Shown here piece after piece: positions 1-64,000 of a stretch of DNA of 64,000 nucleotides (position 1 is its first letter; every line of letters begins with the position of its first letter). Under the pieces are notes generated by a model, which saw nothing but the letters and a program-made list of their open reading frames with translations, ran no database searches and was not told where the DNA came from. Source of the DNA: Glaciecola amylolytica (GTDB taxonomy: Bacteria > Bacteroidota > Bacteroidia > Flavobacteriales_D > Crocinitomicaceae); contig CP034120.1 in NCBI GenBank assembly GCA_003856375.1, positions 1,302,001 to 1,366,000 on the forward strand, in the 5' to 3' direction. A program made the translations under genes and the position numbers.

Positions 1-420
1 GCACTCAAAAATATCGACGCTATTGCAAAGGCAACTTACGAAGAATTGATTGCTGTAGACGAGATCGGAGAAAAGATTGCGATTGCAGTTCAGCAGTTTT
101 TCCAGGATGAACGCGCCATTCAAACAATTGAACGTCTGAAACAAGCCGGCTTGCAGTTCGAGATCGAAGAAGTGGCTTTGGATTCGAATACGCTGGAAGG
201 AAAAACCTTTGTTGTTTCGGGAGTTTTCTCACAATTCAGCCGCGATGAAATCAAAGACCTGATCGAGAAGAACGGAGGAAAGAATGTCGGTTCTATTTCT
301 GCAAAAACAACCTATGTATTAGCCGGAGAGAACATGGGGCCTGCAAAATTGGAGAAAGCAAGTTCTTTGGGAATTCCGATCATTTCAGAGGCTGATTTTA
401 TTCAAATGATTTCAAACTAG
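1..420 (+). CDS. ligA: NAD-dependent DNA ligase LigA, C-terminal part
   Basis: The reading frame is open from the first base, so this is the 3' end of a gene that begins before the window (139 codons seen). LigA seals nicks in DNA using NAD+. The visible part contains the end of the helix-hairpin-helix region (VDEIGEKIA) and then a BRCT domain (about residues 60-139 of the fragment: GKTFVVSGVFSQFSRDEIK, a GG pair, and a KTTYVLAGENMGPAKLEKA block typical of LigA BRCT). The catalytic adenylation domain lies outside the window. The stop overlaps the converging reverse-strand gene by 9 bases. Confidence 0.93.
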   Translation, partial: ALKNIDAIAKATYEELIAVDEIGEKIAIAVQQFFQDERAIQTIERLKQAGLQFEIEEVALDSNTLEGKTFVVSGVFSQFSRDEIKDLIEKNGGKNVGSISAKTTYVLAGENMGPAKLEKASSLGIPIISEADFIQMISN

Positions 421-741
421 AAAATCCGCAATTAATTCAAGCCATTTGGCGTTTATTTGTTCGGTTTGAATCGGAGTCATTTGTTCTTCATTGAATGAGG
501 CAGAATCTGAATTCCATTCCAGAGTTCCTTCCGTAAAAGTGCGTGTTTGCTTTTCACCGGAAGCATCCATCGACTGAAAGCTGAGTGCTTGTATCTCAGC
601 CGGACTTTTCGTGATTTTCAGCCATTTGTAAACAAGACTTTTGTCTTCTGATTGAACATCAGTGCGTTTGATCTCGATAATAATTTGAAACTCATTTTCA
701 AAGCAGAAAAGTACGTTGAATGGAAATTGATTTGTCAGCAT
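412..741 (-). CDS. Small hypothetical protein, 109 aa
   Basis: I do not recognise the family. The protein is soluble-looking, with no signal peptide or membrane segment, and has a beta-rich alternating pattern (FQIIIEIKRTDV, YKWLKITKS, TRTFTEGTLEW). It ends on the opposite strand to ligA, overlapping its last 9 bases, a tail-to-tail arrangement seen for other gene pairs in this window. It starts at an ATG, and the coding frame fills the space left by ligA, which supports a real gene. No function can be assigned. Confidence 0.6.
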   Translation of the reverse strand: MLTNQFPFNVLFCFENEFQIIIEIKRTDVQSEDKSLVYKWLKITKSPAEIQALSFQSMDASGEKQTRTFTEGTLEWNSDSASFNEEQMTPIQTEQINAKWLELIADFLV

Positions 742-796
742 GAGACAAAGTTACGAATGAACATACCTTTTAAGCTTAAATAAAGGACAAAATTTG

Positions 797-819
797 TTCT
801 AGGGTTTATAACCCTAGAA
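797..819. repeat. Perfect 10-bp hairpin upstream of dapA
   Basis: TTCTAGGGTT (797-806), loop TAT, AACCCTAGAA (810-819). It is not followed by a T-run on either strand, so it does not look like an intrinsic terminator. It sits between the divergent small gene and dapA and could be a protein-binding site or an RNA structure. Confidence 0.5.
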
Positions 820-957
820 GGGTGTCGCCAAACAAAACGAGTATATTATCGTATGCGTCCGCGCGAAACAAAATCAGCAATCAGATACCTTTTGTTATGA
901 ATTTTAACGTTCTGAAATATTTTATTTTCGACTGTAATGAATCGCTTGAAAAATCCG

Positions 958-965
958 TAATTTTG
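958..965 (+). promoter_or_regulatory. Bacteroidota -7 element for dapA
   Basis: TAATTTTG fits the Bacteroidota TAnnTTTG consensus and lies 31 bases before the dapA ATG. No good TTG -33 partner is seen at the expected spacing, so the call rests on the -7 box and position alone. Confidence 0.4.
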
Positions 966-996
966 TTTGACTTTTTAAGCAATTAAAACAAAAGGA

Positions 997-1872
997 ATGA
1001 ATCTATTTAAAGGAGCCGGAGTTGCATTGGTTACTCCGTTTAATGCAGATATGTCAATTGACTTTCCTGCATTGCGCAGATTGGTACGCGAACAAATCGC
1101 GGGAGGAACAAATTATTTGGTGGTTCAGGGAACTACCGGTGAATCTCCAACTTTAAATAGTGCAGAAAAGAAACAGGTGCTTGATACCGTTTTGGAAGAA
1201 AATAACGGAACACTTCCGATCGTTTACGGAGTAGGAGGAAACAATACACTGGAGGTTGCGGAAGCGTTTAAAAATATTCCACAAGGTGTTGACGGAATTC
1301 TTTCTGTTGCTCCGTATTACAACAAACCGACACAGGCGGGTTATTTGGCGCATTACAAGATGTTGGCCGAGAATACCAATTTACCGATTATTCTATACAA
1401 CGTTCCGGGAAGAACCGGTTCGAATGTATTGGCGGAAACAACATTGGAGTTAGCTGAAATTAAGAACATTGTTGCCATGAAAGAAGCTTCCGGAAACATG
1501 GAGCAAATCATGGAGATTATTCGTTGCAAGCCGGAAGGATTTTTAGTTCTTTCAGGAGACGATGCAATTACAATGCCTTTGATCGCTGCCGGAGCGGATG
1601 GAGTTATTTCCGTAGTCGCAAATTCATTCCCTGCTCATTTCAGCAAAATGGTTACAAGCGCTTTGAACGGAGATATGGAAACTGCAAGAAAATACCATTA
1701 CGATTTACTGCCGGTTACAAAATTGCTTTTTGCAGAAGGAAATCCGGGTGGAGTGAAAATTGCCCTGGAAGAACTGGGATGGATGAAACCATACATGAGA
1801 CTTCCTTTGGTGCAGGTTTCGGATGCTTTGAAAGCAAAAATCATTGCTGAAACAAAGAAATTGATCGGATAA
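997..1872 (+). CDS. dapA: 4-hydroxy-tetrahydrodipicolinate synthase DapA
   Basis: DapA condenses pyruvate with aspartate semialdehyde, the first committed step to lysine and to diaminopimelate for peptidoglycan. At 291 aa it has normal family length. The pyruvate-binding motif GTTGES is at residues 45-50, the catalytic tyrosine and substrate arginine are in YNVPGRT (Tyr134, Arg139), and the Schiff-base lysine is in VAMKEASGN (Lys162). The TIM-barrel pattern is intact. The gene appears monocistronic, with a -7 element upstream and an intrinsic terminator just after the stop. Confidence 0.97.
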   Translation: MNLFKGAGVALVTPFNADMSIDFPALRRLVREQIAGGTNYLVVQGTTGESPTLNSAEKKQVLDTVLEENNGTLPIVYGVGGNNTLEVAEAFKNIPQGVDGILSVAPYYNKPTQAGYLAHYKMLAENTNLPIILYNVPGRTGSNVLAETTLELAEIKNIVAMKEASGNMEQIMEIIRCKPEGFLVLSGDDAITMPLIAAGADGVISVVANSFPAHFSKMVTSALNGDMETARKYHYDLLPVTKLLFAEGNPGGVKIALEELGWMKPYMRLPLVQVSDALKAKIIAETKKLIG

Positions 1873-1903
1873 GAAAACGGATTTTAATTCGATAAAAAAC
1901 ACG

Positions 1904-1936
1904 AAGAGGCTATTTTATTGAGATAGCCTTTTTTTA
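1904..1936 (+). terminator. Intrinsic terminator after dapA
   Basis: AGGCTAT (1907-1913) pairs with ATAGCCT (1923-1929), followed by TTTTTTT. It lies 35 bases after the dapA stop codon. Confidence 0.85.
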
Positions 1937-2023
1937 TTTCCCGAATGAGGCAAAATGAACCAACCTTCTAATAGCAGAATACGTTCTTTTTTTTAGACAG
2001 AACTCATTCAAATAACCATTAAG

Positions 2024-2995
2024 ATGTATAAACTCCTTTTCTCCATCGTTTGTCTTTTTGCAGTGATCACTTCGCGCGCGCAGCAAAACCTTGTTCCCAA
2101 TGGCGATTTTGAAGAATACTACAATTGCCCGAGTACAGCGGCCGGATATTTTCTCTATACGGCCTCTAAGTATTGGACCACACCTACATTGGCGAGTCCC
2201 GATTATTGTCATGCATGCAGCGATGATTACGATAGCTTTTTCGAAAGATTCAAATACAGTGTTCCTGAAAATTATTATGGTTATCAGCCTGCACATTCCG
2301 GTGATGGATATGCAGCTATTGCCTGCCAGCAAAATTCGGACGGAACACAGCAGTATATAGAATACATTCAGGTAGAATTACAAGAACAATTAATTGAAGG
2401 AAAGTTGTACGAAGTAAAATTTTTTGTTCATAATCCTAAATATCAATTTTGCATTAATTCGGTTGGTGCTTTGTTCACTTCTTCGGAGTTGAATCTGAAT
2501 ATCAGTGAGCTGATTCCACTTTCGCCGCAAATTACCAGCAATCCGAATGTGTATTTCCGCGATACCACTTCCTGGTATGAAGTGAAGCAGTCTTTTCGTG
2601 CTGTGGGCGATGAGAAATTCCTGACCATCGGCTTATTTAAGAAGTTTCCGGAATTGAAAGTCATTCATCATGAAGGCTGGGTTCCCGTATTCAACACGAT
2701 GTGGGGCATCTTATACATCGATGATGTTTCGGTTATGGAAAAGGCACCGGAGTTGGCAAATATTTTCACTCCGAACGGCGATGGATTAAATGATTCATAC
2801 GAGCTGGATTTAAAAATGATGGGAGCTTCCAATGCCGTGATACTGAATCGTTGGGGAAATGTAATGGCTGAAGGAAGTACTTCGCTGAATTGGGACGGAA
2901 CTTTTGAAGGAAATGCTTGTCCGGATGGAGTTTATTTTATCAAGCTCGAATTTGAAAACAGCACCGAAACGAAAGCCATTCAACTGATTCGCTAA
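2024..2995 (+). CDS. Secreted protein with T9SS type B (gliding-motility-associated) C-terminal domain
   Basis: A 323-aa exported protein. It begins with a Sec signal peptide (MYKLLFSIVCLFAVITSRAQ, cleavage around residue 20) followed by NLVPNGDFEEYYNCP, a start common in Bacteroidota surface proteins with a jelly-roll-like module. The last ~85 residues form the CHU_C/type B sorting domain: NIFTPNGDGLNDSYEL, NRWGNVM, LNWDGTFEGNACPDGVYF. This marks export through the type IX system and surface retention or release. The ligand or role of the central part is unknown. It stands alone between dapA and a lipoprotein gene. Confidence 0.85.
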   Translation: MYKLLFSIVCLFAVITSRAQQNLVPNGDFEEYYNCPSTAAGYFLYTASKYWTTPTLASPDYCHACSDDYDSFFERFKYSVPENYYGYQPAHSGDGYAAIACQQNSDGTQQYIEYIQVELQEQLIEGKLYEVKFFVHNPKYQFCINSVGALFTSSELNLNISELIPLSPQITSNPNVYFRDTTSWYEVKQSFRAVGDEKFLTIGLFKKFPELKVIHHEGWVPVFNTMWGILYIDDVSVMEKAPELANIFTPNGDGLNDSYELDLKMMGASNAVILNRWGNVMAEGSTSLNWDGTFEGNACPDGVYFIKLEFENSTETKAIQLIR

Positions 2996-3449
2996 AGAAT
3001 ACCATTCTTTCTGTTTTAACGGCTGACCTGTTCCGCAATTTAGTTGACACATTCTTTTTTTTCGCAGATATTAAATAAGTTCATAATCCGCGCTCATCTT
3101 TGGTGAGTCTGCGGTATCAGCGGGCCATAAAAATCACTTATATTTTCGTATAAAACGGATACCGTAAATAGCTTACGTTGCTGAGTGCGATCTTTGTATC
3201 ACCATTCACAACAACATAACCCTTTTCGTTCATCAACCACCATTATTTCATCAACGAAAGCAAAGAGTTTTTATAACCGGGAGTTTCCACAGCCAGTGGA
3301 AACTCCGTTGCTTTACCGAAGCGATCAGGTCGAATCTGATTTCAGTATTTTTCTTGATATGTCATTCAAAATCTTCACGGATGGCAAAAAAAATAAACAA
3401 ATACTTAGCTGATTGGCTGAAAATTAATAGATTCGCACCTAAATACTCA
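2996..3449. other. 454-bp non-coding stretch with repeat fragments
   Basis: No convincing gene is seen. Around 3080-3125 there is a stretch alternating ATCCGCG-, GAGTCTGCGG- and CAGCGGG-like words, resembling the CGCAGAT/ATCCGCG interspersed repeats of other genomes. At 3280-3306 there is a perfect hairpin: GGAGTTTCCAC, loop AGCCA, GTGGAAACTCC, not followed by a T-run. Short open frames here (for example from 3185) have no protein-like features. Confidence 0.5.
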
Positions 3450-4316
3450 ATGATGAAAAACAAACTAATCTTAGTTAGCGCCTTGTTGATGTTTGCTTAT
3501 GCTTGTGGTTCGGGAGAAGAAAAACAAGAAATTGCAGCAATAGAAGAACAAGAAACAGTTGATGCTGCTAATGTAAACTACAATATTCCGTCTCCTTCAG
3601 AGCAATTTGCTTTGATTTCCAAGATGGATGCGGTAAAGAACACTAAAATTCTACACGATCCTGCTTTAGCTGACAAGTATTCCAATTCATCTCAGAAAGC
3701 ATTGAATTTCGGAGTGTACACAGCTGATGTTGCCTATTTGACTTCATTCAATGAAACCAATAAATACCTGAGTTACTTCGGTAAACTGGAAAAATTGGGA
3801 TCTGACATTGGTGTAGCGCAGGTTTTCGGTACTGAGTTGGGAGAACTGGCAAAAAAATGGGATGGAAATGCGGATTCATTGTTCAAATTGAGCGATGACA
3901 TTTACAACCGTACATTCCAGCGTTTGATTGAAATCGAAAAAGGAGACGAACTTTCTTTGATGCTTGTTGGGGGATGGATTGAGTCGATGCACCTAATGCT
4001 TGGAAGCTCCAAAGGATTCGGGAAATCGCCTAAATTGGATCAGGCTTTGGCAGATCAGAAGTTGGTAGCAGAGAATTTGTTGGAGTTTTTGGTAAGCTAC
4101 CAGGACAACGAGGCTGTGAAAGAATATTCAGCGGCGATCGAGCAAGTTCTGAAAGTCTATGAACAAATGGATTGCAGCACGGGAGAAACAAAAGTTCAGA
4201 ACTCGAATGGTAAACTGACTTTTTCTGGCGGAGATAACTGCAAAATGACCCAGAAATGCTTTGATGCATTGGCGAAAAAAATCACTGAAATACGTACGAA
4301 AATTATAACTGCTTAA
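3450..4316 (+). CDS. Lipoprotein of unknown function, 288 aa
   Basis: I chose the start at MMKNKLILVSALLMFAYAC because it gives a lipoprotein signal peptide with the lipobox cysteine at residue 19. The upstream in-frame extension from a TTG at 3354 has no signal-like character. After the cysteine comes an acidic linker (GSGEEKQEIAAIEEQE), then a mostly helical domain (residues ~50-250) with motifs such as ALNFGVYTADVAYLTSFNE and GGWIESMHLMLG. Similar lipoproteins are widespread in Bacteroidota, but I know of no function. The gene is followed after 10 bases by another secreted-protein gene, so the two probably form an operon that ends at the terminator near 4818. Confidence 0.75.
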   Translation: MMKNKLILVSALLMFAYACGSGEEKQEIAAIEEQETVDAANVNYNIPSPSEQFALISKMDAVKNTKILHDPALADKYSNSSQKALNFGVYTADVAYLTSFNETNKYLSYFGKLEKLGSDIGVAQVFGTELGELAKKWDGNADSLFKLSDDIYNRTFQRLIEIEKGDELSLMLVGGWIESMHLMLGSSKGFGKSPKLDQALADQKLVAENLLEFLVSYQDNEAVKEYSAAIEQVLKVYEQMDCSTGETKVQNSNGKLTFSGGDNCKMTQKCFDALAKKITEIRTKIITA

Positions 4317-4326
4317 TTTTTTAGAC

Positions 4327-4794
4327 ATGAAATTTATTGTAACATTAACCCTATTATTCGGATTTGTCTTTGGATTTGCTCAATGTCCGCCGGCAGAAAC
4401 GTTCCTGAAAAAGAAAAAAAATAAAGATGAGTATAATTTAAGTTCTCAATCCCGTTCGGGTGCTATTGCAGCTGATGAATCCTATGAAATGTCATTTATT
4501 GCACATCCCGGATTGGATTACAGATTGACAACCGTATTGGGTGAAGGAAGTGTAGGAACTTTGAACTACGAAATTTACGAATTGGTAGTGGAAAAGAAAA
4601 TGGAAGGCGACAAGGAAGTCTTTAAGAAAGTAAAGAAAGTATTGGCTTCTTCCGGTTCTGAATCCCTGGAGTTTATTTCCGATAAATCCCGCAAAATCTT
4701 CATCAACGTTTCGATTACGGGAGGTGATAAGAAGAAACATGCATGTGTTGGAGTAATCATCGAAACAAAACGCTCCGTAAAAACAGGATTTTAA
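4327..4794 (+). CDS. Small exported protein, 155 aa
   Basis: It has a Sec signal peptide (MKFIVTLTLLFGFVFGFAQ) followed by CPPAETFLKKKKNKDEYN and a compact beta-rich domain (SYEMSFIAHPGLDYRLTTVLGE to GVIIETKRS). The cysteine after the signal peptide is followed by proline and does not form a clear lipobox. It lies 10 bases downstream of the lipoprotein gene, so the two are probably co-transcribed. The pair may act together at the periplasmic face of a membrane, which is inference only. No family is recognised. Confidence 0.7.
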   Translation: MKFIVTLTLLFGFVFGFAQCPPAETFLKKKKNKDEYNLSSQSRSGAIAADESYEMSFIAHPGLDYRLTTVLGEGSVGTLNYEIYELVVEKKMEGDKEVFKKVKKVLASSGSESLEFISDKSRKIFINVSITGGDKKKHACVGVIIETKRSVKTGF

Positions 4795-4817
4795 TCTTTC
4801 TTTTGAACTTTATTCCA

Positions 4818-4850
4818 AAAGCCTCGTAAATTTGCGGGGCTTTCTTGTTT
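4818..4850 (+). terminator. Intrinsic terminator
   Basis: AAAGCCTCG (4818-4826) pairs over 9 bp, with one G-T, with CGGGGCTTT (4835-4843), then TTCTTGTTT. It closes the 3450-4794 unit. Confidence 0.88.
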
Positions 4851-4947
4851 AATGCAGGGAATGAAAGGATGAAAAGTTCAAAAGCTGAAAAAGATTCAAA
4901 TCGAACTCTTTGAGCTCTTTGAACTCTTTTAACGTTTAAACTTTAAA

Positions 4948-5952
4948 ATGAATCAATCACACGAAATACTGAAGCTTGTTGAACAGGCTCAATTAATTGT
5001 CATTACCTCTCATAAATCTCCCGACGGAGATTCTATCGGAAGTTCACTTGCACTGTTTCATCTTCTGAAAAAGTGGAACAAATCCGTTCGTGTGGTTCAT
5101 CCGGATCCCGCTCCTGCTTTTTTGCATTGGGTTCAGGGACAGGAAGAGATCATCGATTTCGAAAGAAGTCCCGGAAAAGCAAAAGAAGCGCTCGGACAGG
5201 CGGATTTGATTTTCTGTCTGGATTACAACGAGCCTTCACGCGTCGGAGAAGCAATGCAGCCGTTTTTGGTTGAAGCAAAAGCACAAAAAGTGATGATCGA
5301 TCATCATTTGCATCCGGCAGATTTTTGCCAGCAGGTCATTTCCGATACATCAGCATCTTCGACCTGTGAATTGATTTACAAATGGGTGAAAGACATCGAC
5401 CGTCTGGATGATCTGAACGAAGTTTCCGGTGCTGCAATTTACCTTGGAATCATGACGGATACGGGTTCTTTCCGTTTTCCTTCCGTGAGCTCGTTTACAC
5501 ACGAAGCGATCGGAGATCTGATCCGAAGAGGAGTGAAGCATTTCCTGATTCATGAAGCGGTTTACGATACAAATACAGTTGACCGGATTAAACTAAGAGG
5601 TTTTGCCTTGTCGGAAAAATTGGTGTGTCTGAATGAAATTCATGTCGGATACGCATCCCTTTCCGAGGAAGAACTGAACCGGTTCCATTATCAAAAAGGA
5701 GATACGGAAGGATTGGTGAATCAGATTCTGGGAATTCAGGGAATTAAAATGGCCGTATTGTTCGTTGAAAAAGAAGGGAAGGTCAAGATTTCCTTCCGGT
5801 CCAAAGGAGATTACTACGTGAATGAATTGGCAAAAGTACATTTCGATGGTGGCGGACATGCCTATGCTTCAGGAGGAATTTCGTCTGAAACACTGGAAAA
5901 AACAATCGAAAAATTTGTAACATTTGTAAAAGATTTCATTCCTAAAGCATGA
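4948..5952 (+). CDS. nrnA: Bifunctional oligoribonuclease / pAp phosphatase NrnA (DHH family)
   Basis: NrnA-type enzymes degrade very short RNA oligonucleotides and dephosphorylate 3'-phosphoadenosine 5'-phosphate in the cytoplasm. At 334 aa it has normal length. The DHH domain shows HKSPDGDSIG (His22, Asp26, Asp28), a middle aspartate in IFCLDYNEP, the signature DHH (Asp118-His120), and a fourth metal-site aspartate in IMTDTGSFRF. The C-terminal DHHA1 domain ends with GGGHAYASGG. Its stop overlaps the next gene's start (ATGA at 5949), so it is translationally coupled to two FKBP-type lipoproteins. Confidence 0.9.
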   Translation: MNQSHEILKLVEQAQLIVITSHKSPDGDSIGSSLALFHLLKKWNKSVRVVHPDPAPAFLHWVQGQEEIIDFERSPGKAKEALGQADLIFCLDYNEPSRVGEAMQPFLVEAKAQKVMIDHHLHPADFCQQVISDTSASSTCELIYKWVKDIDRLDDLNEVSGAAIYLGIMTDTGSFRFPSVSSFTHEAIGDLIRRGVKHFLIHEAVYDTNTVDRIKLRGFALSEKLVCLNEIHVGYASLSEEELNRFHYQKGDTEGLVNQILGIQGIKMAVLFVEKEGKVKISFRSKGDYYVNELAKVHFDGGGHAYASGGISSETLEKTIEKFVTFVKDFIPKA

Positions 5953-6461
5953 TAAAAAAAGAATTTGTTTTTTGCCTGTTGCTGGTTTGTTCCTGTTCAG
6001 AAGAGGAAAAACCGCCCAAACCTGTGAATTGGAATATCGAGAAATCCACTGAAATGAACAAGGAGTTGGCAATTGAGCAGGATTTGGACATCGATTTATA
6101 TTTTGCCCAACATGAAAATTGGGAAGTCAAACAAACCGGAACAGGTTTGCGTTACGTGATTTTCAAACCAACGGACGGAGCAATGCCGAAACCGGGTATG
6201 GAAGCACGAACTCAATACAAGATCAGTTTACTGGATGGAACCGAAGTTTATCAAACGGCGTCTGACGAAGTTGATATTTTCCGCATTGACAAAAGCGATA
6301 TGGAATCAGGGATTCACGAAGGAATCAAATTGATGCATGTCGGGGAAAAGGCGAAACTGGTTTTCCCGAGCCATCTGGCTCATGGTTTGGTTGGTGACTT
6401 TGCGAAAATTCCACCGCTTTCACCCTTGGTAGTAGATATTGAATTAATAGGAATAGAATGA
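5949..6461 (+). CDS. FKBP-type peptidyl-prolyl isomerase lipoprotein, GldI-like
   Basis: A 170-aa lipoprotein. The signal peptide ends in LLVCSC, so lipidation should fall at a cysteine near residue 15-17. The rest is an FKBP fold (about residues 60-170: GTGLRYVIFKP, DGTEVYQT, GIHEGIKLMHVGEKAKLVFPS, AHG, PPLSPLVVDIELIGIE). FKBPs speed proline isomerisation. In flavobacteria a lipoprotein FKBP next to an nrnA-like gene is GldI, needed for gliding and type IX secretion. Size and position fit, but I cannot separate GldI from related periplasmic FKBPs by eye. It overlaps nrnA and the next gene by 4 bases each. Confidence 0.75.
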   Translation: MIKKEFVFCLLLVCSCSEEEKPPKPVNWNIEKSTEMNKELAIEQDLDIDLYFAQHENWEVKQTGTGLRYVIFKPTDGAMPKPGMEARTQYKISLLDGTEVYQTASDEVDIFRIDKSDMESGIHEGIKLMHVGEKAKLVFPSHLAHGLVGDFAKIPPLSPLVVDIELIGIE

Positions 6462-7339
6462 AACTGGTTAACTGTTTAATGATTGTTTTGCTTTTATCGG
6501 CAGCGTGTACTTCAGGAGTAGATACAGCAGAACCGAAAACAAAAGCACCAACTACGCGCGAATTTGACAACGGACTTTCCGATGCGGAAAAACTGATCGA
6601 ACCGAAAAAAACAATTGAAGATAAAAAGACCTTCCCGAATGGAATCCGTATTCAGTGGTTTGAAAAAACGGATGGTCCTTTGGTTCAGGAAGGAGCTGTT
6701 TACGAAATTAATTTCAAGACCAAACTGGAAAACGGCGAAGTGGTTGACGGAAATTTCAAACTGAAAAGAGACATGCTTCCTTTTTTGGTTGGATACGGAA
6801 TGCAGACAGCAGGATTTGACCTTGCAATGAAAGAATTGAGAGTGGGGGATTTTGTGGAAGTTTTCATTCCCGGAAAACTTGCCCGCGGAAAAAAAGGAAT
6901 TCCGGGGATTATTCCTCCGAATGCTCCGAATATTGTGATGCTGCGTGTTGGAAAGGAAATTAAACCGCTTAAAACCGTTGATGGAGTAAAAGTGTGGCGT
7001 TTGGAAGAAAATCCGGAAATGACGGATGCAAAAGTCGGTGAAAATTCCAATCTGGCGATTCATTATTTTGTAGGAACGAAGTCGAACCCGCGATACGATA
7101 ATTCTTACCAGCGCAATGTGCCTTTCGGTTTCGGGATGAAAGATGCTTCCCTGATTCCGGGTTTGAGAAAAGGAATTCTGAATGCGAAAATGTATGACAA
7201 ACTATACATTGTTGTTCCGGCAAAAGAAGCGTATGGTTCAAGAGGTTATGTAGATTTGGTGAAACCGAACGAAGACTTGTTTTACGACATTATTATCATG
7301 GATGTTGACGGAAAATCCGTCCAAAAAAATGAAAATTGA
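6458..7339 (+). CDS. Lipoprotein with two FKBP-like domains
   Basis: A 293-aa lipoprotein with signal peptide MKLVNCLMIVLLLSAAC (lipobox cysteine residue 17). Two FKBP-like units follow: one at about residues 70-170 (GAVYEINFKTKLENGEVVD, MKELRVGDFVEVFIPGKLA, GIIPPNAPNIVMLRV) and one at about 190-285 (NLAIHYFVG, GLRKGILNAKMYDKLYIVVP, AYGSRGY, DLFYDIIIMDV). It is translationally coupled to the GldI-like gene (ATGA overlap at 6458). The tandem arrangement suggests a periplasmic folding factor for exported proteins, possibly T9SS parts. Whether both active sites are complete is not clear from the sequence alone. Confidence 0.75.
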   Translation: MKLVNCLMIVLLLSAACTSGVDTAEPKTKAPTTREFDNGLSDAEKLIEPKKTIEDKKTFPNGIRIQWFEKTDGPLVQEGAVYEINFKTKLENGEVVDGNFKLKRDMLPFLVGYGMQTAGFDLAMKELRVGDFVEVFIPGKLARGKKGIPGIIPPNAPNIVMLRVGKEIKPLKTVDGVKVWRLEENPEMTDAKVGENSNLAIHYFVGTKSNPRYDNSYQRNVPFGFGMKDASLIPGLRKGILNAKMYDKLYIVVPAKEAYGSRGYVDLVKPNEDLFYDIIIMDVDGKSVQKNEN

Positions 7340-7472
7340 GCATATAAAATTGAAAAGGTCTGATCACCGCAAAACTTTTCAAAACACCATTTTAAATGAT
7401 CAATTTGGCGTTATGAACTTGTAAATGTTGGAATTAACGTTTTTTTGCAGGTGAAATTTATCTTTTTTTTGT

Positions 7473-7480
7473 TAGTTTTG
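7473..7480 (+). promoter_or_regulatory. Bacteroidota -7 element for the M23 peptidase gene
   Basis: TAGTTTTG fits TAnnTTTG. A TTG at 7445-7447 is present, but its spacing of 25 bases is wider than usual. The element lies 31 bases before the ATG. Confidence 0.4.
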
Positions 7481-7511
7481 CGACACCCAGAACATACCAA
7501 GATAAAAAATC

Positions 7512-8465
7512 ATGAACAAATTTCTTTCTTTCTTCCTTCTGTTTGTTTCATTTTCGGGATTGGCTCAAACTCCGATTGATACTGTAAGTACCGAAAAAGG
7601 TAAAATGGTTCTTTTCTCGAACCGCACCTGGAAATTCCTCATGGATGAAGAGTTTGACGGAATCATGAACGAAGCGCTTTTTAACCGCATTCAGGCAGAT
7701 ACGAACCTGAATCTGGTTCAGACCTGGGATAACGATATTTGCTTCACTTCTGAAAGAACTAATGATTTGTCCCGCATGAATGACACACTTTGGTTGTGTC
7801 TGGTAGATGATTTACACAAAGAATTTGTTTCACCTGTTCCCGGAATCGTTACTTCCCGTTACGGATACAGAAAAGGAAGATATCACAACGGAATTGATTT
7901 GAACCTGCGCACGGGAGATACGGTGAAAGCTGCATTCTCGGGTCGTGTTCGCTATGCAAAGTGGAATGACGGAGGTTTTGGAAATCTGGTAATTATCCGC
8001 CACCACAATGGGTTGGAAACGTTTTATGCCCATCTTTCAAGACATCTGGTAGCTCCGGATCAGGAAGTGAAAGCCGGCGAACCGATCGGATTGGGTGGAA
8101 ATACAGGACGTTCGTTTGGAGCACATTTACATTTTGAAGTACGTTTCTACGATTCACCGATGAATCCGGAAGAAGTAATTGATTTTGCCAAAAAAGAACT
8201 GAAAGACGAGAACCTGATGGTTCATAAACGTTTGTTCAGACCGGGAGCAAAACCAAGCGACGAAGAAATCTCAGGGGAATCAATTGCTGCCGTTCAGGCA
8301 AGAACAGAAGCGGCTGCAACCCGAAAATATTACAAGATCAGAACAGGAGATACTCTTTCTCAGATTGCAGCGAAAAGCAATACCACTGTCTCCAGATTGT
8401 GCAAGCTCAACGGAATTCGTCCTACAACCTTACTTCAGGTAGGAAGACAGGTGAGAGTGAGATAA
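7512..8465 (+). CDS. M23 family metallopeptidase with C-terminal LysM domain
   Basis: A 317-aa exported peptidoglycan-cleaving enzyme or divisome/cell-wall regulator. It has a signal peptide (MNKFLSFFLLFVSFSGLAQ), an N-terminal region of unknown role (residues 20-105), then a LytM/M23 domain with the zinc ligands of HNGID (His125, Asp129) and the HLH motif (His205, His207). All M23 catalytic residues look intact, so it is probably active rather than an EnvC/NlpD-type activator. A single LysM (about 274-316: YYKIRTGDTLSQIAAKSN) should bind peptidoglycan. It is transcribed alone. Confidence 0.92.
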   Translation: MNKFLSFFLLFVSFSGLAQTPIDTVSTEKGKMVLFSNRTWKFLMDEEFDGIMNEALFNRIQADTNLNLVQTWDNDICFTSERTNDLSRMNDTLWLCLVDDLHKEFVSPVPGIVTSRYGYRKGRYHNGIDLNLRTGDTVKAAFSGRVRYAKWNDGGFGNLVIIRHHNGLETFYAHLSRHLVAPDQEVKAGEPIGLGGNTGRSFGAHLHFEVRFYDSPMNPEEVIDFAKKELKDENLMVHKRLFRPGAKPSDEEISGESIAAVQARTEAAATRKYYKIRTGDTLSQIAAKSNTTVSRLCKLNGIRPTTLLQVGRQVRVR

Positions 8466-8649
8466 AATCCTTCTTTTAAATTGATTTATCAATAGAATTG
8501 GTTTTGATTTAAATAATTGACAATCAATTTGTTAAATACCTTATTTTGCTGGTGTTGAGTCATTGTATTTCAACTAAATGATTCGTCCAATCTTAATCGG
8601 ATACTGTTAAAAATTTGCTTTGTACTGACGATTTGTCTAAATTGCTTTT

Positions 8650-9465
8650 ATGTCATGCAATTACAGAATCGTTTTAGTAACAGATGGAGGATCTGATGCC
8701 CTGCTGGTTCCTATCGTCGGGTTAAGTGCCTTGTCGCGTCGGATTCATGCTGTGGATATTGATCGTTCCCTCTACAATTGGATTGACTTATTGGTTGCTA
8801 CCGGCGACAGCGTTTTACTCGCAAGTTTATTAGCCAAGCACCAAATCTCCCTCGTTGAAGAATTGGGAGCCCTCGAAAAGCTTTTGAAATATCAGAACAA
8901 TGGTTACAGCAAAGAAATGGTTTCCCGTTTGTTTGATGAAGAAGATACCTTGTTCACTCTCAGAAAGCATTTTCTGTTTATGACCTACGACGTTGATTCG
9001 GATGAATTATTTCAGTTTTCTGACAGCAGGCCAACACAGCAATCCATTAAACTGGATTCCGTTTTGAAAGCTTGTATGGGAAATCCGAATGAACAGCAAT
9101 TTATCAAACTGGGATATCGGAGATTGATGAATGCGAGTCAGTTTACACCCAATCCGATTCTTCAGGCGATGCATTATGCAGATTGCTTGTATCAGGATGA
9201 TTCGGTGGTGATTGTCAGCATCGGTTCCGGAAAACACAAAGATGCAGATCTGGAACAGCAATTTTCTGAGCAGGCGCAGCTTGAGTTTGAAAAAGAAGTC
9301 CGGCAGCATAAAAAATGGCATTATTTCCGGTTTAATCCTGAGTTTGAACGGGATGATTCGATGGAAACCAAAATTGAAAAAACGCGTGCTTATTTTGAAC
9401 ATGAAGCCCCAAGTATGGATCGTTTGTTCCATTTGATGGAGATAAAATCAGGGAAACTGGTTTAA
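8650..9465 (+). CDS. Patatin-like protein lacking catalytic residues (probable pseudo-enzyme)
   Basis: 271 aa, no signal peptide. The layout resembles a patatin phospholipase. VTDGGSDALLVPIVGLSAL (residues 10-28) matches the anion-hole strand and helix. IDLLVATGDSVLLASLLA (45-62) matches the nucleophile elbow, but ATGDS stands where GTSxG should be. FLFMTYDVDSDELFQF resembles the patatin core strand, SVLKACMGNP matches the ATSAAP segment, and TPNPILQAMHYA follows NAS where the catalytic DGG/DGA should be. IVSIGSGK matches the terminal SLGTGK. Both the Ser and the Asp of the dyad therefore seem lost. The family assignment is my inference from pattern. It is a single gene. Confidence 0.55.
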   Translation: MSCNYRIVLVTDGGSDALLVPIVGLSALSRRIHAVDIDRSLYNWIDLLVATGDSVLLASLLAKHQISLVEELGALEKLLKYQNNGYSKEMVSRLFDEEDTLFTLRKHFLFMTYDVDSDELFQFSDSRPTQQSIKLDSVLKACMGNPNEQQFIKLGYRRLMNASQFTPNPILQAMHYADCLYQDDSVVIVSIGSGKHKDADLEQQFSEQAQLEFEKEVRQHKKWHYFRFNPEFERDDSMETKIEKTRAYFEHEAPSMDRLFHLMEIKSGKLV

Positions 9466-9466
9466 T

Positions 9467-9540
9467 AGTTCAAAGGTTCAGAAGGGTTCAATGCAATTGA
9501 TGTTTAAGTTCATTAAACCCTTTGAACTTTTTCAATTTTG
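9467..9540 (+). terminator. Possible terminator / GTTCAAAGG inverted repeat
   Basis: AGTTCAAAGG (9467-9476) is the exact reverse complement of CCTTTGAACT (9519-9528), separated by 42 bases. An inner AGGGTT/AACCCT pair (9483-9488, 9516-9521) can form instead. TTTTTCAATTTTG follows. The same GTTCAAA/TTTGAAC words recur in other gaps of this window, so this may be a dispersed repeat acting as a terminator. Confidence 0.5.
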
Positions 9541-9594
9541 TTAAGATTTCTCAAAACAATATTTCCTGTAAGCTTTCCGTTATGCTATTTCTCC

Positions 9595-9602
9595 TATTTT
9601 TG
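9595..9602 (+). promoter_or_regulatory. Bacteroidota -7 element for bamD
   Basis: TATTTTTG fits TAnnTTTG and ends 5 bases before the bamD ATG at 9608. Transcription from it would begin at or within a few bases of the start codon, giving a leaderless mRNA. No clear TTG -33 box is seen. Confidence 0.45.
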
Positions 9603-9607
9603 TCGTC

Positions 9608-10402
9608 ATGAAATGGATGTTCTTAATTCTCACATTACTATCACTTGCAAGTTGTAACTCGTATAATCAGATTTTAAAGTCGGATGATTACGAAGCTAAA
9701 TTTAATGAAGCAAACCGGCTTTACGATGATAAAAAATACGAGAGATGTGTTGCTCTTTACGAACAGGTTTACCAAAGAAGCCCCAGAACTCCGCAGGGAG
9801 AGGTTGCTTTTTACCGTTTGGGAAAAGCTTGTTTTGAAGTGGAAGACTGGTATTTGGCAAGTTACTATCTGAGTGCTTTTCCATCCAAGTTCCCATATTC
9901 TCCTAAAGTAGAAGAAACGACATACCTTGCTGCCTTGTGTGCTGTGAAAAACAGTCCGGAAGCATCATTGGATCAGCATGAAACAGAAGTTGCGCTGAAT
10001 GAATTACAGAATTTTGTTTCCCGTTTTCCGAATTCCGAATTGCTGGATACCTGTAACGTGATCATGGATAAGTTGCGTTATAAGTTGGAAACGAAAGAAA
10101 TGATGAATGTGCGTTTGTATTCCAAAACGGAAAACTATCGTGCGGCTGTTGTAAGTTCAGAAGCTTTTCTTGAAAATTATCCGAGATCCAAGTACAGAGA
10201 AGAAGCCTGGGCTATTTTGATGCGGAATTCATATCATTTGGCATTGAATAGTGTGGATTCTAAAATAGAGGACCGAATCGCTAAAACAAATGAACGATTT
10301 AATGTTTTTCTTGTAGAATTCCCAAATTCAGACTATCTTCGCGAATTCGAAGGGTATGTTGAAAAACTGAAAAAAATCAATATTCCCGCAACTAACAAGT
10401 AA
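9608..10402 (+). CDS. bamD: Outer membrane protein assembly factor BamD
   Basis: BamD is a lipoprotein of the BAM complex that folds beta-barrel proteins into the outer membrane. At 264 aa it has a lipoprotein signal peptide ending LLSLASC (Cys16), followed by TPR-like repeats (FNEANRLYDDKKYERCVALYEQVYQRSP; AFYRLGKACFEVEDWYLASYYLSAFPSKFP; YRAAVVSSEAFLENYPRSKYREEAW). It heads the gene run bamD-rpoZ-coaBC-porD-recN, an order conserved in Bacteroidota, with only 14 bases to rpoZ. This links envelope assembly with RNA polymerase and CoA synthesis in one transcript. Confidence 0.92.
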   Translation: MKWMFLILTLLSLASCNSYNQILKSDDYEAKFNEANRLYDDKKYERCVALYEQVYQRSPRTPQGEVAFYRLGKACFEVEDWYLASYYLSAFPSKFPYSPKVEETTYLAALCAVKNSPEASLDQHETEVALNELQNFVSRFPNSELLDTCNVIMDKLRYKLETKEMMNVRLYSKTENYRAAVVSSEAFLENYPRSKYREEAWAILMRNSYHLALNSVDSKIEDRIAKTNERFNVFLVEFPNSDYLREFEGYVEKLKKINIPATNK

Positions 10403-10416
10403 AATAAATAGAAGAA

Positions 10417-10734
10417 ATGAGCTTCAAAAACAACAATGCAGAGCGTTCAACTGTGACGCGTGATACAATTGATTTAGAGCAAACTACAGGTAATATCTAT
10501 GAATCAATTGTAGTATTGTCTAAAAGAGCAAATCAAATCAGCTCTTCCATGAAAGAAGAATTGACTGCAAAATTGCAGGAGTTTGCTTCATCAACAGATA
10601 ATTTGGAGGAAATCTTCGAAAACCGTGAGCAAATTGAAATCTCCCGTTTTTATGAGAAACTTCCGAAGCCGGTTGCAGTTGCAATTGAAGAGTTGAAAGA
10701 AGGACAAATCTATACTAGAAAAAACCAAGAGTAA
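10417..10734 (+). CDS. rpoZ: RNA polymerase omega subunit, Bacteroidota type
   Basis: A 105-aa protein. The core TGNIYESIVVLSKRANQISSSMKEEL matches the conserved RpoZ/Rpb6 segment in which omega embraces the beta' C-terminus, and the position between bamD and coaBC is the standard one for rpoZ in Bacteroidota. Omega helps assembly and stability of RNA polymerase. The N-terminal ~20 residues are polar and probably disordered. It is separated by 14 bases from bamD and 10 bases from coaBC, so it is certainly in the same operon. Confidence 0.85.
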   Translation: MSFKNNNAERSTVTRDTIDLEQTTGNIYESIVVLSKRANQISSSMKEELTAKLQEFASSTDNLEEIFENREQIEISRFYEKLPKPVAVAIEELKEGQIYTRKNQE

Positions 10735-10744
10735 ATAAACTCCT

Positions 10745-11944
10745 ATGTCTTTAGAAGGAAAAAAAATTCTGGTTGGTGTTACCGGCGGAATTGCAGCGTA
10801 TAAAATTGCTTCCTTCGTAAGATTGTTAAAGAAACAAGGGGCAGAAGTCAGATGTATGATGACTCCTGCCTCTTCTGATTTTATTACACCTCTCACGCTT
10901 TCCACCTTATCGGAATCTCCTGTAGGAATTGAATTTTATGATTCCAAAACGGGAGAATGGACCAATCACGTTGAATGGGCTCTTTGGGCCGATGTCATGA
11001 TTTTCGCTCCGGTTACTGCGAATTCCCTTGCTAAAATGGCTCACGGCTTTTCGGATAATTTCCTTATGGCGACTTATCTGAGTGCAAAATGCCCCGTTTT
11101 TATTGCTCCGGCAATGGATCTGGATATGTATCAGCATCCGACTACAAAAGAAAATCTGGAGCGTCTGGAATCATTTGGATATACGATCATTCCTGCTGAA
11201 AGCGGTTTTTTGGCCAGTGGTTTGGAAGGTCAGGGGAGAATGGCAGAACCCGAAGTATTGCTGCAATATTTGCAGGATCATTTTCACAAAGACGAACGTT
11301 TTGAGGGGAAGAAAGTGCTGATCACAGCCGGACCGACTTACGAAGCAATCGATCCTGTCAGGTTTATCGGGAATCATTCTTCCGGGAAAATGGGATTCTC
11401 TTTAGCTGAAGCGGTTGCCGCAAAAGGAGGAGAAGTGATTTTGATTACAGGCCCTTCCAGTTTGAAAACCGTTCACAAAAACATTCAGGTGATTCGGGTT
11501 ACTTCTGCGTTGCAAATGCTGGATGCCGTTCAAAGCAATTGGGATCGGGCAGATTGGGGAATTTTTTCCTCGGCAGTTGCGGATTACCGCCCAAGTATTG
11601 CGGCAGATCAGAAAATCAAGAAAACAGAAGAAAATCTGCATATCGATCTGGAGAAAAATCCGGATATCCTTTCCTGGGCATCTGCAAACAAGAAAGGGCA
11701 AAAGGTTGTCGGATTTGCTTTGGAAACCCAAAATGGTTTGGAGTATGCTCAAAACAAGCTGGAGAAAAAACAACTGGATGCAATTGTACTGAATGAAATG
11801 GGAGAACCGGGCGTTGGTTTCGGAACTGACACGAATTCAGTTAAATTAATCTTTAAAAGCAATAAAATACGTAGCTTTGAGTTACAATCAAAACAAGAAT
11901 TGGCTTTCTCGTTATTGAATGAATTGATGAATAATTTTGTATGA
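10745..11944 (+). CDS. coaBC: Bifunctional phosphopantothenoylcysteine decarboxylase / phosphopantothenate-cysteine ligase CoaBC
   Basis: CoaBC carries out two steps of coenzyme A synthesis: ligation of cysteine to 4'-phosphopantothenate and FMN-dependent decarboxylation of the product. The N-terminal flavoprotein half (1-185) has GVTGGIAAYK, HVEWALWADV (catalytic His), APVTANSLAKMAHG and APAMDLDMY. The C-terminal ligase half (190-399) has LITAGPTYEAIDPVRFIGNHSSGKMG. In the flexible flap, FLASGLEGQGRM has Ser where E. coli CoaC has its active-site Cys158 (QACGDIGPGRM). Normal length (399 aa). The stop overlaps porD (ATGA). Confidence 0.95.
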   Translation: MSLEGKKILVGVTGGIAAYKIASFVRLLKKQGAEVRCMMTPASSDFITPLTLSTLSESPVGIEFYDSKTGEWTNHVEWALWADVMIFAPVTANSLAKMAHGFSDNFLMATYLSAKCPVFIAPAMDLDMYQHPTTKENLERLESFGYTIIPAESGFLASGLEGQGRMAEPEVLLQYLQDHFHKDERFEGKKVLITAGPTYEAIDPVRFIGNHSSGKMGFSLAEAVAAKGGEVILITGPSSLKTVHKNIQVIRVTSALQMLDAVQSNWDRADWGIFSSAVADYRPSIAADQKIKKTEENLHIDLEKNPDILSWASANKKGQKVVGFALETQNGLEYAQNKLEKKQLDAIVLNEMGEPGVGFGTDTNSVKLIFKSNKIRSFELQSKQELAFSLLNELMNNFV

Positions 11945-12840
11945 ATAAAATTCTAACCCTTGTCTTTTTGGCCCTTTTAACGAAAGGTTATTCTCAGGAA
12001 TTAAATTGCCAGGTTACTATTGTTACAAACATTAAAACGGAGGTTACTTCTGCCGAAAAAGAATTGTTTGATCAAATCAAGCAGGTTGTAACCGAGTTGA
12101 TGAACAATACGAAATGGACCGACGAGAAATTCAAGGTAGAAGAACGGATTAACTGTCAGCTGCAATTACAGATCAACACGATCAATAACGGTAATTTCAC
12201 CGGTTCTATTCAGGTGCAGTCAAGCCGTCCGGTTTACAACGGTTCATATAATACCACTTTGTTCAATTTTCAGGACGATAATTTAGAGTTCAGCTACACG
12301 CGAAACAGTGTTTTGTTGTACGCAGAGAACCAATACCGCGATAATTTATCTTCCATTCTGGCATTTTATGCATACTACATCATTGCGTTGGATTTCGATT
12401 CGTTTTCACTGCAGGGTGGCACGAAATATTTCCAGGAAGCACAGCAGATCGTGACGAATGCGCAAACTTCTGCAAGTAAAGGATGGAAATCAAACGAACA
12501 GGGGAAGAAGAACAGATACTGGTTGATAGAAAATGCACTTCAGCAGTTGTTTGAACCTTTGAGAGAATGTTATTATGAGTACCACCGTTTAGGAATGGAT
12601 CATTTATACGACAAACCGGAAGACGCGAAAAAAGCAATGTATACAGCCTTGGAGAAATTATCCAAGATTGCATCTGCAAGACCGAATTCAATTAACATCA
12701 TTAATTTTGCTTATTGTAAAATGAATGAGTTGAAAAACCTGTATTCACTGGCTAAACCGGAAGAGAAAACCCAAATAGTTACAGTTCTGAAAAAAATAGA
12801 TCCTGCGAATGCAACTAAATACGAGGAAATTCTGAACTAA
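11941..12840 (+). CDS. porD: PorD-like (DUF4835) type IX secretion-associated protein
   Basis: A 299-aa exported protein with signal peptide MNKILTLVFLALLTKGYSQ followed by ELNCQVTIVTNIKTEVTSAEKELFDQIKQVV. This start, the ECYYEYHRLGMDHLYD block and the length are those of the DUF4835 family, named PorD in type IX secretion annotation. Its exact biochemical role is unknown. Its position between coaBC and recN is conserved in the phylum. Its ATG overlaps the coaBC stop and its own stop overlaps the recN start (TAATG), so it is tightly coupled to both. Confidence 0.8.
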   Translation: MNKILTLVFLALLTKGYSQELNCQVTIVTNIKTEVTSAEKELFDQIKQVVTELMNNTKWTDEKFKVEERINCQLQLQINTINNGNFTGSIQVQSSRPVYNGSYNTTLFNFQDDNLEFSYTRNSVLLYAENQYRDNLSSILAFYAYYIIALDFDSFSLQGGTKYFQEAQQIVTNAQTSASKGWKSNEQGKKNRYWLIENALQQLFEPLRECYYEYHRLGMDHLYDKPEDAKKAMYTALEKLSKIASARPNSINIINFAYCKMNELKNLYSLAKPEEKTQIVTVLKKIDPANATKYEEILN

Positions 12841-14486
12841 TGCTAAAATCCCTTTCTGTTCAAAACTTTGCGTTGATCGAACATGTTTCTCTTGATTTTC
12901 ACAAGGGATTGCACGTGATTACCGGAGAAACCGGTTCCGGAAAGTCTATTTTGCTCGGAGCCTTAAACCTGATTCTTGGAGAACGATCGGATTTTTCTGT
13001 GATCCGGAATCCGGAGAAGAAAACAGTTGTAGAAGCCGTTTTTGAATTGAATCCGGGTTTCAAAGAATGGTTCGTTCAGGAAGATATCGATTGGGATTCC
13101 GAAACAGTGATCCGAAGAGAAATCACAAGTCAGGGAAAATCCCGTTCATTCATTAACGATACACCCGTTCAGTTGAGCCAATTGAAAGAACTGACGGAAC
13201 AATTGGTCTATATCCACTCGCAGCACGAAACACTGGAAATCAAAAAAACGCGCTTTCAGTTTGATTTGCTCGATGCTTACGGTGATTCATTGGATTTGGC
13301 AAGCCAGGTATCCGGGCTTTACCTTCAGATTCAGCGATTACGATCCGCAAAAGATCAGTTGGAAAACGCAAAATCAAATCATTTACAGGAACTTGATTAT
13401 GTGAAGTTTCAATTGGATGAACTGGAACAGCTGGATCTGGACAAAATCAATTATGAAACGCTGGAGCAGGATTTTTCGAAACTTTCAAAAATCGATGATC
13501 TGAAAGAGGCGTATGCTTCCATTACGGCGGCGATTGATCAGGAAAATGGCGCAGCGGATTTGTTGAGAAGACTTAAATCCCATATTGATAAGTGGAAAGA
13601 TGCAGATGCGGAATTGGGAACCATCTCCAATCGGTTGAATGAAGTGATCGTAGAATTAGGTGATATTTCCCGTGATTCCGACAGACAGTTGAATCAGTTG
13701 GAAGGAGATCCTGAAGCACTTTTCCGTTTGACGGAATCTCTGGATGAATACAATAAAATTCTGCGCAAGCACCATTTGTCGACACAACAGGAATTGATCG
13801 ATTACCGCACTTCTTTAAGCGAGAAAGTGAGCGATTATACATTCTCCGATGAACGTATCGCGGAGCTGATCATTGAAATTGAAACAAAGGAAAAGGAATT
13901 GAATCAGCTTTCGACGGATTTGTTTGAAAAGCGTTCGAATGTCATCCCTAAACTGGAAGTTTATTTACTCGATTTATTGAGTGAAATGAAGATGGAACAT
14001 TCCAGATTTCAGATTGTCCTGAACAAGCTGGATAAACTGGATGCAAACGGTGGAATGACGATTCAGATCTTGTTTTCGGCAAACAAAGGTTTGGAGTTGA
14101 AACCGATTGAACGTGCGGCAAGCGGCGGAGAATTATCCCGCGTGATGCTGGCAATCCAATTGGTGATGAGTGAGAAAAAAGCACTTCCGACCTTAATTCT
14201 GGATGAAATTGACACTGGTGTTTCGGGAGAAGTGGCTTTGAGAATGGGGAAATTGCTGAAAGAAATGGGGAAACACCTGCAGGTATTCGCTATTACGCAT
14301 TTGCCACAGGTTGCGGCTAAAGGAGATTTTCATTTTGAAGTTTCGAAATCACATGAAAACAGTCAAACCATTTCCCGTATCGAACAGTTAACCGATTCGC
14401 AGCGCATCGAAGCATTGGCAAAGTTAATTTCAGGAGAACAGGTAACGGATCTGGCGCGGTCTTCGGCACTTGAGTTGATGAACTGA
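12840..14486 (+). CDS. recN: DNA repair protein RecN
   Basis: RecN is an SMC-like ATPase that acts on DNA double-strand breaks before RecA-mediated repair. At 548 aa it is of normal length. Walker A GETGSGKS is at residues 29-36, and a Q-loop-like IHSQHE is near 124-129. A long coiled coil runs through ~150-360, the ABC signature RAASGGELSR follows, and Walker B with D-loop is LILDEIDTGVSGEVA. The H-loop is ITHLPQVAAKGDFHF. It is the last gene of the bamD operon and starts inside the porD stop codon. The 120 bases after it hold an AT-rich ATTCGTAATTC-type repeat rather than an obvious terminator. Confidence 0.96.
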   Translation: MLKSLSVQNFALIEHVSLDFHKGLHVITGETGSGKSILLGALNLILGERSDFSVIRNPEKKTVVEAVFELNPGFKEWFVQEDIDWDSETVIRREITSQGKSRSFINDTPVQLSQLKELTEQLVYIHSQHETLEIKKTRFQFDLLDAYGDSLDLASQVSGLYLQIQRLRSAKDQLENAKSNHLQELDYVKFQLDELEQLDLDKINYETLEQDFSKLSKIDDLKEAYASITAAIDQENGAADLLRRLKSHIDKWKDADAELGTISNRLNEVIVELGDISRDSDRQLNQLEGDPEALFRLTESLDEYNKILRKHHLSTQQELIDYRTSLSEKVSDYTFSDERIAELIIEIETKEKELNQLSTDLFEKRSNVIPKLEVYLLDLLSEMKMEHSRFQIVLNKLDKLDANGGMTIQILFSANKGLELKPIERAASGGELSRVMLAIQLVMSEKKALPTLILDEIDTGVSGEVALRMGKLLKEMGKHLQVFAITHLPQVAAKGDFHFEVSKSHENSQTISRIEQLTDSQRIEALAKLISGEQVTDLARSSALELMN

Positions 14487-14605
14487 ATTTCATTGCGAAT
14501 TCCAAATTAATTTGATGTTGTAATTCGTAATTTCAGTTAATTCTCTAACAAATAAACAACCATAGGGGTTTCTTTCCGTATCTTTACTAAATAAATTCAG
14601 GGATT

Positions 14606-14965
14606 ATGTTCAAGATTGTGTGGTTGGCAATTTCATTGACCAGTTCAAATTTCGGAGGGGCAACTCTTCCGACGGAACAAACGGTGGTTGCAATGTCCGG
14701 AGAGACGATTAAGATGCGTGTAGGAGGTCAGCTTGTGAATTGTTCTGAGAGTGCAGAAGAGACAAAAAAATGTTTTTCTGTACAAAAAGGAGCAACGATC
14801 GGTAAGGACAGCTGGGAAGTTTTGCCGCAAACCATCGAAGGATTCAATTTTGAAGCAGGATACACGTACGATCTGATCGTGAAAATTGATCTTGTTGAAG
14901 GTAAAACCGGTTCGGAACGATTCAAGTATACATTGGTTCAAATTATTTCTAAAATCAAGGAGTAA
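14606..14965 (+). CDS. DUF4377 domain protein, 119 aa
   Basis: The protein has a short hydrophobic N-terminus (MFKIVWLAISLTSSNFGGA) that may be a weak signal peptide. The core matches DUF4377: RVGGQLVNCSE, KCFSVQKG, a tryptophan (DSWEVLPQ), then IEGFNFEAGYTYDLIVKIDL. In other bacteria this domain is found on exported proteins, often with META/HslJ domains. Its function is unknown. A TATCTTTA element near 14579 may be a weak promoter. It lies between recN and the DUF423 gene. Confidence 0.7.
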   Translation: MFKIVWLAISLTSSNFGGATLPTEQTVVAMSGETIKMRVGGQLVNCSESAEETKKCFSVQKGATIGKDSWEVLPQTIEGFNFEAGYTYDLIVKIDLVEGKTGSERFKYTLVQIISKIKE

Positions 14966-14993
14966 CAAAGACTTTTTCTTCTATCTTTAAAAT

Positions 14994-15392
14994 ATGGAGA
15001 GGAAATGGGTTATTACCGGATTAATACTGATTATTATTGCAATTGCACTGGGCGCTTTCGGAGCGCATGGGCTAAAAACGATTACGAAAGACGAAACGAT
15101 TCTGGCGTCTTTTGATACCGCTACGAAGTATCAGTTTTTTCAGGGCTTGGGATTTTTGGTGATTCCTTCTATCAATGCGCGCTTTCAAATTCAAAGCAAA
15201 ACCATTTTTCTATTCATGCTTTTGGGAACAATTCTCTTTTCAGGGAGTATTTATGGTCTCACGGCTGCGAAAATCAACGGACTTGAATCTTTGAAGAAGG
15301 CTTTTGGTCCGATCACTCCACTTGGAGGTTTATTGATGATTTTAGCATGGTTTTTATTGTTGATCCGCATAATCAGGCATCCTCAATCATGA
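14994..15392 (+). CDS. DUF423 family membrane protein
   Basis: 132 aa with about four transmembrane helices. The family signature GAFGAHGL is at residues 21-28, and the second half has GTILFSGSIYGL and FGPITPLGGLLMILAWFLL, all characteristic of DUF423 (E. coli YgdD). The family has no known biochemical role. The stop overlaps the start of the metallo-hydrolase gene (ATGA at 15389), so the two are translated in a coupled way. TATCTTTA at 14982-14989, 5 bases before the ATG, could be a weak -7 box. Confidence 0.9.
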   Translation: MERKWVITGLILIIIAIALGAFGAHGLKTITKDETILASFDTATKYQFFQGLGFLVIPSINARFQIQSKTIFLFMLLGTILFSGSIYGLTAAKINGLESLKKAFGPITPLGGLLMILAWFLLLIRIIRHPQS

Positions 15393-16165
15393 ATTTTTCG
15401 GTTACTGTTTTGGGTTCCGGCACATCTCAGGGCGTTCCTGTGATTGCTTGCGGTTGTCATGTCTGCACTTCTCAGAAGAAAGAAGATAATCGTTTGCGTT
15501 GCTCTGTTTTGCTGGAAATCGGCGGCAGAAATTTTGTGATCGATGCAGGACCTGATTTCAGACAACAGATGCTTAAATTTCAGGTGAAAACCCTGGAGGC
15601 GGTTTTGTTTACACATGAACATAAAGACCATATGGCCGGATTGGATGATGTACGCGCATTCAATTTTATCGAGAAAAGAGATATGGATATTTATTGTTCC
15701 AAAGCGGTGGAAGAAGCTTTGAGAAGAGAGTATCACTACGCTTTCTCAGATGATAAATATCCGGGAATTCCGCAGTTAAACATTATAAATATTGAAAACA
15801 AACCGTTTAATCTTTCCGGTGATATTCCGATTGTTCCTGTTGAAGTCATGCATTATTTCATGCCGGTATTCGGTTTCAGAATAGGAGACTTTGCTTATAT
15901 TACGGATGCCAAAACAGTGAGCCCGGAAGAAGTGGAAAAACTGAAAGGGGTGAAGGTTTTAATTATAAACGCGTTGAGAAAAGAGCCTCATATTTCGCAT
16001 TTCAATCTGGAAGAAGCTTTGGCTTTTATCAACGAAGTGAAACCTGAAAAGGCTTATTTAACGCATATTTCGCACATGTTTGGAACGCATGAGGAAATTG
16101 AGAAAGAACTGCCTGAGAATGTCTTTGCTGCCTACGACGGACTGAAATTGGTTTTTCAGGATTAA
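15389..16165 (+). CDS. MBL-fold metallo-hydrolase, PhnP-like
   Basis: 258 aa from the ATG that overlaps the DUF423 stop. This start yields MNFSVTVLGSGTSQGVPV, the normal beginning of the family, so the longer upstream frame is not used. Features are GSGTSQGVP, a cysteine pair in CGCHVC that in PhnP binds a structural zinc, HEHKDH (metal ligands, around residue 78), the HYFMPVFGF strand, and a late histidine in LTHISHMFG. PhnP-like enzymes are cyclic phosphodiesterases, and the natural substrate here is unknown. Cytoplasmic. Confidence 0.85.
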   Translation: MNFSVTVLGSGTSQGVPVIACGCHVCTSQKKEDNRLRCSVLLEIGGRNFVIDAGPDFRQQMLKFQVKTLEAVLFTHEHKDHMAGLDDVRAFNFIEKRDMDIYCSKAVEEALRREYHYAFSDDKYPGIPQLNIINIENKPFNLSGDIPIVPVEVMHYFMPVFGFRIGDFAYITDAKTVSPEEVEKLKGVKVLIINALRKEPHISHFNLEEALAFINEVKPEKAYLTHISHMFGTHEEIEKELPENVFAAYDGLKLVFQD

Positions 16166-16235
16166 ACAGATTCAAAAGGAAAAGGTTTAATCTTTTGTAA
16201 TTCAATGCAATTCAGCGCAGCACCGGAAATATTCC

Positions 16236-16265
16236 TTGGAAGCTTGAAATTAAATTCTAAATTTG
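16236..16265 (+). promoter_or_regulatory. Bacteroidota promoter for fabI
   Basis: TTG at 16236-16238, a 19-base spacer, and TAAATTTG at 16258-16265 match the Bacteroidota -33/-7 consensus fully. Transcription should begin near 16270, 12-14 bases before the chosen start. This rules out the TTG at 16263, which lies inside the promoter, as the fabI start. Confidence 0.75.
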
Positions 16266-16283
16266 TCCTCAAATCAAATGATT

Positions 16284-17093
16284 ATGTCAAAATTATTGGA
16301 AGGAAAACGTGGAATCATTACCGGAGCATTGGATCAAAATTCAATTGCTTGGAAAGTCGCTGAAAAAGCGCATGAACACGGTGCTACTTTTGTTTTAACA
16401 AATGCCCCGATCGCTATGCGAATGGGAGAAATAAATGAATTGGCAGAAAAAACAAATTCAAAGATTATTCCTGCCGATGCAACAAATATGGACGACCTGA
16501 AGAAACTCTTTACGGAGTCGCAGGAAGTTTTGGGCGGTAAAATTGATTTTGTACTGCATTCGATCGGAATGAGTGTAAACATTCGTAAGAATATCCCATA
16601 TCAAGATCTGAACTACGATTTCTTTCAAAAAGGAATTGATGTTTCGGCGTTGTCATTTCATAAAATGCTTTCTGTAGCTAAAAATATGGATGCAATCAGC
16701 GAATGGGGAAGTGTTGTTGCATTAACATATGCTGCAGCTCAAAGAACTTATCCTTTCTATACAGATATGGCGGACATTAAAGCCATGTTGGAATCGATCG
16801 CGAGAAGTTTCGGATACCATTATGGTTTAGAGAAAAAAGTACGTATCAATACGGTTTCTCAATCTCCGACAAAAACAACTGCTGGTTCAGGTATCAAAGG
16901 ATTCGGTGATTTTTATGATTACGCGGATGCAATTGCTCCACTTGGAAATGCAAGCGCTGAAGACTGTGCAAACTACTGCATTTCATTATTCTCTGATTTG
17001 ACAAGAATGGTGACTATGCAGAATCTATTCCACGACGGAGGATATTCCACTACCGGAGTAAGCGACGCCGTTTTGAAGAAATTGGGAATCTGA
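16284..17093 (+). CDS. fabI: Enoyl-ACP reductase FabI
   Basis: FabI catalyses the last step of each fatty-acid elongation round, reducing enoyl-ACP with NADH. From the ATG at 16284 the protein is 269 aa and begins MSKLLEGKRGIITGALDQNSIAWKV, the usual start. The ATG two codons upstream (16278) is also possible. The NAD-binding ITGALDQNSIAW segment, the LHSIGMS strand, and the catalytic YTDMADIK (Tyr-x6-Lys) are present, as is SQSPTKTTAGSGIKGF in the substrate loop. It is monocistronic, between a full promoter and a strong terminator. Confidence 0.95.
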   Translation: MSKLLEGKRGIITGALDQNSIAWKVAEKAHEHGATFVLTNAPIAMRMGEINELAEKTNSKIIPADATNMDDLKKLFTESQEVLGGKIDFVLHSIGMSVNIRKNIPYQDLNYDFFQKGIDVSALSFHKMLSVAKNMDAISEWGSVVALTYAAAQRTYPFYTDMADIKAMLESIARSFGYHYGLEKKVRINTVSQSPTKTTAGSGIKGFGDFYDYADAIAPLGNASAEDCANYCISLFSDLTRMVTMQNLFHDGGYSTTGVSDAVLKKLGI

Positions 17094-17116
17094 TTTTAAA
17101 AGAATTACAATAAAAT

Positions 17117-17158
17117 AAACAGTCAGGGACGCGATACTTCGCGTCCCTGACTGTTTTT
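17117..17158 (+). terminator. Strong intrinsic terminator after fabI
   Basis: AAACAGTCAGGGACGCGA (17117-17134) pairs perfectly over 18 bp with its complement at 17139-17156, leaving a TACT loop, then a short T-run. It is the longest perfect stem seen in the window. Confidence 0.93.
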
Positions 17159-17221
17159 ATATACGAATGACTACTTTCGTAACGTTACTACTAGAAAATC
17201 ATTACTACTAAAAACGAACCT

Positions 17222-17851
17222 ATGAAAAAGCGATGTCTAATATTGTTCGTCCTCTTGTCATGTTCTGCGTTTGCGCAGGAACTGAACATAAAAGGAGGGA
17301 GAGGGGGCTTACTTTCTTTCGGTCAGCGGACAACCTTAAGTACTTTTAACGGAGATCATGAACTGGCAGCTGTGGGCCTTGGCGGCCAGTTTCGGCTTCA
17401 ATTATCGGATAGAGTGAATACCGAGTGGTTTATGGACTATTTGCCCGTTACCAATCAATTCACGAGAAGAAATGATTTGCATATCGGCTGGAGCGTGATG
17501 TTTTACCTGTTGAATAATCCCGCTCCGAAAGTGCAGCCATATATTCTGGCAGGACATTGTTTCGACAGAACGTTGCAAACGGAGCTGGCAGACCGGAGTA
17601 ATAAGATCGATCGCTGGAGCAGCGCGGTTCAAGGTGGATTGGGAGTTCATTTTAATCTGACTCCGCGCTTTGATATTTCACTTTCGAGCCAGTATATGAT
17701 TCATCTGGGAACGGATATTCACTCGCATGTTGAAGAAGATGGCAGTGTTCATTTCGAGCAGCATAAAGGAGGTTCTTTGGAAGGACATTTATTGACATCA
17801 CTGACGTTAAACTATAAAATTGCAGACCTATGGAAATCAAAAAGAAAATAA
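17222..17851 (+). CDS. Outer-membrane beta-barrel-type protein
   Basis: 209 aa. Signal peptide MKKRCLILFVLLSCSAFAQ, then alternating hydrophobic/polar strands with aromatic girdle residues (VGLGGQFRLQLSDRVNTEWFMDYLP; WSVMFYLLNN; PRFDISLSSQYMIHLG; SLTLNYKIADLW), typical of a small outer-membrane barrel. A histidine-rich loop near the end (DIHSHVEEDGSVHFEQHKGG) could bind metal, which is speculative. The gene overlaps the next barrel gene by 22 bases. The two are likely co-expressed and may be distant paralogues. Confidence 0.7.
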   Translation: MKKRCLILFVLLSCSAFAQELNIKGGRGGLLSFGQRTTLSTFNGDHELAAVGLGGQFRLQLSDRVNTEWFMDYLPVTNQFTRRNDLHIGWSVMFYLLNNPAPKVQPYILAGHCFDRTLQTELADRSNKIDRWSSAVQGGLGVHFNLTPRFDISLSSQYMIHLGTDIHSHVEEDGSVHFEQHKGGSLEGHLLTSLTLNYKIADLWKSKRK

Positions 17852-18393
17852 GTTTGCTGTTTTTGGTTTTCGCAGCGGCAGCAACCTCTTCAAAAGCACA
17901 GATCATTGCAGATGGAGAACGCGCAGGTTTATTGCAGGCCACAGCAAGTATTTATCCTTCACAGCAATTGAATACCAAAGGATTGAATTTGTATGTCGGA
18001 GGATACATGAACTATCATTTTGACGATAAATACAGTTTCAGAGGAGATATTTATCAATTTATCGGAGCACAGACAAAACCGGGATATGTAAATGATCATT
18101 TGCAGATTCAGGCTGGTTTTATGCGTTATTTCCCGATGAAAAGACTGGATCCTTTTGTTGGACTTCAGGTTGGTTTTTCAGCAATTCAAACCAATGAACG
18201 AAGCGAACGGATCTATAACTCCGCTTTTGCTGTCAAAGCCGGATTGAATTATCATGTTTACAAGTTCTTCTATTTCTTCTTGGAATGCCAGTACGTGCAT
18301 CAAACAGACCCGTGGCATGCAAGACCTCTGGATCAGTTTATGGGAACAGGAGGGCTCGGCTTTCAGCTTCCGGTTAAAAACATCCGGCAATAA
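17830..18393 (+). CDS. Outer-membrane beta-barrel-type protein
   Basis: 187 aa with signal peptide MEIKKKISLLFLVFAAAATSSKAQ and a barrel-like series of strands (LNLYVGGYMNYHFDDKYSFRGDIYQF; LQIQAGFMRYFPMKRLDPFVGLQVGFSA; AVKAGLNYHVYKFFYFFLECQYVH; GTGGLGFQL). Small OmpA/OmpW-like barrels look like this, but I cannot name the family. It starts 22 bases inside the preceding barrel gene, in another frame, so translation is probably coupled. Confidence 0.7.
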   Translation: MEIKKKISLLFLVFAAAATSSKAQIIADGERAGLLQATASIYPSQQLNTKGLNLYVGGYMNYHFDDKYSFRGDIYQFIGAQTKPGYVNDHLQIQAGFMRYFPMKRLDPFVGLQVGFSAIQTNERSERIYNSAFAVKAGLNYHVYKFFYFFLECQYVHQTDPWHARPLDQFMGTGGLGFQLPVKNIRQ

Positions 18394-18457
18394 GCAGAAG
18401 GTTTGTTGTAATTGATAGAAATTCTTTTCAATTCAACCTTTGAACTGATAAATACTT

Positions 18458-19390
18458 TTATCCTCCCCAATCGCAATTCTGTTCCGGATCGGAGCAATTG
18501 AATTGCAGGGGCGGATCTTCGTTGTCGCGCTCAATTTTTTGCCGGAGTTCGAGAATCTGGTGTGCTTCGTCGTAGGAAAGACATTTTGCTTTCAGAATCT
18601 GATCCAGTTCTGCCATGACAACTGTTTTCGGATGCATGTAAATCCGGTGTTTCATGTCTTCAATGACTTTTTCCCGAAGTTTGAGCAAATCTCTTTTGAA
18701 CAAATCACTTTTCTGAATGACCTGAAAGGATGCTTCCAGAAAAGCAAAGTTGTTGCCGTCACCAAGTAAGGAGCCTCCTCCGTAATCCCAGGTGCGTTCA
18801 AAGAAATTTAACCAGGAAGGATCGTATCTGGCCTGATCTCCTTCTGCCATTATTTTCAGTTTGACGAAATCATCATCTGCTTTTCCCTTAGTGAAAGCTG
18901 CAAGCGTTGCCAGATCCACGTAATTGTAATTCATCACAAATTCAGAACATTCGGCCTCACAAGATGAACGAAGAGCAAACGATTTATCGATAAAACGCAT
19001 CGCTTCCATCGCATTGTAGGCATCATCCGGAAATTTGGTGTAGATATCGTTTTCAATGGTTTCAAACAAGGATTTTCCGTTATGATACACGCGTGAAAAC
19101 TCAATATCTGTTTTAACAGCTGCCCAGTCATTCATGTAGTTAACCAACTTGTTTACGGTTTGTTTGGGAAGCAATTTGGAGAGTTTTTTTATTTGTAAAG
19201 CCGTCAAATTGTACACAACAGGATTTCGTTTGGTACTGTCGGCAGACTTTTCCGGTACTTCATCACTTTTACCCGTTTCCGTTTTCGGATCTTCCTTTGG
19301 GGGATTTTCCTGCTTCTCTTTCGGCGAATCGGAGTTGCTGCATGAAAACAATGCAAAGGAGATGAAAGTACAATAGATGAGCTGCTTCAT
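18458..19390 (-). CDS. Lipoprotein of unknown function, 310 aa
   Basis: Signal peptide MKQLIYCTFISFALFSC (lipobox Cys17), followed by a long charged, proline-rich linker (NSDSPKEKQENPPKEDPKTETGKSDEVPEKSADSTKR) and a helical domain (residues ~60-310). A CEAEC pair and two more cysteines near the C-terminus (FNCSDPEQNC) could form disulfides. The linker would hold the domain away from the membrane. No family is recognised. It is divergently placed from the HEYGH protein gene, with 81 bases between the two starts. Confidence 0.7.
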   Translation of the reverse strand: MKQLIYCTFISFALFSCSNSDSPKEKQENPPKEDPKTETGKSDEVPEKSADSTKRNPVVYNLTALQIKKLSKLLPKQTVNKLVNYMNDWAAVKTDIEFSRVYHNGKSLFETIENDIYTKFPDDAYNAMEAMRFIDKSFALRSSCEAECSEFVMNYNYVDLATLAAFTKGKADDDFVKLKIMAEGDQARYDPSWLNFFERTWDYGGGSLLGDGNNFAFLEASFQVIQKSDLFKRDLLKLREKVIEDMKHRIYMHPKTVVMAELDQILKAKCLSYDEAHQILELRQKIERDNEDPPLQFNCSDPEQNCDWGG

Positions 19391-19471
19391 GTTGAATTAA
19401 TAACTTCAAACTAAAATAACATTATTTTTAGGTTCAATATCATAAAATAATTGTTCAAACGTTAGAATGGA

Positions 19472-20437
19472 ATGATGAAGCAGATCAAGTTGGTTTTCCT
19501 GTTGCTTATTTGTGCTCTGATGGTAATTCCGTCTTATGCGGAAAAAAACAATCCTGATTTTTTTATTGTGGATTCCTGGGTCAGTGGTTTCATAGCAGGA
19601 TTGGTGAAGAATAAGGAAAAAAGGTGGAGTAATGCCTGGAAACGGGCAAGACAAAGTGCCAGAAATGATTTGCGGATTTGGGGTGGTTTGTTTGTTTCCG
19701 ATACGAACCTGACTTCAGGGAAACGTTTTCTGGAAGTAGGTTCCAGATTGACTTATCAAGGACCTCAAACCGGAATCGGTTTTTTCATGGCTCATTTTTA
19801 CAATACGGTTTTGTGCCGCGTGAATTCAGTCAGCCACCCGAACGGAAGCACCTTGCTGAACATGAATGTGGGTTGGACAGGAATTTGTTTCGGGAATTAT
19901 ATCCTGACCAAAAAAGCGAGTGCTCCGGATCCGGATAATCGTATTTTTCAGCATGAATACGGCCACTATTTACAAAGTAAACGAATGGGTTTTGCTTACC
20001 TCATCCGCGTTGGATTGCCGGCTATTATGAGCACGGGAATTCATGATGAACATCCGGTGGAAGTGGATTGCAACCGGGAAGCTTTTTTGTATTTCAATAA
20101 GATCAATCCTTCGTTTCAGAACGATTCTGCCTATCACGACAAGAAAGGATGGGATTTTCTGTACAATCCCTTTCCGGATACAATCGGAATCAGGAAAACA
20201 ACAGCAAGCGGCCGGAATACGTTTCAATACCTGAATTACAAAGACTCGTTGGATCGACAACATGTAGAAGGTTTGAAAGTCAAAGCCAAGTGGTTTGATT
20301 ATGCAGGATGGATTGCTTTTCCTGCTCCTGCAATTATCGGAATTTGTAATGCTGCGACATACAATAAGAATACAAAGGGTAAAAGCAGTATCCGGATTTT
20401 AGAAACCGAAAAAGTACCTAAGACGGCAAATCCGTAA
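19472..20437 (+). CDS. Exported protein with HExxH metallopeptidase-like motif
   Basis: 321 aa. Signal peptide MMKQIKLVFLLLICALMVIPSYA. A hydrophobic segment (TLLNMNVGWTGICFGNYILTK) precedes FQHEYGHYLQSKRMG (HEYGH near residue 160), followed ~35 residues later by HPVEVDCNREAF, whose acidic residues could supply the third zinc ligand. A second hydrophobic stretch (WIAFPAPAIIGICNAA) lies near the C-terminus. The arrangement suggests a membrane-associated zinc peptidase or a relative. Substrate and family are unknown. It converges on the YdcF-like gene, with 2 bases between the stops. Confidence 0.65.
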   Translation: MMKQIKLVFLLLICALMVIPSYAEKNNPDFFIVDSWVSGFIAGLVKNKEKRWSNAWKRARQSARNDLRIWGGLFVSDTNLTSGKRFLEVGSRLTYQGPQTGIGFFMAHFYNTVLCRVNSVSHPNGSTLLNMNVGWTGICFGNYILTKKASAPDPDNRIFQHEYGHYLQSKRMGFAYLIRVGLPAIMSTGIHDEHPVEVDCNREAFLYFNKINPSFQNDSAYHDKKGWDFLYNPFPDTIGIRKTTASGRNTFQYLNYKDSLDRQHVEGLKVKAKWFDYAGWIAFPAPAIIGICNAATYNKNTKGKSSIRILETEKVPKTANP

Positions 20438-20439
20438 GA

Positions 20440-21207
20440 TTAAATTTTGCCGGTGATATCGTAGGCAAGATATCCGATCATTTCTTTCATCAAACCGTGC
20501 CAGTCGTTCATGGTGCTTACATCGGGAATGAGAATTTCATCCGCGGTATAAGAACGTTTCGGCCCCGTATACAAATCGGTTGAATACGTATCGCAAGTCA
20601 CTCCCAGTTTTTCAAAACAAGCTCTGGCTCTTCGCATGTGTTTTCCGGATGTAACCAATAAAATGGATTTCGAATTCGGAAAGAGGCGATCCAGAATTTT
20701 TTTCGATTCGACCGCATTCTCATACGTGTTTTTCGATTTGGTTTCAGTGATGATGACGTGTTCCGGGATTCCCCATTTGATTAAAACATCCTTCAATTGA
20801 GTTGCTTCATGCAGTCCTTTATCAACCAGATATCCGTGGTCTCCGGTGATTAAAATCCGGTCGATTTTCCCTGCTTTGTACAAGGAAACTGTTTGCCAGA
20901 TTCTGTCGATTCCTCTTCGGGCGCTCAGTACTTTCAAGTCATTATTGTATTCCGCCATTCCGGTTAAAACTACAGCTACATCGTGGTGTTTGACTGAAGC
21001 AGGAGGTGTTCCGAAAACTTCCCATTGCCGGCAAAATTCTTTAAAAATAAAAGTGTTGCTAAAGAACAACGCAATGAAAACAACCGCGTACTTAGCTCTT
21101 TTGACACGTACTGCTTTTTTTGAGAAGAAAGCAAAATACAATGCCACTAACAACCAGGTGTAAGGACTGATGGTAAATAACAGAATTTTTGAAAGAATGA
21201 AAAACAT
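20440..21207 (-). CDS. YdcF/SanA/ElyC (DUF218) family membrane protein
   Basis: 255 aa. Two N-terminal transmembrane segments (FILSKILLFTISPYTWLLVALYFAFF; YAVVFIALFFSNTFIF) precede the DUF218 domain: VAVVLTGMAEYN, RIDRILITGDHG, WGIPEHVIITETKSKNTYENA, SILLVTSGKHMRRARACFEKLG. The ESKNTYENA-type motif and the Ser-Gly-His-Met-x-Arg-Arg-Ala segment are hallmarks. Family members affect envelope integrity and the fate of undecaprenyl-linked precursors, but their chemistry is not settled. It is transcribed alone. Confidence 0.88.
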   Translation of the reverse strand: MFFILSKILLFTISPYTWLLVALYFAFFSKKAVRVKRAKYAVVFIALFFSNTFIFKEFCRQWEVFGTPPASVKHHDVAVVLTGMAEYNNDLKVLSARRGIDRIWQTVSLYKAGKIDRILITGDHGYLVDKGLHEATQLKDVLIKWGIPEHVIITETKSKNTYENAVESKKILDRLFPNSKSILLVTSGKHMRRARACFEKLGVTCDTYSTDLYTGPKRSYTADEILIPDVSTMNDWHGLMKEMIGYLAYDITGKI

Positions 21208-21243
21208 AGATTTTCTTGAATCAAAAGGGATTATTCAAAAATA

Positions 21244-21276
21244 AAAAAAGCGTCCGTAACTGACGGACGCTTTTCA
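21244..21276 (-). terminator. Intrinsic terminator for the reverse-strand type B gene
   Basis: AAAAGCGTCCGT (21246-21257) pairs perfectly with ACGGACGCTTTT (21263-21274). On the reverse strand the stem is followed by TTTTTTTAT, and it lies 20 bases beyond the stop of the 21294-23246 gene. Confidence 0.9.
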
Positions 21277-21293
21277 TAAAATTAATCGTTTGA

Positions 21294-23246
21294 TTATCTG
21301 ATCAGGTGTACAAATGTTTGACCATCAATTTGTTTGTCACCTTTAATAGATGTGATTTTATATGTTACAAAGTAAACTCCGTCTTCAGATAAAACTCCGT
21401 TCACTTTTCCATCCCATTTCGGATTCAATCCTGAACCTTGATAGATCGGATTTCCCCAACGGTTCACTACTGTGAATTCGATGTTGGAGTAATTGGTTAC
21501 CGTGAATTCAAAGTAATCGTTATCACTATCTCCGTTTGGAGTAAAGATGTTCGGAATGTTGAAGATCGGTTGAGGATATTCACAAGATCCGTCATTTGCT
21601 ACTGCCAACGGGTCGTAATTCACCGCTAACGGATCCGTACATCCACAAGTCTGAACAGTTACATTCACATACGTTGTATCGGAACAGTTGCTGTCGTCAA
21701 ATGCAATCAACATAATTGTTGCATCTCCCGAATACGTATGATGCTGTGTGCTTTCGTCGTTTACATTGATGTTGCCTCCGCCATCACCGAAATTCCATTG
21801 GTAATGAGTTGAGTTCTGACTGTTGTTTTCAAACGCCACATCAAAAGGAGCACAACCAGCTAAAGGATTCGCATTGATGATTGCTGTCGGAGGATCTTTG
21901 ATCTCAATTTGAACGCTGTCCATGTCATTACATACATCGTCCACTACATGGAAGTAATACCATCCCGGTGAACGGTTTGTCCAAACTGTAGAGTTTACAA
22001 AGCTTGGATTTGTTGCTCCCGGACCATTCCAGGTATACATCGGCTGATTATTTACAGCAGTGATTCCTGAAACATAAGCTACAACAGCTCCGTCATTTGC
22101 ACAGGCACTGGCATCATAAGCGACCAGAGAGTCGATGTTGAGTAATTTATTGACGACGAGTATCACGCTATCCTGTCTGTTAAAGCCGCAACCATCCGAA
22201 ATGGTGACATAATAGGTGATGGAATCGTGTTCGGCACCACCGGTCGATAGAGTCTGCGGGTTATTCATACTTGGAATACTTGTCCAGTTTACAGAGTATG
22301 GAGGGATTGCTCCGACAATGTTCGTAACCTGAACGGAAGGATTCGTTGTAGGACAGTAAGAATATGCGTAATCCTGCAAGTTGTAATTCAATACATCGTG
22401 GTACAAATGAATCGTAACAGGCAATGAAGTACATTGGTAGTTTCCGGCAGTATCATAAACATCACATGTGAATGTTGTGTCTCCGTAAGGAACTACCCAA
22501 TAGTTTGTCGTATCGCCCATTCCGTTGCTCCAGTCAAGTACAGCTGTTGATCCGCAAGGAGCACCGGTTGCATTGATGAAAATGTTATCCAATCCCCAGT
22601 TATCACAACAAGAACCGGAAGAGTTTGGCTGAAACCAACGGAAACGTGTTCCGCTTGTTTGTGCACCAACCGGGATTTGCACATCAAATGTTCCCCAGCT
22701 TGTAAATGGAGTTGCACCTGTAGCGACACTTGTATTTCCTGTTAAAATCGTTGTTGTAATTGTTCCGTCCGGTACGTAGTAATAAATAGTTGTCCAGGTA
22801 ACACCGCCATCAGTACTGTACTGAAGTGCTACACCTTCATCTAATTCATCGGGACCTTCACAAGGAGAGATTCCTCCCTGAACGGAATAAACCATGTCAA
22901 AAGTGATGAAACCACCACAGCTGATATCGAAATCAGCAGTTGTAATGTTCGGAACTCCTGTAGATGTTGATGCCCAGTAGTATGCCGTACCCGTAGGATT
23001 CGGGCCACAAGGAGCGGAGAATGTTGATGCTCCACCTGCAGACCATCCCGGAGGCATTACTGATCCGTTAAAGTTGAATGATTGGTTACTATTGATCAAG
23101 TTCGCAACTGCAACAACATGAACGGAGTCTCCCGGACAGATTGTTGTATCAGATGGAGTGATAGTAATTGAACAAAGACTGGTTTGTCCAAAAGCACTAA
23201 ATGAACCAATTAATGCTACGAAGAGAGTATGTATTAAATGCTTCAT
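21294..23246 (-). CDS. Large secreted protein with PKD-like domain and T9SS type B C-terminal domain
   Basis: 650 aa, exported (MKHLIHTLFVALIGSFSAFGQ). It begins with a short Ig-like part (CSITITPSDTTICPGDSVHVVAVA), then a MAM/jelly-roll-like segment (residues ~55-235: FDMVYSVQGG, LQYSTDGGVTWTTIYYY, RFRWFQPNSSGSCCDNWGLDNIFI). Ig-like modules and a PKD-type module (CAPFDVAFENNSQNSTHYQWNFGDGG) follow, then a CTDPLAVNYDPLA repeat common in secreted Bacteroidota proteins. The CHU_C/type B domain is at the end (NIFTPNGDSDNDYFEF, VNRWGNPIYQG, KWDGK, DGVYF). Probably adhesive. It lies 6 bases downstream of a small exported protein, likely in the same operon. Confidence 0.88.
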   Translation of the reverse strand: MKHLIHTLFVALIGSFSAFGQTSLCSITITPSDTTICPGDSVHVVAVANLINSNQSFNFNGSVMPPGWSAGGASTFSAPCGPNPTGTAYYWASTSTGVPNITTADFDISCGGFITFDMVYSVQGGISPCEGPDELDEGVALQYSTDGGVTWTTIYYYVPDGTITTTILTGNTSVATGATPFTSWGTFDVQIPVGAQTSGTRFRWFQPNSSGSCCDNWGLDNIFINATGAPCGSTAVLDWSNGMGDTTNYWVVPYGDTTFTCDVYDTAGNYQCTSLPVTIHLYHDVLNYNLQDYAYSYCPTTNPSVQVTNIVGAIPPYSVNWTSIPSMNNPQTLSTGGAEHDSITYYVTISDGCGFNRQDSVILVVNKLLNIDSLVAYDASACANDGAVVAYVSGITAVNNQPMYTWNGPGATNPSFVNSTVWTNRSPGWYYFHVVDDVCNDMDSVQIEIKDPPTAIINANPLAGCAPFDVAFENNSQNSTHYQWNFGDGGGNINVNDESTQHHTYSGDATIMLIAFDDSNCSDTTYVNVTVQTCGCTDPLAVNYDPLAVANDGSCEYPQPIFNIPNIFTPNGDSDNDYFEFTVTNYSNIEFTVVNRWGNPIYQGSGLNPKWDGKVNGVLSEDGVYFVTYKITSIKGDKQIDGQTFVHLIR

Positions 23247-23252
23247 AATATA

Positions 23253-23711
23253 CTAGTTGATGATTAAATTTTCAATTGCTACTGCAAGCGGTTTCCAGGA
23301 AAGCTTGTTGTTCGGATTGTACAGCATCACAGAAGTAGGACAATTCCCTGAATCATACTTTCCTTCTACGGTCTGGTTTGCCGGAATTTCAACAAGTTTG
23401 CGTGCTTCCTGAGAGTTTCCGCAATTTGTACAGCCCTCTTCATAGTGAGCCGCCAGGTTGTAAAGCAACTTAACCGTTTTGTTGTTTGTGTTTTCGAGCT
23501 TTACCAAAACAAATGTAAATGGCTGTTTCCCTTCGATAACAGTTGCTTTTTCTTCCTTGACATAAAACTTCACGCCTTTGACTTCTTTGAATAAAGTCCA
23601 TTCGGTTGTGATCGATTCTAAAGGAATTCTGTCCTGAGAGTAGGCGTTGCCTGTGAAAAGGAAAAAACCTGTCAGGAATAATGTTAGTTGAACTAAAACA
23701 TGTGATTTCAT
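23253..23711 (-). CDS. Small exported protein, 152 aa
   Basis: The ATG at 23711 (MKSHVLVQLTLFLTGFFLFTGNAYSQ) gives a clean signal peptide. The three codons upstream depend on a TTG. The mature part is a single beta-rich domain with FVLVKLENTNNKTVKLLYNLAAHYEEGCTNCG, a CxxC pair, and a later cysteine (SGNCPTSV). It resembles small Ig-like periplasmic or secreted proteins, and no named family is recognised. Its stop lies 6 bases before the start of the large type B protein, so it is probably co-expressed and could assist that protein. Confidence 0.7.
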   Translation of the reverse strand: MKSHVLVQLTLFLTGFFLFTGNAYSQDRIPLESITTEWTLFKEVKGVKFYVKEEKATVIEGKQPFTFVLVKLENTNNKTVKLLYNLAAHYEEGCTNCGNSQEARKLVEIPANQTVEGKYDSGNCPTSVMLYNPNNKLSWKPLAVAIENLIIN

Positions 23712-24257
23712 AAATCTCAAAATTTGATTCTTTTTAGTGAAACGAAATAATTAATTGATTCGTTGCATGAAGGTAGAGATATTTTGAAAGAATGTTGCTC
23801 GAATATGAAAAAGAGATTAAAATATAATGAATTGAAATGGGACTGTTAAAAAGATTGAATAAATGTTAAAATTAAGTAATGCACCTTGTTTTGACGATAA
23901 ATATTTAAATATCAGGTAATTAAGTTTCATTATTGATTGGTCTTATAGAAGTTCTCTTCCGGGTATAGGTAGATTGAGCATTCCGGATCAATTTATTTTT
24001 GACTACATCCTGAACTAAGGTGTTCTTTGTATGATTGTTTTTCCAACGAAAACGGAATGAAATAAGAAGTAGTAATATTAGTTTAAACTAAATTACAAGG
24101 TTTTAACAAGCTCAAAACAGGGTGTTTTGTTTGAAACGAAATAACTCATTCATTCCACAGAATGAAAGATAGATTTTTTTGATGAGGAATAAAAAAAAAC
24201 ATGAAAATATCATGGATTTTAAACAAATAGTTAAAAAACGAATCGTCATTACCTGAT
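23712..24257. other. 546-bp AT-rich non-coding stretch
   Basis: It separates the reverse-strand type B operon from the end of the epimerase gene. I see no open frame with protein character, no good hairpin plus T-run and no RNA motif. The promoter of the 23711 gene must lie in the first ~100 bases, but no exact TAnnTTTG is seen. Confidence 0.5.
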
Positions 24258-25187
24258 TCAGCTCTTTTTGATTCGTAAATCATTCAAGCATAAATCAATG
24301 GATGGAAACCGGAATTGAAATCCGAGCTTGTTCAGTTTCTCAGGGTGAATAAAGCGGCTTTTCAAAACCAGTTCACTTTCTGTTCCGATTGCAATCGCTC
24401 CCAGGGTTAAGAGCCATTTCGGATGATTGATAAAATAGGGGATGCTTAAGCTTTTTCTCAACTCAGATTGAAATTCACTGTTTCTTATCGGATTCGGACT
24501 GCCCAAATTATACACTCCGGCTGCTTCATTGTTTTCAAAGAGAAAGAAGAGAGCTCTGCAGAAATCTTCTATGTGAATCCAGCTGATTTGCTGATTTCCT
24601 TTTCCCATTTTTCCACCCAAACCGAATTGTGTAAGCCGTTTTAGAACGGGATAAACTCCACCGTTTTGTCCCAACACAATGGTTGTCCGGAGCAGAATTT
24701 GACGAACCGGAAGATCTTTGAAAGCGAAGAATTGTTTTTCCCATGCCTTACAAACATTAACAGAAAAGCCTTTTCCGATGATTCCGTTTTCTTCTGTATT
24801 GGGTTTTTCAAGGGAATGTTCGTAAATGGTGGCGCTTGCCATATTGATCCAGCATTTCGGCTTATTTGCACAATCTTCGATCGCTTCACCGATAATCCGC
24901 GTACTGTCTAAGCGGGATGAAAAGATTTCAGCTTTGTTTTTGGGCGTATATCTGCAATTGACGGATTTTCCCGCCAGATTGATGATCAAATCAGCATTTT
25001 CTAATTGACGGGCCCAAAGACCTGTTGTTTTTCCGTCCCACTGAACCTGTTCAACCGAAGCAGGAATCTTTTTCAGGAGAGTTCTGGAAATGGCCGTGAT
25101 TTTGTACTCGGGATGATCTTTTACAAAGTAATCGATCAATGCTTTTCCTATAAATCCGTTTGCAGCAAAGAGAACGATCTTTTTCAT
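24258..25187 (-). CDS. TIGR01777 family epimerase (YfcH-like SDR)
   Basis: 309 aa, extended short-chain dehydrogenase fold. The family blocks are present: INLAGKSVNCRYTPKNKAEIFSSR, SATIYEH, FSVNVCKAWEKQF, LLRTTIVLGQNGGVYP, WIHIEDFCRALFFLFEN, GVYNLGSPNPIRNSEF. The usual nucleotide-binding TGGTGFIG reads AANGFIG here, so the first glycine of GxxGxxG is replaced by alanine. Substrate unknown. It is the last gene of a three-gene run after a GbsR-type regulator and a DCC protein, 9 bases after the latter. Confidence 0.88.
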   Translation of the reverse strand: MKKIVLFAANGFIGKALIDYFVKDHPEYKITAISRTLLKKIPASVEQVQWDGKTTGLWARQLENADLIINLAGKSVNCRYTPKNKAEIFSSRLDSTRIIGEAIEDCANKPKCWINMASATIYEHSLEKPNTEENGIIGKGFSVNVCKAWEKQFFAFKDLPVRQILLRTTIVLGQNGGVYPVLKRLTQFGLGGKMGKGNQQISWIHIEDFCRALFFLFENNEAAGVYNLGSPNPIRNSEFQSELRKSLSIPYFINHPKWLLTLGAIAIGTESELVLKSRFIHPEKLNKLGFQFRFPSIDLCLNDLRIKKS

Positions 25188-25196
25188 AACTCAGAA

Positions 25197-26024
25197 TTAA
25201 ATAAGAAATACGAGCGGATAAATAAGAATTCTGAAAAGAATCCAGGTCAAACTCAATTTGTAATCCCAGTTTTTCAGTTGAATTCGTCTTTTATGCTCAA
25301 AAAACAAAAAACAAATGGTAATTCCGAAGCAAATCACCGCGACGAAGTATGTGTCAATTCCAGGAAGGGCCAGTAATTGAAGAAGTAATCCGAAACCGAG
25401 TAAGATGAGCGCTCCTAAAAAAGAGGTGAAAGCCAGATGTCCGAGATAGTCATACAGGTTTTTCTGACGAAACAACAGGAAAAAGCTTGTCTGAAAGAGC
25501 AGCTGCAGAGTCAGAAGTACCAAATCATTTACCGGATTTTCAATGAGGAAGCTACCCAGAAAAAGAGTGAAATACCAATGAACGATCAGATACGTAAGCC
25601 AACTGATCAATGCAATGAATGTAACGCGCCAGAAGACAGATCTGGAAGGTTCACAAGCGCAATCGGCTTTTTGTTTCGGACCCGGTGCTACGATTTTCCG
25701 GTTGTAACTCACCAATAAATAGAGTAATTGCAGTAAATAATTGACGGGTTTGAATTTCCCGATCGTGCCAATGATCTTAAACCGCTGACTGAGAACAACT
25801 AATAAACTGTCGATCCCGTAAGTAACTTCTTTCGTTTCGTTGTTGACACAGGCAATTTTGGTTTGTGCTAAATCTGCGTCAATCAGCCCATCGAATTCCT
25901 GAATATGCTCAGAGTAAGAAACTCTTCCCTGTGGAGCGAGAAAACCGTATTGAACGAATTTTGCTGTGTACCAGCGACATAAAGGACAATCTTCGTCGTA
26001 CAAAAGTGAGATATTTGCTTTCAT
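25197..26024 (-). CDS. DCC family (DUF393) thiol-oxidoreductase-like protein with membrane domain
   Basis: 275 aa. The N-terminus LLYDEDCPLCRWYTAKF carries the DxxCPxC motif of the DCC/DUF393 family, related to thioredoxin-fold proteins, with YGIDSLLVVLSQRF matching the family core. The C-terminal half (residues ~125-275) has about five transmembrane helices (FIALISWLTYLIVHWYFTLFLG; AFTSFLGALILLGFGLLLQLL; YFVAVICFGITICFLFF). Similar fusions occur widely in Bacteroidota. The redox partner is unknown. The start is 68 bases from the end of the regulator gene, with an inverted repeat in between. Confidence 0.8.
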   Translation of the reverse strand: MKANISLLYDEDCPLCRWYTAKFVQYGFLAPQGRVSYSEHIQEFDGLIDADLAQTKIACVNNETKEVTYGIDSLLVVLSQRFKIIGTIGKFKPVNYLLQLLYLLVSYNRKIVAPGPKQKADCACEPSRSVFWRVTFIALISWLTYLIVHWYFTLFLGSFLIENPVNDLVLLTLQLLFQTSFFLLFRQKNLYDYLGHLAFTSFLGALILLGFGLLLQLLALPGIDTYFVAVICFGITICFLFFEHKRRIQLKNWDYKLSLTWILFRILIYPLVFLI

Positions 26025-26053
26025 AGTTCTATTATTTTCTATTAATTCAAAAC

Positions 26054-26071
26054 TTTCAATATTTTTTGAAA
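26054..26071. promoter_or_regulatory. TTTCAA-N6-TTGAAA inverted repeat, candidate operator (downstream copy)
   Basis: TTTCAA at 26054-26059 and TTGAAA at 26066-26071, in the 68-base gap between the regulator stop and the DCC start. It has the same half-sites and the same 6-base spacing as the copy in front of the regulator. Confidence 0.45.
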
Positions 26072-26092
26072 ATAAAAATCAAAAAAAATGTT

Positions 26093-26590
26093 CTACTTGA
26101 ACAAGTTTAAAATTCTTCCGAAAAAAACATGTTCATCTGCTTTCATCAATGTGCTCGAGAGAGAATCCAGACGAGTCACCAGACGTTCGATATTTTCGAT
26201 CGTTGCAACAAAGGAAATAGACTCGTAGGATTGTTCTACTTTTTTCAATTCTGCCAAATGCTGTTGAAGCGGTTCCAATTCTCTTCTTTTGCGTTCTTTG
26301 ACGATGCGCTTTGCAACCTCCCACATATCTTTTTCCGCGCGAAAGTATTCCTTTCGATCTCCGGGAATACTTTCTTTGTAGATCAAATTCCAGTTTGTCA
26401 GTTCACGGATATTCATGTTCGCATTTCCGCGGGAAATGGAAAGTTTCTCCATGATTTCTTCTGTGCAGAGAGGATTATCGCTTACAATCAGCAAAGCGTG
26501 AACCTGAGCCATGGAACGATTGATTCCCCATTGGGTTCCGAAGTTTCCCCATGTTTGAATAAATTGCTGTTTGGCTTGTTCTAATTCCAT
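26093..26590 (-). CDS. GbsR/MarR family transcriptional regulator
   Basis: 165 aa. It starts MELEQAKQQFIQTWGNFGTQWGINRS, as GbsR-type MarR relatives do. It has a winged helix-turn-helix (SDNPLCTEEIMEKLSISRGNANMNIRELTNWNLIYKESIPGDRKEYFRAE, residues ~37-88) and a C-terminal helical dimerisation region. It heads an operon with the DCC and epimerase genes. A TATATTTG -7 box ends 4 bases before the ATG and a perfect inverted repeat lies where the -33 box would be, so autorepression is likely (inference). The inducing signal is unknown. Confidence 0.88.
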   Translation of the reverse strand: MELEQAKQQFIQTWGNFGTQWGINRSMAQVHALLIVSDNPLCTEEIMEKLSISRGNANMNIRELTNWNLIYKESIPGDRKEYFRAEKDMWEVAKRIVKERKRRELEPLQQHLAELKKVEQSYESISFVATIENIERLVTRLDSLSSTLMKADEHVFFGRILNLFK

Positions 26591-26594
26591 GAAT

Positions 26595-26602
26595 CAAATA
26601 TA
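26595..26602 (-). promoter_or_regulatory. -7 element of the GbsR regulator operon
   Basis: Reverse-strand TATATTTG fits TAnnTTTG and ends 4 bases before the ATG at 26590, implying a leaderless or nearly leaderless mRNA. Confidence 0.5.
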
Positions 26603-26608
26603 TACAAT

Positions 26609-26630
26609 ATTTTCAATAATAATTGAAAAT
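26609..26630. promoter_or_regulatory. Inverted repeat, candidate GbsR operator (upstream copy)
   Basis: ATTTTCAAT (26609-26617), AATA, ATTGAAAAT (26622-26630), a perfect 9-bp palindrome. It overlaps the expected spacer and -33 position of the regulator promoter. The core TTTCAA-N6-TTGAAA recurs at 26054-26071. Confidence 0.55.
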
Positions 26631-26636
26631 TGATAT

Positions 26637-27617
26637 TTAATTCCGTAAAATATTCAAGGTTTGGGATTTACCGTTTTGAGAAACGACCAAATGATACAAT
26701 CCGTGCGCCAAATGTGCCAATGAAATGGATGTTTGGTCGAAGTGAGAAATGTGCTGAATCAATCTGCCATCCGTAGAATAAAGACTTAAATCCGCATCGC
26801 CTTTTAGGATAATCTGAACTTGATCTGTTGTCGGATTTGGGGATGCAGATACATTCAATGCCTGCAGTTCGTTTAATCCCAATGTTGCGTTAATAACTCC
26901 GATTGCTTCCAGATCAAATCCTCCCGATTCAAATGGAGTAGGGAAAGGGTCGTTGATTTTTGTTCCGTATTGATCCGTGGTGTAATGCGTTCCGGAAATA
27001 GCTCCGATTGCATCAATGATTCGAACGAATTGCACGGCATTCTTATTCAGATCCGGATGATTCGGAAGATCACTCAAATCGAATGGAGTTCCGAATCCTG
27101 CGCGGTATTTTCCAGCCAGATTATCGAGCATCCGGCAATCTGAAAAAGATCCGTTTGTCATTTGAGTTGTTAAAGGAACTTCCGAAGTGGATGGAAAACG
27201 GAAGAAATGAATTCCGTCCGAACTTACTTCCACATGTGCCAATTCAATGTAATTGTCCGCGAAACCGTTTTCGAAAACCGCAAAATCGTATCCCGGACCG
27301 TCCATAATGAACTGATCGAAAGAAAGTGTTGCAACCCCGCTGTCGCCCAGAGAAACCACATCGGTTGTACTTCCTGTAGCCGGACCAAAGGCCTGATTCA
27401 AAGTTCCGAAACTCGCTTTGTTTGTTCCGCTTGCTTCAGCGGTTGTGTCTGAAATATCGATGAAACCTCTCGTAATGGTTCCGCCTGTTGCCCACGAAAC
27501 GAAACAAGAACTGTCTTTTTTGATCGCATTGGTATTGGGATTTCCCGGAACCGGATGAAAGCTTTGAGCGTTTGAAAATGCGGGGATAAATACTAAAAGG
27601 GAAATGAGCTTATTCAT
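26637..27617 (-). CDS. T9SS type A-tailed cell-surface protein of the B12 locus
   Basis: 326 aa with a short signal peptide (MNKLISLLVFIPAFSNAQ). The central part (residues ~60-235) has GDSGVATLSFDQFIMDGPGYDFAVFENGF and AHVEVSSDGIHFFRFPS, a pattern of surface-protein domains found near TonB receptors. The C-terminal ~70 residues form a type A sorting tail (ASPNPTTDQVQIILKGD, LSLYSTDGRLIQ, LAHGLYHLVVS). It overlaps the propeller-lipoprotein gene by 8 bases and is the last of four genes behind a cobalamin riboswitch. A corrinoid-binding or docking role is inferred from that context only. Confidence 0.8.
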   Translation of the reverse strand: MNKLISLLVFIPAFSNAQSFHPVPGNPNTNAIKKDSSCFVSWATGGTITRGFIDISDTTAEASGTNKASFGTLNQAFGPATGSTTDVVSLGDSGVATLSFDQFIMDGPGYDFAVFENGFADNYIELAHVEVSSDGIHFFRFPSTSEVPLTTQMTNGSFSDCRMLDNLAGKYRAGFGTPFDLSDLPNHPDLNKNAVQFVRIIDAIGAISGTHYTTDQYGTKINDPFPTPFESGGFDLEAIGVINATLGLNELQALNVSASPNPTTDQVQIILKGDADLSLYSTDGRLIQHISHFDQTSISLAHLAHGLYHLVVSQNGKSQTLNILRN

Positions 27618-28668
27618 AAATCAAAATTTTACAAGGGTTTAACCCAACATTATAACTTGTTTCAAAAGTGCCGGTGTTCGAGAATACATGAACCTGACCT
27701 GTGACAGTGTAATTCTTGGCATCCATACAATAGATTTTATTGGTAATGGAAGAGTAGTAAATTCCATAAAGTGTTTGAATTCCGCTGGTGGAAATGTATG
27801 CCGGATTGACAATTGTTTCCGTACTCGGGTCGAACAAAGCAATTTCATTGTCTCCGGAACTGAAATCGTGGTAAGAAACCAGAAATCTATTATTGAACGG
27901 CGAAATACCGCTTGCATCAAAAGGAAACGATTGAACGACAGAATGTGTATTGGGATTGATCCGGTGCATGCGTGATGGAATGGAAGCATAATCGCCTCTG
28001 GTAATCACATAGACTTCTCCGCCTGGATCAGTTTGAACAGAACCGGGATTTTTTCCTACAGTGATCCGCGTAATTTCCTGCTGACTTCCCAGATCAATAA
28101 CCGAAACCGTGCTGTCTACATTCGGGAAATTTAGTCCGCCGGAGTTTGCTACAAACAATTTTCCGTTGCTGATGGCCAATCCTTCCGGGTTTGCGCCAAC
28201 CGGAATCCGATTCGTAATCGTTAAAGAAGCTGTGTCAAGCACATCAACATATCCGTCGTAACAGCTGATATATGCCTTCGATCCGGAAAATGTAATGTAT
28301 CGCGGTTGTTTGGGAGTTCCGTTGGCAATCATCGAAATCTGGGAGATGCTGTTTCCGGTTGAAGCATCTAAAATTTCAACCGTACTGGAAACATTGACAA
28401 TGATATAGATTTTTCCTCCGTATCGCTTCATGTCGTTTCCGGTGTCGCCCAGCGAACGATTGGTTTTCTGTTCGAAAAAATCGGAAGTATAGGAACTTGC
28501 CGAAAAATCGAACCAGCCGAGTGTGGCATTATTTTGCTGAAAAAGACCTTCGTTCAAGACCAGCATTCCATGGCTGAGTACTTGCGGAGCATCCGGTTCT
28601 TTCGTTTTTTTCTTTTTACAGGCAACAGTGAAAAGAACCAACAGAATCAAAAAGAATTTATAGCGCAT
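27610..28668 (-). CDS. Beta-propeller lipoprotein, BtuG-like
   Basis: 352 aa. Lipoprotein signal ending LFTVAC (Cys17) followed by KKKKTKEPDAP. Six to seven YVTN/YncE-type repeats follow, for example VEILDASTGNSISQI, VDVLDTASLTITNRIPVGANPEGLAI, VSVIDLGSQQEITRITVGKNPGSV, IALFDPSTETIVNP. In Bacteroides, BtuG is a surface beta-propeller lipoprotein that captures corrinoids for the BtuB receptor. Here the gene follows the TonB receptor (11-base overlap) in a riboswitch-controlled operon, so the same job is likely. The lysine-rich stretch after Cys17 is unlike the acidic surface-export signal of known Bacteroidota lipoproteins. Confidence 0.82.
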   Translation of the reverse strand: MRYKFFLILLVLFTVACKKKKTKEPDAPQVLSHGMLVLNEGLFQQNNATLGWFDFSASSYTSDFFEQKTNRSLGDTGNDMKRYGGKIYIIVNVSSTVEILDASTGNSISQISMIANGTPKQPRYITFSGSKAYISCYDGYVDVLDTASLTITNRIPVGANPEGLAISNGKLFVANSGGLNFPNVDSTVSVIDLGSQQEITRITVGKNPGSVQTDPGGEVYVITRGDYASIPSRMHRINPNTHSVVQSFPFDASGISPFNNRFLVSYHDFSSGDNEIALFDPSTETIVNPAYISTSGIQTLYGIYYSSITNKIYCMDAKNYTVTGQVHVFSNTGTFETSYNVGLNPCKILIYE

Positions 28669-30592
28669 ATTGAAGTCTTACATTAAAGTGAATACCCGGC
28701 ATTACAAAATAATTAATGTAACTGTATTGTTTATTGGTAATGTTGTTCAGTGAAAAACGTAAAGTTAGTTCGTTATTCTTTATCAGATGAGAATAAGAAG
28801 CTCCGAAATCGACCAGCAGATAAGCGTCAAGCAGATTGGAGGGAATATTTTGATTCAATGCATAGCGTTCTCCCAAATAGGAAGTCAACATAAAGAAGGA
28901 GATTTTTTTCCAGGAATAATCTAATTCCACACTTCCGGAATGAAGCGGAGAATAGCTTAAGATATGCCGATAGGTCGAACTGTTCGGATCGCTGATATCT
29001 TGTGTGTATTGAAACGTATAATTGACGCGCGCGCCCAATGTGTGATTGCGGATTTTCTTTTGGATCAATTCCGTGAATTCAAGTCCGGCAGCATCAGATT
29101 TTCCGATGTTCTGAATGCTCCAGATAAATAGGTTTTTAGTGGGGATAGCAAGAATCTTATCGTAAACGTAAGAATAGAAAGGTTGGATCATGGTTTGTGA
29201 AAACCCTTTTTTGAAAGGAAGCGTGAGTTCATAGCGAAGCGAAGCAATATGGGCTTTCTCCGTGCGAAGTTTCGTGTTTCCGATCTGTTGGTAGTAAAGT
29301 TCGCTGAAAGTTGGCTGTCTGCAGGTATATCTGTAGACCAGACTCAGCTTGTTTTTCTTCCCGAGATCAAAGCTCCAGGAAAGAGCCGGAAGTAAATTCC
29401 ATTGGCTTTTCAGCACCGTATCGCGCTTTTCAAAAATTCCCTGAGCACCAATTTGCAAGAGAATTCTCCCGACTTTTTTCCATTCCAGGCCGAAGACACT
29501 TTCAGAGGTGTTTCGATATGGATTTCCGGAAAGTGATTTCCCGGACAGTTCTTCTGAAATGAGCGAGCTTCCAAGTAAAATTCCCAGATTTTCTGTAATG
29601 GAATAGGAAGCCTGCGATTGAAAATCAAGTTGATTGGAATAAAACCGCTGATCGAGGTATCCGAGTGAATTCAGATAACTGGAATCGAGGTATTGGAGAT
29701 TGTTTTTCTGATAGTTGACTGAAGAGAAAACATCCCATCTGTTCTTTTTGAAATGATGATTCAGAGCAGCATTCAGACCATATCCGTTCAGATATTGTGC
29801 TGCATTGCTGTTGTAAAAAATCACTGCTCCGGCAAGTTCTTTTTGGTATTCGTTTCCGGATAAACGCAATTGAAATTGATGATTTTGGTTTGGAGAAAAC
29901 TGCACGGAAGCTGTTCCGAAATATTCCAGCAAACCGTTGTTTTTTCTTCGTTCTTCAATGGTATTGTTTCCGTTGAGGTAGGAATAGGAATAATTTCCGC
30001 CGTAAGATCGAATTTTTCCCGTTAAAGTTCCTGCCCACTTTTTTGCTCTCTTTTGAAGCATTAAATAACCTTCGTACTGGTCGAAAGAACCTAATTGCGC
30101 TCCTAAAATGATCTTTCGGGGATTAACGCCCGAATAAGAGTGAACGGATTCAACATTTACAACCACTCCGGCCAGTTTGGCGTGAATGGGAATTTGTGTG
30201 CGGGTAGGAGAAAGGGTAATCAATTCCAGGCGTTCAATAAAATCAACGGGAAAAGCACTTAGATCTGCCTGACCGCTCTGAGTGGTTGAAACAGAACTGA
30301 AATCCTGAACCAATGCTGTATGACCGGCGCCTAAACTTCGGAAACTAACGGTTTTCAAGCCGCCAACATCTCCGTAATTCTTTATTTGCAATCCGGGAAA
30401 TAAACTCAGGATCTGCCCCAGGTCATTTGCCAGTTTGTTTTGAATCCGATCCTTATTGAGTTCGATTTGAATACTGTTGTCCTTTTCATTTCGCGGGGAA
30501 ATGACAACTTCTTCAATAGGCTTAACCTCCTGCCCGAATACCGGACAGGAGATTGAAACCAAAATGGATAATATGGATAAGCGGAAAACCAA
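28658..30592 (-). CDS. btuB: TonB-dependent receptor, predicted corrinoid transporter (BtuB-like)
   Basis: 644 aa, BtuB-sized and without an N-terminal carboxypeptidase-like extension. Signal peptide MVFRLSILSILVSISCPVFG, a TonB-box-like IEEVVISP, plug domain (residues ~45-150: NDLGQILSLFPGLQIKNYG, VSFRSLGAGHTALVQDF, VDFIERLELIT) and a 22-strand-type barrel ending in an aromatic-rich C-terminus (FNVRLQYAL). The preceding gene's TAA is followed directly by TTG, which must be the start because the same frame is closed upstream and no ATG is near. The cobalamin riboswitch upstream points to vitamin B12 or its analogues as substrate. Confidence 0.88.
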   Translation of the reverse strand: MVFRLSILSILVSISCPVFGQEVKPIEEVVISPRNEKDNSIQIELNKDRIQNKLANDLGQILSLFPGLQIKNYGDVGGLKTVSFRSLGAGHTALVQDFSSVSTTQSGQADLSAFPVDFIERLELITLSPTRTQIPIHAKLAGVVVNVESVHSYSGVNPRKIILGAQLGSFDQYEGYLMLQKRAKKWAGTLTGKIRSYGGNYSYSYLNGNNTIEERRKNNGLLEYFGTASVQFSPNQNHQFQLRLSGNEYQKELAGAVIFYNSNAAQYLNGYGLNAALNHHFKKNRWDVFSSVNYQKNNLQYLDSSYLNSLGYLDQRFYSNQLDFQSQASYSITENLGILLGSSLISEELSGKSLSGNPYRNTSESVFGLEWKKVGRILLQIGAQGIFEKRDTVLKSQWNLLPALSWSFDLGKKNKLSLVYRYTCRQPTFSELYYQQIGNTKLRTEKAHIASLRYELTLPFKKGFSQTMIQPFYSYVYDKILAIPTKNLFIWSIQNIGKSDAAGLEFTELIQKKIRNHTLGARVNYTFQYTQDISDPNSSTYRHILSYSPLHSGSVELDYSWKKISFFMLTSYLGERYALNQNIPSNLLDAYLLVDFGASYSHLIKNNELTLRFSLNNITNKQYSYINYFVMPGIHFNVRLQYAL

Positions 30593-31561
30593 TTAGATTT
30601 TGCTGATGCGTGTTCTTGCAGTTCCTTTTGAACTTGTTGTTTCAACAAAGTAAGTTCCTGCATTCACGTGGTTCAGATTAATTTCCTGAGTTCCGTTTGT
30701 TGCTTGCTCCAGAATTAATTCACCTGTAAGGCTGAAAACTTTGATTTGTCCTGCTTCTGATTGAACTGTCAAATGACCTGTTGTAGGATTCGGGTAAATC
30801 TCCTGAGTTGAAACGCTCAATTCATTGATGGAAGCCGTTCCGTATGTCAGGTTGTCTAAAGCAAAATAAGCCGGAGTATTCATTCCGAATTGACCTGCAT
30901 CAGAAGAAGCTAATTCGAACTCTAAGAATTTAACTTCTCCAAGCGGAGTTAAATCTACTGTTTCCCAGGTGTTAACGATGTAATCTTGTGCATTGTTTGC
31001 AAAACGGTAATCTGCCAGATAGAATTCAACAGTATCCGTTGTATTGCTTTGAGCATCTTTTCCGATGATGTATAAGCGGAACCAATCTGCTCCGTTTGTT
31101 CCGTCCGGATCTCCGGCTGCATTATTGGAAGAACCGAATACTTTCCCATAAGCGTCTCCGTTCAGCATAGACAAAGCTGCATAGGTTGAGTTGGTGATTT
31201 TGATGCTGCTCAATACTTTTTCAGTTCCGAAATTAATGCTTCCGTTATTGAACACAGCGTAATTAGCACTTCCGTTTGCGCCGTTTCCGGTATAAGCGGA
31301 ATAATCATTTGTATTCCCCGGAGTTGCTACATCAGTAGAGTTGGAGTAAACGAATCCGTTCCAGAAATGATACTGTGTGTTGTACGTGTTTTCGAAGAAA
31401 ACGCCTCTTGAAGTAAATCCGCCTGCCATGTCCGAACCTAACCATGCGGTGTCAGATCCCGGAGGAGTCAGATCTTCGAAATCTACTACGGTTTGTGCTT
31501 GTGTGTATTGGATGCAGAATACACTAACTGCGAGTAACATTTTTTTCATTGCTTTTAGCAT
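30593..31561 (-). CDS. DUF4465 protein with T9SS type A tail, first gene of B12 operon
   Basis: 322 aa. The signal peptide ends ...SVFCIQYTQAQ, and the ATG at 31549 (MKKM) is an alternative to the ATG at 31561. The mature part matches DUF4465: VDFEDLTPPGSDTAWLGSD, GGFTSRGVFFENTY, YWNGF-like YHFWNGFVYSNSTD, WFRLYIIGKDA, VEFYLADYRF, WETVDLTPLGEVKFLEFELASSD, YFALDNLTY. The C-terminus is a type A sorting tail (IYPNPTTGHLTVQSEAG, KVFSLTGELILEQ, NAGTYFVETT). DUF4465 genes often sit beside BtuB-type receptors. It follows the riboswitch by ~140 bases and abuts the receptor gene. Confidence 0.85.
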   Translation of the reverse strand: MLKAMKKMLLAVSVFCIQYTQAQTVVDFEDLTPPGSDTAWLGSDMAGGFTSRGVFFENTYNTQYHFWNGFVYSNSTDVATPGNTNDYSAYTGNGANGSANYAVFNNGSINFGTEKVLSSIKITNSTYAALSMLNGDAYGKVFGSSNNAAGDPDGTNGADWFRLYIIGKDAQSNTTDTVEFYLADYRFANNAQDYIVNTWETVDLTPLGEVKFLEFELASSDAGQFGMNTPAYFALDNLTYGTASINELSVSTQEIYPNPTTGHLTVQSEAGQIKVFSLTGELILEQATNGTQEINLNHVNAGTYFVETTSSKGTARTRISKI

Positions 31562-31698
31562 TTAAAAATTAAACAATTGAAGACAGAGTCTTCGTTCTAA
31601 GTAAGCAAATGAAAAAATCAGAGAATAAGAACAAACTGAAAGATTGTACTTCCATATTCGAACTTGACTTTAATCTGAAGTCTTCATTCATTATGTTC

Positions 31699-31866
31699 AA
31701 GGCAGGTATTCTGACTTCCCTCCGGTAACTTCTCCTTCCCATCAGTCGGTCGACTGGCAGTGGAACAATGAAGTCCGTTTGATAAGGGTTACAGCTGCAG
31801 ATACAGTTTCGGATTCACACCGAATTCCCTATTATCGATTGTATTGCTACAAGCGAACCTAAAACG
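31699..31866 (-). ncRNA. Cobalamin (B12) riboswitch
   Basis: Read on the reverse strand, the element runs from AGGTTCGC (near 31860), through AATAGGGAAT and GGTGTGAATCC (31811-31821), CTGTATCTGCAGCTGTAAC (the family's CTGTNCCCGCAACTGTAA block), CCACTGCCAG and GGGAAGG, to GAAGTCAGAATACCTGCC ending at 31701. Order and spacing are those of the AdoCbl-type family. It lies in the leader of the four-gene operon and should lower its expression when cobalamin is plentiful. Confidence 0.93.
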
Positions 31867-31870
31867 GTGG

Positions 31871-31878
31871 CAAAGGTA
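31871..31878 (-). promoter_or_regulatory. -7 element of the B12 operon
   Basis: Reverse-strand TACCTTTG fits TAnnTTTG. Transcription would begin near 31865, just at the 5' edge of the riboswitch. No exact TTG -33 box is seen. Confidence 0.5.
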
Positions 31879-32243
31879 TGCTTTTTATTTTGAACGGTAA
31901 TATGGAGTGTGTTTCCGGTGAAATTACACGCTGTTCCACTGCAAAAAAGACGGATGGATATGTGTCTGTTAGCCCAGTCACAGTAGGTCTTTTACACATT
32001 CCGATACAAGTCCGGATGATCAATTAATGAATCGTGCTTTTCAACCAGAAATCACACATCCAACCGATATATACGACTAAAGTATGAGAGATTCCGCTTT
32101 TTTCCGGATACGTAAGCCCGAAAAAGCATACAAACAGCGTATTGTTTGAGCTTTCAGGTACTTCTATTTTCGTAAGGCATACAAAGACTGATGAAACTGG
32201 TCGGTCTTTTAAATTTTTAATCATTAAAACTGAATCAAACATT
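31879..32243. other. Non-coding stretch between divergent units
   Basis: 365 bases between the B12 operon promoter and the next forward gene. A TTG-initiated extension of the forward frame begins at 32142 but has no signal-like or conserved character. I see no further hairpin or RNA motif here. Confidence 0.5.
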
Positions 32244-34193
32244 ATGAAAAATTTAAAACACTCAGCTTTACTGGCCTTCTGGTGTTTGCTGGCTTCTTTT
32301 CAGGTGCTTTATGCACAAAGCGAGGGAGTGAGCAGAGAAGAATGGCAGGAACAAATGAAAACGGAAGAGCTTAAAATTTCGGCCTACGTAAATGAGCAGT
32401 TGCTTAATTCTGCTCAAAACGAACGGATCAAGCAATCCTTTTTAACGTCTGAAAACTACCATCATGACGAAGTCAAAGAAGTCAATACACAGGCGTTTAT
32501 CGATAATTACCTGAAAAGCTTCTATCGGGAACAATACCTGAAATTGCATCCGGAGGTGGTGAAAGTCTACAATCCGGGACGAGTATCTGCACCTGCACCT
32601 GCAAAAGCTGCTACCACGACTATTGTTTGTAGTGATGGAGATTTTGAAGCAGGTTATAGTTCACTATCGAGTTTTAACGGATATGTCACAAACAGCTATT
32701 ATGGCGGGGAATGTAGTTTTGTTCCACCCACGAGTGTTGGTTATACTTACTTGGGACCACTTCCAGGAAGTCCGGAAAACTTTGAATTGACCAATAACAT
32801 GCCGGATCCGATCGTTCCGGCTATCAATCAAACACACAATGGTTCTGCTCACGCGCTTAGAATCAACGCGCCGATTCCTTGTACAGGTTATTTAAATGCG
32901 GTCAATATGTTACAGAAAACATTTTCCTCTTCTACATCTGGGAGAAGCCGGATTAATTTTTCGTATGCCCTTGTAATGGAGGATCCCACACATGTTTCCC
33001 CGCCCCAAAACCCATTTTTTGTCGTAAGAGTGTTGGATAACACAGGTATCGAAGTAGCTAGGTTTTGTAAAGTAGCAGATATGACAGATCCATTCTTTCA
33101 AAGCGTTTCATTAAGTGTGTGTGGTTATTCTCAGCCAGGAGTTTACAGGGATTGGGATTGCGAATTTCTGGAATTCGATATGGTAGCATATACAAACTAT
33201 ACAATCGAATTTTTTGTAGCCGATTGTGGGGCTGGAGGACATTTTGCTTATGCATATGTTGACGATATTTGTGTGGAGACATGTTATCAGACAATAGCAC
33301 CGAGAAATCTAAGATGTAATCCGATTATCAACGGTCCTTATTATGGAAGTGTTCTTGCATGGGATCCAATTCCTGGCGCTGTTTCTTATATTGTAACCAT
33401 TCACGAAAGAGATAGCTCATGCTGTCGTCCGGACTCATTAACACCACCCTATATTTACGATTTGAGTGTGACAGGAACAAGCAAGATGCTCGTAGATACC
33501 ATTCCTCATTGTTTCTCCTGGTCAGTGGTAGCAGTAATGCCCGGTGGTAAATTGTCTCTCCCGTCTGAACCCATGTGCTCTTGTACACCAAGTGGACCGC
33601 CTCCATATAATTTAAGATGCTACCCGGATGGATCAGGGAGCAGATTGTCTTGGAATCCTGTCCCTGGTGCGGTTTCATACAAAGTATCACTTTATGCTTA
33701 CAACCCGGCGTGCTGTCCTCCGAATCCGCTATATCCGTCCGGATTTGTGTCCGATTGGATGGTGTCCGGAACTATAGTAACTGTTCCCGCAACCTTTGCG
33801 GACTGCTTCAGCTGGACGGTAGTAGGTGTGATGTCAGACGGATCGGAGACCGTTATTTCTGAAACTAAATGTTCCTGTGGAGTATCGATCTCATTCATGA
33901 AAGAAGATGGTTCAGGAATAATGAATCAGAATGAAAGGTTGCAGGTCAGAGCAATCCCTAATCCGGCATCTGAATATGTGAAGTTTAAGGTAAACAGCAA
34001 ACAAGAAGGGACAGAGAATTTGACACTTCATTTGTTTGATCTGAGTGGCCGTGAATTATTAAGCAAACCGCTGGATCAGAATGGTGCATTACAGATTGAT
34101 GTCCGTCCTTACTTAAGCGGTGTTTACGTCTATGAAATCAGAAGTAAAGAGAAAACCATTTATAAGGATAAAATCCTGATCGAAAAACAGTAA
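32244..34193 (+). CDS. Secreted cysteine-rich protein with T9SS type A tail and two Fn3-like repeats
   Basis: 649 aa from the ATG at 32244, which gives a signal peptide (MKNLKHSALLAFWCLLASFQVLYAQ). An N-terminal helical part (26-100) leads to a jelly-roll/MAM-like domain (~120-350: CSDGDFEAGYSSLSSFNGYVTN, YTIEFFVADCGAGGHFAYAYVDDICVE). Then come two similar Fn3-like repeats, each opening NLRC, with a W-x-P-x-PGAVSY core and a CC pair, and ending in MCSC or KCSC. The C-terminal ~80 residues are a type A sorting tail (NPASEYVKFKV, LFDLSGRELL, YLSGVYVYEI). Probably an adhesin or binding protein on the surface. It converges on a response-regulator gene. Confidence 0.85.
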   Translation: MKNLKHSALLAFWCLLASFQVLYAQSEGVSREEWQEQMKTEELKISAYVNEQLLNSAQNERIKQSFLTSENYHHDEVKEVNTQAFIDNYLKSFYREQYLKLHPEVVKVYNPGRVSAPAPAKAATTTIVCSDGDFEAGYSSLSSFNGYVTNSYYGGECSFVPPTSVGYTYLGPLPGSPENFELTNNMPDPIVPAINQTHNGSAHALRINAPIPCTGYLNAVNMLQKTFSSSTSGRSRINFSYALVMEDPTHVSPPQNPFFVVRVLDNTGIEVARFCKVADMTDPFFQSVSLSVCGYSQPGVYRDWDCEFLEFDMVAYTNYTIEFFVADCGAGGHFAYAYVDDICVETCYQTIAPRNLRCNPIINGPYYGSVLAWDPIPGAVSYIVTIHERDSSCCRPDSLTPPYIYDLSVTGTSKMLVDTIPHCFSWSVVAVMPGGKLSLPSEPMCSCTPSGPPPYNLRCYPDGSGSRLSWNPVPGAVSYKVSLYAYNPACCPPNPLYPSGFVSDWMVSGTIVTVPATFADCFSWTVVGVMSDGSETVISETKCSCGVSISFMKEDGSGIMNQNERLQVRAIPNPASEYVKFKVNSKQEGTENLTLHLFDLSGRELLSKPLDQNGALQIDVRPYLSGVYVYEIRSKEKTIYKDKILIEKQ

Positions 34194-34215
34194 AATAGTC
34201 ATAAAAGAATAAATG

Positions 34216-34252
34216 GAAGCTGTATGTCACCGGATGTACAGCTTCTTTATTT
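34216..34252. terminator. Bidirectional-type terminator
   Basis: GAAGCTGTA (34216-34224) pairs with TACAGCTTC (34237-34245), then TTTATTTG on the forward strand. It sits between the convergent stops at 34193 and 34260. Confidence 0.7.
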
Positions 34253-34259
34253 GATGCTG

Positions 34260-34904
34260 TTACAAGAGTTTATTCCGTCCCGTTTTATTCAACGCTTCTA
34301 CCCGGTTGTGCACATGAAGTTTTTCATAGATATGATAAATATGTGTGCGGATCGTATGAAGACTAACGGTTAGTTTCGCAGCGATTTCCTTATTGGCGTA
34401 ACCTTTTGAAATCAGATCCAGAATTTCGTTCTCTCTTTTGGTGAGTAAAGGTTCTTCCGTATGTATTTGCGTTGTTTCCGTTTCCTTGAATGAATTAACA
34501 ACCTTCCGGGCGATAGCACTGCTCATAGGCGCCCCTCCGTTCATCAGATCTTTAATCGATTGAATCAGCGTTTGTCCGGCCGAACGTTTCAGTAAATACC
34601 CGTTTGCTCCGGCTTTCAGAGCATTGAAGATCTTCTCCGAATCTTCCAGAACGGTACACATCATCACCAGAATATCCGGGTATAATTCCTTGATTTTCCG
34701 CGTACATTCGATACCGTCTATCCCGGGAAGATTAATATCCATGAGTATGACGTCCGGTGTCGACAGGCGAAAAGCTTCCAGAGCGGTCTCCGCATTTGAA
34801 AAGGAGGTGCACTGAAAATCCGGTTCCGAATGCAAGATAAACAGCATGCCTTCCCGCATTTCCGCATGGTCTTCAATAATACTCACGTTAATTGATTCAT
34901 TCAT
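34260..34904 (-). CDS. NarL/LuxR-family response regulator
   Basis: 214 aa. The receiver domain (1-125) has the acidic pair Glu11-Asp12, phospho-acceptor Asp56 (VILMDINLPG), Thr84 and Lys106 (YLLKRSA). The LuxR-type helix-turn-helix is at ~150-205 (LTKRENEILDLISKGYANKEIAAKLTVSLHTIRTHIYHIYEKL). It should bind DNA as a dimer after phosphorylation by the kinase encoded 12 bases upstream. Target genes cannot be read from this window. The nearest candidate, the convergent T9SS protein gene, is only a guess. Confidence 0.94.
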   Translation of the reverse strand: MNESINVSIIEDHAEMREGMLFILHSEPDFQCTSFSNAETALEAFRLSTPDVILMDINLPGIDGIECTRKIKELYPDILVMMCTVLEDSEKIFNALKAGANGYLLKRSAGQTLIQSIKDLMNGGAPMSSAIARKVVNSFKETETTQIHTEEPLLTKRENEILDLISKGYANKEIAAKLTVSLHTIRTHIYHIYEKLHVHNRVEALNKTGRNKLL

Positions 34905-34916
34905 ACTCGTTTTTAT

Positions 34917-37886
34917 TCAAATGGGTAATTCTATCTGGATAGACGTACCATTACCTATTTCGGTTGTAATGGAAAGTTTGCCATTGAGTGCACTGACTCG
35001 CTTATTCATATTCCGCAAACCATTTCCATTGGTACGTGAATTCGGGTCAAATCCTTTGCCGTTGTCTGCTACTTTAATCCGTAGTGTGTTTGCAGACTCT
35101 GAAATGGCAACAACTAATTGATCAGCGTTAGCATGTTTCACCACATTGTGCAGGATTTCTTTTACGAGAAGAAAAATACTTCGCCTTTGTTCCGCACTCA
35201 TGGGGGTTTCTCTGTAAAGAGAATCATCCATTTCAAGGGTTGTGATAATCGCGTGCTTTTCTGAAAATTGATAGATATGATCGCGCAAATATGCCAGCAG
35301 ATTGAGCAAAGTATCATTCGAAGAGTTGAGTGTCCAGATCACTTCGTTCATCTTATTGATGACTTCGTGTGATGAGGTTTCCAGTTTGTCGAGAATACTG
35401 CCCATCGATGCTGCCGATCGTTGATCCCGCAAGGTTTTTGACAGAATAATGATACTTGTAATTTCCGAACCGATATCATCGTGAATATCTGCCGAGATCC
35501 GCATACGCTCTTTCTCAATTGCCTCACGCTCGCGCATGGCCACCAATTGCTGTTTCACTTTTCTCTTGAGAATGTACCGGAATGTGAGGACCAACAAGGT
35601 GATTCCAATAAAGATGCAGAGGAGCAAAAACCAGCTGCTGTAATAAAACGGCGGAGTAATCGTGAAGCGGATTACTTTGGATTGACTCCAGTTGCTGTTG
35701 TACTTTTTTGCCTGAATTTCAAGAGCATATTTTCCGAAAGGAAGCCCTGAGAATTCAAGCTCATTGGAAGAAGTCATCTGCCATTCTTTTTTGACTCCGG
35801 CAAATCTGTACCGGTATTGCACCAGTTGCGGTTTGTCCATTACAGGAGCAATGTATCCGATCGTGATTCCTTTGTCTTTGTTATAAGGAATTACAAATGC
35901 TTTTCCCGGGTCAAATTCCGTTTTTCCGGAACGAAGACGCTGAACACTGAGAACCGGCGGCTTGGCAGAAGCCAGATCTCTGATAGGTAAGTGGAGAATC
36001 GACAAACCTTCTGAGGTAGCGGCGTAAATACAATTATCCCAAAACGACAAATCATTCACATCGTTTGAAATCAATCCTTTGTCCTGTTTCACATTCCGGA
36101 GAAGCTTAAAATGCTCGTTTTGAAACAAGAGAATCGAAATTCCGCCGTTGGTGGCAACGTAAAGCGTATCGCGAAGACAATAAATGCGTTTACAGACAGA
36201 TCCCGCAAGACCGTCCCGGCGTTTGAATGTCGCGATCAGTTTGTCGTTTTTCATCGCAATGAGACCTTCGCTGTAAGTTGCCAGAAACAAGATTCCGCTG
36301 CTGTTTTCGGCGTAATGCTGCACTCTTACTTTGAGCCGGGGTTCGTTTGCCGATAAATCCGTAAATCGGCTCTGATTCTTGCCGTGAAGCACTACGAATC
36401 CCTTGATAGAGCTTTGATAGCGTCTTCCTTTGGAATCGATGTAATTGCTGAAAACTCTTCCGTACAAAGCACTCAATTCACTGGTGATATGATCAAATGC
36501 CATGTCGCGCTTATTCAGTTTCAATGCCGGGAAAGACGGTTCGGTGAGATAAACGTTCCCTTGAGGATCAAAGAAAAATCCTTTATTGGCCCCGAGCCGT
36601 ACTCCTTGATGGGTTTTTACTTCGATTGGATCGTCGTAAACACCGGTTGATTTCTTTTTAATCAGAAGAACCAGCCGGTCTGTTGCCGCCCAGATATTTC
36701 CGTCGTGATCCTGCCGGATCTGTAAAACCCTGTTGATGAGAGAAGAATAACGACTCAAATCATATTGTCTGGTGTGTTTCTTTGAAAAGCAATTGAGGTA
36801 TCCATTGGTATATCCTAACCAAAGAACCCCGTCATCCGTAATACAGCTGCTTAAGAGGTGTTTTCCTCTGGAATGTGCATTGACCTCGAATTCCAACTGA
36901 TTTGATAATCTGGAATAGGGAATTTTATAGATGCCCTCTGCTTTGGTGAGAATCCAGATATTATTCTCCCTGTCAAAGCAGATAAAAGCCGGTTTATCGG
37001 GCAGGATATTGACTGGCTTTTGGTAACCATTTCCGGTATGTCGGTACAACAGATTTTGACCGGTCAGATCCGACCGCCAGATATTTGAATGCCGGTCTTT
37101 GTTAAACCAATAATGCTGACTGTAGCTGGAAATGTAATCAAATGAGAGCAGATAATCGGATTTCAATGCATCGATCCCGTAGAGTTGATGTCCGGCGCTG
37201 TAAAGTATCGCAGTGCTTGACGAATTAGGATACCAGGTTCTTTCGGGCCATTTATCGTTCAATTCCGGAGCCGGGATTTTTTTTACAACTCCTGAAGGTT
37301 TTAATTCAAAAATATCACTGGGATGCTGAGCTGCCTTCTGCGTTACACAAAATATTCTTTTTCGGTCAACACTTGGATAGACACAGGAGATTTTCTCTGG
37401 AATCAGATAATGACTGATTTTGTTGTGGATATCGATTTTAATAAGCTCCTTTTTGGCAGAAGGAATATATACATTACCGGCAGCATCTTCTGCCAGAGAA
37501 AACGTATAAAGCAGGTATTGATCCGGCAGCAGCTTGATCATCGGATCATTCTTTTCGGAATAAAACTTCCCTTTGTAGTAATAACTGATTTTTTTGCTGA
37601 ATGGAAAAAACCAGACCCGCCCTTTCCTGTCTTCGTACATTGCCAGTATTTCATCTTCGGCAAGCCCATCTTCCGTGGTGAAGTTGGTGAATTTTTTACC
37701 GTCAAAACGACTCACTCCCGCATCCGTTGAAAGCCAGAGGAAACCTTGCTTGTCTTGCAGGGCGTAGTAAACTGTCTGACTGGGCAAGCCATCATTAACC
37801 GTGTAATGATCATAGCTGATTTGCGTCAGGGCAGCTAAGCTGCAAAGATGAAATACCGCGAAGCCGAACAGGAATTTGTAGATCAT
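34917..37886 (-). CDS. Two-component sensor kinase with periplasmic beta-propeller and Y_Y_Y domain
   Basis: 989 aa. After the signal peptide, two-component-regulator propeller repeats fill the periplasmic part (YDHYTVNDGLPSQTVYYALQDKQGFLWLSTDAGVSRFDG; NIWAATDRLVLL; LYVATNGGISIL). Next comes a Y_Y_Y domain (~residues 665-745: VQYRYRFAGVKKEW, FSGLPFGKYALEIQAKK), one transmembrane helix (~753-773), HisKA_3 with the phosphorylated His near residue 802 (ISADIHDDIGSE), and HATPase (~907-989: LHNVVKHANA, VADNGKGFD, NGLRNMNKR, GNGTSIQIELP). No fused receiver is present. It signals to the regulator encoded just downstream. The propeller type suggests sensing of a periplasmic ligand, perhaps a saccharide. 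Confidence 0.93.
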   Translation of the reverse strand: MIYKFLFGFAVFHLCSLAALTQISYDHYTVNDGLPSQTVYYALQDKQGFLWLSTDAGVSRFDGKKFTNFTTEDGLAEDEILAMYEDRKGRVWFFPFSKKISYYYKGKFYSEKNDPMIKLLPDQYLLYTFSLAEDAAGNVYIPSAKKELIKIDIHNKISHYLIPEKISCVYPSVDRKRIFCVTQKAAQHPSDIFELKPSGVVKKIPAPELNDKWPERTWYPNSSSTAILYSAGHQLYGIDALKSDYLLSFDYISSYSQHYWFNKDRHSNIWRSDLTGQNLLYRHTGNGYQKPVNILPDKPAFICFDRENNIWILTKAEGIYKIPYSRLSNQLEFEVNAHSRGKHLLSSCITDDGVLWLGYTNGYLNCFSKKHTRQYDLSRYSSLINRVLQIRQDHDGNIWAATDRLVLLIKKKSTGVYDDPIEVKTHQGVRLGANKGFFFDPQGNVYLTEPSFPALKLNKRDMAFDHITSELSALYGRVFSNYIDSKGRRYQSSIKGFVVLHGKNQSRFTDLSANEPRLKVRVQHYAENSSGILFLATYSEGLIAMKNDKLIATFKRRDGLAGSVCKRIYCLRDTLYVATNGGISILLFQNEHFKLLRNVKQDKGLISNDVNDLSFWDNCIYAATSEGLSILHLPIRDLASAKPPVLSVQRLRSGKTEFDPGKAFVIPYNKDKGITIGYIAPVMDKPQLVQYRYRFAGVKKEWQMTSSNELEFSGLPFGKYALEIQAKKYNSNWSQSKVIRFTITPPFYYSSWFLLLCIFIGITLLVLTFRYILKRKVKQQLVAMREREAIEKERMRISADIHDDIGSEITSIIILSKTLRDQRSAASMGSILDKLETSSHEVINKMNEVIWTLNSSNDTLLNLLAYLRDHIYQFSEKHAIITTLEMDDSLYRETPMSAEQRRSIFLLVKEILHNVVKHANADQLVVAISESANTLRIKVADNGKGFDPNSRTNGNGLRNMNKRVSALNGKLSITTEIGNGTSIQIELPI

Positions 37887-38201
37887 ACTTTTTGATACAG
37901 TGAATTTTTGTATCGAATATAAAAATCTGAAGCTCCTGAAAAAAAGATTGTTCTAAAAATAAACCGTTTTTATAAGAAATGTTTTTCTGTGAATGTTCGT
38001 GCAACTTTTCTGAAAAAGGAATGTCATAAGGATTGAGAAATGGATTCAATGATGCAATGAACCCGCGACAAATAATCGAATTCTTTGTCTTTCAAGGTAA
38101 AAGATTTATGAAAAAATCCTTCTTCACAATCACCTTTTGATAAGTTTCAATCCGTGATTCGAAAAAAAGATTATTTTTGCAACGCTTAAATAAATGAACA
38201 A
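37887..38201. other. Divergent intergenic region, 315 bp
   Basis: It lies between the divergent sensor kinase and TPR-protein genes. A TATTTTTG -7 box at 38172-38179 serves the TPR gene. No clear element was found for the kinase and no coding frame of note. Confidence 0.5.
38172..38179 (+). promoter_or_regulatory. -7 element for the TPR protein-ribH operon
   Basis: TATTTTTG fits TAnnTTTG, 22 bases before the ATG at 38202. No well-spaced TTG box is seen. Confidence 0.4.
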
Positions 38202-38834
38202 ATGGCAGGAACTACCAGTTTTAACGATATTAAACGTCAATTTCAACAAAATAAAAAACTTCGAATCATCACTGCAGTAGTGATCGGATTCATTGTGGGA
38301 ATTCTTGGATATATTCTGTATAAACAACTTGTTTATGCTCCGAAGAATGAAAAATCCAATGAAGGATATTACCGAGGTTTGAATTTGGCAGCAAAAGATT
38401 CAGTAGATGCTTCAATTGCAGAATTGGAACCTTTTGTAAAGAAAAACGACGGATATCAAGGTGGTGAAGTAGCTAAGTTTACGTTGGCGCGTCAGTACAT
38501 GGCGAAAGGAGATTTCAAGAAAGCATTGAAATTATTGGAAGACGTTTCTTTGAAAGATACTTACGGACCGGCAATGGTTTTGGGTCTTCAGGGAGATTGC
38601 TACAGTGAATTAGGAAAATACAAAGATGCTTTGAGTCTTTATGAAGATGCAGCTGAGGTAAATGAGAATGAGTGGACAACTCCGTCATACTTGTTTAAAG
38701 CTGGTCAGGTTGCGGAAGAAATCAAAGACTACGCAAAAGCGAAAGAGTTATACGAAAAAATTAATCAGGATTACTACATGTTTGGTCAACAAAAAACGAT
38801 TGACAAATACATTGCCAGAGTATCCAACAAATAA
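38202..38834 (+). CDS. Membrane-anchored TPR protein (YfgM-like topology)
   Basis: 210 aa. A short polar N-terminus is followed by one transmembrane helix (RIITAVVIGFIVGILGYILYKQL, residues ~21-43) and then TPR repeats on the outer side (YYRGLNLAAKDSVDASIAELEPFV; AKFTLARQYMAKGDFKKALKLLEDV; GDCYSELGKYKDALSLYEDAAEV; FKAGQVAEEIKDYAKAKELYEKI). This topology resembles YfgM, which works next to the Sec translocon with periplasmic chaperones. The match is one of architecture only. It is 9 bases ahead of ribH, hence the same operon. Confidence 0.82.
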   Translation: MAGTTSFNDIKRQFQQNKKLRIITAVVIGFIVGILGYILYKQLVYAPKNEKSNEGYYRGLNLAAKDSVDASIAELEPFVKKNDGYQGGEVAKFTLARQYMAKGDFKKALKLLEDVSLKDTYGPAMVLGLQGDCYSELGKYKDALSLYEDAAEVNENEWTTPSYLFKAGQVAEEIKDYAKAKELYEKINQDYYMFGQQKTIDKYIARVSNK

Positions 38835-38843
38835 ATTAGAGAC

Positions 38844-39332
38844 GTGGCTACAAGTTTAAAAAACTTATCAGCGTTCGATCAAGATACAATTCCAAACGGT
38901 GCCGATTTTTCAATCGGCATTGTTGTTTCTGAATGGAACGGTCATATCACTTCCAAACTATTGGAAGGAGCAGTTGAAACATTGATCAACGCAGGAGTAA
39001 AAGAATCAGGTATCATCATCAAACAGGTTCCGGGAGCATTCGAATTGCCTTTGGGAGCTCAGTGGTTTGCGCAGGATGAACACATTGACGGAATCATTGC
39101 AATCGGTGTAGTCATTCAGGGAGAAACGAGACATTTTGATTTCGTTTGTTCGGGAACAACACAAGGAATTGTGGACGTAATGCTGAAATACAATAAACCG
39201 GTTGGTTTTTGTTTGCTGACAGACAATACGGAACAGCAATCCATCGACAGAGCAGGAGGGAAGCACGGAAATAAAGGCGTGGAAGCTGCTGTGACTGTCT
39301 TAAAAATGATTGAACTTAAAAGAAATTATTAA
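38844..39332 (+). CDS. ribH: 6,7-dimethyl-8-ribityllumazine synthase RibH
   Basis: RibH makes the penultimate intermediate of riboflavin from 5-amino-6-ribitylaminouracil and 3,4-dihydroxy-2-butanone 4-phosphate, as a cytoplasmic oligomer. At 162 aa it starts at GTG, 9 bases after the TPR gene; no ATG occurs before conserved sequence. Motifs are VVSEWNGHIT, VPGAFELPLGAQW, IGVVIQGETRHFDFVCSG (catalytic His) and GFCLLTDNTEQQ. The other riboflavin genes are not in the window. A phosphohexomutase gene follows after 84 bases. Confidence 0.95.
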   Translation: MATSLKNLSAFDQDTIPNGADFSIGIVVSEWNGHITSKLLEGAVETLINAGVKESGIIIKQVPGAFELPLGAQWFAQDEHIDGIIAIGVVIQGETRHFDFVCSGTTQGIVDVMLKYNKPVGFCLLTDNTEQQSIDRAGGKHGNKGVEAAVTVLKMIELKRNY

Positions 39333-39416
39333 TTGAAAATGTAGAATTGGAAAGGGAGAAGCTTTTTAGTAGTTCAGGAACTTTTCAATTTTGAATTTTC
39401 ATTTTTCAATTACACA

Positions 39417-40802
39417 ATGACATTAATCAAATCCATTTCAGGAATCAGAGGAACGATCGGAGGTGCTCCGGGAGATAATTTAACGCCGATTGATGCAGTG
39501 CAATTTGCTGCGGCGTACGGAACATGGTTGAAATCCCTTTCGGATTCAAAGCAATTGAAAGTAGTGGTCGGAAGAGATGCCAGACTTTCGGGAGAAATGA
39601 TCGCAACCCTTGTGATTCAGACATTGGTTGGATTGGGAATCGAAGTGATTGATCTGGGTTTATCTACCACACCAACTGTTGAAATGGCAGTTCCTCATCA
39701 CCAGGCGAACGGAGGAATTATCCTGACAGCTTCTCATAACCCAAAGCAATGGAATGCCTTGAAATTATTGAACAGCAAAGGAGAGTTTATTTCCGGAGCT
39801 GAAGGGGAATTGTTGTTGAAAATCGCAACTGAAGGAAGTTTTGTGTTCGCGGAAATTGACGATATCGGAAAAGTAGTCACTGATCCGGAAGCAATTAACC
39901 GTCACATTGATGCGATTTGCGCACTTTCGGATGTAGATATTCCTGCAATCAAAAACGCGAATTTCAAAGTTGTTGTGGATGCGGTGAACTCAACTGGAGG
40001 AATTTCGGTTCCGCAGTTGTTGCGCAAATTGGGAGTAACAGATATCATTGAAATGTACTGTGAACCAACCGGACATTTCCCACACAATCCGGAGCCTTTG
40101 AAAGAACATTTGACAGAGTTGTCTGCTCGCGTTGTTTCCGAAAAAGCACATGTAGGAATCACTGTTGATCCGGATGTAGACCGCTTGGCTTTAGTGAATG
40201 AAGATGGATCGATGTTTGGAGAAGAATACACGCTTGTGGCAGTTTCCGAATACATTCTTTCCAAGAGAAAAGGAGCTACCGTTTCGAATTTGAGTTCTAC
40301 AAGAGCATTGCGCGACATTACGGAAGAAGTTGGCTGCACATACCACGCTTCTGCAGTAGGTGAAGTAAATGTGGTGGTGAAAATGAAAGAAACAAACGCT
40401 GTGATCGGTGGTGAAGGAAACGGAGGAATCATCTATCCTGAACTGCATTACGGAAGAGATTCCCTGGTTGGAATCGCTTTGTTCCTGTCACATTTGGCAC
40501 ATAAAAACATGAGTATGACTGCTCTTCGTGCATCTTACCCGAATTATGAGATGGCGAAAAAGAAAATCGATCTGACTCCCGGAATTGATGTAGACGCTAT
40601 TTTGGTTAAGATGGCTGAGAAATATCAAAACGAAGAAGTTGACACGGTTGACGGAGTGAAAATCTATATCGGGAAAGAATGGGTTCACTTGCGCAAAAGC
40701 AATACAGAACCGATTATTCGTGTGTATACCGAAAGTAAGGATGCGCAAGCCGCTTCAGATCTGGCGGACCGCATTATCGGAGAAATTAAAGCATTCATCT
40801 AG
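39417..40802 (+). CDS. glmM: Phosphohexomutase, phosphoglucosamine mutase GlmM-type
   Basis: 461 aa alpha-D-phosphohexomutase. The start SISGIRGTIGG matches the phosphate/substrate site, the catalytic serine is Ser106 (LTASHNPKQWNA), and the metal loop is DPDVDRL. The sugar loop reads GGEGNGGIIYPELHYGRD and the C-terminal phosphate loop RKSNTEPIIRVYTE. Bacteroidota enzymes with this loop are annotated as GlmM, which converts glucosamine 6-phosphate to glucosamine 1-phosphate for UDP-GlcNAc. A phosphomannomutase or dual activity cannot be ruled out by eye. A small unknown gene follows after 38 bases. Confidence 0.88.
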   Translation: MTLIKSISGIRGTIGGAPGDNLTPIDAVQFAAAYGTWLKSLSDSKQLKVVVGRDARLSGEMIATLVIQTLVGLGIEVIDLGLSTTPTVEMAVPHHQANGGIILTASHNPKQWNALKLLNSKGEFISGAEGELLLKIATEGSFVFAEIDDIGKVVTDPEAINRHIDAICALSDVDIPAIKNANFKVVVDAVNSTGGISVPQLLRKLGVTDIIEMYCEPTGHFPHNPEPLKEHLTELSARVVSEKAHVGITVDPDVDRLALVNEDGSMFGEEYTLVAVSEYILSKRKGATVSNLSSTRALRDITEEVGCTYHASAVGEVNVVVKMKETNAVIGGEGNGGIIYPELHYGRDSLVGIALFLSHLAHKNMSMTALRASYPNYEMAKKKIDLTPGIDVDAILVKMAEKYQNEEVDTVDGVKIYIGKEWVHLRKSNTEPIIRVYTESKDAQAASDLADRIIGEIKAFI

Positions 40803-40840
40803 AAGGACGAAATAATTTCTTTGATACTGATTCAATTGAA

Positions 40841-41281
40841 ATGATCATTCAGCTGGAAATAAACCACAGCAAGCCGGATGGGATCAGCTATTTCTCACTT
40901 GGAAATTTTTCGTTTGAAAAAGATGGAGTTGTTTTTACCAGTAGATACAGGAAACCGGATCAAAGTTGTATGATTCTGGCTTCTTTGCCGGAACTCTTTA
41001 GCCGTCTGGTACACTTAAAAAACGGAACAGCGAGAAAGTTTGTGTTTAGCCCCTTGGATAGCTCGTATTCACTGTTGTTTGAAAAGGTAAAAGATAAGTT
41101 GATCATTAGCGAATTCTCCAAAGAAAAGCTGATTTGCGGACTGTATGAGTTTTCATCGGCATTGTTGTTGGAAACGGAGCGTCTGCTTGCAGTAAATGAA
41201 ATTGAAATAGAAGAATTGGGAGGGGCAGCAATCGATTTTGCTGAATCGATCCGCTCGTTCAAAGAAGTGTTTTCATTTTAG
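40841..41281 (+). CDS. Hypothetical protein, 146 aa
   Basis: I recognise no family. The protein is soluble with alternating beta segments (MIIQLEINHSKPDGISYFSLGNFSFEKDGVVFTSRYRKP; KFVFSPLDSSYSLLFEKVKDKLIISEFSKEKLICGLYEFSSALL) and a C-terminal helix (LLETERLLAVNEIEIEELGG...). No signal peptide is visible. It follows the mutase gene by 38 bases and is closed by a terminator at 41325, so it probably belongs to the ribH-glmM transcript. Confidence 0.6.
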   Translation: MIIQLEINHSKPDGISYFSLGNFSFEKDGVVFTSRYRKPDQSCMILASLPELFSRLVHLKNGTARKFVFSPLDSSYSLLFEKVKDKLIISEFSKEKLICGLYEFSSALLLETERLLAVNEIEIEELGGAAIDFAESIRSFKEVFSF

Positions 41282-41324
41282 ATACTTAAAAAAAGATTCT
41301 GAAATTGAATAATTGAAAATCAGG

Positions 41325-41360
41325 AAGGTGTGTCGTTTTGGGCGCACCTTTTTTCTTTTT
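41325..41360 (+). terminator. Intrinsic terminator
   Basis: AAGGTGTG (41325-41332) pairs with CGCACCTT (41343-41350) with one G-T pair, then TTTTTTCTTTTT. Confidence 0.85.
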
Positions 41361-41418
41361 GTTAAAATTCTTTTGAACGAAAACCGGATTGAGCAGTACT
41401 AGATGGAAATTGATTCCC

Positions 41419-43089
41419 ATGAAAAAAGTAATTGTTCTCCTATTGGCAGTTCTCCCAGGTTTCCTAACACTTGCTGCCAACGACAAAGAGATTATCAAAT
41501 CTTCCATTAGCGAAGTAACCGTTTATACAAGTGGAGCTCAGATCTACCGCAAGGCCAGTTTCAATGTGAAACCCGGAATTACCGAATTGATCATTGAAGG
41601 AGTGAGTCCGAATATCGATCCGAAGAGTTTGCAGGTAAAAGCTTTTGGAAATGTCGTGTTGATGGATTCCAAATACCAGGCATACTATCCGAAGCCGGAA
41701 ACGGTTAAATTGGAAGGTCTTCCCTTAAAAATCAGAAAAGACATCAACCTGCTTCAGGATTCGATCAACAATATGACCTTTGATATCAAAGAAATTCAGG
41801 ATGAAATTGATGTGTTGAATACTTCAAAGAATATTTTATCGAATAACGGGGCTATTCGCGGTCAGGGAAAAGTCAACGATTCGATTCAACTGTTGAAACA
41901 AGCAATGGAATATTATCAGTTGAAAATGAACGAGATCAATAAAAAACTGCAGATTCTGAATAAGCGTCTGGGAGCTAAAAACACCACGCTTCATGCAATG
42001 AATGAACGGATGAACGATCTTCAGAATTATCAGTCTTCCAATACGCCGAAAGTTCCTGTAGGACCGATCCACCGGGTGATCGTAACCATTCAGTCGAAAG
42101 AAGCAGTAACCGGAAAACTGGCAATTTCATACCTTGCTTCAGGAGCATCCTGGATTCCTTCATACGATATTCGCAGTGAAATTACGGCAGGAAAGGTAAA
42201 TCTGGCTTACAAAGCAAGTGTACAGCAAAATACGGGTGAATCCTGGGATAATGTGCAATTGACGCTTTCCACCAACGATCCGTATCAGAATAAGATCAAG
42301 CCGGATTTACACCCGTGGTATGTGGATTATTACAATTTGGGGGCAGTTAACGGAAGATTGAACAGTTACAGTGTCACTCCGTCTCCGTCAATGAAATATG
42401 AAAAAGATGCGAGCAAAAAAAGCGAAGATATGGAGTACAATGCGGAAACAGCTGCAAACTTCACAACGGTGATCAACCGCGTTTTATCGGCGGAGTATAA
42501 AATCGATTTGCCTTATACGATCGAGAGCGATCAGGAAAGTCATTTGGTCTTGGTTCGAAATGTGGATTTGTCGGCAAATTACAGATATTACACTGTTCCT
42601 AAAATTGATCCGGGAGTCTTTTTGATTGCCGAAGTATTGAAACTGGAAGACTTACAATTGGTTCCGGCGAGTGCAAACATCTTCTTCGACGGAACATACA
42701 TCGGTGAAACATATATCGATCCGACAGCCATGAATGATACTTTGAAGCTGAGTCTTGGTAAAGATCCGAACATCATTGCAAAACGCATCTTGCTGAAAAA
42801 AGATTACAAGGAAAAAGTAATCGGAAACGACATCGAACGCACCTATGCATACGAGATTTCTGTGAAGAATCTGAAAGCAACAACAATAGAATTGGTGATT
42901 GAAGATCAGATCCCTGTAACGACTAACGGAGAAATCGTTATAGAAGCGATCAACACGGATAAAGCAAATTATGACAGAACGACGGGAAAACTCACCTGGA
43001 CGGTCAATTTGAAGACCAAAGCCACGGATAAATTTACCTATTCGTTTAAGATTAAACATCCGAAAGATCGAAATGTCATCCTTCAATAA
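41419..43089 (+). CDS. DUF4139 (mucoidy inhibitor MuiA-like) exported protein
   Basis: 557 aa from the ATG at 41419, which gives a signal peptide (MKKVIVLLLAVLPGFLTLAA). The N-terminal DUF4140 part has ISEVTVYTSGAQIYRKASFNVKPGITELIIEGVSP. A coiled-coil region follows (~115-200: DSINNMTFDIKEIQDEIDVLN, QLLKQAMEYYQLKMNEINKKLQILNKRL), then the DUF4139 domain (LAISYLASGASWIPSYDIRSE, YKASVQQNTGESWDNVQLTLST, ANIFFDGTYIGETYI). In other bacteria the family is linked to control of capsule or mucoidy. The mechanism is unknown. It is a single gene followed by a terminator. Confidence 0.9.
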   Translation: MKKVIVLLLAVLPGFLTLAANDKEIIKSSISEVTVYTSGAQIYRKASFNVKPGITELIIEGVSPNIDPKSLQVKAFGNVVLMDSKYQAYYPKPETVKLEGLPLKIRKDINLLQDSINNMTFDIKEIQDEIDVLNTSKNILSNNGAIRGQGKVNDSIQLLKQAMEYYQLKMNEINKKLQILNKRLGAKNTTLHAMNERMNDLQNYQSSNTPKVPVGPIHRVIVTIQSKEAVTGKLAISYLASGASWIPSYDIRSEITAGKVNLAYKASVQQNTGESWDNVQLTLSTNDPYQNKIKPDLHPWYVDYYNLGAVNGRLNSYSVTPSPSMKYEKDASKKSEDMEYNAETAANFTTVINRVLSAEYKIDLPYTIESDQESHLVLVRNVDLSANYRYYTVPKIDPGVFLIAEVLKLEDLQLVPASANIFFDGTYIGETYIDPTAMNDTLKLSLGKDPNIIAKRILLKKDYKEKVIGNDIERTYAYEISVKNLKATTIELVIEDQIPVTTNGEIVIEAINTDKANYDRTTGKLTWTVNLKTKATDKFTYSFKIKHPKDRNVILQ

Positions 43090-43116
43090 ATTGTTTTGTA
43101 GTTTGAATTGAATGAG

Positions 43117-43148
43117 AATCCCTCAGTTTGCCGGCTGGGGGATTTTTA
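43117..43148 (+). terminator. Intrinsic terminator
   Basis: AATCCCTCAG (43117-43126) pairs over 10 bp with CTGGGGGATT (43135-43144), then TTTA. It ends the DUF4139 transcript. Confidence 0.85.
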
Positions 43149-43205
43149 TGTTGTTTCAAATGTTCAAATAAGTTTCGATCAAATAATCTGATGCATTGAA
43201 CCGTT

Positions 43206-43631
43206 TTAATCCTTTTGAACTTTATTTGAACTCTCTGAATCCTGGTAATTCTTGATCGCATCCGGATCGTAGGAGAAAAAGAGATTTGCCCAGATCACTT
43301 TGGATAAAGCATAGAGATACGGACTCAGAAAGATGGAAAGCCCTGAGATGATCGCAATTTGAGTCCAGGTTCCTGCATTTGGAAAAAACAAGTTGAAACT
43401 CACCCAGCACGTTACAAACAAAGCAACTCCGAGCGCATAGGAAGCGTACATCGCTCCATAATAAAAACCAACCTCTTTCTCATATTTCAGACCGCACTTC
43501 GAGCAATTTTCGTGAATTTTTCCCAGGTTTTTCATGTCGTAAGGATGAGAGATGAAAAATTCACCTTCCTGACAACGCGGACACTTCATTTTGAAAACAC
43601 TGTTCAACTTGGATCCTTTACCAACTAACAT
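43206..43631 (-). CDS. DUF983 family membrane protein
   Basis: 141 aa. A zinc-ribbon-like N-terminus (MKCPRCQEGEFF ... ENCSKCGLKYEKEVGFYYGAMYASYA) is followed by two transmembrane helices (YALGVALFVTCWVSFNLFF; TQIAIISGLSIFLSPYLYALSKVIW). The FYYGAMY block and the cysteine pairs are the DUF983 signature. Function unknown. A reverse-strand TACCTTTG box at 43654-43661 lies 22 bases before the ATG. Confidence 0.9.
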   Translation of the reverse strand: MLVGKGSKLNSVFKMKCPRCQEGEFFISHPYDMKNLGKIHENCSKCGLKYEKEVGFYYGAMYASYALGVALFVTCWVSFNLFFPNAGTWTQIAIISGLSIFLSPYLYALSKVIWANLFFSYDPDAIKNYQDSESSNKVQKD

Positions 43632-43653
43632 TTTTCTCGGATTTGATGTTCTG

Positions 43654-43661
43654 CAAAGGTA
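43654..43661 (-). promoter_or_regulatory. -7 element for the DUF983 gene
   Basis: Reverse-strand TACCTTTG fits TAnnTTTG, 22 bases upstream of the ATG at 43631. No TTG -33 box at a good spacing. Confidence 0.4.
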
Positions 43662-44115
43662 AAAATAGGAAGTTGAAGAAAAGGTGATTTGAATCAGTTT
43701 TTAATTTTTTTTAGAAAAGAGTTTTTTTTGAAACCTTTTAGAGGTTCTTGCGTTAAAGAAATCAACGGATCAATTATTAACATCTACAGGTTAAGGGAAA
43801 GAGGCTATCAGTCAGTTGACTGGTGGCCTTTTTCTTTTTTGCTAAGTTTTGCAGCAATATGGAAGCTTTCTTGTTTGGAATCGAAGCTTAAAATCTCATT
43901 ACTCTAATTTAATTTGCCTGTTTGCCATTTGAGAAACCACTACCATGGTAGTTAATTGAAAGTCCGGGAATTTGCTTAAATCCGCGCTATCATTCGATTG
44001 AACTCACGTCGATACCGATTGTTATTGGCACTGCGTGAATTTTGGTGTAAGTCATTTGTTAATTAATATACATATTCAAAGAGAATCAGTAAATTGTATG
44101 GCTAAAACTTTGTAA
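43662..44115. other. 454-bp non-coding region with an orphan terminator
   Basis: It lies between the divergent DUF983 and protease genes. It contains a forward-strand terminator-like hairpin at 43802-43829 with no gene before it. Open frames across it (for example 43689-43907) run straight through the hairpin and have no recognisable protein character. Confidence 0.5.
43802..43838 (+). terminator. Orphan terminator-like hairpin
   Basis: AGGCTATCAGTC (43802-43813) pairs continuously with GACTGGTGGCCT (43818-43829), allowing G-T pairs, around an AGTT loop, then TTTTTCTTTTTT. No forward gene ends nearby. It may end a small RNA starting near 43690-43770, or act as an attenuator. Confidence 0.6.
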
Positions 44116-46335
44116 ATGAAAAAAACTCTCCTTTTTTGCTCCATTTTCAGTGGTTTTTTGATTACGTATGGTCAAAATTTCCATCTGGATTCCGAAAATT
44201 CCAAATCACTTGTTTTAAGCCATCATTTTAAAGAGATTCCATTTGAATTCAAGCAAATTGATGGTCATTCGATGATTGATTTTTCCAAAACATTCAAAAT
44301 CCTGACACAGGAAAAGGGTGCTCCGGCACTTCCGGTCTTTCACGAAACAATTCAGCTTCCTGCAACGGGAAATCCGCAAATTGAAGTGACTTTCGACGAA
44401 GTGCAGATTTTTGAAAATGTTTGGGTTGCGCCTTCTAAAGGAACACTGAAAAGAAATGTTGATCCGGGAACTGTGGCTTATACATTTGGTCCCAGGTATC
44501 AACAGAATGAATTTTATCCCGGAAATGCGGCAAATGCAAAAACGCCTTTTATCTGGAGATCTCTGCGCGGATCGGTTCTTGAAGTTTCTCCGTATCAATA
44601 CAATCCGGTGACGAAACAGCTGATCGTCTATAAAAACATTCATGTTCAAGTGAAATACAACGAACAGGAGCAGGGACAGAACGAGTTGAGCGGTCAGCTT
44701 GATCCGGTTCTGAAATCTGTTCAGCAGCAAATCGTTATTAATCCATCGGTGCAGAAATATGCGCAGATGGACGAAAGCGGAAGCATGTTGGTGATCTCAG
44801 CTCCCAATCTGATGGATGAAGTAACTCCTTTGGTGAACTGGAAAAATCAGAAGGGAATTCGCACCACATTAGTTTCTACAGCCGTTGCGGGAATGAATGA
44901 TGCTGCTATTTTGACGTACATTCAAAATTATTATTCAACACATCCTGAATTGACGTATGTGTTACTTGTCGGAGATCATGAAGACCTGCCGGCTCATACG
45001 TACGGAATGTCGGGAGGTGAAAACCTTTATTCGGATTCTTATTACGGGCAGCTTACAGGCTCCGATTTTTATCCGGAAGTATTTGTGGGCCGTTTTTCAG
45101 GAACGGAAACCAACATTACGACGATGGTGAATCGCACGTTGGAATACGAGAAAAACCCGATGGCAGGTGATTGGATGGAACGCGCAGTTGGCCTGGGATC
45201 AAACGAAGGAAGCGGTTATGGAGACGACAGTGAAGCAGATTGGCAGCACCTTCGAAATATCAGAACCGTTTTAATGAATTACGGCTATACGGCAGTTTCC
45301 GAATTTTATGATGGTTCTCAGGGTGGAAATGATGCAGCCGGATCTCCGAATGCAGCAGCTATTTTACCGGTAATCAACTCAGGAATCGGTTTGTTCAATT
45401 ATACCGGACATGGCGATGTTAATTTATGTGTAAGCGGTAATTTCCAAAGCACACACATCAATCAGGCAACAAACAACGGGAAATATCCATTCGTGGTTTC
45501 TGTTGCTTGTAATAACGGAACGTTTATGTCGGGAACCTGTATTTCTGAAGCATGGCTCAGAGCTACAAAAAATAATAGTGCTTCCGGAGCAATTGCGGCT
45601 GCAGGTTCATCTATTTTGATGGCTTGGGCAGAACCGATGCAGACTCAGGATGAACTGGCGGAAATTATCGGTCAGACGAATCCGAATAATCACAAAACAA
45701 CTTTAGGAGGTTTGTTCTACAATTCCCAATTATCAATGCTGGAAAAATATCCTTCCGGAAGTGGGGAAGAGGTGATGCAAACCTGGGTTTTGTTCGGAGA
45801 TCCTTCCGCTCAGTTTAGAAATAAGCAAACATTGCCTCTTACGGTAAATCATCCGGGAAATGTGCCGTTAAATACAACTTCAGTAACTGTTTCCTGTAAT
45901 GTGGAAGGAGCTTTGGTTGCGATTTCACAAAATAATGTGCTTCTGGGATCTGCCATTTCTTCAGGTGGACAAGCAATTATCACCATTCCGGTATTGGCTG
46001 TAAATGATTATTTGTTGGTAACGGGAACAAAACAGAATTATGCAACATATCAGAATTCTGTTCAGGTTGCTGATGGACCGCTTGGCCTGGAAGAACAGGA
46101 ACTTGCATTTGAGATTTATCCGAATCCGGCAAACAATGAGTTGAATCTGAGAGTTGTGAATGGAAATGCTCAAACCGTTCGAATCATCAGTCTGGATGGG
46201 AAAGTAGTTTTGAATCAGGAAATGAATGGAAATCAAACGTCATTAAATACAGTTTCGCTTCGTTCCGGGTCGTACATTCTTGAAATGAATTCGGAAGGAC
46301 AAAGTGTACGTAAACCGATTCAGATTTTGCATTAA
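44116..46335 (+). CDS. Gingipain-type (C25) cysteine peptidase with T9SS type A tail
   Basis: 739 aa. Signal peptide MKKTLLFCSIFSGFLITYGQ, then a C25 propeptide-like region (~25-215) and the C25 catalytic domain (~220-570) with MLVISAPNLMDEVTPLVNWKNQKGI, VLLVGDHEDLP and VFVGRFSG. The catalytic His432 is in NYTGHGD and Cys465 in VSVACNNG. An Ig-like C25 C-terminal domain follows (~575-655), then a type A sorting tail (IYPNPANNELNLRVVNG, RIISLDGKVVLN, LRSGSYILEM). Both catalytic residues are present, so it should be an active surface or secreted endopeptidase. It is monocistronic with its own terminator. Confidence 0.93.
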   Translation: MKKTLLFCSIFSGFLITYGQNFHLDSENSKSLVLSHHFKEIPFEFKQIDGHSMIDFSKTFKILTQEKGAPALPVFHETIQLPATGNPQIEVTFDEVQIFENVWVAPSKGTLKRNVDPGTVAYTFGPRYQQNEFYPGNAANAKTPFIWRSLRGSVLEVSPYQYNPVTKQLIVYKNIHVQVKYNEQEQGQNELSGQLDPVLKSVQQQIVINPSVQKYAQMDESGSMLVISAPNLMDEVTPLVNWKNQKGIRTTLVSTAVAGMNDAAILTYIQNYYSTHPELTYVLLVGDHEDLPAHTYGMSGGENLYSDSYYGQLTGSDFYPEVFVGRFSGTETNITTMVNRTLEYEKNPMAGDWMERAVGLGSNEGSGYGDDSEADWQHLRNIRTVLMNYGYTAVSEFYDGSQGGNDAAGSPNAAAILPVINSGIGLFNYTGHGDVNLCVSGNFQSTHINQATNNGKYPFVVSVACNNGTFMSGTCISEAWLRATKNNSASGAIAAAGSSILMAWAEPMQTQDELAEIIGQTNPNNHKTTLGGLFYNSQLSMLEKYPSGSGEEVMQTWVLFGDPSAQFRNKQTLPLTVNHPGNVPLNTTSVTVSCNVEGALVAISQNNVLLGSAISSGGQAIITIPVLAVNDYLLVTGTKQNYATYQNSVQVADGPLGLEEQELAFEIYPNPANNELNLRVVNGNAQTVRIISLDGKVVLNQEMNGNQTSLNTVSLRSGSYILEMNSEGQSVRKPIQILH

Positions 46336-46416
46336 AAAATGTGCTGAAACCTTGATGAATAAAGGTCAATACGCAATATCGCGAAATCAGTTCAAATAGG
46401 ATTCGAAAAAATCAAG

Positions 46417-46447
46417 AGACCTTCCCCTGACGGAAGGTCTTTTTTTG
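46417..46447 (+). terminator. Intrinsic terminator after the C25 peptidase
   Basis: AGACCTTCC (46417-46425) pairs with GGAAGGTCT (46432-46440), then TTTTTT. Confidence 0.9.
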
Positions 46448-46451
46448 TCAT

Positions 46452-46459
46452 TACCTTTG
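46452..46459 (+). promoter_or_regulatory. -7 element for the flavoprotein gene
   Basis: TACCTTTG fits TAnnTTTG and ends 4 bases before the ATG at 46464, implying a leaderless mRNA. The expected -33 position overlaps the upstream terminator and no TTG is seen there. Confidence 0.4.
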
Positions 46460-46463
46460 CCCC

Positions 46464-47693
46464 ATGAAAGAACTGGACATTTTAGTCGTTGGAGCAGGAG
46501 CTGCGGGTTGCTTTGCTGCAATTCGGGCAGCTGAATCATTCAAAGGGGCTAAAATTACAGTTTTGGAAAGAGGAATAAAACCTCTGGCCAAAGTGAAAAT
46601 TTCCGGAGGAGGACGCTGCAACGTGACGAATGTCATTTCCGAACCCGGAGAATTGTCGAAGCATTATCCGAGAGGCGAGCGTTTTCTGAAAAAAGCGTTT
46701 TATCAGTTTTCCAGCAACGATATGAAAAACTGGCTGGAAGAGCGGAAAGTTCCCTTGAAATTGTATCCTGACGGATGTTATTTTCCTTTGAGCAACGATT
46801 CACAAACAATTATTGATTGTTTTCTGCGAGAAATGAAAAAGAGCGGGATAGATTTGCTGTTGAATCAACGGGTAGAATCGATTCGTAAGCTTGATTCAGG
46901 CCGCTTTGAAGTGAAAACACCCGAAATGACTTTTTCTGCTAAATCGGTGATCCTGACAACCGGCGGACAACCGAAAATTTCGGGATTTGAATTGCTGAAA
47001 GAATTTGATTTGAAAATCGTTTCACCGGTTCCGTCTTTGTTTACATTCAATATGCCGAACGAATCGATCAAGGAATTGATGGGGATTGTTCAGGAAAATG
47101 CACAAGCTAAAATTGTCGGGGAAAAATGGTCAACGGGCGGACCTTTATTGATTACACATTGGGGAATGAGTGGCCCGGCTGTATTGAAATGTTCTGCTTT
47201 CGGAGCACGGATTCTGGAACAAAAAGGCTATAAATCCAATATTTCAGTGAATTGGACCGGAGAAGAAAGTCAGGAAACAGTTCGGGAATTGATTCAGCAA
47301 TTCGTGAAATCCAATAAACTGGTAACGAATTCACCGCTTTACGAAATCAAAACGCGTTTGTGGAATTATTTAATAGAGAAAGCGGGAATTCCTGTGCATT
47401 TCAAGTGCTCTGAACTGACAGCGAAGCATCAGAATAAATTGCTGGAAGTTTTGATGAATGATTTGTATTCAATGGAAGGAAAAACTACTTTCAAGGAAGA
47501 ATTCGTGACGGCAGGAGGAATTGATCTGAATGAAATCAATGTTCAAACCATGGAATCGAAGAAAGTTCCCGGTCTCTTTTTTGCAGGAGAAGTAATGGAT
47601 ATTGACGGAGTAACCGGCGGATTTAATTTTCAGGCTGCGTGGACAACTGCGGCAATTGCCGGAAAAAATGCCTTACAAAACGAGAAAAAATGA
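46464..47693 (+). CDS. HI0933-like FAD-dependent oxidoreductase
   Basis: 409 aa. The FAD-binding Rossmann motif VVGAGAAGCFAAIRAAE is at residues ~8-24, followed by KVKISGGGRCNVTN, the HI0933/YhiN family signature. ILTTGGQP, GGPLLITHWGMSGPAVLK and the C-terminal VTAGGIDLNEINVQTMESKKVPGLFFAGEVMDIDGVTGGFNFQAAW complete the family pattern. The substrate is unknown (a predicted flavoprotein). Its stop overlaps the start of a small lipoprotein gene (ATGA at 47690). Confidence 0.93.
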   Translation: MKELDILVVGAGAAGCFAAIRAAESFKGAKITVLERGIKPLAKVKISGGGRCNVTNVISEPGELSKHYPRGERFLKKAFYQFSSNDMKNWLEERKVPLKLYPDGCYFPLSNDSQTIIDCFLREMKKSGIDLLLNQRVESIRKLDSGRFEVKTPEMTFSAKSVILTTGGQPKISGFELLKEFDLKIVSPVPSLFTFNMPNESIKELMGIVQENAQAKIVGEKWSTGGPLLITHWGMSGPAVLKCSAFGARILEQKGYKSNISVNWTGEESQETVRELIQQFVKSNKLVTNSPLYEIKTRLWNYLIEKAGIPVHFKCSELTAKHQNKLLEVLMNDLYSMEGKTTFKEEFVTAGGIDLNEINVQTMESKKVPGLFFAGEVMDIDGVTGGFNFQAAWTTAAIAGKNALQNEKK

Positions 47694-48010
47694 TTCGAAT
47701 AGCTTTCATAACAATCCTAGCGTTCCTGTTTTCATGCAAAACGGTGAAAAACAATCCGCAAAACGAAGCGTTGAAACCGTGCGAAAGATGCCTCGCTGTG
47801 GTTGAAATTACCGAAGATTGCGGCGTTTTACTGAAAGTAACCCAATCCGACAACTCAGAAAAGCACATCAGTCCTCAGAATCTGGACTCCAAATTCCACA
47901 AGGAAGGATTGAGATTGAAGATCAGTTACGCTGCTTCGACTCAAAATCCGGATAAGAAATGTGGTAAATATTCCCTGGTTGAACTAACGGAAGCCTACGC
48001 CATTCGCTGA
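47690..48010 (+). CDS. Small lipoprotein, 106 aa
   Basis: I chose the ATG overlapping the flavoprotein stop. It gives MIRIAFITILAFLFSC, a lipoprotein signal peptide with Cys16, whereas the longer frame upstream lies inside the flavoprotein gene. The mature part is small, with a CERC pair, CGVLLKVTQSDNSEKHISPQNLDSKFHKEGLRLKISYAAS and a further cysteine in DKKCGKYSLVELTEAYAIR. This beta-strand pattern is seen in many small Bacteroidota lipoproteins. Function unknown. Its stop lies 4 bases from the stop of the convergent peptidase gene. Confidence 0.75.
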   Translation: MIRIAFITILAFLFSCKTVKNNPQNEALKPCERCLAVVEITEDCGVLLKVTQSDNSEKHISPQNLDSKFHKEGLRLKISYAASTQNPDKKCGKYSLVELTEAYAIR

Positions 48011-48013
48011 ATC

Positions 48014-48952
48014 TTACAATTTCTCAAGTAACACCTGATACAATTCAATCATCGACTGAATGTCTTTCTTATAGACTTTTTCCTTTGGCGTATGCACATT
48101 GTCTTCCGGAGCACCGATGAAACACCAGTCGATAGGAAGATCTGATTTTTGAAGTACAGAACCGTCGCTTCCGCCTGCAGATTCTACTTCCAGCTGATAT
48201 TTGATTCCCGATTCCTGTGCAATGGAAATAATCTTGTTGAGGTATTTTCTTCTCGGAAGCATACTGTCGCGCATCGAAACGGCAACTCCGCCTTTGTGGA
48301 CAACTCCGTGAGTTACCCAGGTAATATCGCAAATCAACGCTTTAAAAACATCGTAATTGTTCATCAGATATTTGGCGCATGCTCCAACGGAATTTCCCCC
48401 ATGCTCCTCGTAGGTTGAAAAAACAATGGCGCCGTTTTCCAATGTTTCTGCCAGTTGAAGCGCAACGTAAACTCCCAAACGGTTATCGAGATAAGGCGAT
48501 TGAATGTATTCTTTGGTTTCTTTGAAATCCGGTTTGAAAGAAAGAAGCGTTCCGCGGTCAACCACGCGATTGCATAATAATTGAATGCGCTGCTGTCCTG
48601 ATTCACTTTCAAAAATCATCAACTCACCTTCAACATCTCCCTGAGAGTCTTTGCCGACAAGAAGTGTTCCGTCAATATTTTTCGGTCCTCCGACACGAAT
48701 CAGTTCATTTTCATATCCGACAGAATAGCCAATAGTATCCATATGAGCATAAACAGCTGCCCGGGGAGTTCCGAAAACGAGAATTAATGCGTCCTGAAAA
48801 CCTGTTCCGTCAATGATATGTGGTTTGCATTTCCATTTCGCAGCATTTTCCCGAACATATTCCTTGATGAATGATTTGATCTGTGTTTCATCGCTGGCAA
48901 CGCCTTGAATGCTGATTAATTCTTGAAGTAATTCGTTATTGGATAATTCCAT
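48014..48952 (-). CDS. M42/M20-like zinc aminopeptidase
   Basis: 312 aa from the ATG at 48952; a TTG three codons upstream would add MKI. The motifs follow the M28/M42 plan: YAHMDTIGYSV (first metal His and Asp), SPYLDNRLGVYVAL (bridging Asp), STYEEHGGNSVGA (catalytic and metal Glu), CDITWVTHG (metal Asp), and a late histidine in IGAPEDNVHTPKEKV. It probably trims peptides in the cytoplasm as a large oligomer. It overlaps the YigZ-type gene by 17 bases and is transcribed after it. Confidence 0.82.
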   Translation of the reverse strand: MELSNNELLQELISIQGVASDETQIKSFIKEYVRENAAKWKCKPHIIDGTGFQDALILVFGTPRAAVYAHMDTIGYSVGYENELIRVGGPKNIDGTLLVGKDSQGDVEGELMIFESESGQQRIQLLCNRVVDRGTLLSFKPDFKETKEYIQSPYLDNRLGVYVALQLAETLENGAIVFSTYEEHGGNSVGACAKYLMNNYDVFKALICDITWVTHGVVHKGGVAVSMRDSMLPRRKYLNKIISIAQESGIKYQLEVESAGGSDGSVLQKSDLPIDWCFIGAPEDNVHTPKEKVYKKDIQSMIELYQVLLEKL

Positions 48953-49571
48953 GATTTTCAATTATAATGTGTTTTTCCTCCGGAAGGAGAAGGTTTAATT
49001 CGGATATCTGATCGAGAATCTTTAATTCTGAAACAGGAATCTGGAGATCTAATTTACAGGAAAGTTGAAAATCCTGAAGAACAATTTTTGCCGGACTGTT
49101 TTTCAAAATGCTCATTACTTGCGGCATCTCGTCATAACTGTAACGAATAGTAAAGAGAACTTCGTCTTCCTGTTCAATAATCGTTGCGTTTTCCAATGCT
49201 TCTTTCGATGCAGTTCGGTAAGCATTGATCAAGCCACCAACTCCCAGATTAATACCTCCGTAATAACGTACAACGGCAATTAAAACATTGGTAAGGTCGA
49301 AGGACTGAATTTGCCCCAGAATCGGAGCACCGGCAGAATTGGAAGGTTCACCGTCATCACTTGCGCGATATCGTTTCTTATCGCTTCCCAAACGAAAAGC
49401 AGAACAAACATGTACGGCCTGATAATGTTCTTTCCGTAATTGTTGAATATGCTCCTTGATCTCATCCTCTGTTTTGCATGGAATTGCAAATGCCAAAAAC
49501 TTGGATCCCTTTTCTTTGTAGAAGCCTGTAGAAGTATTTTTCAGGGTTTTATAAACGCCATTTACTATCAT
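48936..49571 (-). CDS. IMPACT/YigZ family protein
   Basis: 211 aa from the ATG at 49571 (MIVNGVYKTLKN...). A -7 box TACTTTTG ends 5 bases before this ATG, which argues against the longer start at 49598, since that would lie upstream of the transcription start. Family motifs are GFYKEKGSKFLAFAIPC, HVCSAFRLG, RASDDGEPSNSAGAPIL and NVLIAVVRYYGGINLGVGGLINAYRTAS. Bacterial members share the fold of the eukaryotic translation regulator IMPACT; their own role is unsettled. Co-transcribed with the M42-like peptidase. Confidence 0.9.
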   Translation of the reverse strand: MIVNGVYKTLKNTSTGFYKEKGSKFLAFAIPCKTEDEIKEHIQQLRKEHYQAVHVCSAFRLGSDKKRYRASDDGEPSNSAGAPILGQIQSFDLTNVLIAVVRYYGGINLGVGGLINAYRTASKEALENATIIEQEDEVLFTIRYSYDEMPQVMSILKNSPAKIVLQDFQLSCKLDLQIPVSELKILDQISELNLLLPEEKHIIIENHGIIQ

Positions 49572-49576
49572 TAGCA

Positions 49577-49584
49577 CAAAAGTA
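49577..49584 (-). promoter_or_regulatory. -7 element for the YigZ-type operon
   Basis: Reverse-strand TACTTTTG fits TAnnTTTG and ends 5 bases before the ATG at 49571. Confidence 0.5.
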
Positions 49585-49729
49585 ATTTTTTCTTTCATTC
49601 TGATTTTACCTGGAGTTTTGAGTAACTATTAATTTAGTCTATGAAATAGTTTTATTTGTCTATTATAAATTGTAACTTATCGAATGTTTTAAATGATTCG
49701 TCATGAGTAAGATGTACTTCACTATCAGG

Positions 49730-50719
49730 ATGAATAGTTTGGAAAAACTGTTTGTTCTAGGTTGTTGCTTTTTCCTTCTGGCCCTTTCGGGCTGTAAAAA
49801 AGAACAACTAACGCGCCAGGATCACAATTCAGTGGGAAGTTCCGCAAGGTCAGCCCAGGTTTCCGCACCTTGCGGAACCCCTTACGTTACAGATTTACTT
49901 GCAGGACAAAATATGGATGCAGGAAATGTGACAATTTACAATACACAGGACAGTCTGTATATTTTCGTCGAAACCTCAGGAAACTGGAGATTGACTTCAA
50001 CAAAAATATATGTCGGTACTTTAGCCGGAATGCCTCAAACAAGCACAGGTAATCCAAAAGTCGGACAATTTCCCTACAAGAAGAACTTTAGTCCTTCTGC
50101 GACCAGCTCTCTTACTGTAATTTCTTTGTCGGGCTTGCCTGCTTGCTATATTGTGGCGGTGCATGTCGACTTGCAGGAAGTGGTGAACGGAACGATTGTC
50201 CAAACTCAAACGGGTTGGGCGAATGGATCTCCGATACCGGGAGGTAATTGGGCTATGTATGCAAACTATTGTACTCAGGCATGCAATCCGTGTGTTTATC
50301 CAACTACAACAACAACACTCTTTGCAGGACAAACTATTAATGCCGGAACGCTGTCAATCACGAATGATGCCAACAATGTTTATGTCACCTATCAACTTAC
50401 TGGTGGATGGTATCTCGGTGAAGTACATTTGTATGTCGGACCACTAAGTCAAATGCCGATGAATTCGCAAAATGTACCTATTCCCGGTCAGTTTCCGATT
50501 AATCAAACATTTGGCTCAGGTGTCCAAACGGTTTCTTATACGATTCCATTGGCAGGTTTACCGCCTTGTTATATCATTGCGGCTCATGCAAGTGTTTATC
50601 GTCTGGCTCCTGATGGAAGTGTTGTTCAATCTGAAACGGCTTGGGGTTTTGGAGATCCGTTCCAGAATACCGATCGATGGGGATGGACGGTTCCGTATTG
50701 CACCCAGGCTTGTAATTGA
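49730..50719 (+). CDS. Lipoprotein with two tandem copies of an unknown cysteine-containing domain
   Basis: 329 aa from the ATG at 49730 (MNSLEKLFVLGCCFFLLALSGC, lipobox cysteine about residue 22). ATGs at 49703 and 49712 are also in frame. After a short linker come two ~135-residue repeats with the same plan: LxAGQxxxAG near the start, a strand with xGxW and xKIYVG or xHLYVG, a GMPQ or QMPM segment, G-Q-F-P, GLPACYIVAVH versus GLPPCYIIAAH, and a final YCTQAC. The repeats clearly arose by duplication. Each carries a conserved cysteine set that could form disulfides. No family is recognised. A terminator follows. Confidence 0.75.
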   Translation: MNSLEKLFVLGCCFFLLALSGCKKEQLTRQDHNSVGSSARSAQVSAPCGTPYVTDLLAGQNMDAGNVTIYNTQDSLYIFVETSGNWRLTSTKIYVGTLAGMPQTSTGNPKVGQFPYKKNFSPSATSSLTVISLSGLPACYIVAVHVDLQEVVNGTIVQTQTGWANGSPIPGGNWAMYANYCTQACNPCVYPTTTTTLFAGQTINAGTLSITNDANNVYVTYQLTGGWYLGEVHLYVGPLSQMPMNSQNVPIPGQFPINQTFGSGVQTVSYTIPLAGLPPCYIIAAHASVYRLAPDGSVVQSETAWGFGDPFQNTDRWGWTVPYCTQACN

Positions 50720-50741
50720 TGTTATTTGGTTTAAAAAAACG

Positions 50742-50768
50742 AAAACGCTCCTGTGGGGGCGTTTTTTT
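50742..50768 (+). terminator. Intrinsic terminator
   Basis: AAAACGCTCC (50742-50751) pairs with GGGGCGTTTT (50756-50765), then TTT. It ends the duplicated-domain lipoprotein transcript. Confidence 0.88.
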
Positions 50769-50776
50769 GTTGATCA

Positions 50777-50819
50777 GGTTTTTGGGAATTCCCAATATCC
50801 CAAAAACCCAATATTGGGT
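50777..50819. repeat. Nested palindromic repeat (TTGGG/CCCAA)
   Basis: Three overlapping symmetries lie in 43 bases: the palindrome TTGGGAATTCCCAA (50782-50795), the 11-bp inverted repeat GGTTTTTGGGA / TCCCAAAAACC (50777-50787, 50798-50808), and the palindrome ACCCAATATTGGGT (50806-50819). It lies between the terminators of two convergent genes, as REP-like elements often do. Confidence 0.65.
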
Positions 50820-50885
50820 CGCCCCTAAGAAAATCACAGGTTTTAAATTAACAATCACATGCCGGAAGAAAATACCAAAAGCAAA

Positions 50886-50915
50886 AATGGCTGTCCTTTC
50901 GAACAGCCATCCTTT
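50886..50915 (-). terminator. Intrinsic terminator after dnaA
   Basis: ATGGCTGT (50887-50894) pairs with ACAGCCAT (50903-50910). On the reverse strand the stem is followed by TTTTGC. It lies just beyond the dnaA stop. Confidence 0.75.
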
Positions 50916-50916
50916 A

Positions 50917-52347
50917 TTATTGAATTGTCAATTTCTTTTCAAGATCTTCCAGATAAACACGGAACTGTTTGTCCGTTTCTGAAAGATTGATTACCGTTCT
51001 GCATGCGTGAAGTACCGTTGCGTGGTCTTTTCCTCCGCAATGTGCTCCGATACTTGCCAAAGATGATTTTGTCATCTTCTTGGAGAAGTACATGGAAATC
51101 TGACGAGCCTGAACAACCTCACGTTTACGGGTTTTTGATTTCAACATCTCAATTGGCAGGTCGAAATAATCGCAAACTACTTTTTGGATGTAATCAATAG
51201 AAACCTCACGAGCGGTGTTTTTCACAAACTTGTCGATCATTTGTTTCGCCAAATCAAGCGTAATTGCTTTTTTATTCAAAGAAGCCTGAGCCAAAAGTGA
51301 AGTCATTGCACCTTCCATCTCACGAATATTCGTATTGATGCTGTATGCAAGGTATTCAACTACTTCACGAGGAAGTTCGATTCCGCTTCCGTACATCTTC
51401 TTCTCCATGATGGCGATACGTGTCTCCAGATCAGGAGTAGAAAGATCAGCAGACAATCCCCACTTGAAGCGGGAAAGCAAACGCTGCTCCATTCCCTGCA
51501 TTTCAACCGGCGGTTTGTCCGAAGTCAAAATGATCTGTTTTCCATTTTGGTGTAAATGGTTGAAGATATGGAAGAATACATCTTGTGTTTTCTCTTTTCC
51601 TGAGAAGAACTGTACATCGTCGATGATTAAGACATCAATCATTTGATAAAAATGAATGAAATCATTAGTCGTTTGATTACGAACAGCATCAATAAACTGA
51701 TGTGCAAATTTTTCAGAGCTAACGTAAAGAACTGTTTTATTCGGGAACTGGTTCTTTACACCGATACCGATTGAATGCGCTAAGTGCGTTTTTCCCAAAC
51801 CAACACCACCGTAGATCAAAAGCGGATTAAACGCTGTTCCTCCCGGTTTGTTTGCAACGGCATATCCGGCAGAACGTGCCAAACGGTTGCAGTCACCTTC
51901 CACAAAGTTCTCAAAAGAATAAGCAGGATTCAGATTTGAATCCACGTTTACCTTTTTCAATCCCGGAATGATGAACGGGTTTTTAATTGGGTTATCGCTG
52001 ATGTTCAGGGGCATGTTTACAGGTGCGTTCTTCACTGCTTTCTTATTGGAAGCGGGAAGTTTCACTGTATAAGGATTTGAATTGCTGGCAGAATTCTCCA
52101 TTACAATGCTATATTCCAAATGCCCTTCCTGACCGAGCTCTTTTTTAATCACTTTTTTCAACAAAGTGATGTAATGTTCTTCCAACCATTCATAAAAGAA
52201 GTGAGATGGAACTTGTATTGTCAGAACGTTGTTTTCGAGCTTCACAGGTACAATCGGCTCAAACCAAGTCTTATAAGCTTGAATCGGCAGATTGTCTTTA
52301 ATAACTTTCAGACAGGAATTCCAAATAGCGTCATGGTTGGCACTCAT
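50917..52347 (-). CDS. dnaA: Chromosomal replication initiator protein DnaA
   Basis: DnaA binds and melts the chromosomal origin and loads the replicative helicase. At 476 aa it is of normal length. Domain I (1-85) has WNSCLKVIKDNLPIQAYKTWFEPIVPV, followed by a linker. The AAA+ domain (~150-350) has Walker A GGVGLGKTHLAHSIG, Walker B VLIIDDVQFFSGKEKTQ, and sensor I ILTSDKPP with the LLSRFKWGLSADL arginine-finger region. Domain IV ends with the DnaA-box-binding motif GGKDHATVLHACRTV. It stands alone; dnaN is not beside it. Confidence 0.97.
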   Translation of the reverse strand: MSANHDAIWNSCLKVIKDNLPIQAYKTWFEPIVPVKLENNVLTIQVPSHFFYEWLEEHYITLLKKVIKKELGQEGHLEYSIVMENSASNSNPYTVKLPASNKKAVKNAPVNMPLNISDNPIKNPFIIPGLKKVNVDSNLNPAYSFENFVEGDCNRLARSAGYAVANKPGGTAFNPLLIYGGVGLGKTHLAHSIGIGVKNQFPNKTVLYVSSEKFAHQFIDAVRNQTTNDFIHFYQMIDVLIIDDVQFFSGKEKTQDVFFHIFNHLHQNGKQIILTSDKPPVEMQGMEQRLLSRFKWGLSADLSTPDLETRIAIMEKKMYGSGIELPREVVEYLAYSINTNIREMEGAMTSLLAQASLNKKAITLDLAKQMIDKFVKNTAREVSIDYIQKVVCDYFDLPIEMLKSKTRKREVVQARQISMYFSKKMTKSSLASIGAHCGGKDHATVLHACRTVINLSETDKQFRVYLEDLEKKLTIQ

Positions 52348-52778
52348 TTAGCAGGGTATTTAAAAGTTTATAATAATTTGTTAATAAAAAAATAATCAGC
52401 GTAATAGATTCATAGCTTAACTGTTAAGCAGTCGAATTATTTGAGAGAGCAAATATTTACATAAAAAAGTGAAAAAAAAAGTTCTTTAGGGGTTGCTTAT
52501 TTGAAAAGTTTTGCATTGTATTGAAGTAATCCTTTAATATCGCCTTCTAAATTTCTTAAAACCTATTGATAGTTCGATGAATAAGCAATTTTTATAGCTA
52601 AATGTTAAATTCTGGTATTTAAACTAAATAAATTGTTCTTAATCAAAGGCTCAAAATTAGATTGCATTCACATTCGTTTAATGTTTTCAAAATATACGAC
52701 ATTCCCTGATATTTTTCTACTCCGAAATCTAAAAATAGTTACGACATTTAGCAAAAATAATTTTCAAGAAAAAAGTAC
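52348..52778. other. 431-bp very AT-rich region upstream of dnaA
   Basis: It separates divergent dnaA and the thioesterase gene. It is strongly AT-rich with many TTTAAA and AAATTT-like words. I looked for TTATCCACA-type DnaA boxes on both strands and found no good match, so an origin here is not supported. No exact TAnnTTTG in front of dnaA was found either. Confidence 0.5.
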
Positions 52779-53195
52779 ATGAAGACTTCCTTTGAATTTC
52801 CTGCGAAAGTGCGGGTGAGATATGGTGAAACGGATCAAATGGGGTATTGTTATTATGGAAATTACGCAGCTTATTTTGAAGTAGGAAGAGTGGAGGCTAT
52901 GCGCTCGCTTGGAATGAGCTACCGGGAATTGGAAGAAAGCGGCGTGATGCTGCCGGTAAGTCATTTTGAAGTGGATTATTTCAAACCGGCTTTTTATGAT
53001 GATGAATTGACCGTTGTTACGGCGATCACGGAGTTGAAAGGACCGCGCTTGTTTTTTGAATATGCTTTATACAATGAAAGGCAGGAATGCATCAGCAAGG
53101 CGAAAACAACGCTGGTTTTTGTGTCGAAAGAAAATATGAGACCGATTGCTCCTCCGGATGCATTTGTTGAACTAATGAAAAAGCATCATGCTTGA
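52779..53195 (+). CDS. Acyl-CoA thioesterase, 4HBT/YbgC type
   Basis: 138 aa, a single hot-dog fold. It begins FPAKVRVRYGETDQMGYCYYGNYAAYFEVGR, which is the 4HBT motif with the catalytic Asp; the usual histidine of the GxVxHxxY segment reads Tyr here (CYYGNY). Next come VDYFKPAFYDDELTV and a final strand block with KAKTTLVFVSKE. Such enzymes hydrolyse short or medium acyl-CoA, and the true substrate is unknown. It overlaps the next gene by 8 bases, so it is in the same operon as the formimidoylglutamase-type enzyme. Confidence 0.87.
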   Translation: MKTSFEFPAKVRVRYGETDQMGYCYYGNYAAYFEVGRVEAMRSLGMSYRELEESGVMLPVSHFEVDYFKPAFYDDELTVVTAITELKGPRLFFEYALYNERQECISKAKTTLVFVSKENMRPIAPPDAFVELMKKHHA

Positions 53196-54171
53196 ATCGA
53201 CATATTTTAAATTACAGTTTCCCGAAGAGGGTCATTTGAAGCAATGGCTTTCTGAACGCGACGGAGAAATCCGGATCGGGCAAAATGTGTTGTTTCGAAA
53301 TAAATCGGAACAATGGAAAGAACGGAAATTCCATGTTTTGGGAGTGAAGGAAGATATCGGTCCGCGCTTAAATGGCGGAAAGGGTGGTTCTGATCGAGCT
53401 TTCGATGCGTTCATAGCACGATTTCTGGGAGTACAATCCAATCAGTTTCTGACTGGGGCTTCGATTTGTATTCATGGATTCATCGAAACTTCCGAAGAAA
53501 TTGAGGTGCTTTCGAATATGTTGGTGGATGATTTGGATTATTTGCTTGCTGCCTGGGTGAAAGAGGTGGTGGATGCAGGGGGAATTCCGATTGTGATCGG
53601 AGGTGGGCATAACAATGCTTATCCGATCATTAAAGGAGTTTCGGAATCCAAACAACGGGCGATCTCTGTTGTGAATATGGATCCGCATGCAGATACGAGA
53701 GTCATGGAGGGCCGGCATTCCGGAAATCCGTTCTCATATGCGTTTGAATACAATTTTTTAGGACATTATTCCGTTATCGGATTACACGAATCTTACAATA
53801 ATCAGTTTATTCTGGATCAGTTGAAGCAAATGAATGCCTTTTTTACGTTTTATGAATCCTGGTTGGAGAAGCCTTTCAAGTTTCAGGCAGATATTGATAA
53901 GGTCTACGATTCGCATTTTCAAAACCTGATGGGAGTGGAGCTTGATATGGATTCCATTGCTTTTATGCCTTCAAGTGCGTTTACACCATCCGGGATTACG
54001 GTTGATCAGGCGCGGATTTATATCCGGAAAATGGCTTCTCTGGAAAAAGTGTGTTACCTGCATTTGCCGGAAGCTGCACCTAAAACAGAAACGGATGAAA
54101 TCATAGTTGGGAAAACATTGGCCTATTTGGTGACGGATTTTGTGAAAGAGTACCAAAAACATCACGTTTAA
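53188..54171 (+). CDS. Formimidoylglutamase-type arginase-family hydrolase
   Basis: 327 aa ureohydrolase. The binuclear metal ligands are in VIGGGHNNAYP (His), NMDPHADTR (Asp-x-His-x-Asp) and VELDMDSIAFMP (Asp-x-Asp). The GHNN and HADTRVMEGRHSGNPFSYA segments are those of the Bacteroidota formimidoylglutamase/HutG-like branch, which splits N-formimidoylglutamate in histidine degradation. No other hut gene is near, so the actual guanidino or formimino substrate remains open. It overlaps the thioesterase gene by 8 bases and precedes the membrane patatin gene by 16. Confidence 0.85.
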   Translation: MLESTYFKLQFPEEGHLKQWLSERDGEIRIGQNVLFRNKSEQWKERKFHVLGVKEDIGPRLNGGKGGSDRAFDAFIARFLGVQSNQFLTGASICIHGFIETSEEIEVLSNMLVDDLDYLLAAWVKEVVDAGGIPIVIGGGHNNAYPIIKGVSESKQRAISVVNMDPHADTRVMEGRHSGNPFSYAFEYNFLGHYSVIGLHESYNNQFILDQLKQMNAFFTFYESWLEKPFKFQADIDKVYDSHFQNLMGVELDMDSIAFMPSSAFTPSGITVDQARIYIRKMASLEKVCYLHLPEAAPKTETDEIIVGKTLAYLVTDFVKEYQKHHV

Positions 54172-54187
54172 TTCGTATATTCAGTTC

Positions 54188-56428
54188 GTGGCGGCATTTC
54201 GAGACATAACCTTTAATACATTGCGATTTGTTCGGGTATTCTTTCCCTTCGTTTTGCTGATCCATCATTTAAAACACAACTTACTGGGGCTTTTCTATTG
54301 GGTTTTCTTTTTCTTGCTCATTTCGGATAAGATCGGAGTCGGATTTGGATTGTCTTATTTGTTTTTGTCTCCTGAATATCAGGGAAACACCAGTTTTTTT
54401 TCGTTTTCATTAATCGGTTTTTCGTTTGGTGGTCTGACAATGGCCTTTCATTCGTATTCCTACATGCGTTTGGCATCTCGTTTTCCGTTCCTGGCAATGG
54501 TAAACAAGCCTTTTGTACGCTTTTGTATCAATAACAGCATTATTCCGACAACCTTCATAATCTATTTTTTGATTCGGATTGTTCGTTTTCAGCGGATGGA
54601 AGAATTTGAATCCTGGACGAATGTGATTCTCTTTGGATCGGGATTTCTGGTGGGCTTCTTTCTGTTTGTCGGGGTTTCTTTATTGTATTTCTTCCCGATC
54701 AATAAAAATCTCTTTGAGTTGAGACGTTTTACTGCAGTGCAACCCACTCGCAGTGAACGCTGGCTGCGTTTCGGAAAAGGAAACAGAATTAAGGTGAAAA
54801 GCGCGAACAAGCAGCGTCTGTATTTTTATGTCGGAAGAGGAATGCGGATTCAGCAATGCCGCTCTACGAAACATTATGCGCAATCGCTGCTGCAATCGGT
54901 GTTTGATCAAAACAGGATTTCAACCACTGTTTTTGAAATTGCAACTATTCTGACTTTTATTCTGATCGGGCTTTTTGGTGGAAAAACATTTTTGGATGTT
55001 CCGGCAGGAGTGAGTGTGGTTCTTTTGATGACAATTATCCTGATGTTGCTCAGTGCGCTCATGAGTTGGCTGAGAGTGTGGGCTTATCCGGTGATCATTC
55101 TGATTTTCCTGATCATGAACTTCTTTTCGAGAAGCGGTGAGATTTTTCAGTTCCAGACTCAGGCTTACGGATTGAATTATAAAAAAACGGACCTGTATTC
55201 TGATTCTGTTATTTATGCTTTCAGTAAGGATGCTGAAGTGCGAAAGGATGATTATGAGCAATATCTGACGTATCTGGAAAACTGGAAGAAAGGAACCGGA
55301 GAGGAAAAGCCCTTATTGGTAATTGTGAATACTTCCGGGGGAGGTTCCAGAAGTGCTTCGTGGGTTTATCAGGTGCTCCGGACCTGTGATTCCCTGAGTA
55401 ATTTCAAGTCTTCCAAGCACATTGCAATGATTACCGGAGCTTCGGGAGGAACTGTCGGAGCGTCTTATTATCGATCGCTGCTATTGGAAAATTACCAGAC
55501 TGGAAAAGTGAATTTCAACGATCCGAAGTATTTCGAGGAAATTTCGCGGGATTTGCTGAATAAATTGTCGTTTGCAGCTTCAACCAATGATTTGTTTTTC
55601 CGCTATCAGTCGGGATTTGAAGATTCGGATTACAGTTATGACCGTGGAATGGCTTTTGAAGCTGATTTGAATGAAAATACGGGTCAGCGTCTGAATAAGC
55701 CGTTGTATTACTTCAAGGTTTTCGAGAAACAGGGGCTTATTCCGAATGTGATTCTGACGCCTTCTGTGGTAAATGATGGCCGCAGGATTATGATTTCGTC
55801 TCTGGGATTGAGTTTTTTAATGGATTCTGCTTCGCCGGCTGCGGAAACCAATCATATTCAGGAAAACATCGATCTGCATGCCTTGCTGAAAAGTCAGAAT
55901 GCGGCTAAACTGCGTTTGTCTTCCGCTTTACGGATGAATGCAACTTTTCCATACGTGCTTCCGATGACCAGTTTGCCAACTGTTCCGGAAATTCAATTGA
56001 TGGATGCAGGAGCAAGAGATAATTTCGGAACTAAAATTACGGTTCGCTGGTTGATGGAACTGGAATCCTGGATTGGTAAAAATACAAGTGGTGTGGTGAT
56101 TTTGCAGATTCGTGATAACAAACGAATCATGTATCAGGAAGAAACGCGTTCTTTCAGCTTGTTTGATAAGTTTACGGCTCCGATTTCCAATGTGTTTACC
56201 AATTTTCCGCGCATTCAGGACTACGACCAAAGTGATTTATTGGATTTGATTGTGGATAAATACGATGTTCCGATCCAAACCGTTAATCTGAATCTGAGAG
56301 AATTGCAAAAGGACCGGATCAGCTTGTCCTGGCATTTAACCAAGCACGAAAAACTGAAAGTGCTTTCTGCAATCAAGCGCTCTTCTAACGTCAAAGAATT
56401 TAAGAAATATCAGAAGCTTTTGAATTAA
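54188..56428 (+). CDS. Membrane-anchored patatin-like phospholipase
   Basis: 746 aa, GTG start. The N-terminal ~330 residues hold about six to eight transmembrane helices (for example FFPFVLLIHHLK..., NVILFGSGFLVGFFLFVGVSLLYFF, VVLLMTIILMLLSALMSWL, YPVIILIFLIMNFF). The patatin domain spans ~375-700: anion hole VIVNTSGGGSRSASW, nucleophile Ser419 in TGASGGTVGASYY, and catalytic Asp606 in LMDAGARDNFG. Both catalytic residues are intact, so lipid acyl hydrolase activity is expected, probably at the cytoplasmic membrane. It is the third gene of the thioesterase operon. Its stop abuts the stop of the convergent gene. Confidence 0.85.
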   Translation: MAAFRDITFNTLRFVRVFFPFVLLIHHLKHNLLGLFYWVFFFLLISDKIGVGFGLSYLFLSPEYQGNTSFFSFSLIGFSFGGLTMAFHSYSYMRLASRFPFLAMVNKPFVRFCINNSIIPTTFIIYFLIRIVRFQRMEEFESWTNVILFGSGFLVGFFLFVGVSLLYFFPINKNLFELRRFTAVQPTRSERWLRFGKGNRIKVKSANKQRLYFYVGRGMRIQQCRSTKHYAQSLLQSVFDQNRISTTVFEIATILTFILIGLFGGKTFLDVPAGVSVVLLMTIILMLLSALMSWLRVWAYPVIILIFLIMNFFSRSGEIFQFQTQAYGLNYKKTDLYSDSVIYAFSKDAEVRKDDYEQYLTYLENWKKGTGEEKPLLVIVNTSGGGSRSASWVYQVLRTCDSLSNFKSSKHIAMITGASGGTVGASYYRSLLLENYQTGKVNFNDPKYFEEISRDLLNKLSFAASTNDLFFRYQSGFEDSDYSYDRGMAFEADLNENTGQRLNKPLYYFKVFEKQGLIPNVILTPSVVNDGRRIMISSLGLSFLMDSASPAAETNHIQENIDLHALLKSQNAAKLRLSSALRMNATFPYVLPMTSLPTVPEIQLMDAGARDNFGTKITVRWLMELESWIGKNTSGVVILQIRDNKRIMYQEETRSFSLFDKFTAPISNVFTNFPRIQDYDQSDLLDLIVDKYDVPIQTVNLNLRELQKDRISLSWHLTKHEKLKVLSAIKRSSNVKEFKKYQKLLN

Positions 56429-57043
56429 TCAATCATGATCCCACTTTCGTTTGGAAGAACCTGTTGAATGCTTTACGATCCATCCGTTTTTATCCGCTTC
56501 ATTAAACAGGAACTTCCGCAATTTCCGTGGATAAAAGAATTTCCAGGTCATTCTGCTTTTGGATAGTTTTTTGGTGACTTTGCTGAGAGAAAGTAAATGA
56601 TAGCAGGCTGCGGCGCAGCGCATTCCGAAAAATGCATAGGGATATGGTCCGTTTTGAAGAAATGGTGCGGAAGCAATTAGAAGTTCCTGCTTTTGAGCTG
56701 GGGTGACAGGAATGAAAATCTGGCAGGTTTTTGTTGTGTCGCAATAAAATGTTCTGTAGAACTGCTTTTTGCTCGAAATAATGTAGCGGCCAATATCGGA
56801 ATTCACGTTTGTGGCCTTTACACTTCCTCCGGGAATAAAATGCATGACGCTGTCTTGCCCGATCCGAAGCCCGATATGTCCGCCGAGTTTTCCTCCAAAC
56901 CAATGTCTTCCGTCTTTTGTGAGAGGTTTGGAACCGTAAATAATCTCAACAACCAATGTGTCTTTCTGACAAAAGGCAAAGAATGGAGCCAGTAACAGAC
57001 TTAGAATGAAAGGTTTCACAGGCTTTTTTTTGTAATGATACAA
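56429..57043 (-). CDS. Exported protein, possible permuted NlpC/P60 (LRAT-like) fold
   Basis: 204 aa. The frame opens with TTG at 57043 (MYHYKKKPVKPFILSLLLAPFFAFCQ); a GTG at 57019 would give a shorter signal peptide, so the start is uncertain. The mature part has FGGKLGGHIGLRIGQDSVMHFIPGG and later PYPYAFFGMRCAAACYHLLSLS. A His-x-Gly early and a Cys late in the chain is the order of permuted papain-like proteins (LRAT, YiiX), so a hydrolase of that class is possible. This is pattern-level inference. Its stop abuts the patatin gene stop with no gap. Confidence 0.55.
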   Translation of the reverse strand: MYHYKKKPVKPFILSLLLAPFFAFCQKDTLVVEIIYGSKPLTKDGRHWFGGKLGGHIGLRIGQDSVMHFIPGGSVKATNVNSDIGRYIISSKKQFYRTFYCDTTKTCQIFIPVTPAQKQELLIASAPFLQNGPYPYAFFGMRCAAACYHLLSLSKVTKKLSKSRMTWKFFYPRKLRKFLFNEADKNGWIVKHSTGSSKRKWDHD

Positions 57044-57158
57044 TTCTCTGTTAAATCCGTTTAAACAATTATTTTATCAGTTGGATGAATTGATTGAAAT
57101 GTGCAGAATTATAATTCGTAATTCAGCATTCGTAATTCGGAATTAATTATTTTCGTGT

Positions 57159-58169
57159 ATGTCAGAAACGGTTCAACTTTACAAGTACAACTTGGATGCT
57201 TATTCTCTGGAAAAGAATTCGGAGGGTTATTTTGCGGAAAACTTTAATCCTTTCGAGGATATGAATTCGACGTACTGGTTGAACTTTCATTCCATGAAAA
57301 ATCGGGAGGCAATTCACAAGTTGTGCGACAAGTTGTGTGTGGATAAAATTTTGCAGGAAGATTTGTTTGATCAAAACAAGCGCACTCGTCTGGAAGAATA
57401 TTCTGAATATGTGTTTTTCAGCATTATTTCTGCTCTCCCGAAAGAAGGGGTGAATAATTATGACCTGAAAAAAGAGCGGATCAGTTTTATTATCGGAGAT
57501 AATTACCTGATTTCATTTCAGGAAAAACAGTCGGATCACTTTCCGACAGTTCGTGAACGAATCGAATACAAAAGAGGTAAAATCCGCTTCAAGGGCCCTG
57601 ATTTTTTGCTGTTCAGAATGCTGGAAGCTATTATTGATAACTATTCGGAGGTGGTAGAAGAGATTGGGGGAAATATTGAAATGCTCGATAAATTGGTGCT
57701 TCGGAATCCGAAAAGTGAAGTGCTTCGAAAAGTGGAATGGGAAAAGCGAAAGCTGCTTGATCTGAGAAAGATTGTTTTCCCGATGAAAGAATTAATGGGG
57801 CAGTTGGATCGGGTGGAGAACGAGTTGATCATCGAAGACAATATACATTATTTCAGAGAGCTGAAAGATACGTGTTACGGTTTGATCGAAGAGATTGAAG
57901 CAAAAAAACAGATGCTGGACGGGGTTGCGAATTTGTACTATGCCATTCAGGGACAGCGTATGAATGAAATCATGAAGGTCTTAACCGTTACAAGCGCAAT
58001 CTTTATTCCCTTGACTTTTGTGGTGGGAGTTTACGGAATGAATTTCGAAAACATGCCTGAGCTTTCCTGGAAATACGGCTATCACCTCATTTGGGGGATT
58101 ATGATCTTTGTCAGTATTGTGCTGATCTTTATTTTCTGGAAAAGGGGCTGGCTCAAAAGGAATAATTAA
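57159..58169 (+). CDS. corA: CorA family magnesium/cobalt transporter
   Basis: 336 aa. A large cytoplasmic N-terminal domain with a long helix (~150-265) is followed by two C-terminal transmembrane helices. The defining GMN motif is present in VVGVYGMNFENMPE (residues ~295-305), ahead of YHLIWGIMIFVSIVLIFIFW. The C-terminus is positively charged (KRGWLKRNN). It forms a pentameric channel for Mg2+ and related divalent ions. It overlaps the convergent small gene by 4 bases. Upstream is an ATTCGTAATTC repeat. Confidence 0.94.
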   Translation: MSETVQLYKYNLDAYSLEKNSEGYFAENFNPFEDMNSTYWLNFHSMKNREAIHKLCDKLCVDKILQEDLFDQNKRTRLEEYSEYVFFSIISALPKEGVNNYDLKKERISFIIGDNYLISFQEKQSDHFPTVRERIEYKRGKIRFKGPDFLLFRMLEAIIDNYSEVVEEIGGNIEMLDKLVLRNPKSEVLRKVEWEKRKLLDLRKIVFPMKELMGQLDRVENELIIEDNIHYFRELKDTCYGLIEEIEAKKQMLDGVANLYYAIQGQRMNEIMKVLTVTSAIFIPLTFVVGVYGMNFENMPELSWKYGYHLIWGIMIFVSIVLIFIFWKRGWLKRNN

Positions 58170-58486
58170 TCCTGATCGATCAATTCATTGGCGTAAAGCA
58201 TGAAGCGCGATTCTTCGAGCAGTTGATACAATTTGATCCATTCTTGCGGGGTAAAAGCAAGAATCATCTTGGTGTTGTCCGTGTGCATGTAAATCTTCTC
58301 ATTGATTTCTTTTTTCTCGTCATAATGCATCGTGTGGATGTTGTGAACCTGATCCGAGAAACGGATGAATTCATCGTAAGAAAGAATGAGAACAACATTG
58401 CCGAATCCCAAATGAAACTGTTCACAGTTTTTGCATTGGATAAGACATCCGAATGAATTGTTGCTGATTGTTTTGTAATGACACAT
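58166..58486 (-). CDS. Small conserved-type protein with CxxC, 106 aa
   Basis: A cytoplasmic protein beginning MCHYKTISNNSFGCLIQCKNCEQFHLGFGNVVLILSYDEFIRF. The CIQCKNCEQFHLGFGN segment looks like a small zinc-ribbon or redox motif and is familiar from short Bacteroidota proteins of unknown function. The C-terminal half is helical (FTPQEWIKLYQLLEESRFMLYANELI). It starts at an ATG and converges on corA with a 4-base overlap. No role can be assigned. Confidence 0.65.
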   Translation of the reverse strand: MCHYKTISNNSFGCLIQCKNCEQFHLGFGNVVLILSYDEFIRFSDQVHNIHTMHYDEKKEINEKIYMHTDNTKMILAFTPQEWIKLYQLLEESRFMLYANELIDQD

Positions 58487-58604
58487 GCCGATTGTTTTTT
58501 GGTAAAATTATTATTTAGAATAGTTCTAAACAATACCAAAAAAAAGGTATTATTCCTTTTTGTGAAATTAACCTTAAATCGTTCATAACTCCTGAAAAAC
58601 AGTG

Positions 58605-58634
58605 TTGGATAAAGGAGAATCCTTGCTAAATTTG
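58605..58634 (+). promoter_or_regulatory. Bacteroidota promoter for parE
   Basis: TTG at 58605-58607, a 19-base spacer, TAAATTTG at 58627-58634. It has the same arrangement as the fabI promoter, including the identical -7 box and spacing. The ATG lies 23 bases after the -7 box. Confidence 0.75.
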
Positions 58635-58657
58635 TTACTTGCACAGAATCCGTTTTT

Positions 58658-60562
58658 ATGGCTGAAAATCAATATACTGAAGATAATATCCGATCCCTCG
58701 ATTGGAAGGAGCACATTCGCCTGAGACCTGGTATGTATATCGGGAAGTTGGGAGATGGAGCTTCGGCTGATGACGGGATCTATATTTTGGTGAAGGAGAT
58801 TGTCGATAATTCCGTTGACGAATTTGTCATGGGGAATGGAAAGCGTATCGACATTAAAGTGAAGGATGGGAAGGTTTCCGTTCGTGATTACGGACGCGGA
58901 ATTCCCCTGGGGAAAGTAATTGAATGTGTTTCTCAGATCAATACAGGAGGAAAATACGATTCGAAGGCGTTTAAGAAATCGGTAGGTTTGAATGGAGTCG
59001 GAACCAAGGCGGTAAACGCTTTGAGTGATTATTTCATGGTTTATTCTGTCAGAGAAGGTGAAAAGAAACAAGTTGTTTTTTCGCGTGGTGAATTGACGGA
59101 AGAGTTTCCTTTGGAAAAAACAACTGAAGTGAATGGAACTTATTTTGAGTTTATTCCCGATGAAACGATTTTCAAAAAGTTTGCTTTCAAAATGCCTTAT
59201 CTGATTAAGATGTTTTGGAATTACTGCTACCTGAACCGCGGACTTGCGATTTACTTCAACGGAGAAAAATATCAGTCCAAAGACGGATTGAAAGATTTGT
59301 TGGAAGACAACATGGATGGAGATCCCTTGTATCCGATCATTCATTTGGAAGGCGAAGATATCGAAGTGGCATTTACGCACGGAAAAACATATGGTGAGGA
59401 TTACTATTCGTTTGTAAACGGTCAGCACACCACTCAGGGAGGAACGCATCAAAGTGCTTTCAGGGAATCGATCGCAAAAGTGATCCGCGATTTTTACAAG
59501 AAAGATTACGATGCTTCGGATATTCGCCAATCGATCGTTGCTGCAATTGCGGTCAAAGTAATCGAACCGGTGTTCGAATCGCAGACGAAAACCAAACTGG
59601 GTTCTCAGGAGATCGAGCCGGAAGGAAAATCCATGCGTGCATTTATCAATGATTTCCTGAAAGATAAATTGGATAATTACCTGCACCGCCATCCGGAAGT
59701 TGCAGACACGCTGGAAAAGAAGATAAAGCAATCAGAACGTGAACGGAAAGAATTATCCGGAATCCGTAAACTGGCGCGCGACAGAGCAAAGAAAGCGAGC
59801 TTACACAATAAGAAATTGCGCGACTGCAGATCGCATTTAACCGATTTGAAGGACGAAAAGCGCGAATTGACCACCTTGTTCATTACCGAGGGAGATTCGG
59901 CAAGTGGATCGATTACGAAATCAAGAGATGTAAACACGCAAGCGGTATTCTCATTGCGCGGTAAGCCTTTGAATTGCTACGGACTGACCAAAAAAGTGGT
60001 TTACGAGAACGAAGAGTTCAACTTGATCCAGGCAGCTTTAGATATCGAAGAAGATATGGATAACCTGCGTTACAACAACATTGTAATCGCTACCGATGCC
60101 GATGTGGATGGAATGCACATTCGTTTGTTGTTGCTGACTTTCTTCCTGCAATTCTTCCCGGATCTGGTGAAACGAAACCACGTATATGTGCTTCAAACAC
60201 CTTTGTTCCGTGTAAGAAACAAGAAAAAGACAATCTATTGTTATTCGGAAGAAGAAAGACGTAACGCGATTGCGGAATTGGGAAAAAATCCGGAAATCAC
60301 CCGATTTAAAGGTTTGGGAGAGATTTCCCCGGACGAGTTCAAGCATTTCATCGGAGACGATATCCGTTTGGAACCGGTTCTTCTGACCAAAGACGCATCC
60401 ATCGATTCAATTTTGTCTTATTTCATGGGGAAAAACACTCCGGAACGACAAGATTTCATTATTGAAAATCTGCGTGTGGAAAAAGACGAAGACAAGAATC
60501 GGGAAAAAGCAGAACTTCCATCTGAAGATGAAGATACGGAACCAATAGAAAAAGCTTCTTAA
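58658..60562 (+). CDS. parE: DNA topoisomerase IV subunit B (ParE)
   Basis: ParE is the ATPase subunit of topoisomerase IV, which unlinks daughter chromosomes. 634 aa. The GHKL ATPase domain has [18 protein letters not shown] (Mg2+ ligand region), [11 protein letters not shown] and [16 protein letters not shown]. The transducer has [13 protein letters not shown]. The TOPRIM domain has [12 protein letters not shown] and the metal-binding [10 protein letters not shown], and the tail has [15 protein letters not shown]. The short length, without a gyrase-type insert, and the pairing with the next gene favour ParE over GyrB. It has its own consensus promoter. Confidence 0.93.
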
Positions 60563-60581
60563 GAAATGATTTTAAACCATT

Positions 60582-60729
60582 TCCTCCTCACTTCCTCCCT
60601 CCAAAAAGGGAGAGAAATCCGGAATTCCGGTGCGGAGGTTTTGTTTTCAATAAATAGATGTTTGACTTCCGATTTCAGTGAAAAAGGAAGTTTTAACTTC
60701 CCCCTTTGGAGGGGGATTGAGGGGGAGGA
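60582..60729. repeat. Composite palindromic element between parE and parC
   Basis: An imperfect long inverted repeat: a C/T-rich arm (about 60582-60611, TCCTCC...CTCCAAAAAGGG) and a G-rich arm (about 60701-60729, CCCCTTTGGAGGGGG...GGGGGAGGA). Between them are a perfect 12-bp palindrome CCGGAATTCCGG (60619-60630) and a small hairpin GGAAGTT-TT-AACTTCC (60686-60701). It resembles G-rich CCTTTGGAGG elements scattered in flavobacterial genomes. Confidence 0.65.
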
Positions 60730-60765
60730 TGCCCCTGGAATATCTTTGATTAAAGACCAAATAGT

Positions 60766-63510
60766 ATGAGTGAAGACGAAATCGGACCGATCGATCCTGA
60801 AAATGACAACTCCGATAATCTGGGAGATGACGATGGTCAGGAATCGAATGAGTCAAGTCCTTTTGAGAAAAACCATGTAGACGAAAACATCATTCCGCTT
60901 GGTGGATTGTATGAGAATTGGTTTTTGGATTATGCTTCGTACGTTATATTGGAACGTGCTGTTCCATCCCTGCACGACGGATTCAAACCTGTTCAGCGAA
61001 GAATTCTGCATTCCATGAAAGAATTGGATGATGGGCGCTACAACAAAGTGGCAAACATTATCGGGAATACCATGAAGTATCACCCGCATGGAGACGCTTC
61101 CATCGGAGATGCTTTGGTGCAGTTGGGACAAAAAGAATTGCTGATCGACTGTCAGGGAAACTGGGGAAACACATTGACGGGCGATGGGGCAGCAGCTCCG
61201 CGTTATATTGAAGCGCGCCTTTCCAAGTTTGCAAGTCATGTGGTCTTTAATCCTAAGACAACGAATTGGCTTTTGAGCTATGACGGACGAAACAAAGAAC
61301 CGGACAACCTTCCTGTTAAATTCCCGATTCTCCTTGCACAAGGTGCGGAAGGAATTGCGGTAGGGATGGCCTGTAAAATTTTACCTCATAATTTTATTGA
61401 ATTAATTGATCAGTCGATCAACCATTTGCGTGGAAAGAAAGTGGAAATTTTCCCTGACTTCCTGAATGGTGGAATGGCGGATTTTACCAATTACAATGAC
61501 GGATTAAGAGGAGGTAAAGTACGCGTTCGTGCAAAGATCAAAAAGATCGATAACAAAACGTTGATTATCAATGAGATTCCCTTTGGTTGCACCACTTCTT
61601 CGTTGATCGAAAGTGTGATCAAGGCAAATGATAAGGGAAAGATCAAAGTGAAAAAGATTGAAGACAATACGGCTGCTGACGCCGAAATTGTGATTCATCT
61701 TGCTCCCGGAGTTTCTCCTGATAAAACAATTGATGCCTTGTACGCATTCACGGATTGTGAAGTGTCCATTTCACCAAATGCTTCAGTGATTGACGGCGAT
61801 ACTCCTCGTTTTATGGGAGTTTCCGAAATCCTGAAAGTGAACACGGATAATACGCTTACCTTATTGAGACGCGAATTGGAAATCCGTCTGGCAGAATTGG
61901 AAGCACAGTGGCATTTTTCAACATTGGAGAAGATCTTTATACGTGAAGAAATGTACATCGACTTTAAGTTGTATTCCGACAAAGAGAACTTGTACCAATA
62001 CATGTATAAACGCTTTGAGAAGTTTAAAAAGCAGTTTATCCGTGAGATCGTAGATGAAGATTTACAGCGTTTGACGCAGATTCCGATGATTCGTATCACC
62101 CGTTTCGATTCCGACAAGGCAGATGAATTGATTGCCAAGCTGGAGGCTGAAATGGAAGAGGTTAAAAAGCATCTGGAAAACCTTGTTGAATACGCGATCG
62201 AATATTACAAAAATCTGAAGAAACTTTTCGGAGCAGGAAAAGAGCGTAAAACAGAGATGAAAGTCTTTGATAACATCGCTGCAACGAAAGTAATTATTGC
62301 GAATCGCAAATTATACGTAGATATCGACGAAGGATTCATTGGTTGGGGCTTGAAGAAAACCGAAGCGGTCAACGATTGTTCTGAAATTGATGATATCATT
62401 GTTTTCTTCGATACAGGGAAATTCATTGTTACAAAAGTATCGGAGAAGAAATTTGTCGGGAAAGGAATTGTTCATGCCGATGTTTGGAAAAAAGGAGATA
62501 AACGCACGATTTACCATGTAATGTATCAGGATGGAGCCGGTGGTGCTACCATGATGAAACGTTTCTTTGTGAATTCGGTGACGCGTGACACGGAATACGA
62601 TCTGACCCGTGGAATCAAAGGTTCGAAACTGTTGTATTTCTCGGTTCATCCGAACGGAGAACGGGAAGTAGTAACGGTAATGCTTCGTCCACGACCGCAT
62701 TTGAAGCGTTTGCGTTTTGATATCGACTTGGGAGATTTATTGATCAAGGGTCGTCAATCAGCCGGAAATCGTGTGACGAAAGAAATCGTTCAGAAGATTA
62801 CTCAAAAAGAAGTGGGCGGATCGACTTTAGCTGCACGTAAGATTTGGTACGACACGGTTGTAGGCCGTTTAAATGACGAAGGAAGAGGAAAATTCCTGGG
62901 TTCATTCAAAGGAGAAGACCGCATTTTGACCTTGTATAAAAATGGAGATTACAGATTGTCTACCTTCGATTTGGCAAACCACTTCGATGAAGATATGATT
63001 CACATTGAGAAATGGGTTCCGGACAGACCGATTTCAGCCGTTTATTACGACGGGGAGAAGGATTTGCATTATGTGAAACGCTTTGTGTGCGAAATCACCA
63101 CAGATAAGCGCGTGAGTTACATTTCGGAAACGGAAGGTTCTTATTTGGATTGCGTTTCAACGGCATTCAAACCGGTTGTCAGAATTGTATATAACAAATT
63201 GCTGAAGGAAACGAAAAATCTTCCGGATAATGAAGTTTTCCTCTCGGATTTCATTGATGTGAAAGGAATGAAGGCGCAAGGAAATCAGTTGACAAAACTG
63301 AAGGTTAAAGAAGTGGTTCTGACGCATGAAATTGAAGGTTCGGAACCGTGGCCGGATGAAGAGCCTTTGGAACTGGAAATTGAAAACCAGGATGACGAAG
63401 ATCTCAATGACGGAGATTCTGATGAAAACGGAGGAAATGGTAATCCGACGATTGAGTGGGATTTAACCAAAGATCCCGACGATCCGGATGATCAGCCGAA
63501 ATTGTTTTAA
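60766..63510 (+). CDS. parC: DNA topoisomerase IV subunit A (ParC)
   Basis: ParC carries the DNA-cleaving tyrosine of topoisomerase IV. 914 aa. An acidic N-terminal extension (~1-40) precedes the winged-helix domain (SYVILERAVPSLHDGFKPVQRRIL; YHPHGDASIGDALVQLGQ) with active-site Tyr147 in AAPRYIEARLS. Tower and coiled-coil regions follow (LEAEMEEVKKHLENLVEYAIEYY), then a C-terminal beta-pinwheel-like domain and a very acidic tail (NQDDEDLNDGDSDENGG). The gyrase GyrA-box is not seen, which favours ParC. It lies 203 bases after parE, with the palindromic element between them. Confidence 0.92.
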   Translation: MSEDEIGPIDPENDNSDNLGDDDGQESNESSPFEKNHVDENIIPLGGLYENWFLDYASYVILERAVPSLHDGFKPVQRRILHSMKELDDGRYNKVANIIGNTMKYHPHGDASIGDALVQLGQKELLIDCQGNWGNTLTGDGAAAPRYIEARLSKFASHVVFNPKTTNWLLSYDGRNKEPDNLPVKFPILLAQGAEGIAVGMACKILPHNFIELIDQSINHLRGKKVEIFPDFLNGGMADFTNYNDGLRGGKVRVRAKIKKIDNKTLIINEIPFGCTTSSLIESVIKANDKGKIKVKKIEDNTAADAEIVIHLAPGVSPDKTIDALYAFTDCEVSISPNASVIDGDTPRFMGVSEILKVNTDNTLTLLRRELEIRLAELEAQWHFSTLEKIFIREEMYIDFKLYSDKENLYQYMYKRFEKFKKQFIREIVDEDLQRLTQIPMIRITRFDSDKADELIAKLEAEMEEVKKHLENLVEYAIEYYKNLKKLFGAGKERKTEMKVFDNIAATKVIIANRKLYVDIDEGFIGWGLKKTEAVNDCSEIDDIIVFFDTGKFIVTKVSEKKFVGKGIVHADVWKKGDKRTIYHVMYQDGAGGATMMKRFFVNSVTRDTEYDLTRGIKGSKLLYFSVHPNGEREVVTVMLRPRPHLKRLRFDIDLGDLLIKGRQSAGNRVTKEIVQKITQKEVGGSTLAARKIWYDTVVGRLNDEGRGKFLGSFKGEDRILTLYKNGDYRLSTFDLANHFDEDMIHIEKWVPDRPISAVYYDGEKDLHYVKRFVCEITTDKRVSYISETEGSYLDCVSTAFKPVVRIVYNKLLKETKNLPDNEVFLSDFIDVKGMKAQGNQLTKLKVKEVVLTHEIEGSEPWPDEEPLELEIENQDDEDLNDGDSDENGGNGNPTIEWDLTKDPDDPDDQPKLF

Positions 63511-63520
63511 ATAGTAGAAG

Positions 63521-63547
63521 AGTCCTGATGAAAGTCAGGACTTTTTG
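63521..63547 (+). terminator. Intrinsic terminator after parC
   Basis: AGTCCTGA (63521-63528) pairs with TCAGGACT (63535-63542), then TTTTG. It lies 10 bases after the parC stop. Confidence 0.88.
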
Positions 63548-63675
63548 TTTGTTATAGGCTGCTGAACGAAGTTGATGTTGGCTTGTGTCAAAATCAGAAT
63601 AATGCCGGATTCCTCTGATACCGGACTTCTAAGTGTTTTTAACGGTTACGAAACGGATAAAAATGCAATCAAAAT

Positions 63676-63707
63676 TATACCTTTTAGTATTATACCATTT
63701 AGTATTA
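63676..63707. repeat. Tandem 15-bp repeat upstream of the ATPase gene
   Basis: TATACCTTTTAGTATTA (63676-63692) is repeated with one change as TATACCATTTAGTATTA (63691-63707), a period of 15 bases. It sits about 90 bases before the ATPase start and could be a regulator-binding site. Confidence 0.6.
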
Positions 63708-63768
63708 AATATGAAAATTAATTGTACCTTAGAGTATAATTGAGTGCAATTATGTCGAAAAAAAATCG

Positions 63769-63776
63769 TATTTTTG
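63769..63776 (+). promoter_or_regulatory. -7 element for the ATPase gene
   Basis: TATTTTTG fits TAnnTTTG, 17 bases before the ATG. The nearest TTG (63740-63742) is too far upstream for the usual spacing. Confidence 0.4.
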
Positions 63777-63793
63777 ATTAAAATCTAATCACT

Positions 63794-64000
63794 ATGCAAG
63801 AAGTCTATTCCCCATTTGTTTTTGGGAACACAGTCAGTATTGAAGCTTATACCAACCGGGAGAGTGAAGCACATCGCCTGAGACAAAATCTTTTGGGTGG
63901 AATCAATACCATTCTGATTTCTCCCCGCCGCTGGGGGAAATCATCACTTGTCGAACGGGTCTTAATTGATATCAATAAATCGGAGAAAAAATGTAAAACT
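63794..64000 (+). CDS. AAA-type ATP-binding protein, N-terminal part (cut by window end)
   Basis: 69 codons are visible with no stop. The start MQEVYSPFVFGNTVS, followed by FTNR-like YTNRESEAHRLRQNLLGGINTILISPRRWGKSSLVERVL, is characteristic of a large Bacteroidota/archaeal ATPase family (STAND-like AAA proteins, often with a C-terminal nuclease-like or winged-helix part). The Walker A lysine is in PRRWGKSS (residues 44-51). Many paralogues exist in related genomes and their function is unclear. The remainder of the protein lies outside the window. Confidence 0.8.
   Translation, partial: MQEVYSPFVFGNTVSIEAYTNRESEAHRLRQNLLGGINTILISPRRWGKSSLVERVLIDINKSEKKCKT

Follow-up and report, generated by a model that had tools for sequence, protein, structure and literature searches.

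A widespread, probably type IX-secreted counterpart of the B12 capture layer of Bacteroides, read from a riboswitch-preceded operon of Glaciecola amylolytica

The stretch of DNA analyzed here, from the freshwater Bacteroidota bacterium Glaciecola amylolytica (64,000 nucleotides of contig CP034120.1; hereafter "the window"), carries a riboswitch-preceded operon that represents a real and widespread variation on the B12 capture layer of Bacteroides, one built on the type IX secretion system (T9SS). We consider it probable that the operon answers B12 starvation and combines a standard BtuB barrel and BtuG lid with a capture layer exported by the T9SS. Two of its proteins, a BtuJ-type DUF4465 protein and a member of a Pfam-less family that we call family V, carry T9SS tails, and across the class Bacteroidia both families are found mostly beside cobalamin riboswitches or B12 receptor genes.

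Gene order, riboswitch and protein families of the operon

The operon lies on the minus strand and consists of four contiguous genes, with the following features (window coordinates).

31684–31877, minus strand: cobalamin riboswitch aptamer, RF00174 (85 bits against a gathering threshold of 31.5, E 1.6e-19)
30593–31561, minus strand: BtuJ-type DUF4465 protein, 322 aa, predicted B12-capture protein with a T9SS type A tail (profiles, 9fct match, HI-loop motif)
30848–31375, minus strand: its DUF4465 domain (178.8 bits, genome profile search)
30599–30799, minus strand: its T9SS type A sorting domain (52.1 bits, genome profile search)
28658–30592, minus strand: BtuB-type TonB-dependent receptor, 644 aa, TTG start (Plug domain; nearest structure by sequence B. 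theta BtuB1, 8blw_A, E 4.8e-56)
27610–28668, minus strand: BtuG-type propeller lipoprotein, 352 aa (DUF5074, 65.1 bits; BtuG1, 8blw_B, E 6.9e-67)
26637–27617, minus strand: family V protein, 326 aa, T9SS type A cargo, proposed BtuH-like B12 capture protein (profiles, model)
26889–27560, minus strand: its conserved V core domain (316.5 bits, genome profile search)
26646–26843, minus strand: its T9SS type A sorting domain (38.3 bits, genome profile search)

An earlier note on this DNA had read a cobalamin riboswitch followed by four abutting or overlapping genes, the first and last T9SS-tailed and the middle two encoding a BtuB-sized receptor and a propeller lipoprotein, and each part of that reading is borne out. 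The aptamer lies 5′ of the genes on their own strand, is recovered at the same position by a whole-genome scan, and is separated from the DUF4465 gene by 122 bases; the DUF4465 and receptor genes abut (30593/30592), the receptor and propeller genes overlap by 11 bases, and the propeller and V genes by 8. Because only four cobalamin riboswitches were detected in the whole 4.6 Mb genome, the linkage of this one to the operon is not a matter of chance. Another of the four lies ahead of a gene for a T9SS-tailed protein whose propeller resembles that of BtuG, its 15 best fold matches all being BtuG-type structures. Downstream of the V gene, after a gap of 46 bases, lies a MarR gene (26093–26590) that adjoins V at L008–L011 as well (94–97% identity; 4 of the 7 loci searched); as a candidate fifth operon gene it is disfavored by the gap and by its higher conservation, which make it more likely a separate gene.

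The DUF4465 protein scores 177.4 bits against Pfam PF14717 (cut-off 25, E 4.5e-52) and 47.9 bits against Por_Secre_tail/TIGR04183 at its C-terminus (cut-off 23). Its best solved structure by sequence is 9fct (E 4.9e-22), which is BtuJ1 (PMC13398666), and the HI-loop NTPAY motif with its B12-binding Tyr is present, the window's MNTPAYF aligning to MNTPSYF of 9fct. A domain above cut-off, the motif and B12-operon neighbors are thus common to the window protein and the published DUF4465/IPR027828 family (PMC13398666; 9fct, 9hmu, 9i2l). Judged by eye, its signal peptide is plain and lacks the lipoprotein targeting of BtuJ1 and BtuJ2 which, together with the tail, places it in the DUF4465 family as a T9SS-tailed protein and not as a BtuJ lipoprotein. 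The receptor scores 74.6 bits against TIGR01779 (TonB-B12), under the equivalog cut-off of 599.7. The propeller protein has a DUF5074 propeller, an N-terminus (MRYKFFLILLVLFTVAC) containing a lipobox (TVAC; by eye) and a gene adjoining btuB, as BtuG does, and for homologues both B12 binding by BtuG and BtuB–BtuG complexes have been published. In the V protein, whose signal peptide is also plain (by eye), the T9SS tail is the sole family match above cut-off (TIGR04183, 37.2 bits against 23).

Set beside the B. theta Btu operons (BtuB/G/H/J/K/L; PMC12751083, PMC10404256, PMC8941943), the window operon likewise combines a cobalamin riboswitch, BtuB, a BtuG lipoprotein, a DUF4465 (BtuJ) protein and a further putative capture protein, with V in the place of BtuH. 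The two differ in export: B. theta makes its capture proteins as lipoproteins and sends BtuJ to vesicles (PMC12751083), whereas the window's DUF4465 and V proteins are T9SS-tailed.

Occurrence of the two tailed families across Bacteroidia

In a sample of 295 Bacteroidia genomes, DUF4465 was present in 81, and RF00174 lay upstream (same strand, within 8 kb) at 74/87 of the places with DUF4465, where chance alone would give 0.159, so that chance linkage was rejected; one riboswitch search (over 40 genomes) was run with stricter filters. BtuB or BtuG occurred in the stretch read at 71/84 DUF4465 loci, and 11 of the 13 DUF4465 genes standing alone had a riboswitch of their own. Ten second-domain hits in tandem proteins were merged into the first before counting. 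Family V, counted among the matches listed down to E 6e-73, was strong in 90/295 genomes (103/295 at E 0.001), with RF00174 upstream of 64/91 places (51/71 and 13/20); at 65/90 loci at least one of BtuB, BtuG and DUF4465 was encoded within the sequence read. The earlier note had counted against itself the case that the tailed proteins lie mostly away from B12 riboswitches or receptors; neither family does, and these counts support its link between the tailed proteins and B12 uptake. V and DUF4465 occur together in 70/295 genomes versus 24.7 expected from 90 and 81 (kinship uncorrected).

The linkage is not complete. The search turned up no riboswitch at 27/91 V and 13/87 DUF4465 places, some at contig ends and others not. 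Where V stands alone, 9/25 genes have their own riboswitch, and the sequence read around the other 16 contains no BtuB, BtuG or DUF4465 and no above-threshold riboswitch; a permissive-filter scan before lone V genes at 7 loci gave one sub-threshold AdoCbl match (42.2 bits against a cut-off of 50, at L223). V counts are given within one set, either named loci or class sample, unless stated, and the two sets share five V loci (L031 = L139, L036 = L154, L063 = L220, L065 = L126, L022 = L238).

T9SS tails are the rule in both families. Our own tail profile finds one on 72/80 DUF4465 ORFs with an intact 3′ end, and TIGR04183 matches 71/79; of the V ORFs 82/90 are tailed, and TIGR04183 matches 80/82 of the nearest relatives. 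Each of the 14 genomes from the window's genus encodes DUF4465, and the 13 complete ORFs are all tailed. By contrast, the sampled BtuG proteins carry a lipobox in 63/78 and a T9SS tail in 1, where the lipobox pattern is a simple and rough one that picks out 4 tailed DUF4465 and 4 tailed V ORFs as well. The counts show a division of labor, with BtuG lipid-anchored and DUF4465 and V tailed. We take IPR026444, a C-terminal extracellular sorting domain, to be the T9SS sorting domain. It has been recorded on 229/824 DUF4465 proteins (PMC12751083), while another study describes >70% of DUF4465 proteins as lipoproteins and the remainder as periplasmic (PMC13398666), a share contradicted within our Bacteroidia sample. 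The DUF4465 protein of Fluviicola taffensis binds B12 (PMC13398666), and the genus pattern suggests that it, too, would be tailed. The novelty that the earlier note claimed for both families is thus half right: for DUF4465 the sorting domain was already in print and B12 binding already shown, while for family V our literature search found no description.

SprA, the T9SS translocon, is encoded in the window genome (G000:C1:3775923-3783095, 2383 bits) and in 78 of the 80 DUF4465 genomes searched (G021, with a DUF4465 match below cut-off, was left out). In the two genomes lacking it, G073 and G032, DUF4465 is exclusively of the lipobox type and ends right after the domain, and the control Bacteroides ihuae has DUF4465 and no SprA match. 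One exception, G251, has SprA and nonetheless a lipoprotein DUF4465.

Family V and its possible likeness to BtuH

We propose, from sequence and model comparisons, that V is a BtuH-like B12-capture protein. Searched against the PDB, the single V sequence matched nothing under E 0.1 and the V profile only T9SS tails, plus 4r9n weakly at E 0.11. With the C-terminal B12-binding domain of BtuH (7biz), V has in common the motif SLGxxGxxxLxFxxxIxN..DF...N.F; the direct profile link is marginal (hhalign probability 31, E 5e-4, 38 columns only), and a link through group A4, which keeps the V/BtuH motif, gave hhalign probabilities of 99 and 70. The Asn of the FENxF motif is invariant (81/81 rows) and, with the numbering offset worked out, matches the phosphate-binding Asn399 of BtuH2, and at the BtuH Phe401 position V has Phe in 56/81, Leu in 21, a gap in 3 and Val in 1; the Gln333, His476, Tyr510, Trp511 and Trp577 contacts, where the alignment is unreliable, were not matched. 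The motif may not by itself mark B12 binding, since A4 keeps it and had no B12 context in the five loci read. Alignment A5 is without L122 and L198 (5′ end cut) and alignment A2 without the L011 core. The AlphaFold2 model of V (pLDDT 95 over 26874–27563) appears to fold somewhat like BtuH, which Foldseek places at rank 4 as BtuH2 (probability 1.00, at a weak TM-score of 0.39), behind three factor VIII C2 domains.

Fusions place V in similar company to BtuH. V is fused to the BtuG propeller in L020 and L032, to DUF4465 in L138 and L031 = L139 (a single contig in two sets), and to DUF4430 in 16/82 at E 0.001, some below the Pfam cut-off; BtuH is fused to BtuG in L137 and to DUF4465 in L119. BtuH has no match in the 90 V genomes, but we rejected mutual exclusion as proof of replacement, since there are only 5 strong BtuH genomes and, with V in 90/295, finding V in 0/5 of them has a chance of about 0.16; the pattern merely agrees with replacement. 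The NCBIfam family LIC_13355 (NF033170), lipoproteins by name, is matched by 13/82 V proteins at E ≤0.001 and by the window V protein not at E 0.001; we know of no B12 link for that family.

Proposed export route, competing readings and meaning

In the mechanism we favor, low corrinoid would release the riboswitch and all four genes would be expressed. The DUF4465 and V proteins would reach the periplasm via Sec, be guided by their C-terminal tails through SprA across the outer membrane, be trimmed, and come to rest at or just beyond the cell surface. In that position they would bind scarce corrinoid tightly, V presumably alongside DUF4465, and may hand it to BtuG and thence to BtuB; in Bacteroides-like genomes without a T9SS, the same capture domains would serve as surface lipoproteins. 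The earlier note took the tailed proteins for direct parts of the importer, which goes beyond what a T9SS tail tells: it indicates the route of exit from the cell, not contact with BtuB. A partial precedent is HBP35 of Porphyromonas gingivalis, a C-terminal-domain protein for which the Por (type IX) route was suggested and which binds hemin, a tetrapyrrole, and supports growth under hemin scarcity (PMC2907840). It differs in binding heme instead of B12 and in being of thioredoxin type, and the portion of that account drawn on here names no riboswitch or adjacent receptor gene.

Where the exported proteins end up bears on one competing reading, in which they are released as diffusible corrinoid carriers that return to BtuBG in the manner of siderophores, as with the vesicles proposed for BtuJ of B. 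theta. Type A tails are cleaved off during export and part of the T9SS cargo is soluble, which fits release, yet the best known fate of type A cargo, in Porphyromonas, is attachment to lipopolysaccharide, and sequence cannot tell anchored from released type A cargo. BtuG, which has to remain on BtuB, retains a lipid anchor that the capture proteins lack, and the DUF4465 capture proteins of B. theta act on vesicles that the cells release (PMC12751083); against this, competitors would share a secreted carrier, and we regard release as unlikely. It might also be that the tail is the default surface export tag in these bacteria, so that tailed B12 proteins are to be expected and mean nothing special. 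The window genome has at least 150 T9SS tails, and the sorting domain had, as noted, already been counted on DUF4465, but the lipoprotein BtuG (63/78) indicates that the T9SS route is not a blanket default, and our literature search found neither a T9SS route for B12 capture nor family V described; we find this reading doubtful.

The third alternative concerns V alone: DUF4465 would be the sole B12 binder, and V a surface protein with a structural or helper role in the regulon (an adhesin, scaffold or vesicle factor) that binds no corrinoid. The discoidin-like fold occurs in glycan- and lipid-binding modules too, in keeping with the factor VIII C2 matches; group A4 had no B12 context in the five loci read, and the 16 lone V genes without a riboswitch over threshold point the same way. 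In B. theta, moreover, BtuL, a lipoprotein of a B12-uptake operon, showed no cobalamin binding and aids vesicle release (PMC12751083). Homology of V to BtuL is not supported: at a Bacteroides-like locus the gene in the BtuL position (L181:9415-11601) encodes a lipobox protein of 728 aa, which goes undetected by the V profile at E 0.01. The fusions of V, whose partners are B12-capture or transcobalamin-type domains of three kinds, its mirroring of the BtuH fusion partners and the invariant Asn matching BtuH2 Asn399 also argue for V as a capture protein, and we hold the helper role to be improbable.

A broader reading we put forward only tentatively, as one we would not expect to hold in full: in T9SS-bearing Bacteroidia, BtuJ-type DUF4465, BtuH-like V, transcobalamin-type DUF4430 fusions and cryptic BtuG-like propellers might all be type IX cargo, acting as secreted B12 carriers that relay to lipid-anchored BtuG, with V a new B12-binding class and the lipoprotein-and-vesicle system of gut Bacteroides a derived replacement after T9SS loss.

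The studies of B12 uptake in Bacteroidota drawn on here concern gut Bacteroides, in which the capture proteins are surface lipoproteins. If the T9SS-exported capture layer proposed here is correct, many Bacteroidia would carry out B12 capture by another export route, the T9SS would be directly involved in scavenging a vitamin, and V, a common family that lacks a Pfam domain, would obtain a testable function. T9SS mutants of flavobacteria with such an operon would then be predicted to be poor at scavenging low B12.

Operon architecture in the window

The earlier note had read a cobalamin riboswitch ahead of genes for a tailed DUF4465 protein, a BtuB-sized TonB receptor, a YncE-like propeller lipoprotein and a second tailed protein, whose family we call V, and this arrangement is borne out, with an RF00174 match of 85 bits for the riboswitch. 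The window's genome is a single contig of 4.6 Mb; the riboswitch lies 122 bases from the first gene, and the four genes then run without gaps:

31684-31877, minus strand: cobalamin riboswitch
30593-31561, minus strand: DUF4465 protein with a type IX secretion system (T9SS) type A tail
28658-30592, minus strand: BtuB-like receptor
27610-28668, minus strand: BtuG-like propeller with a lipobox
26637-27617, minus strand: V protein, T9SS tail at its end; the family has no Pfam domain

Among solved structures, the receptor and propeller are closest by sequence to B. thetaiotaomicron BtuB1 and BtuG1, and the DUF4465 domain to 9fct (BtuJ1). The DUF4465 protein retains the NTPAY loop that bears the B12-binding tyrosine. 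A weak terminator-like hairpin (31579-31593, minus strand) between the riboswitch and the first gene is a possible expression platform and may also be due to chance, because nine such sites occur in this region against 6.2 expected.

DUF4465 and V across Bacteroidia

The class was sampled evenly with 295 genomes, 81 of which have DUF4465. At 74 of 87 DUF4465 places a same-strand RF00174 lies no more than 8 kb upstream (0.159 expected by chance), mostly at a distance of about 300 or 2,200 bases; the case that the earlier note named as refuting its link, tailed proteins mostly away from B12 riboswitches or receptors, is thus not what the sample shows for DUF4465. Where the 3' end of the ORF is intact, our own tail profile finds a T9SS tail on 72 of 80 (curated TIGR04183: 71 of 79). 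Surroundings were read for 86 places, the 87th being the window itself. In the 84 loci where our profile found DUF4465, the stretch read held BtuB in 67, BtuG in 60 and V in 48; 13 had none of the three, 11 of these with their own riboswitch. The eight untailed ORFs comprise three with a lipobox that end directly after the domain (L137, L181, L192), two from one genome with a C-terminus of another type (L119, L121), and three with a C-terminal stretch of ~80 residues unrecognised by our tail profile (L187, L188, L190). Within the window's genus DUF4465 is present in each of 14 genomes, as a single copy in 13 and as two contig-edge pieces in G298; every one of the 13 complete ORFs has the tail, and so does the C-terminal piece. 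At L121:1364-7678, a 2104 aa protein has DUF4465 near its C-terminus and a cobalamin riboswitch immediately ahead.

In the same sample V gives strong matches at 91 places, spread over 90 genomes, with a T9SS tail on 82 of 90 ORFs and a riboswitch upstream at 64 of the 91 places (51 of 71 plus 13 of 20). BtuB, BtuG or DUF4465 stands alongside at 65 of 90 loci; among the 25 lone V genes, nine have their own riboswitch, one (L223) has a match under threshold, and 15 show no sign of B12 within the stretch read. Seventy genomes have both V and DUF4465 against 24.7 expected, a figure uncorrected for kinship. A scan of named genomes confirmed 230 V relatives and retained the 80 best loci; of the five loci closest to the window's V protein, four are Fluviicola (64-75% identity) and one is from a Flavobacteriales member (71%), on which basis we take the window's genome for a probable Fluviicola. 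TIGR04183 is on 80 of the 82 aligned members (window protein included), and the NCBIfam LIC_13355 lipoprotein family also matches 13 of them. Fusions join V to the BtuG propeller in L020 and L032 and to DUF4465 at two distinct loci (L138, and L031, the same contig as L139); at E 0.001, with some matches under Pfam's cut-off, 16 of 82 members are also joined to DUF4430. DUF4430 is described as the C-terminal domain of vertebrate transcobalamins (PMC4350170).

Long V proteins of 476-964 aa occur in L029, L045, L049, L055, L057, L062, L066, L068, L075, L079, L085 and L087, several with DUF4430 and some with large N-terminal parts that match no family. A small 4HBT thioesterase (L206:7716-8105) lies directly behind a cobalamin riboswitch and ahead of V, and in two loci a small DUF5522/cysteine-rich CWC protein (L225:7720-8106, L214:7721-8080) separates a lone V gene from the cobalamin riboswitch.

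Predicted export routes and the published record

A search of 80 of the 81 DUF4465 genomes for SprA, the T9SS translocon, gave matches in 78, and in the two without it (G073 and G032) DUF4465 is exclusively a lipoprotein; the named control Bacteroides ihuae has a DUF4465 domain match and no SprA match. These matches suggest a T9SS-versus-lipoprotein rule, in which the predicted DUF4465 export route follows the presence of the machine; G251 has SprA, yet a lipoprotein DUF4465. One SprA match (G086:C31:2804-9811) is reported with three in-frame TGA codons.

Counting only ORFs complete at both ends (hence denominators unlike those of the other counts), BtuG in the class sample has a lipobox in 63 of 78 and a tail in 1, whereas DUF4465 is tailed in 70 of 78 and V in 81 of 89. 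Within one operon, therefore, the lid would be lipid-anchored and the capture proteins T9SS cargo. Over both locus sets, 11 of 133 BtuG ORFs (130 distinct) are tailed, 10 of them in the named-genome loci and two with a V fusion. Tailed BtuG-type propellers of 425-436 aa lie near V in L013, L016, L021, L023, L024, L033, L050 and L230, in some of which a second, lipoprotein BtuG adjoins.

We take IPR026444 to be the T9SS sorting domain. The T9SS tail on DUF4465, the first half of our finding, is already in print as a count, because PMC12751083 counts, among 824 DUF4465 proteins, 229 with a C-terminal IPR026444 domain and 275 with a lipoprotein signal, and none with the two together; its main text names neither T9SS nor type IX. 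Both terms are likewise absent from the main text of PMC13398666, which reports that eight distant DUF4465 proteins bind B12, one of them from Fluviicola taffensis that we infer to be a tailed orthologue. Its statement that >70% of DUF4465 proteins are lipoproteins, with periplasmic proteins making up the remainder, is not borne out in our sample of the class. In Flavobacterium psychrophilum, a cobalamin riboswitch ahead of a TonB receptor is reported, and T9SS genes separately (PMC9723704). Among the matches listed from open-access journal papers, no description of T9SS cargo in B12 uptake was found beyond the PMC12751083 count. Within that literature neither family V nor the T9SS-versus-lipoprotein rule is described, and the earlier note's view that such a role had not been described for the two families is right in part.

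Possible BtuH kinship of V, a second predicted cargo and a proposed B12 relay

The V core was modelled at pLDDT 95. Its Foldseek neighbours are of discoidin type, BtuH2 (7biz) ranking fourth (probability 1.00, E 3.7e-3, TM-score 0.39), and profile comparison with the BtuH domain gives a marginal match. A motif common to V and BtuH covers Asn399 and Phe401 of BtuH2 (chain-to-paper offset 100, hand-counted in the alignment and agreeing at Gln333, Asn399, Phe401, Trp577 and Leu578), residues in reported contact with the B12 phosphate and lower ligand (PMC8941943). In V the Asn never varies (81/81), and the Phe position holds Phe in 56 and Leu in 21 of the 81 rows. BtuH, like V, is fused to capture domains (BtuG-BtuH in L137, BtuH-DUF4465 in L119). 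The same FENAF motif is found in A4, a sister group of V, and no B12 genes or riboswitch were found in the stretch read at its five loci (L245-L248, L250). On these grounds we consider V a fairly probable BtuH-like capture protein and do not class it as BtuH.

The window's genome has three other cobalamin riboswitches: one ahead of a B12-independent methionine synthase, another ahead of a 4HBT thioesterase (L251:3060-3446) and a VIT1 gene, and the strongest (110.9 bits) ahead of a T9SS-tailed protein with HYR-like domains:

L253:4771-6717 (G000:C1:2721770-2723716), minus strand: 648 aa tailed protein with a cryptic BtuG-like propeller

The first 320 residues after its signal peptide have no Pfam or PDB sequence match; their model is a propeller (pLDDT 87), for which the top 15 Foldseek matches are all BtuG-type (best E 4.4e-18): B12-bound B. 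thetaiotaomicron entries, BtuBG complexes and, from B. uniformis, one relative (3dsm). Across 80 genomes of the family there are 10 strong members including the query, all with a B12 box 136-209 bases upstream (RF00174 confirmed for G000 and G162, the other eight by box match alone), and two further weak matches (E 4e-4). Judged by sequence and model, the 648 aa protein is a predicted, independent T9SS cargo of the B12 regulon. The gene next to it (L253:3927-4670) has no Pfam match and, by eye only, a DUF4198-type metal-protein look.

At low corrinoid, the riboswitch would be released, BtuB would reach the outer membrane, lipidated BtuG would form its lid, as in Bacteroides (PMC10404256), and the predicted cargo, DUF4465 and V, would exit via the T9SS to the surface or as soluble proteins. 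That a C-terminal-domain protein can serve tetrapyrrole uptake has a precedent in HBP35 of P. gingivalis (PMC2907840). A relay that runs from BtuJ through BtuH to BtuBG is proposed for B. thetaiotaomicron (PMC12751083); if V is BtuH-like, and hence a putative B12 binder, the window's operon would have the same stations in T9SS form.
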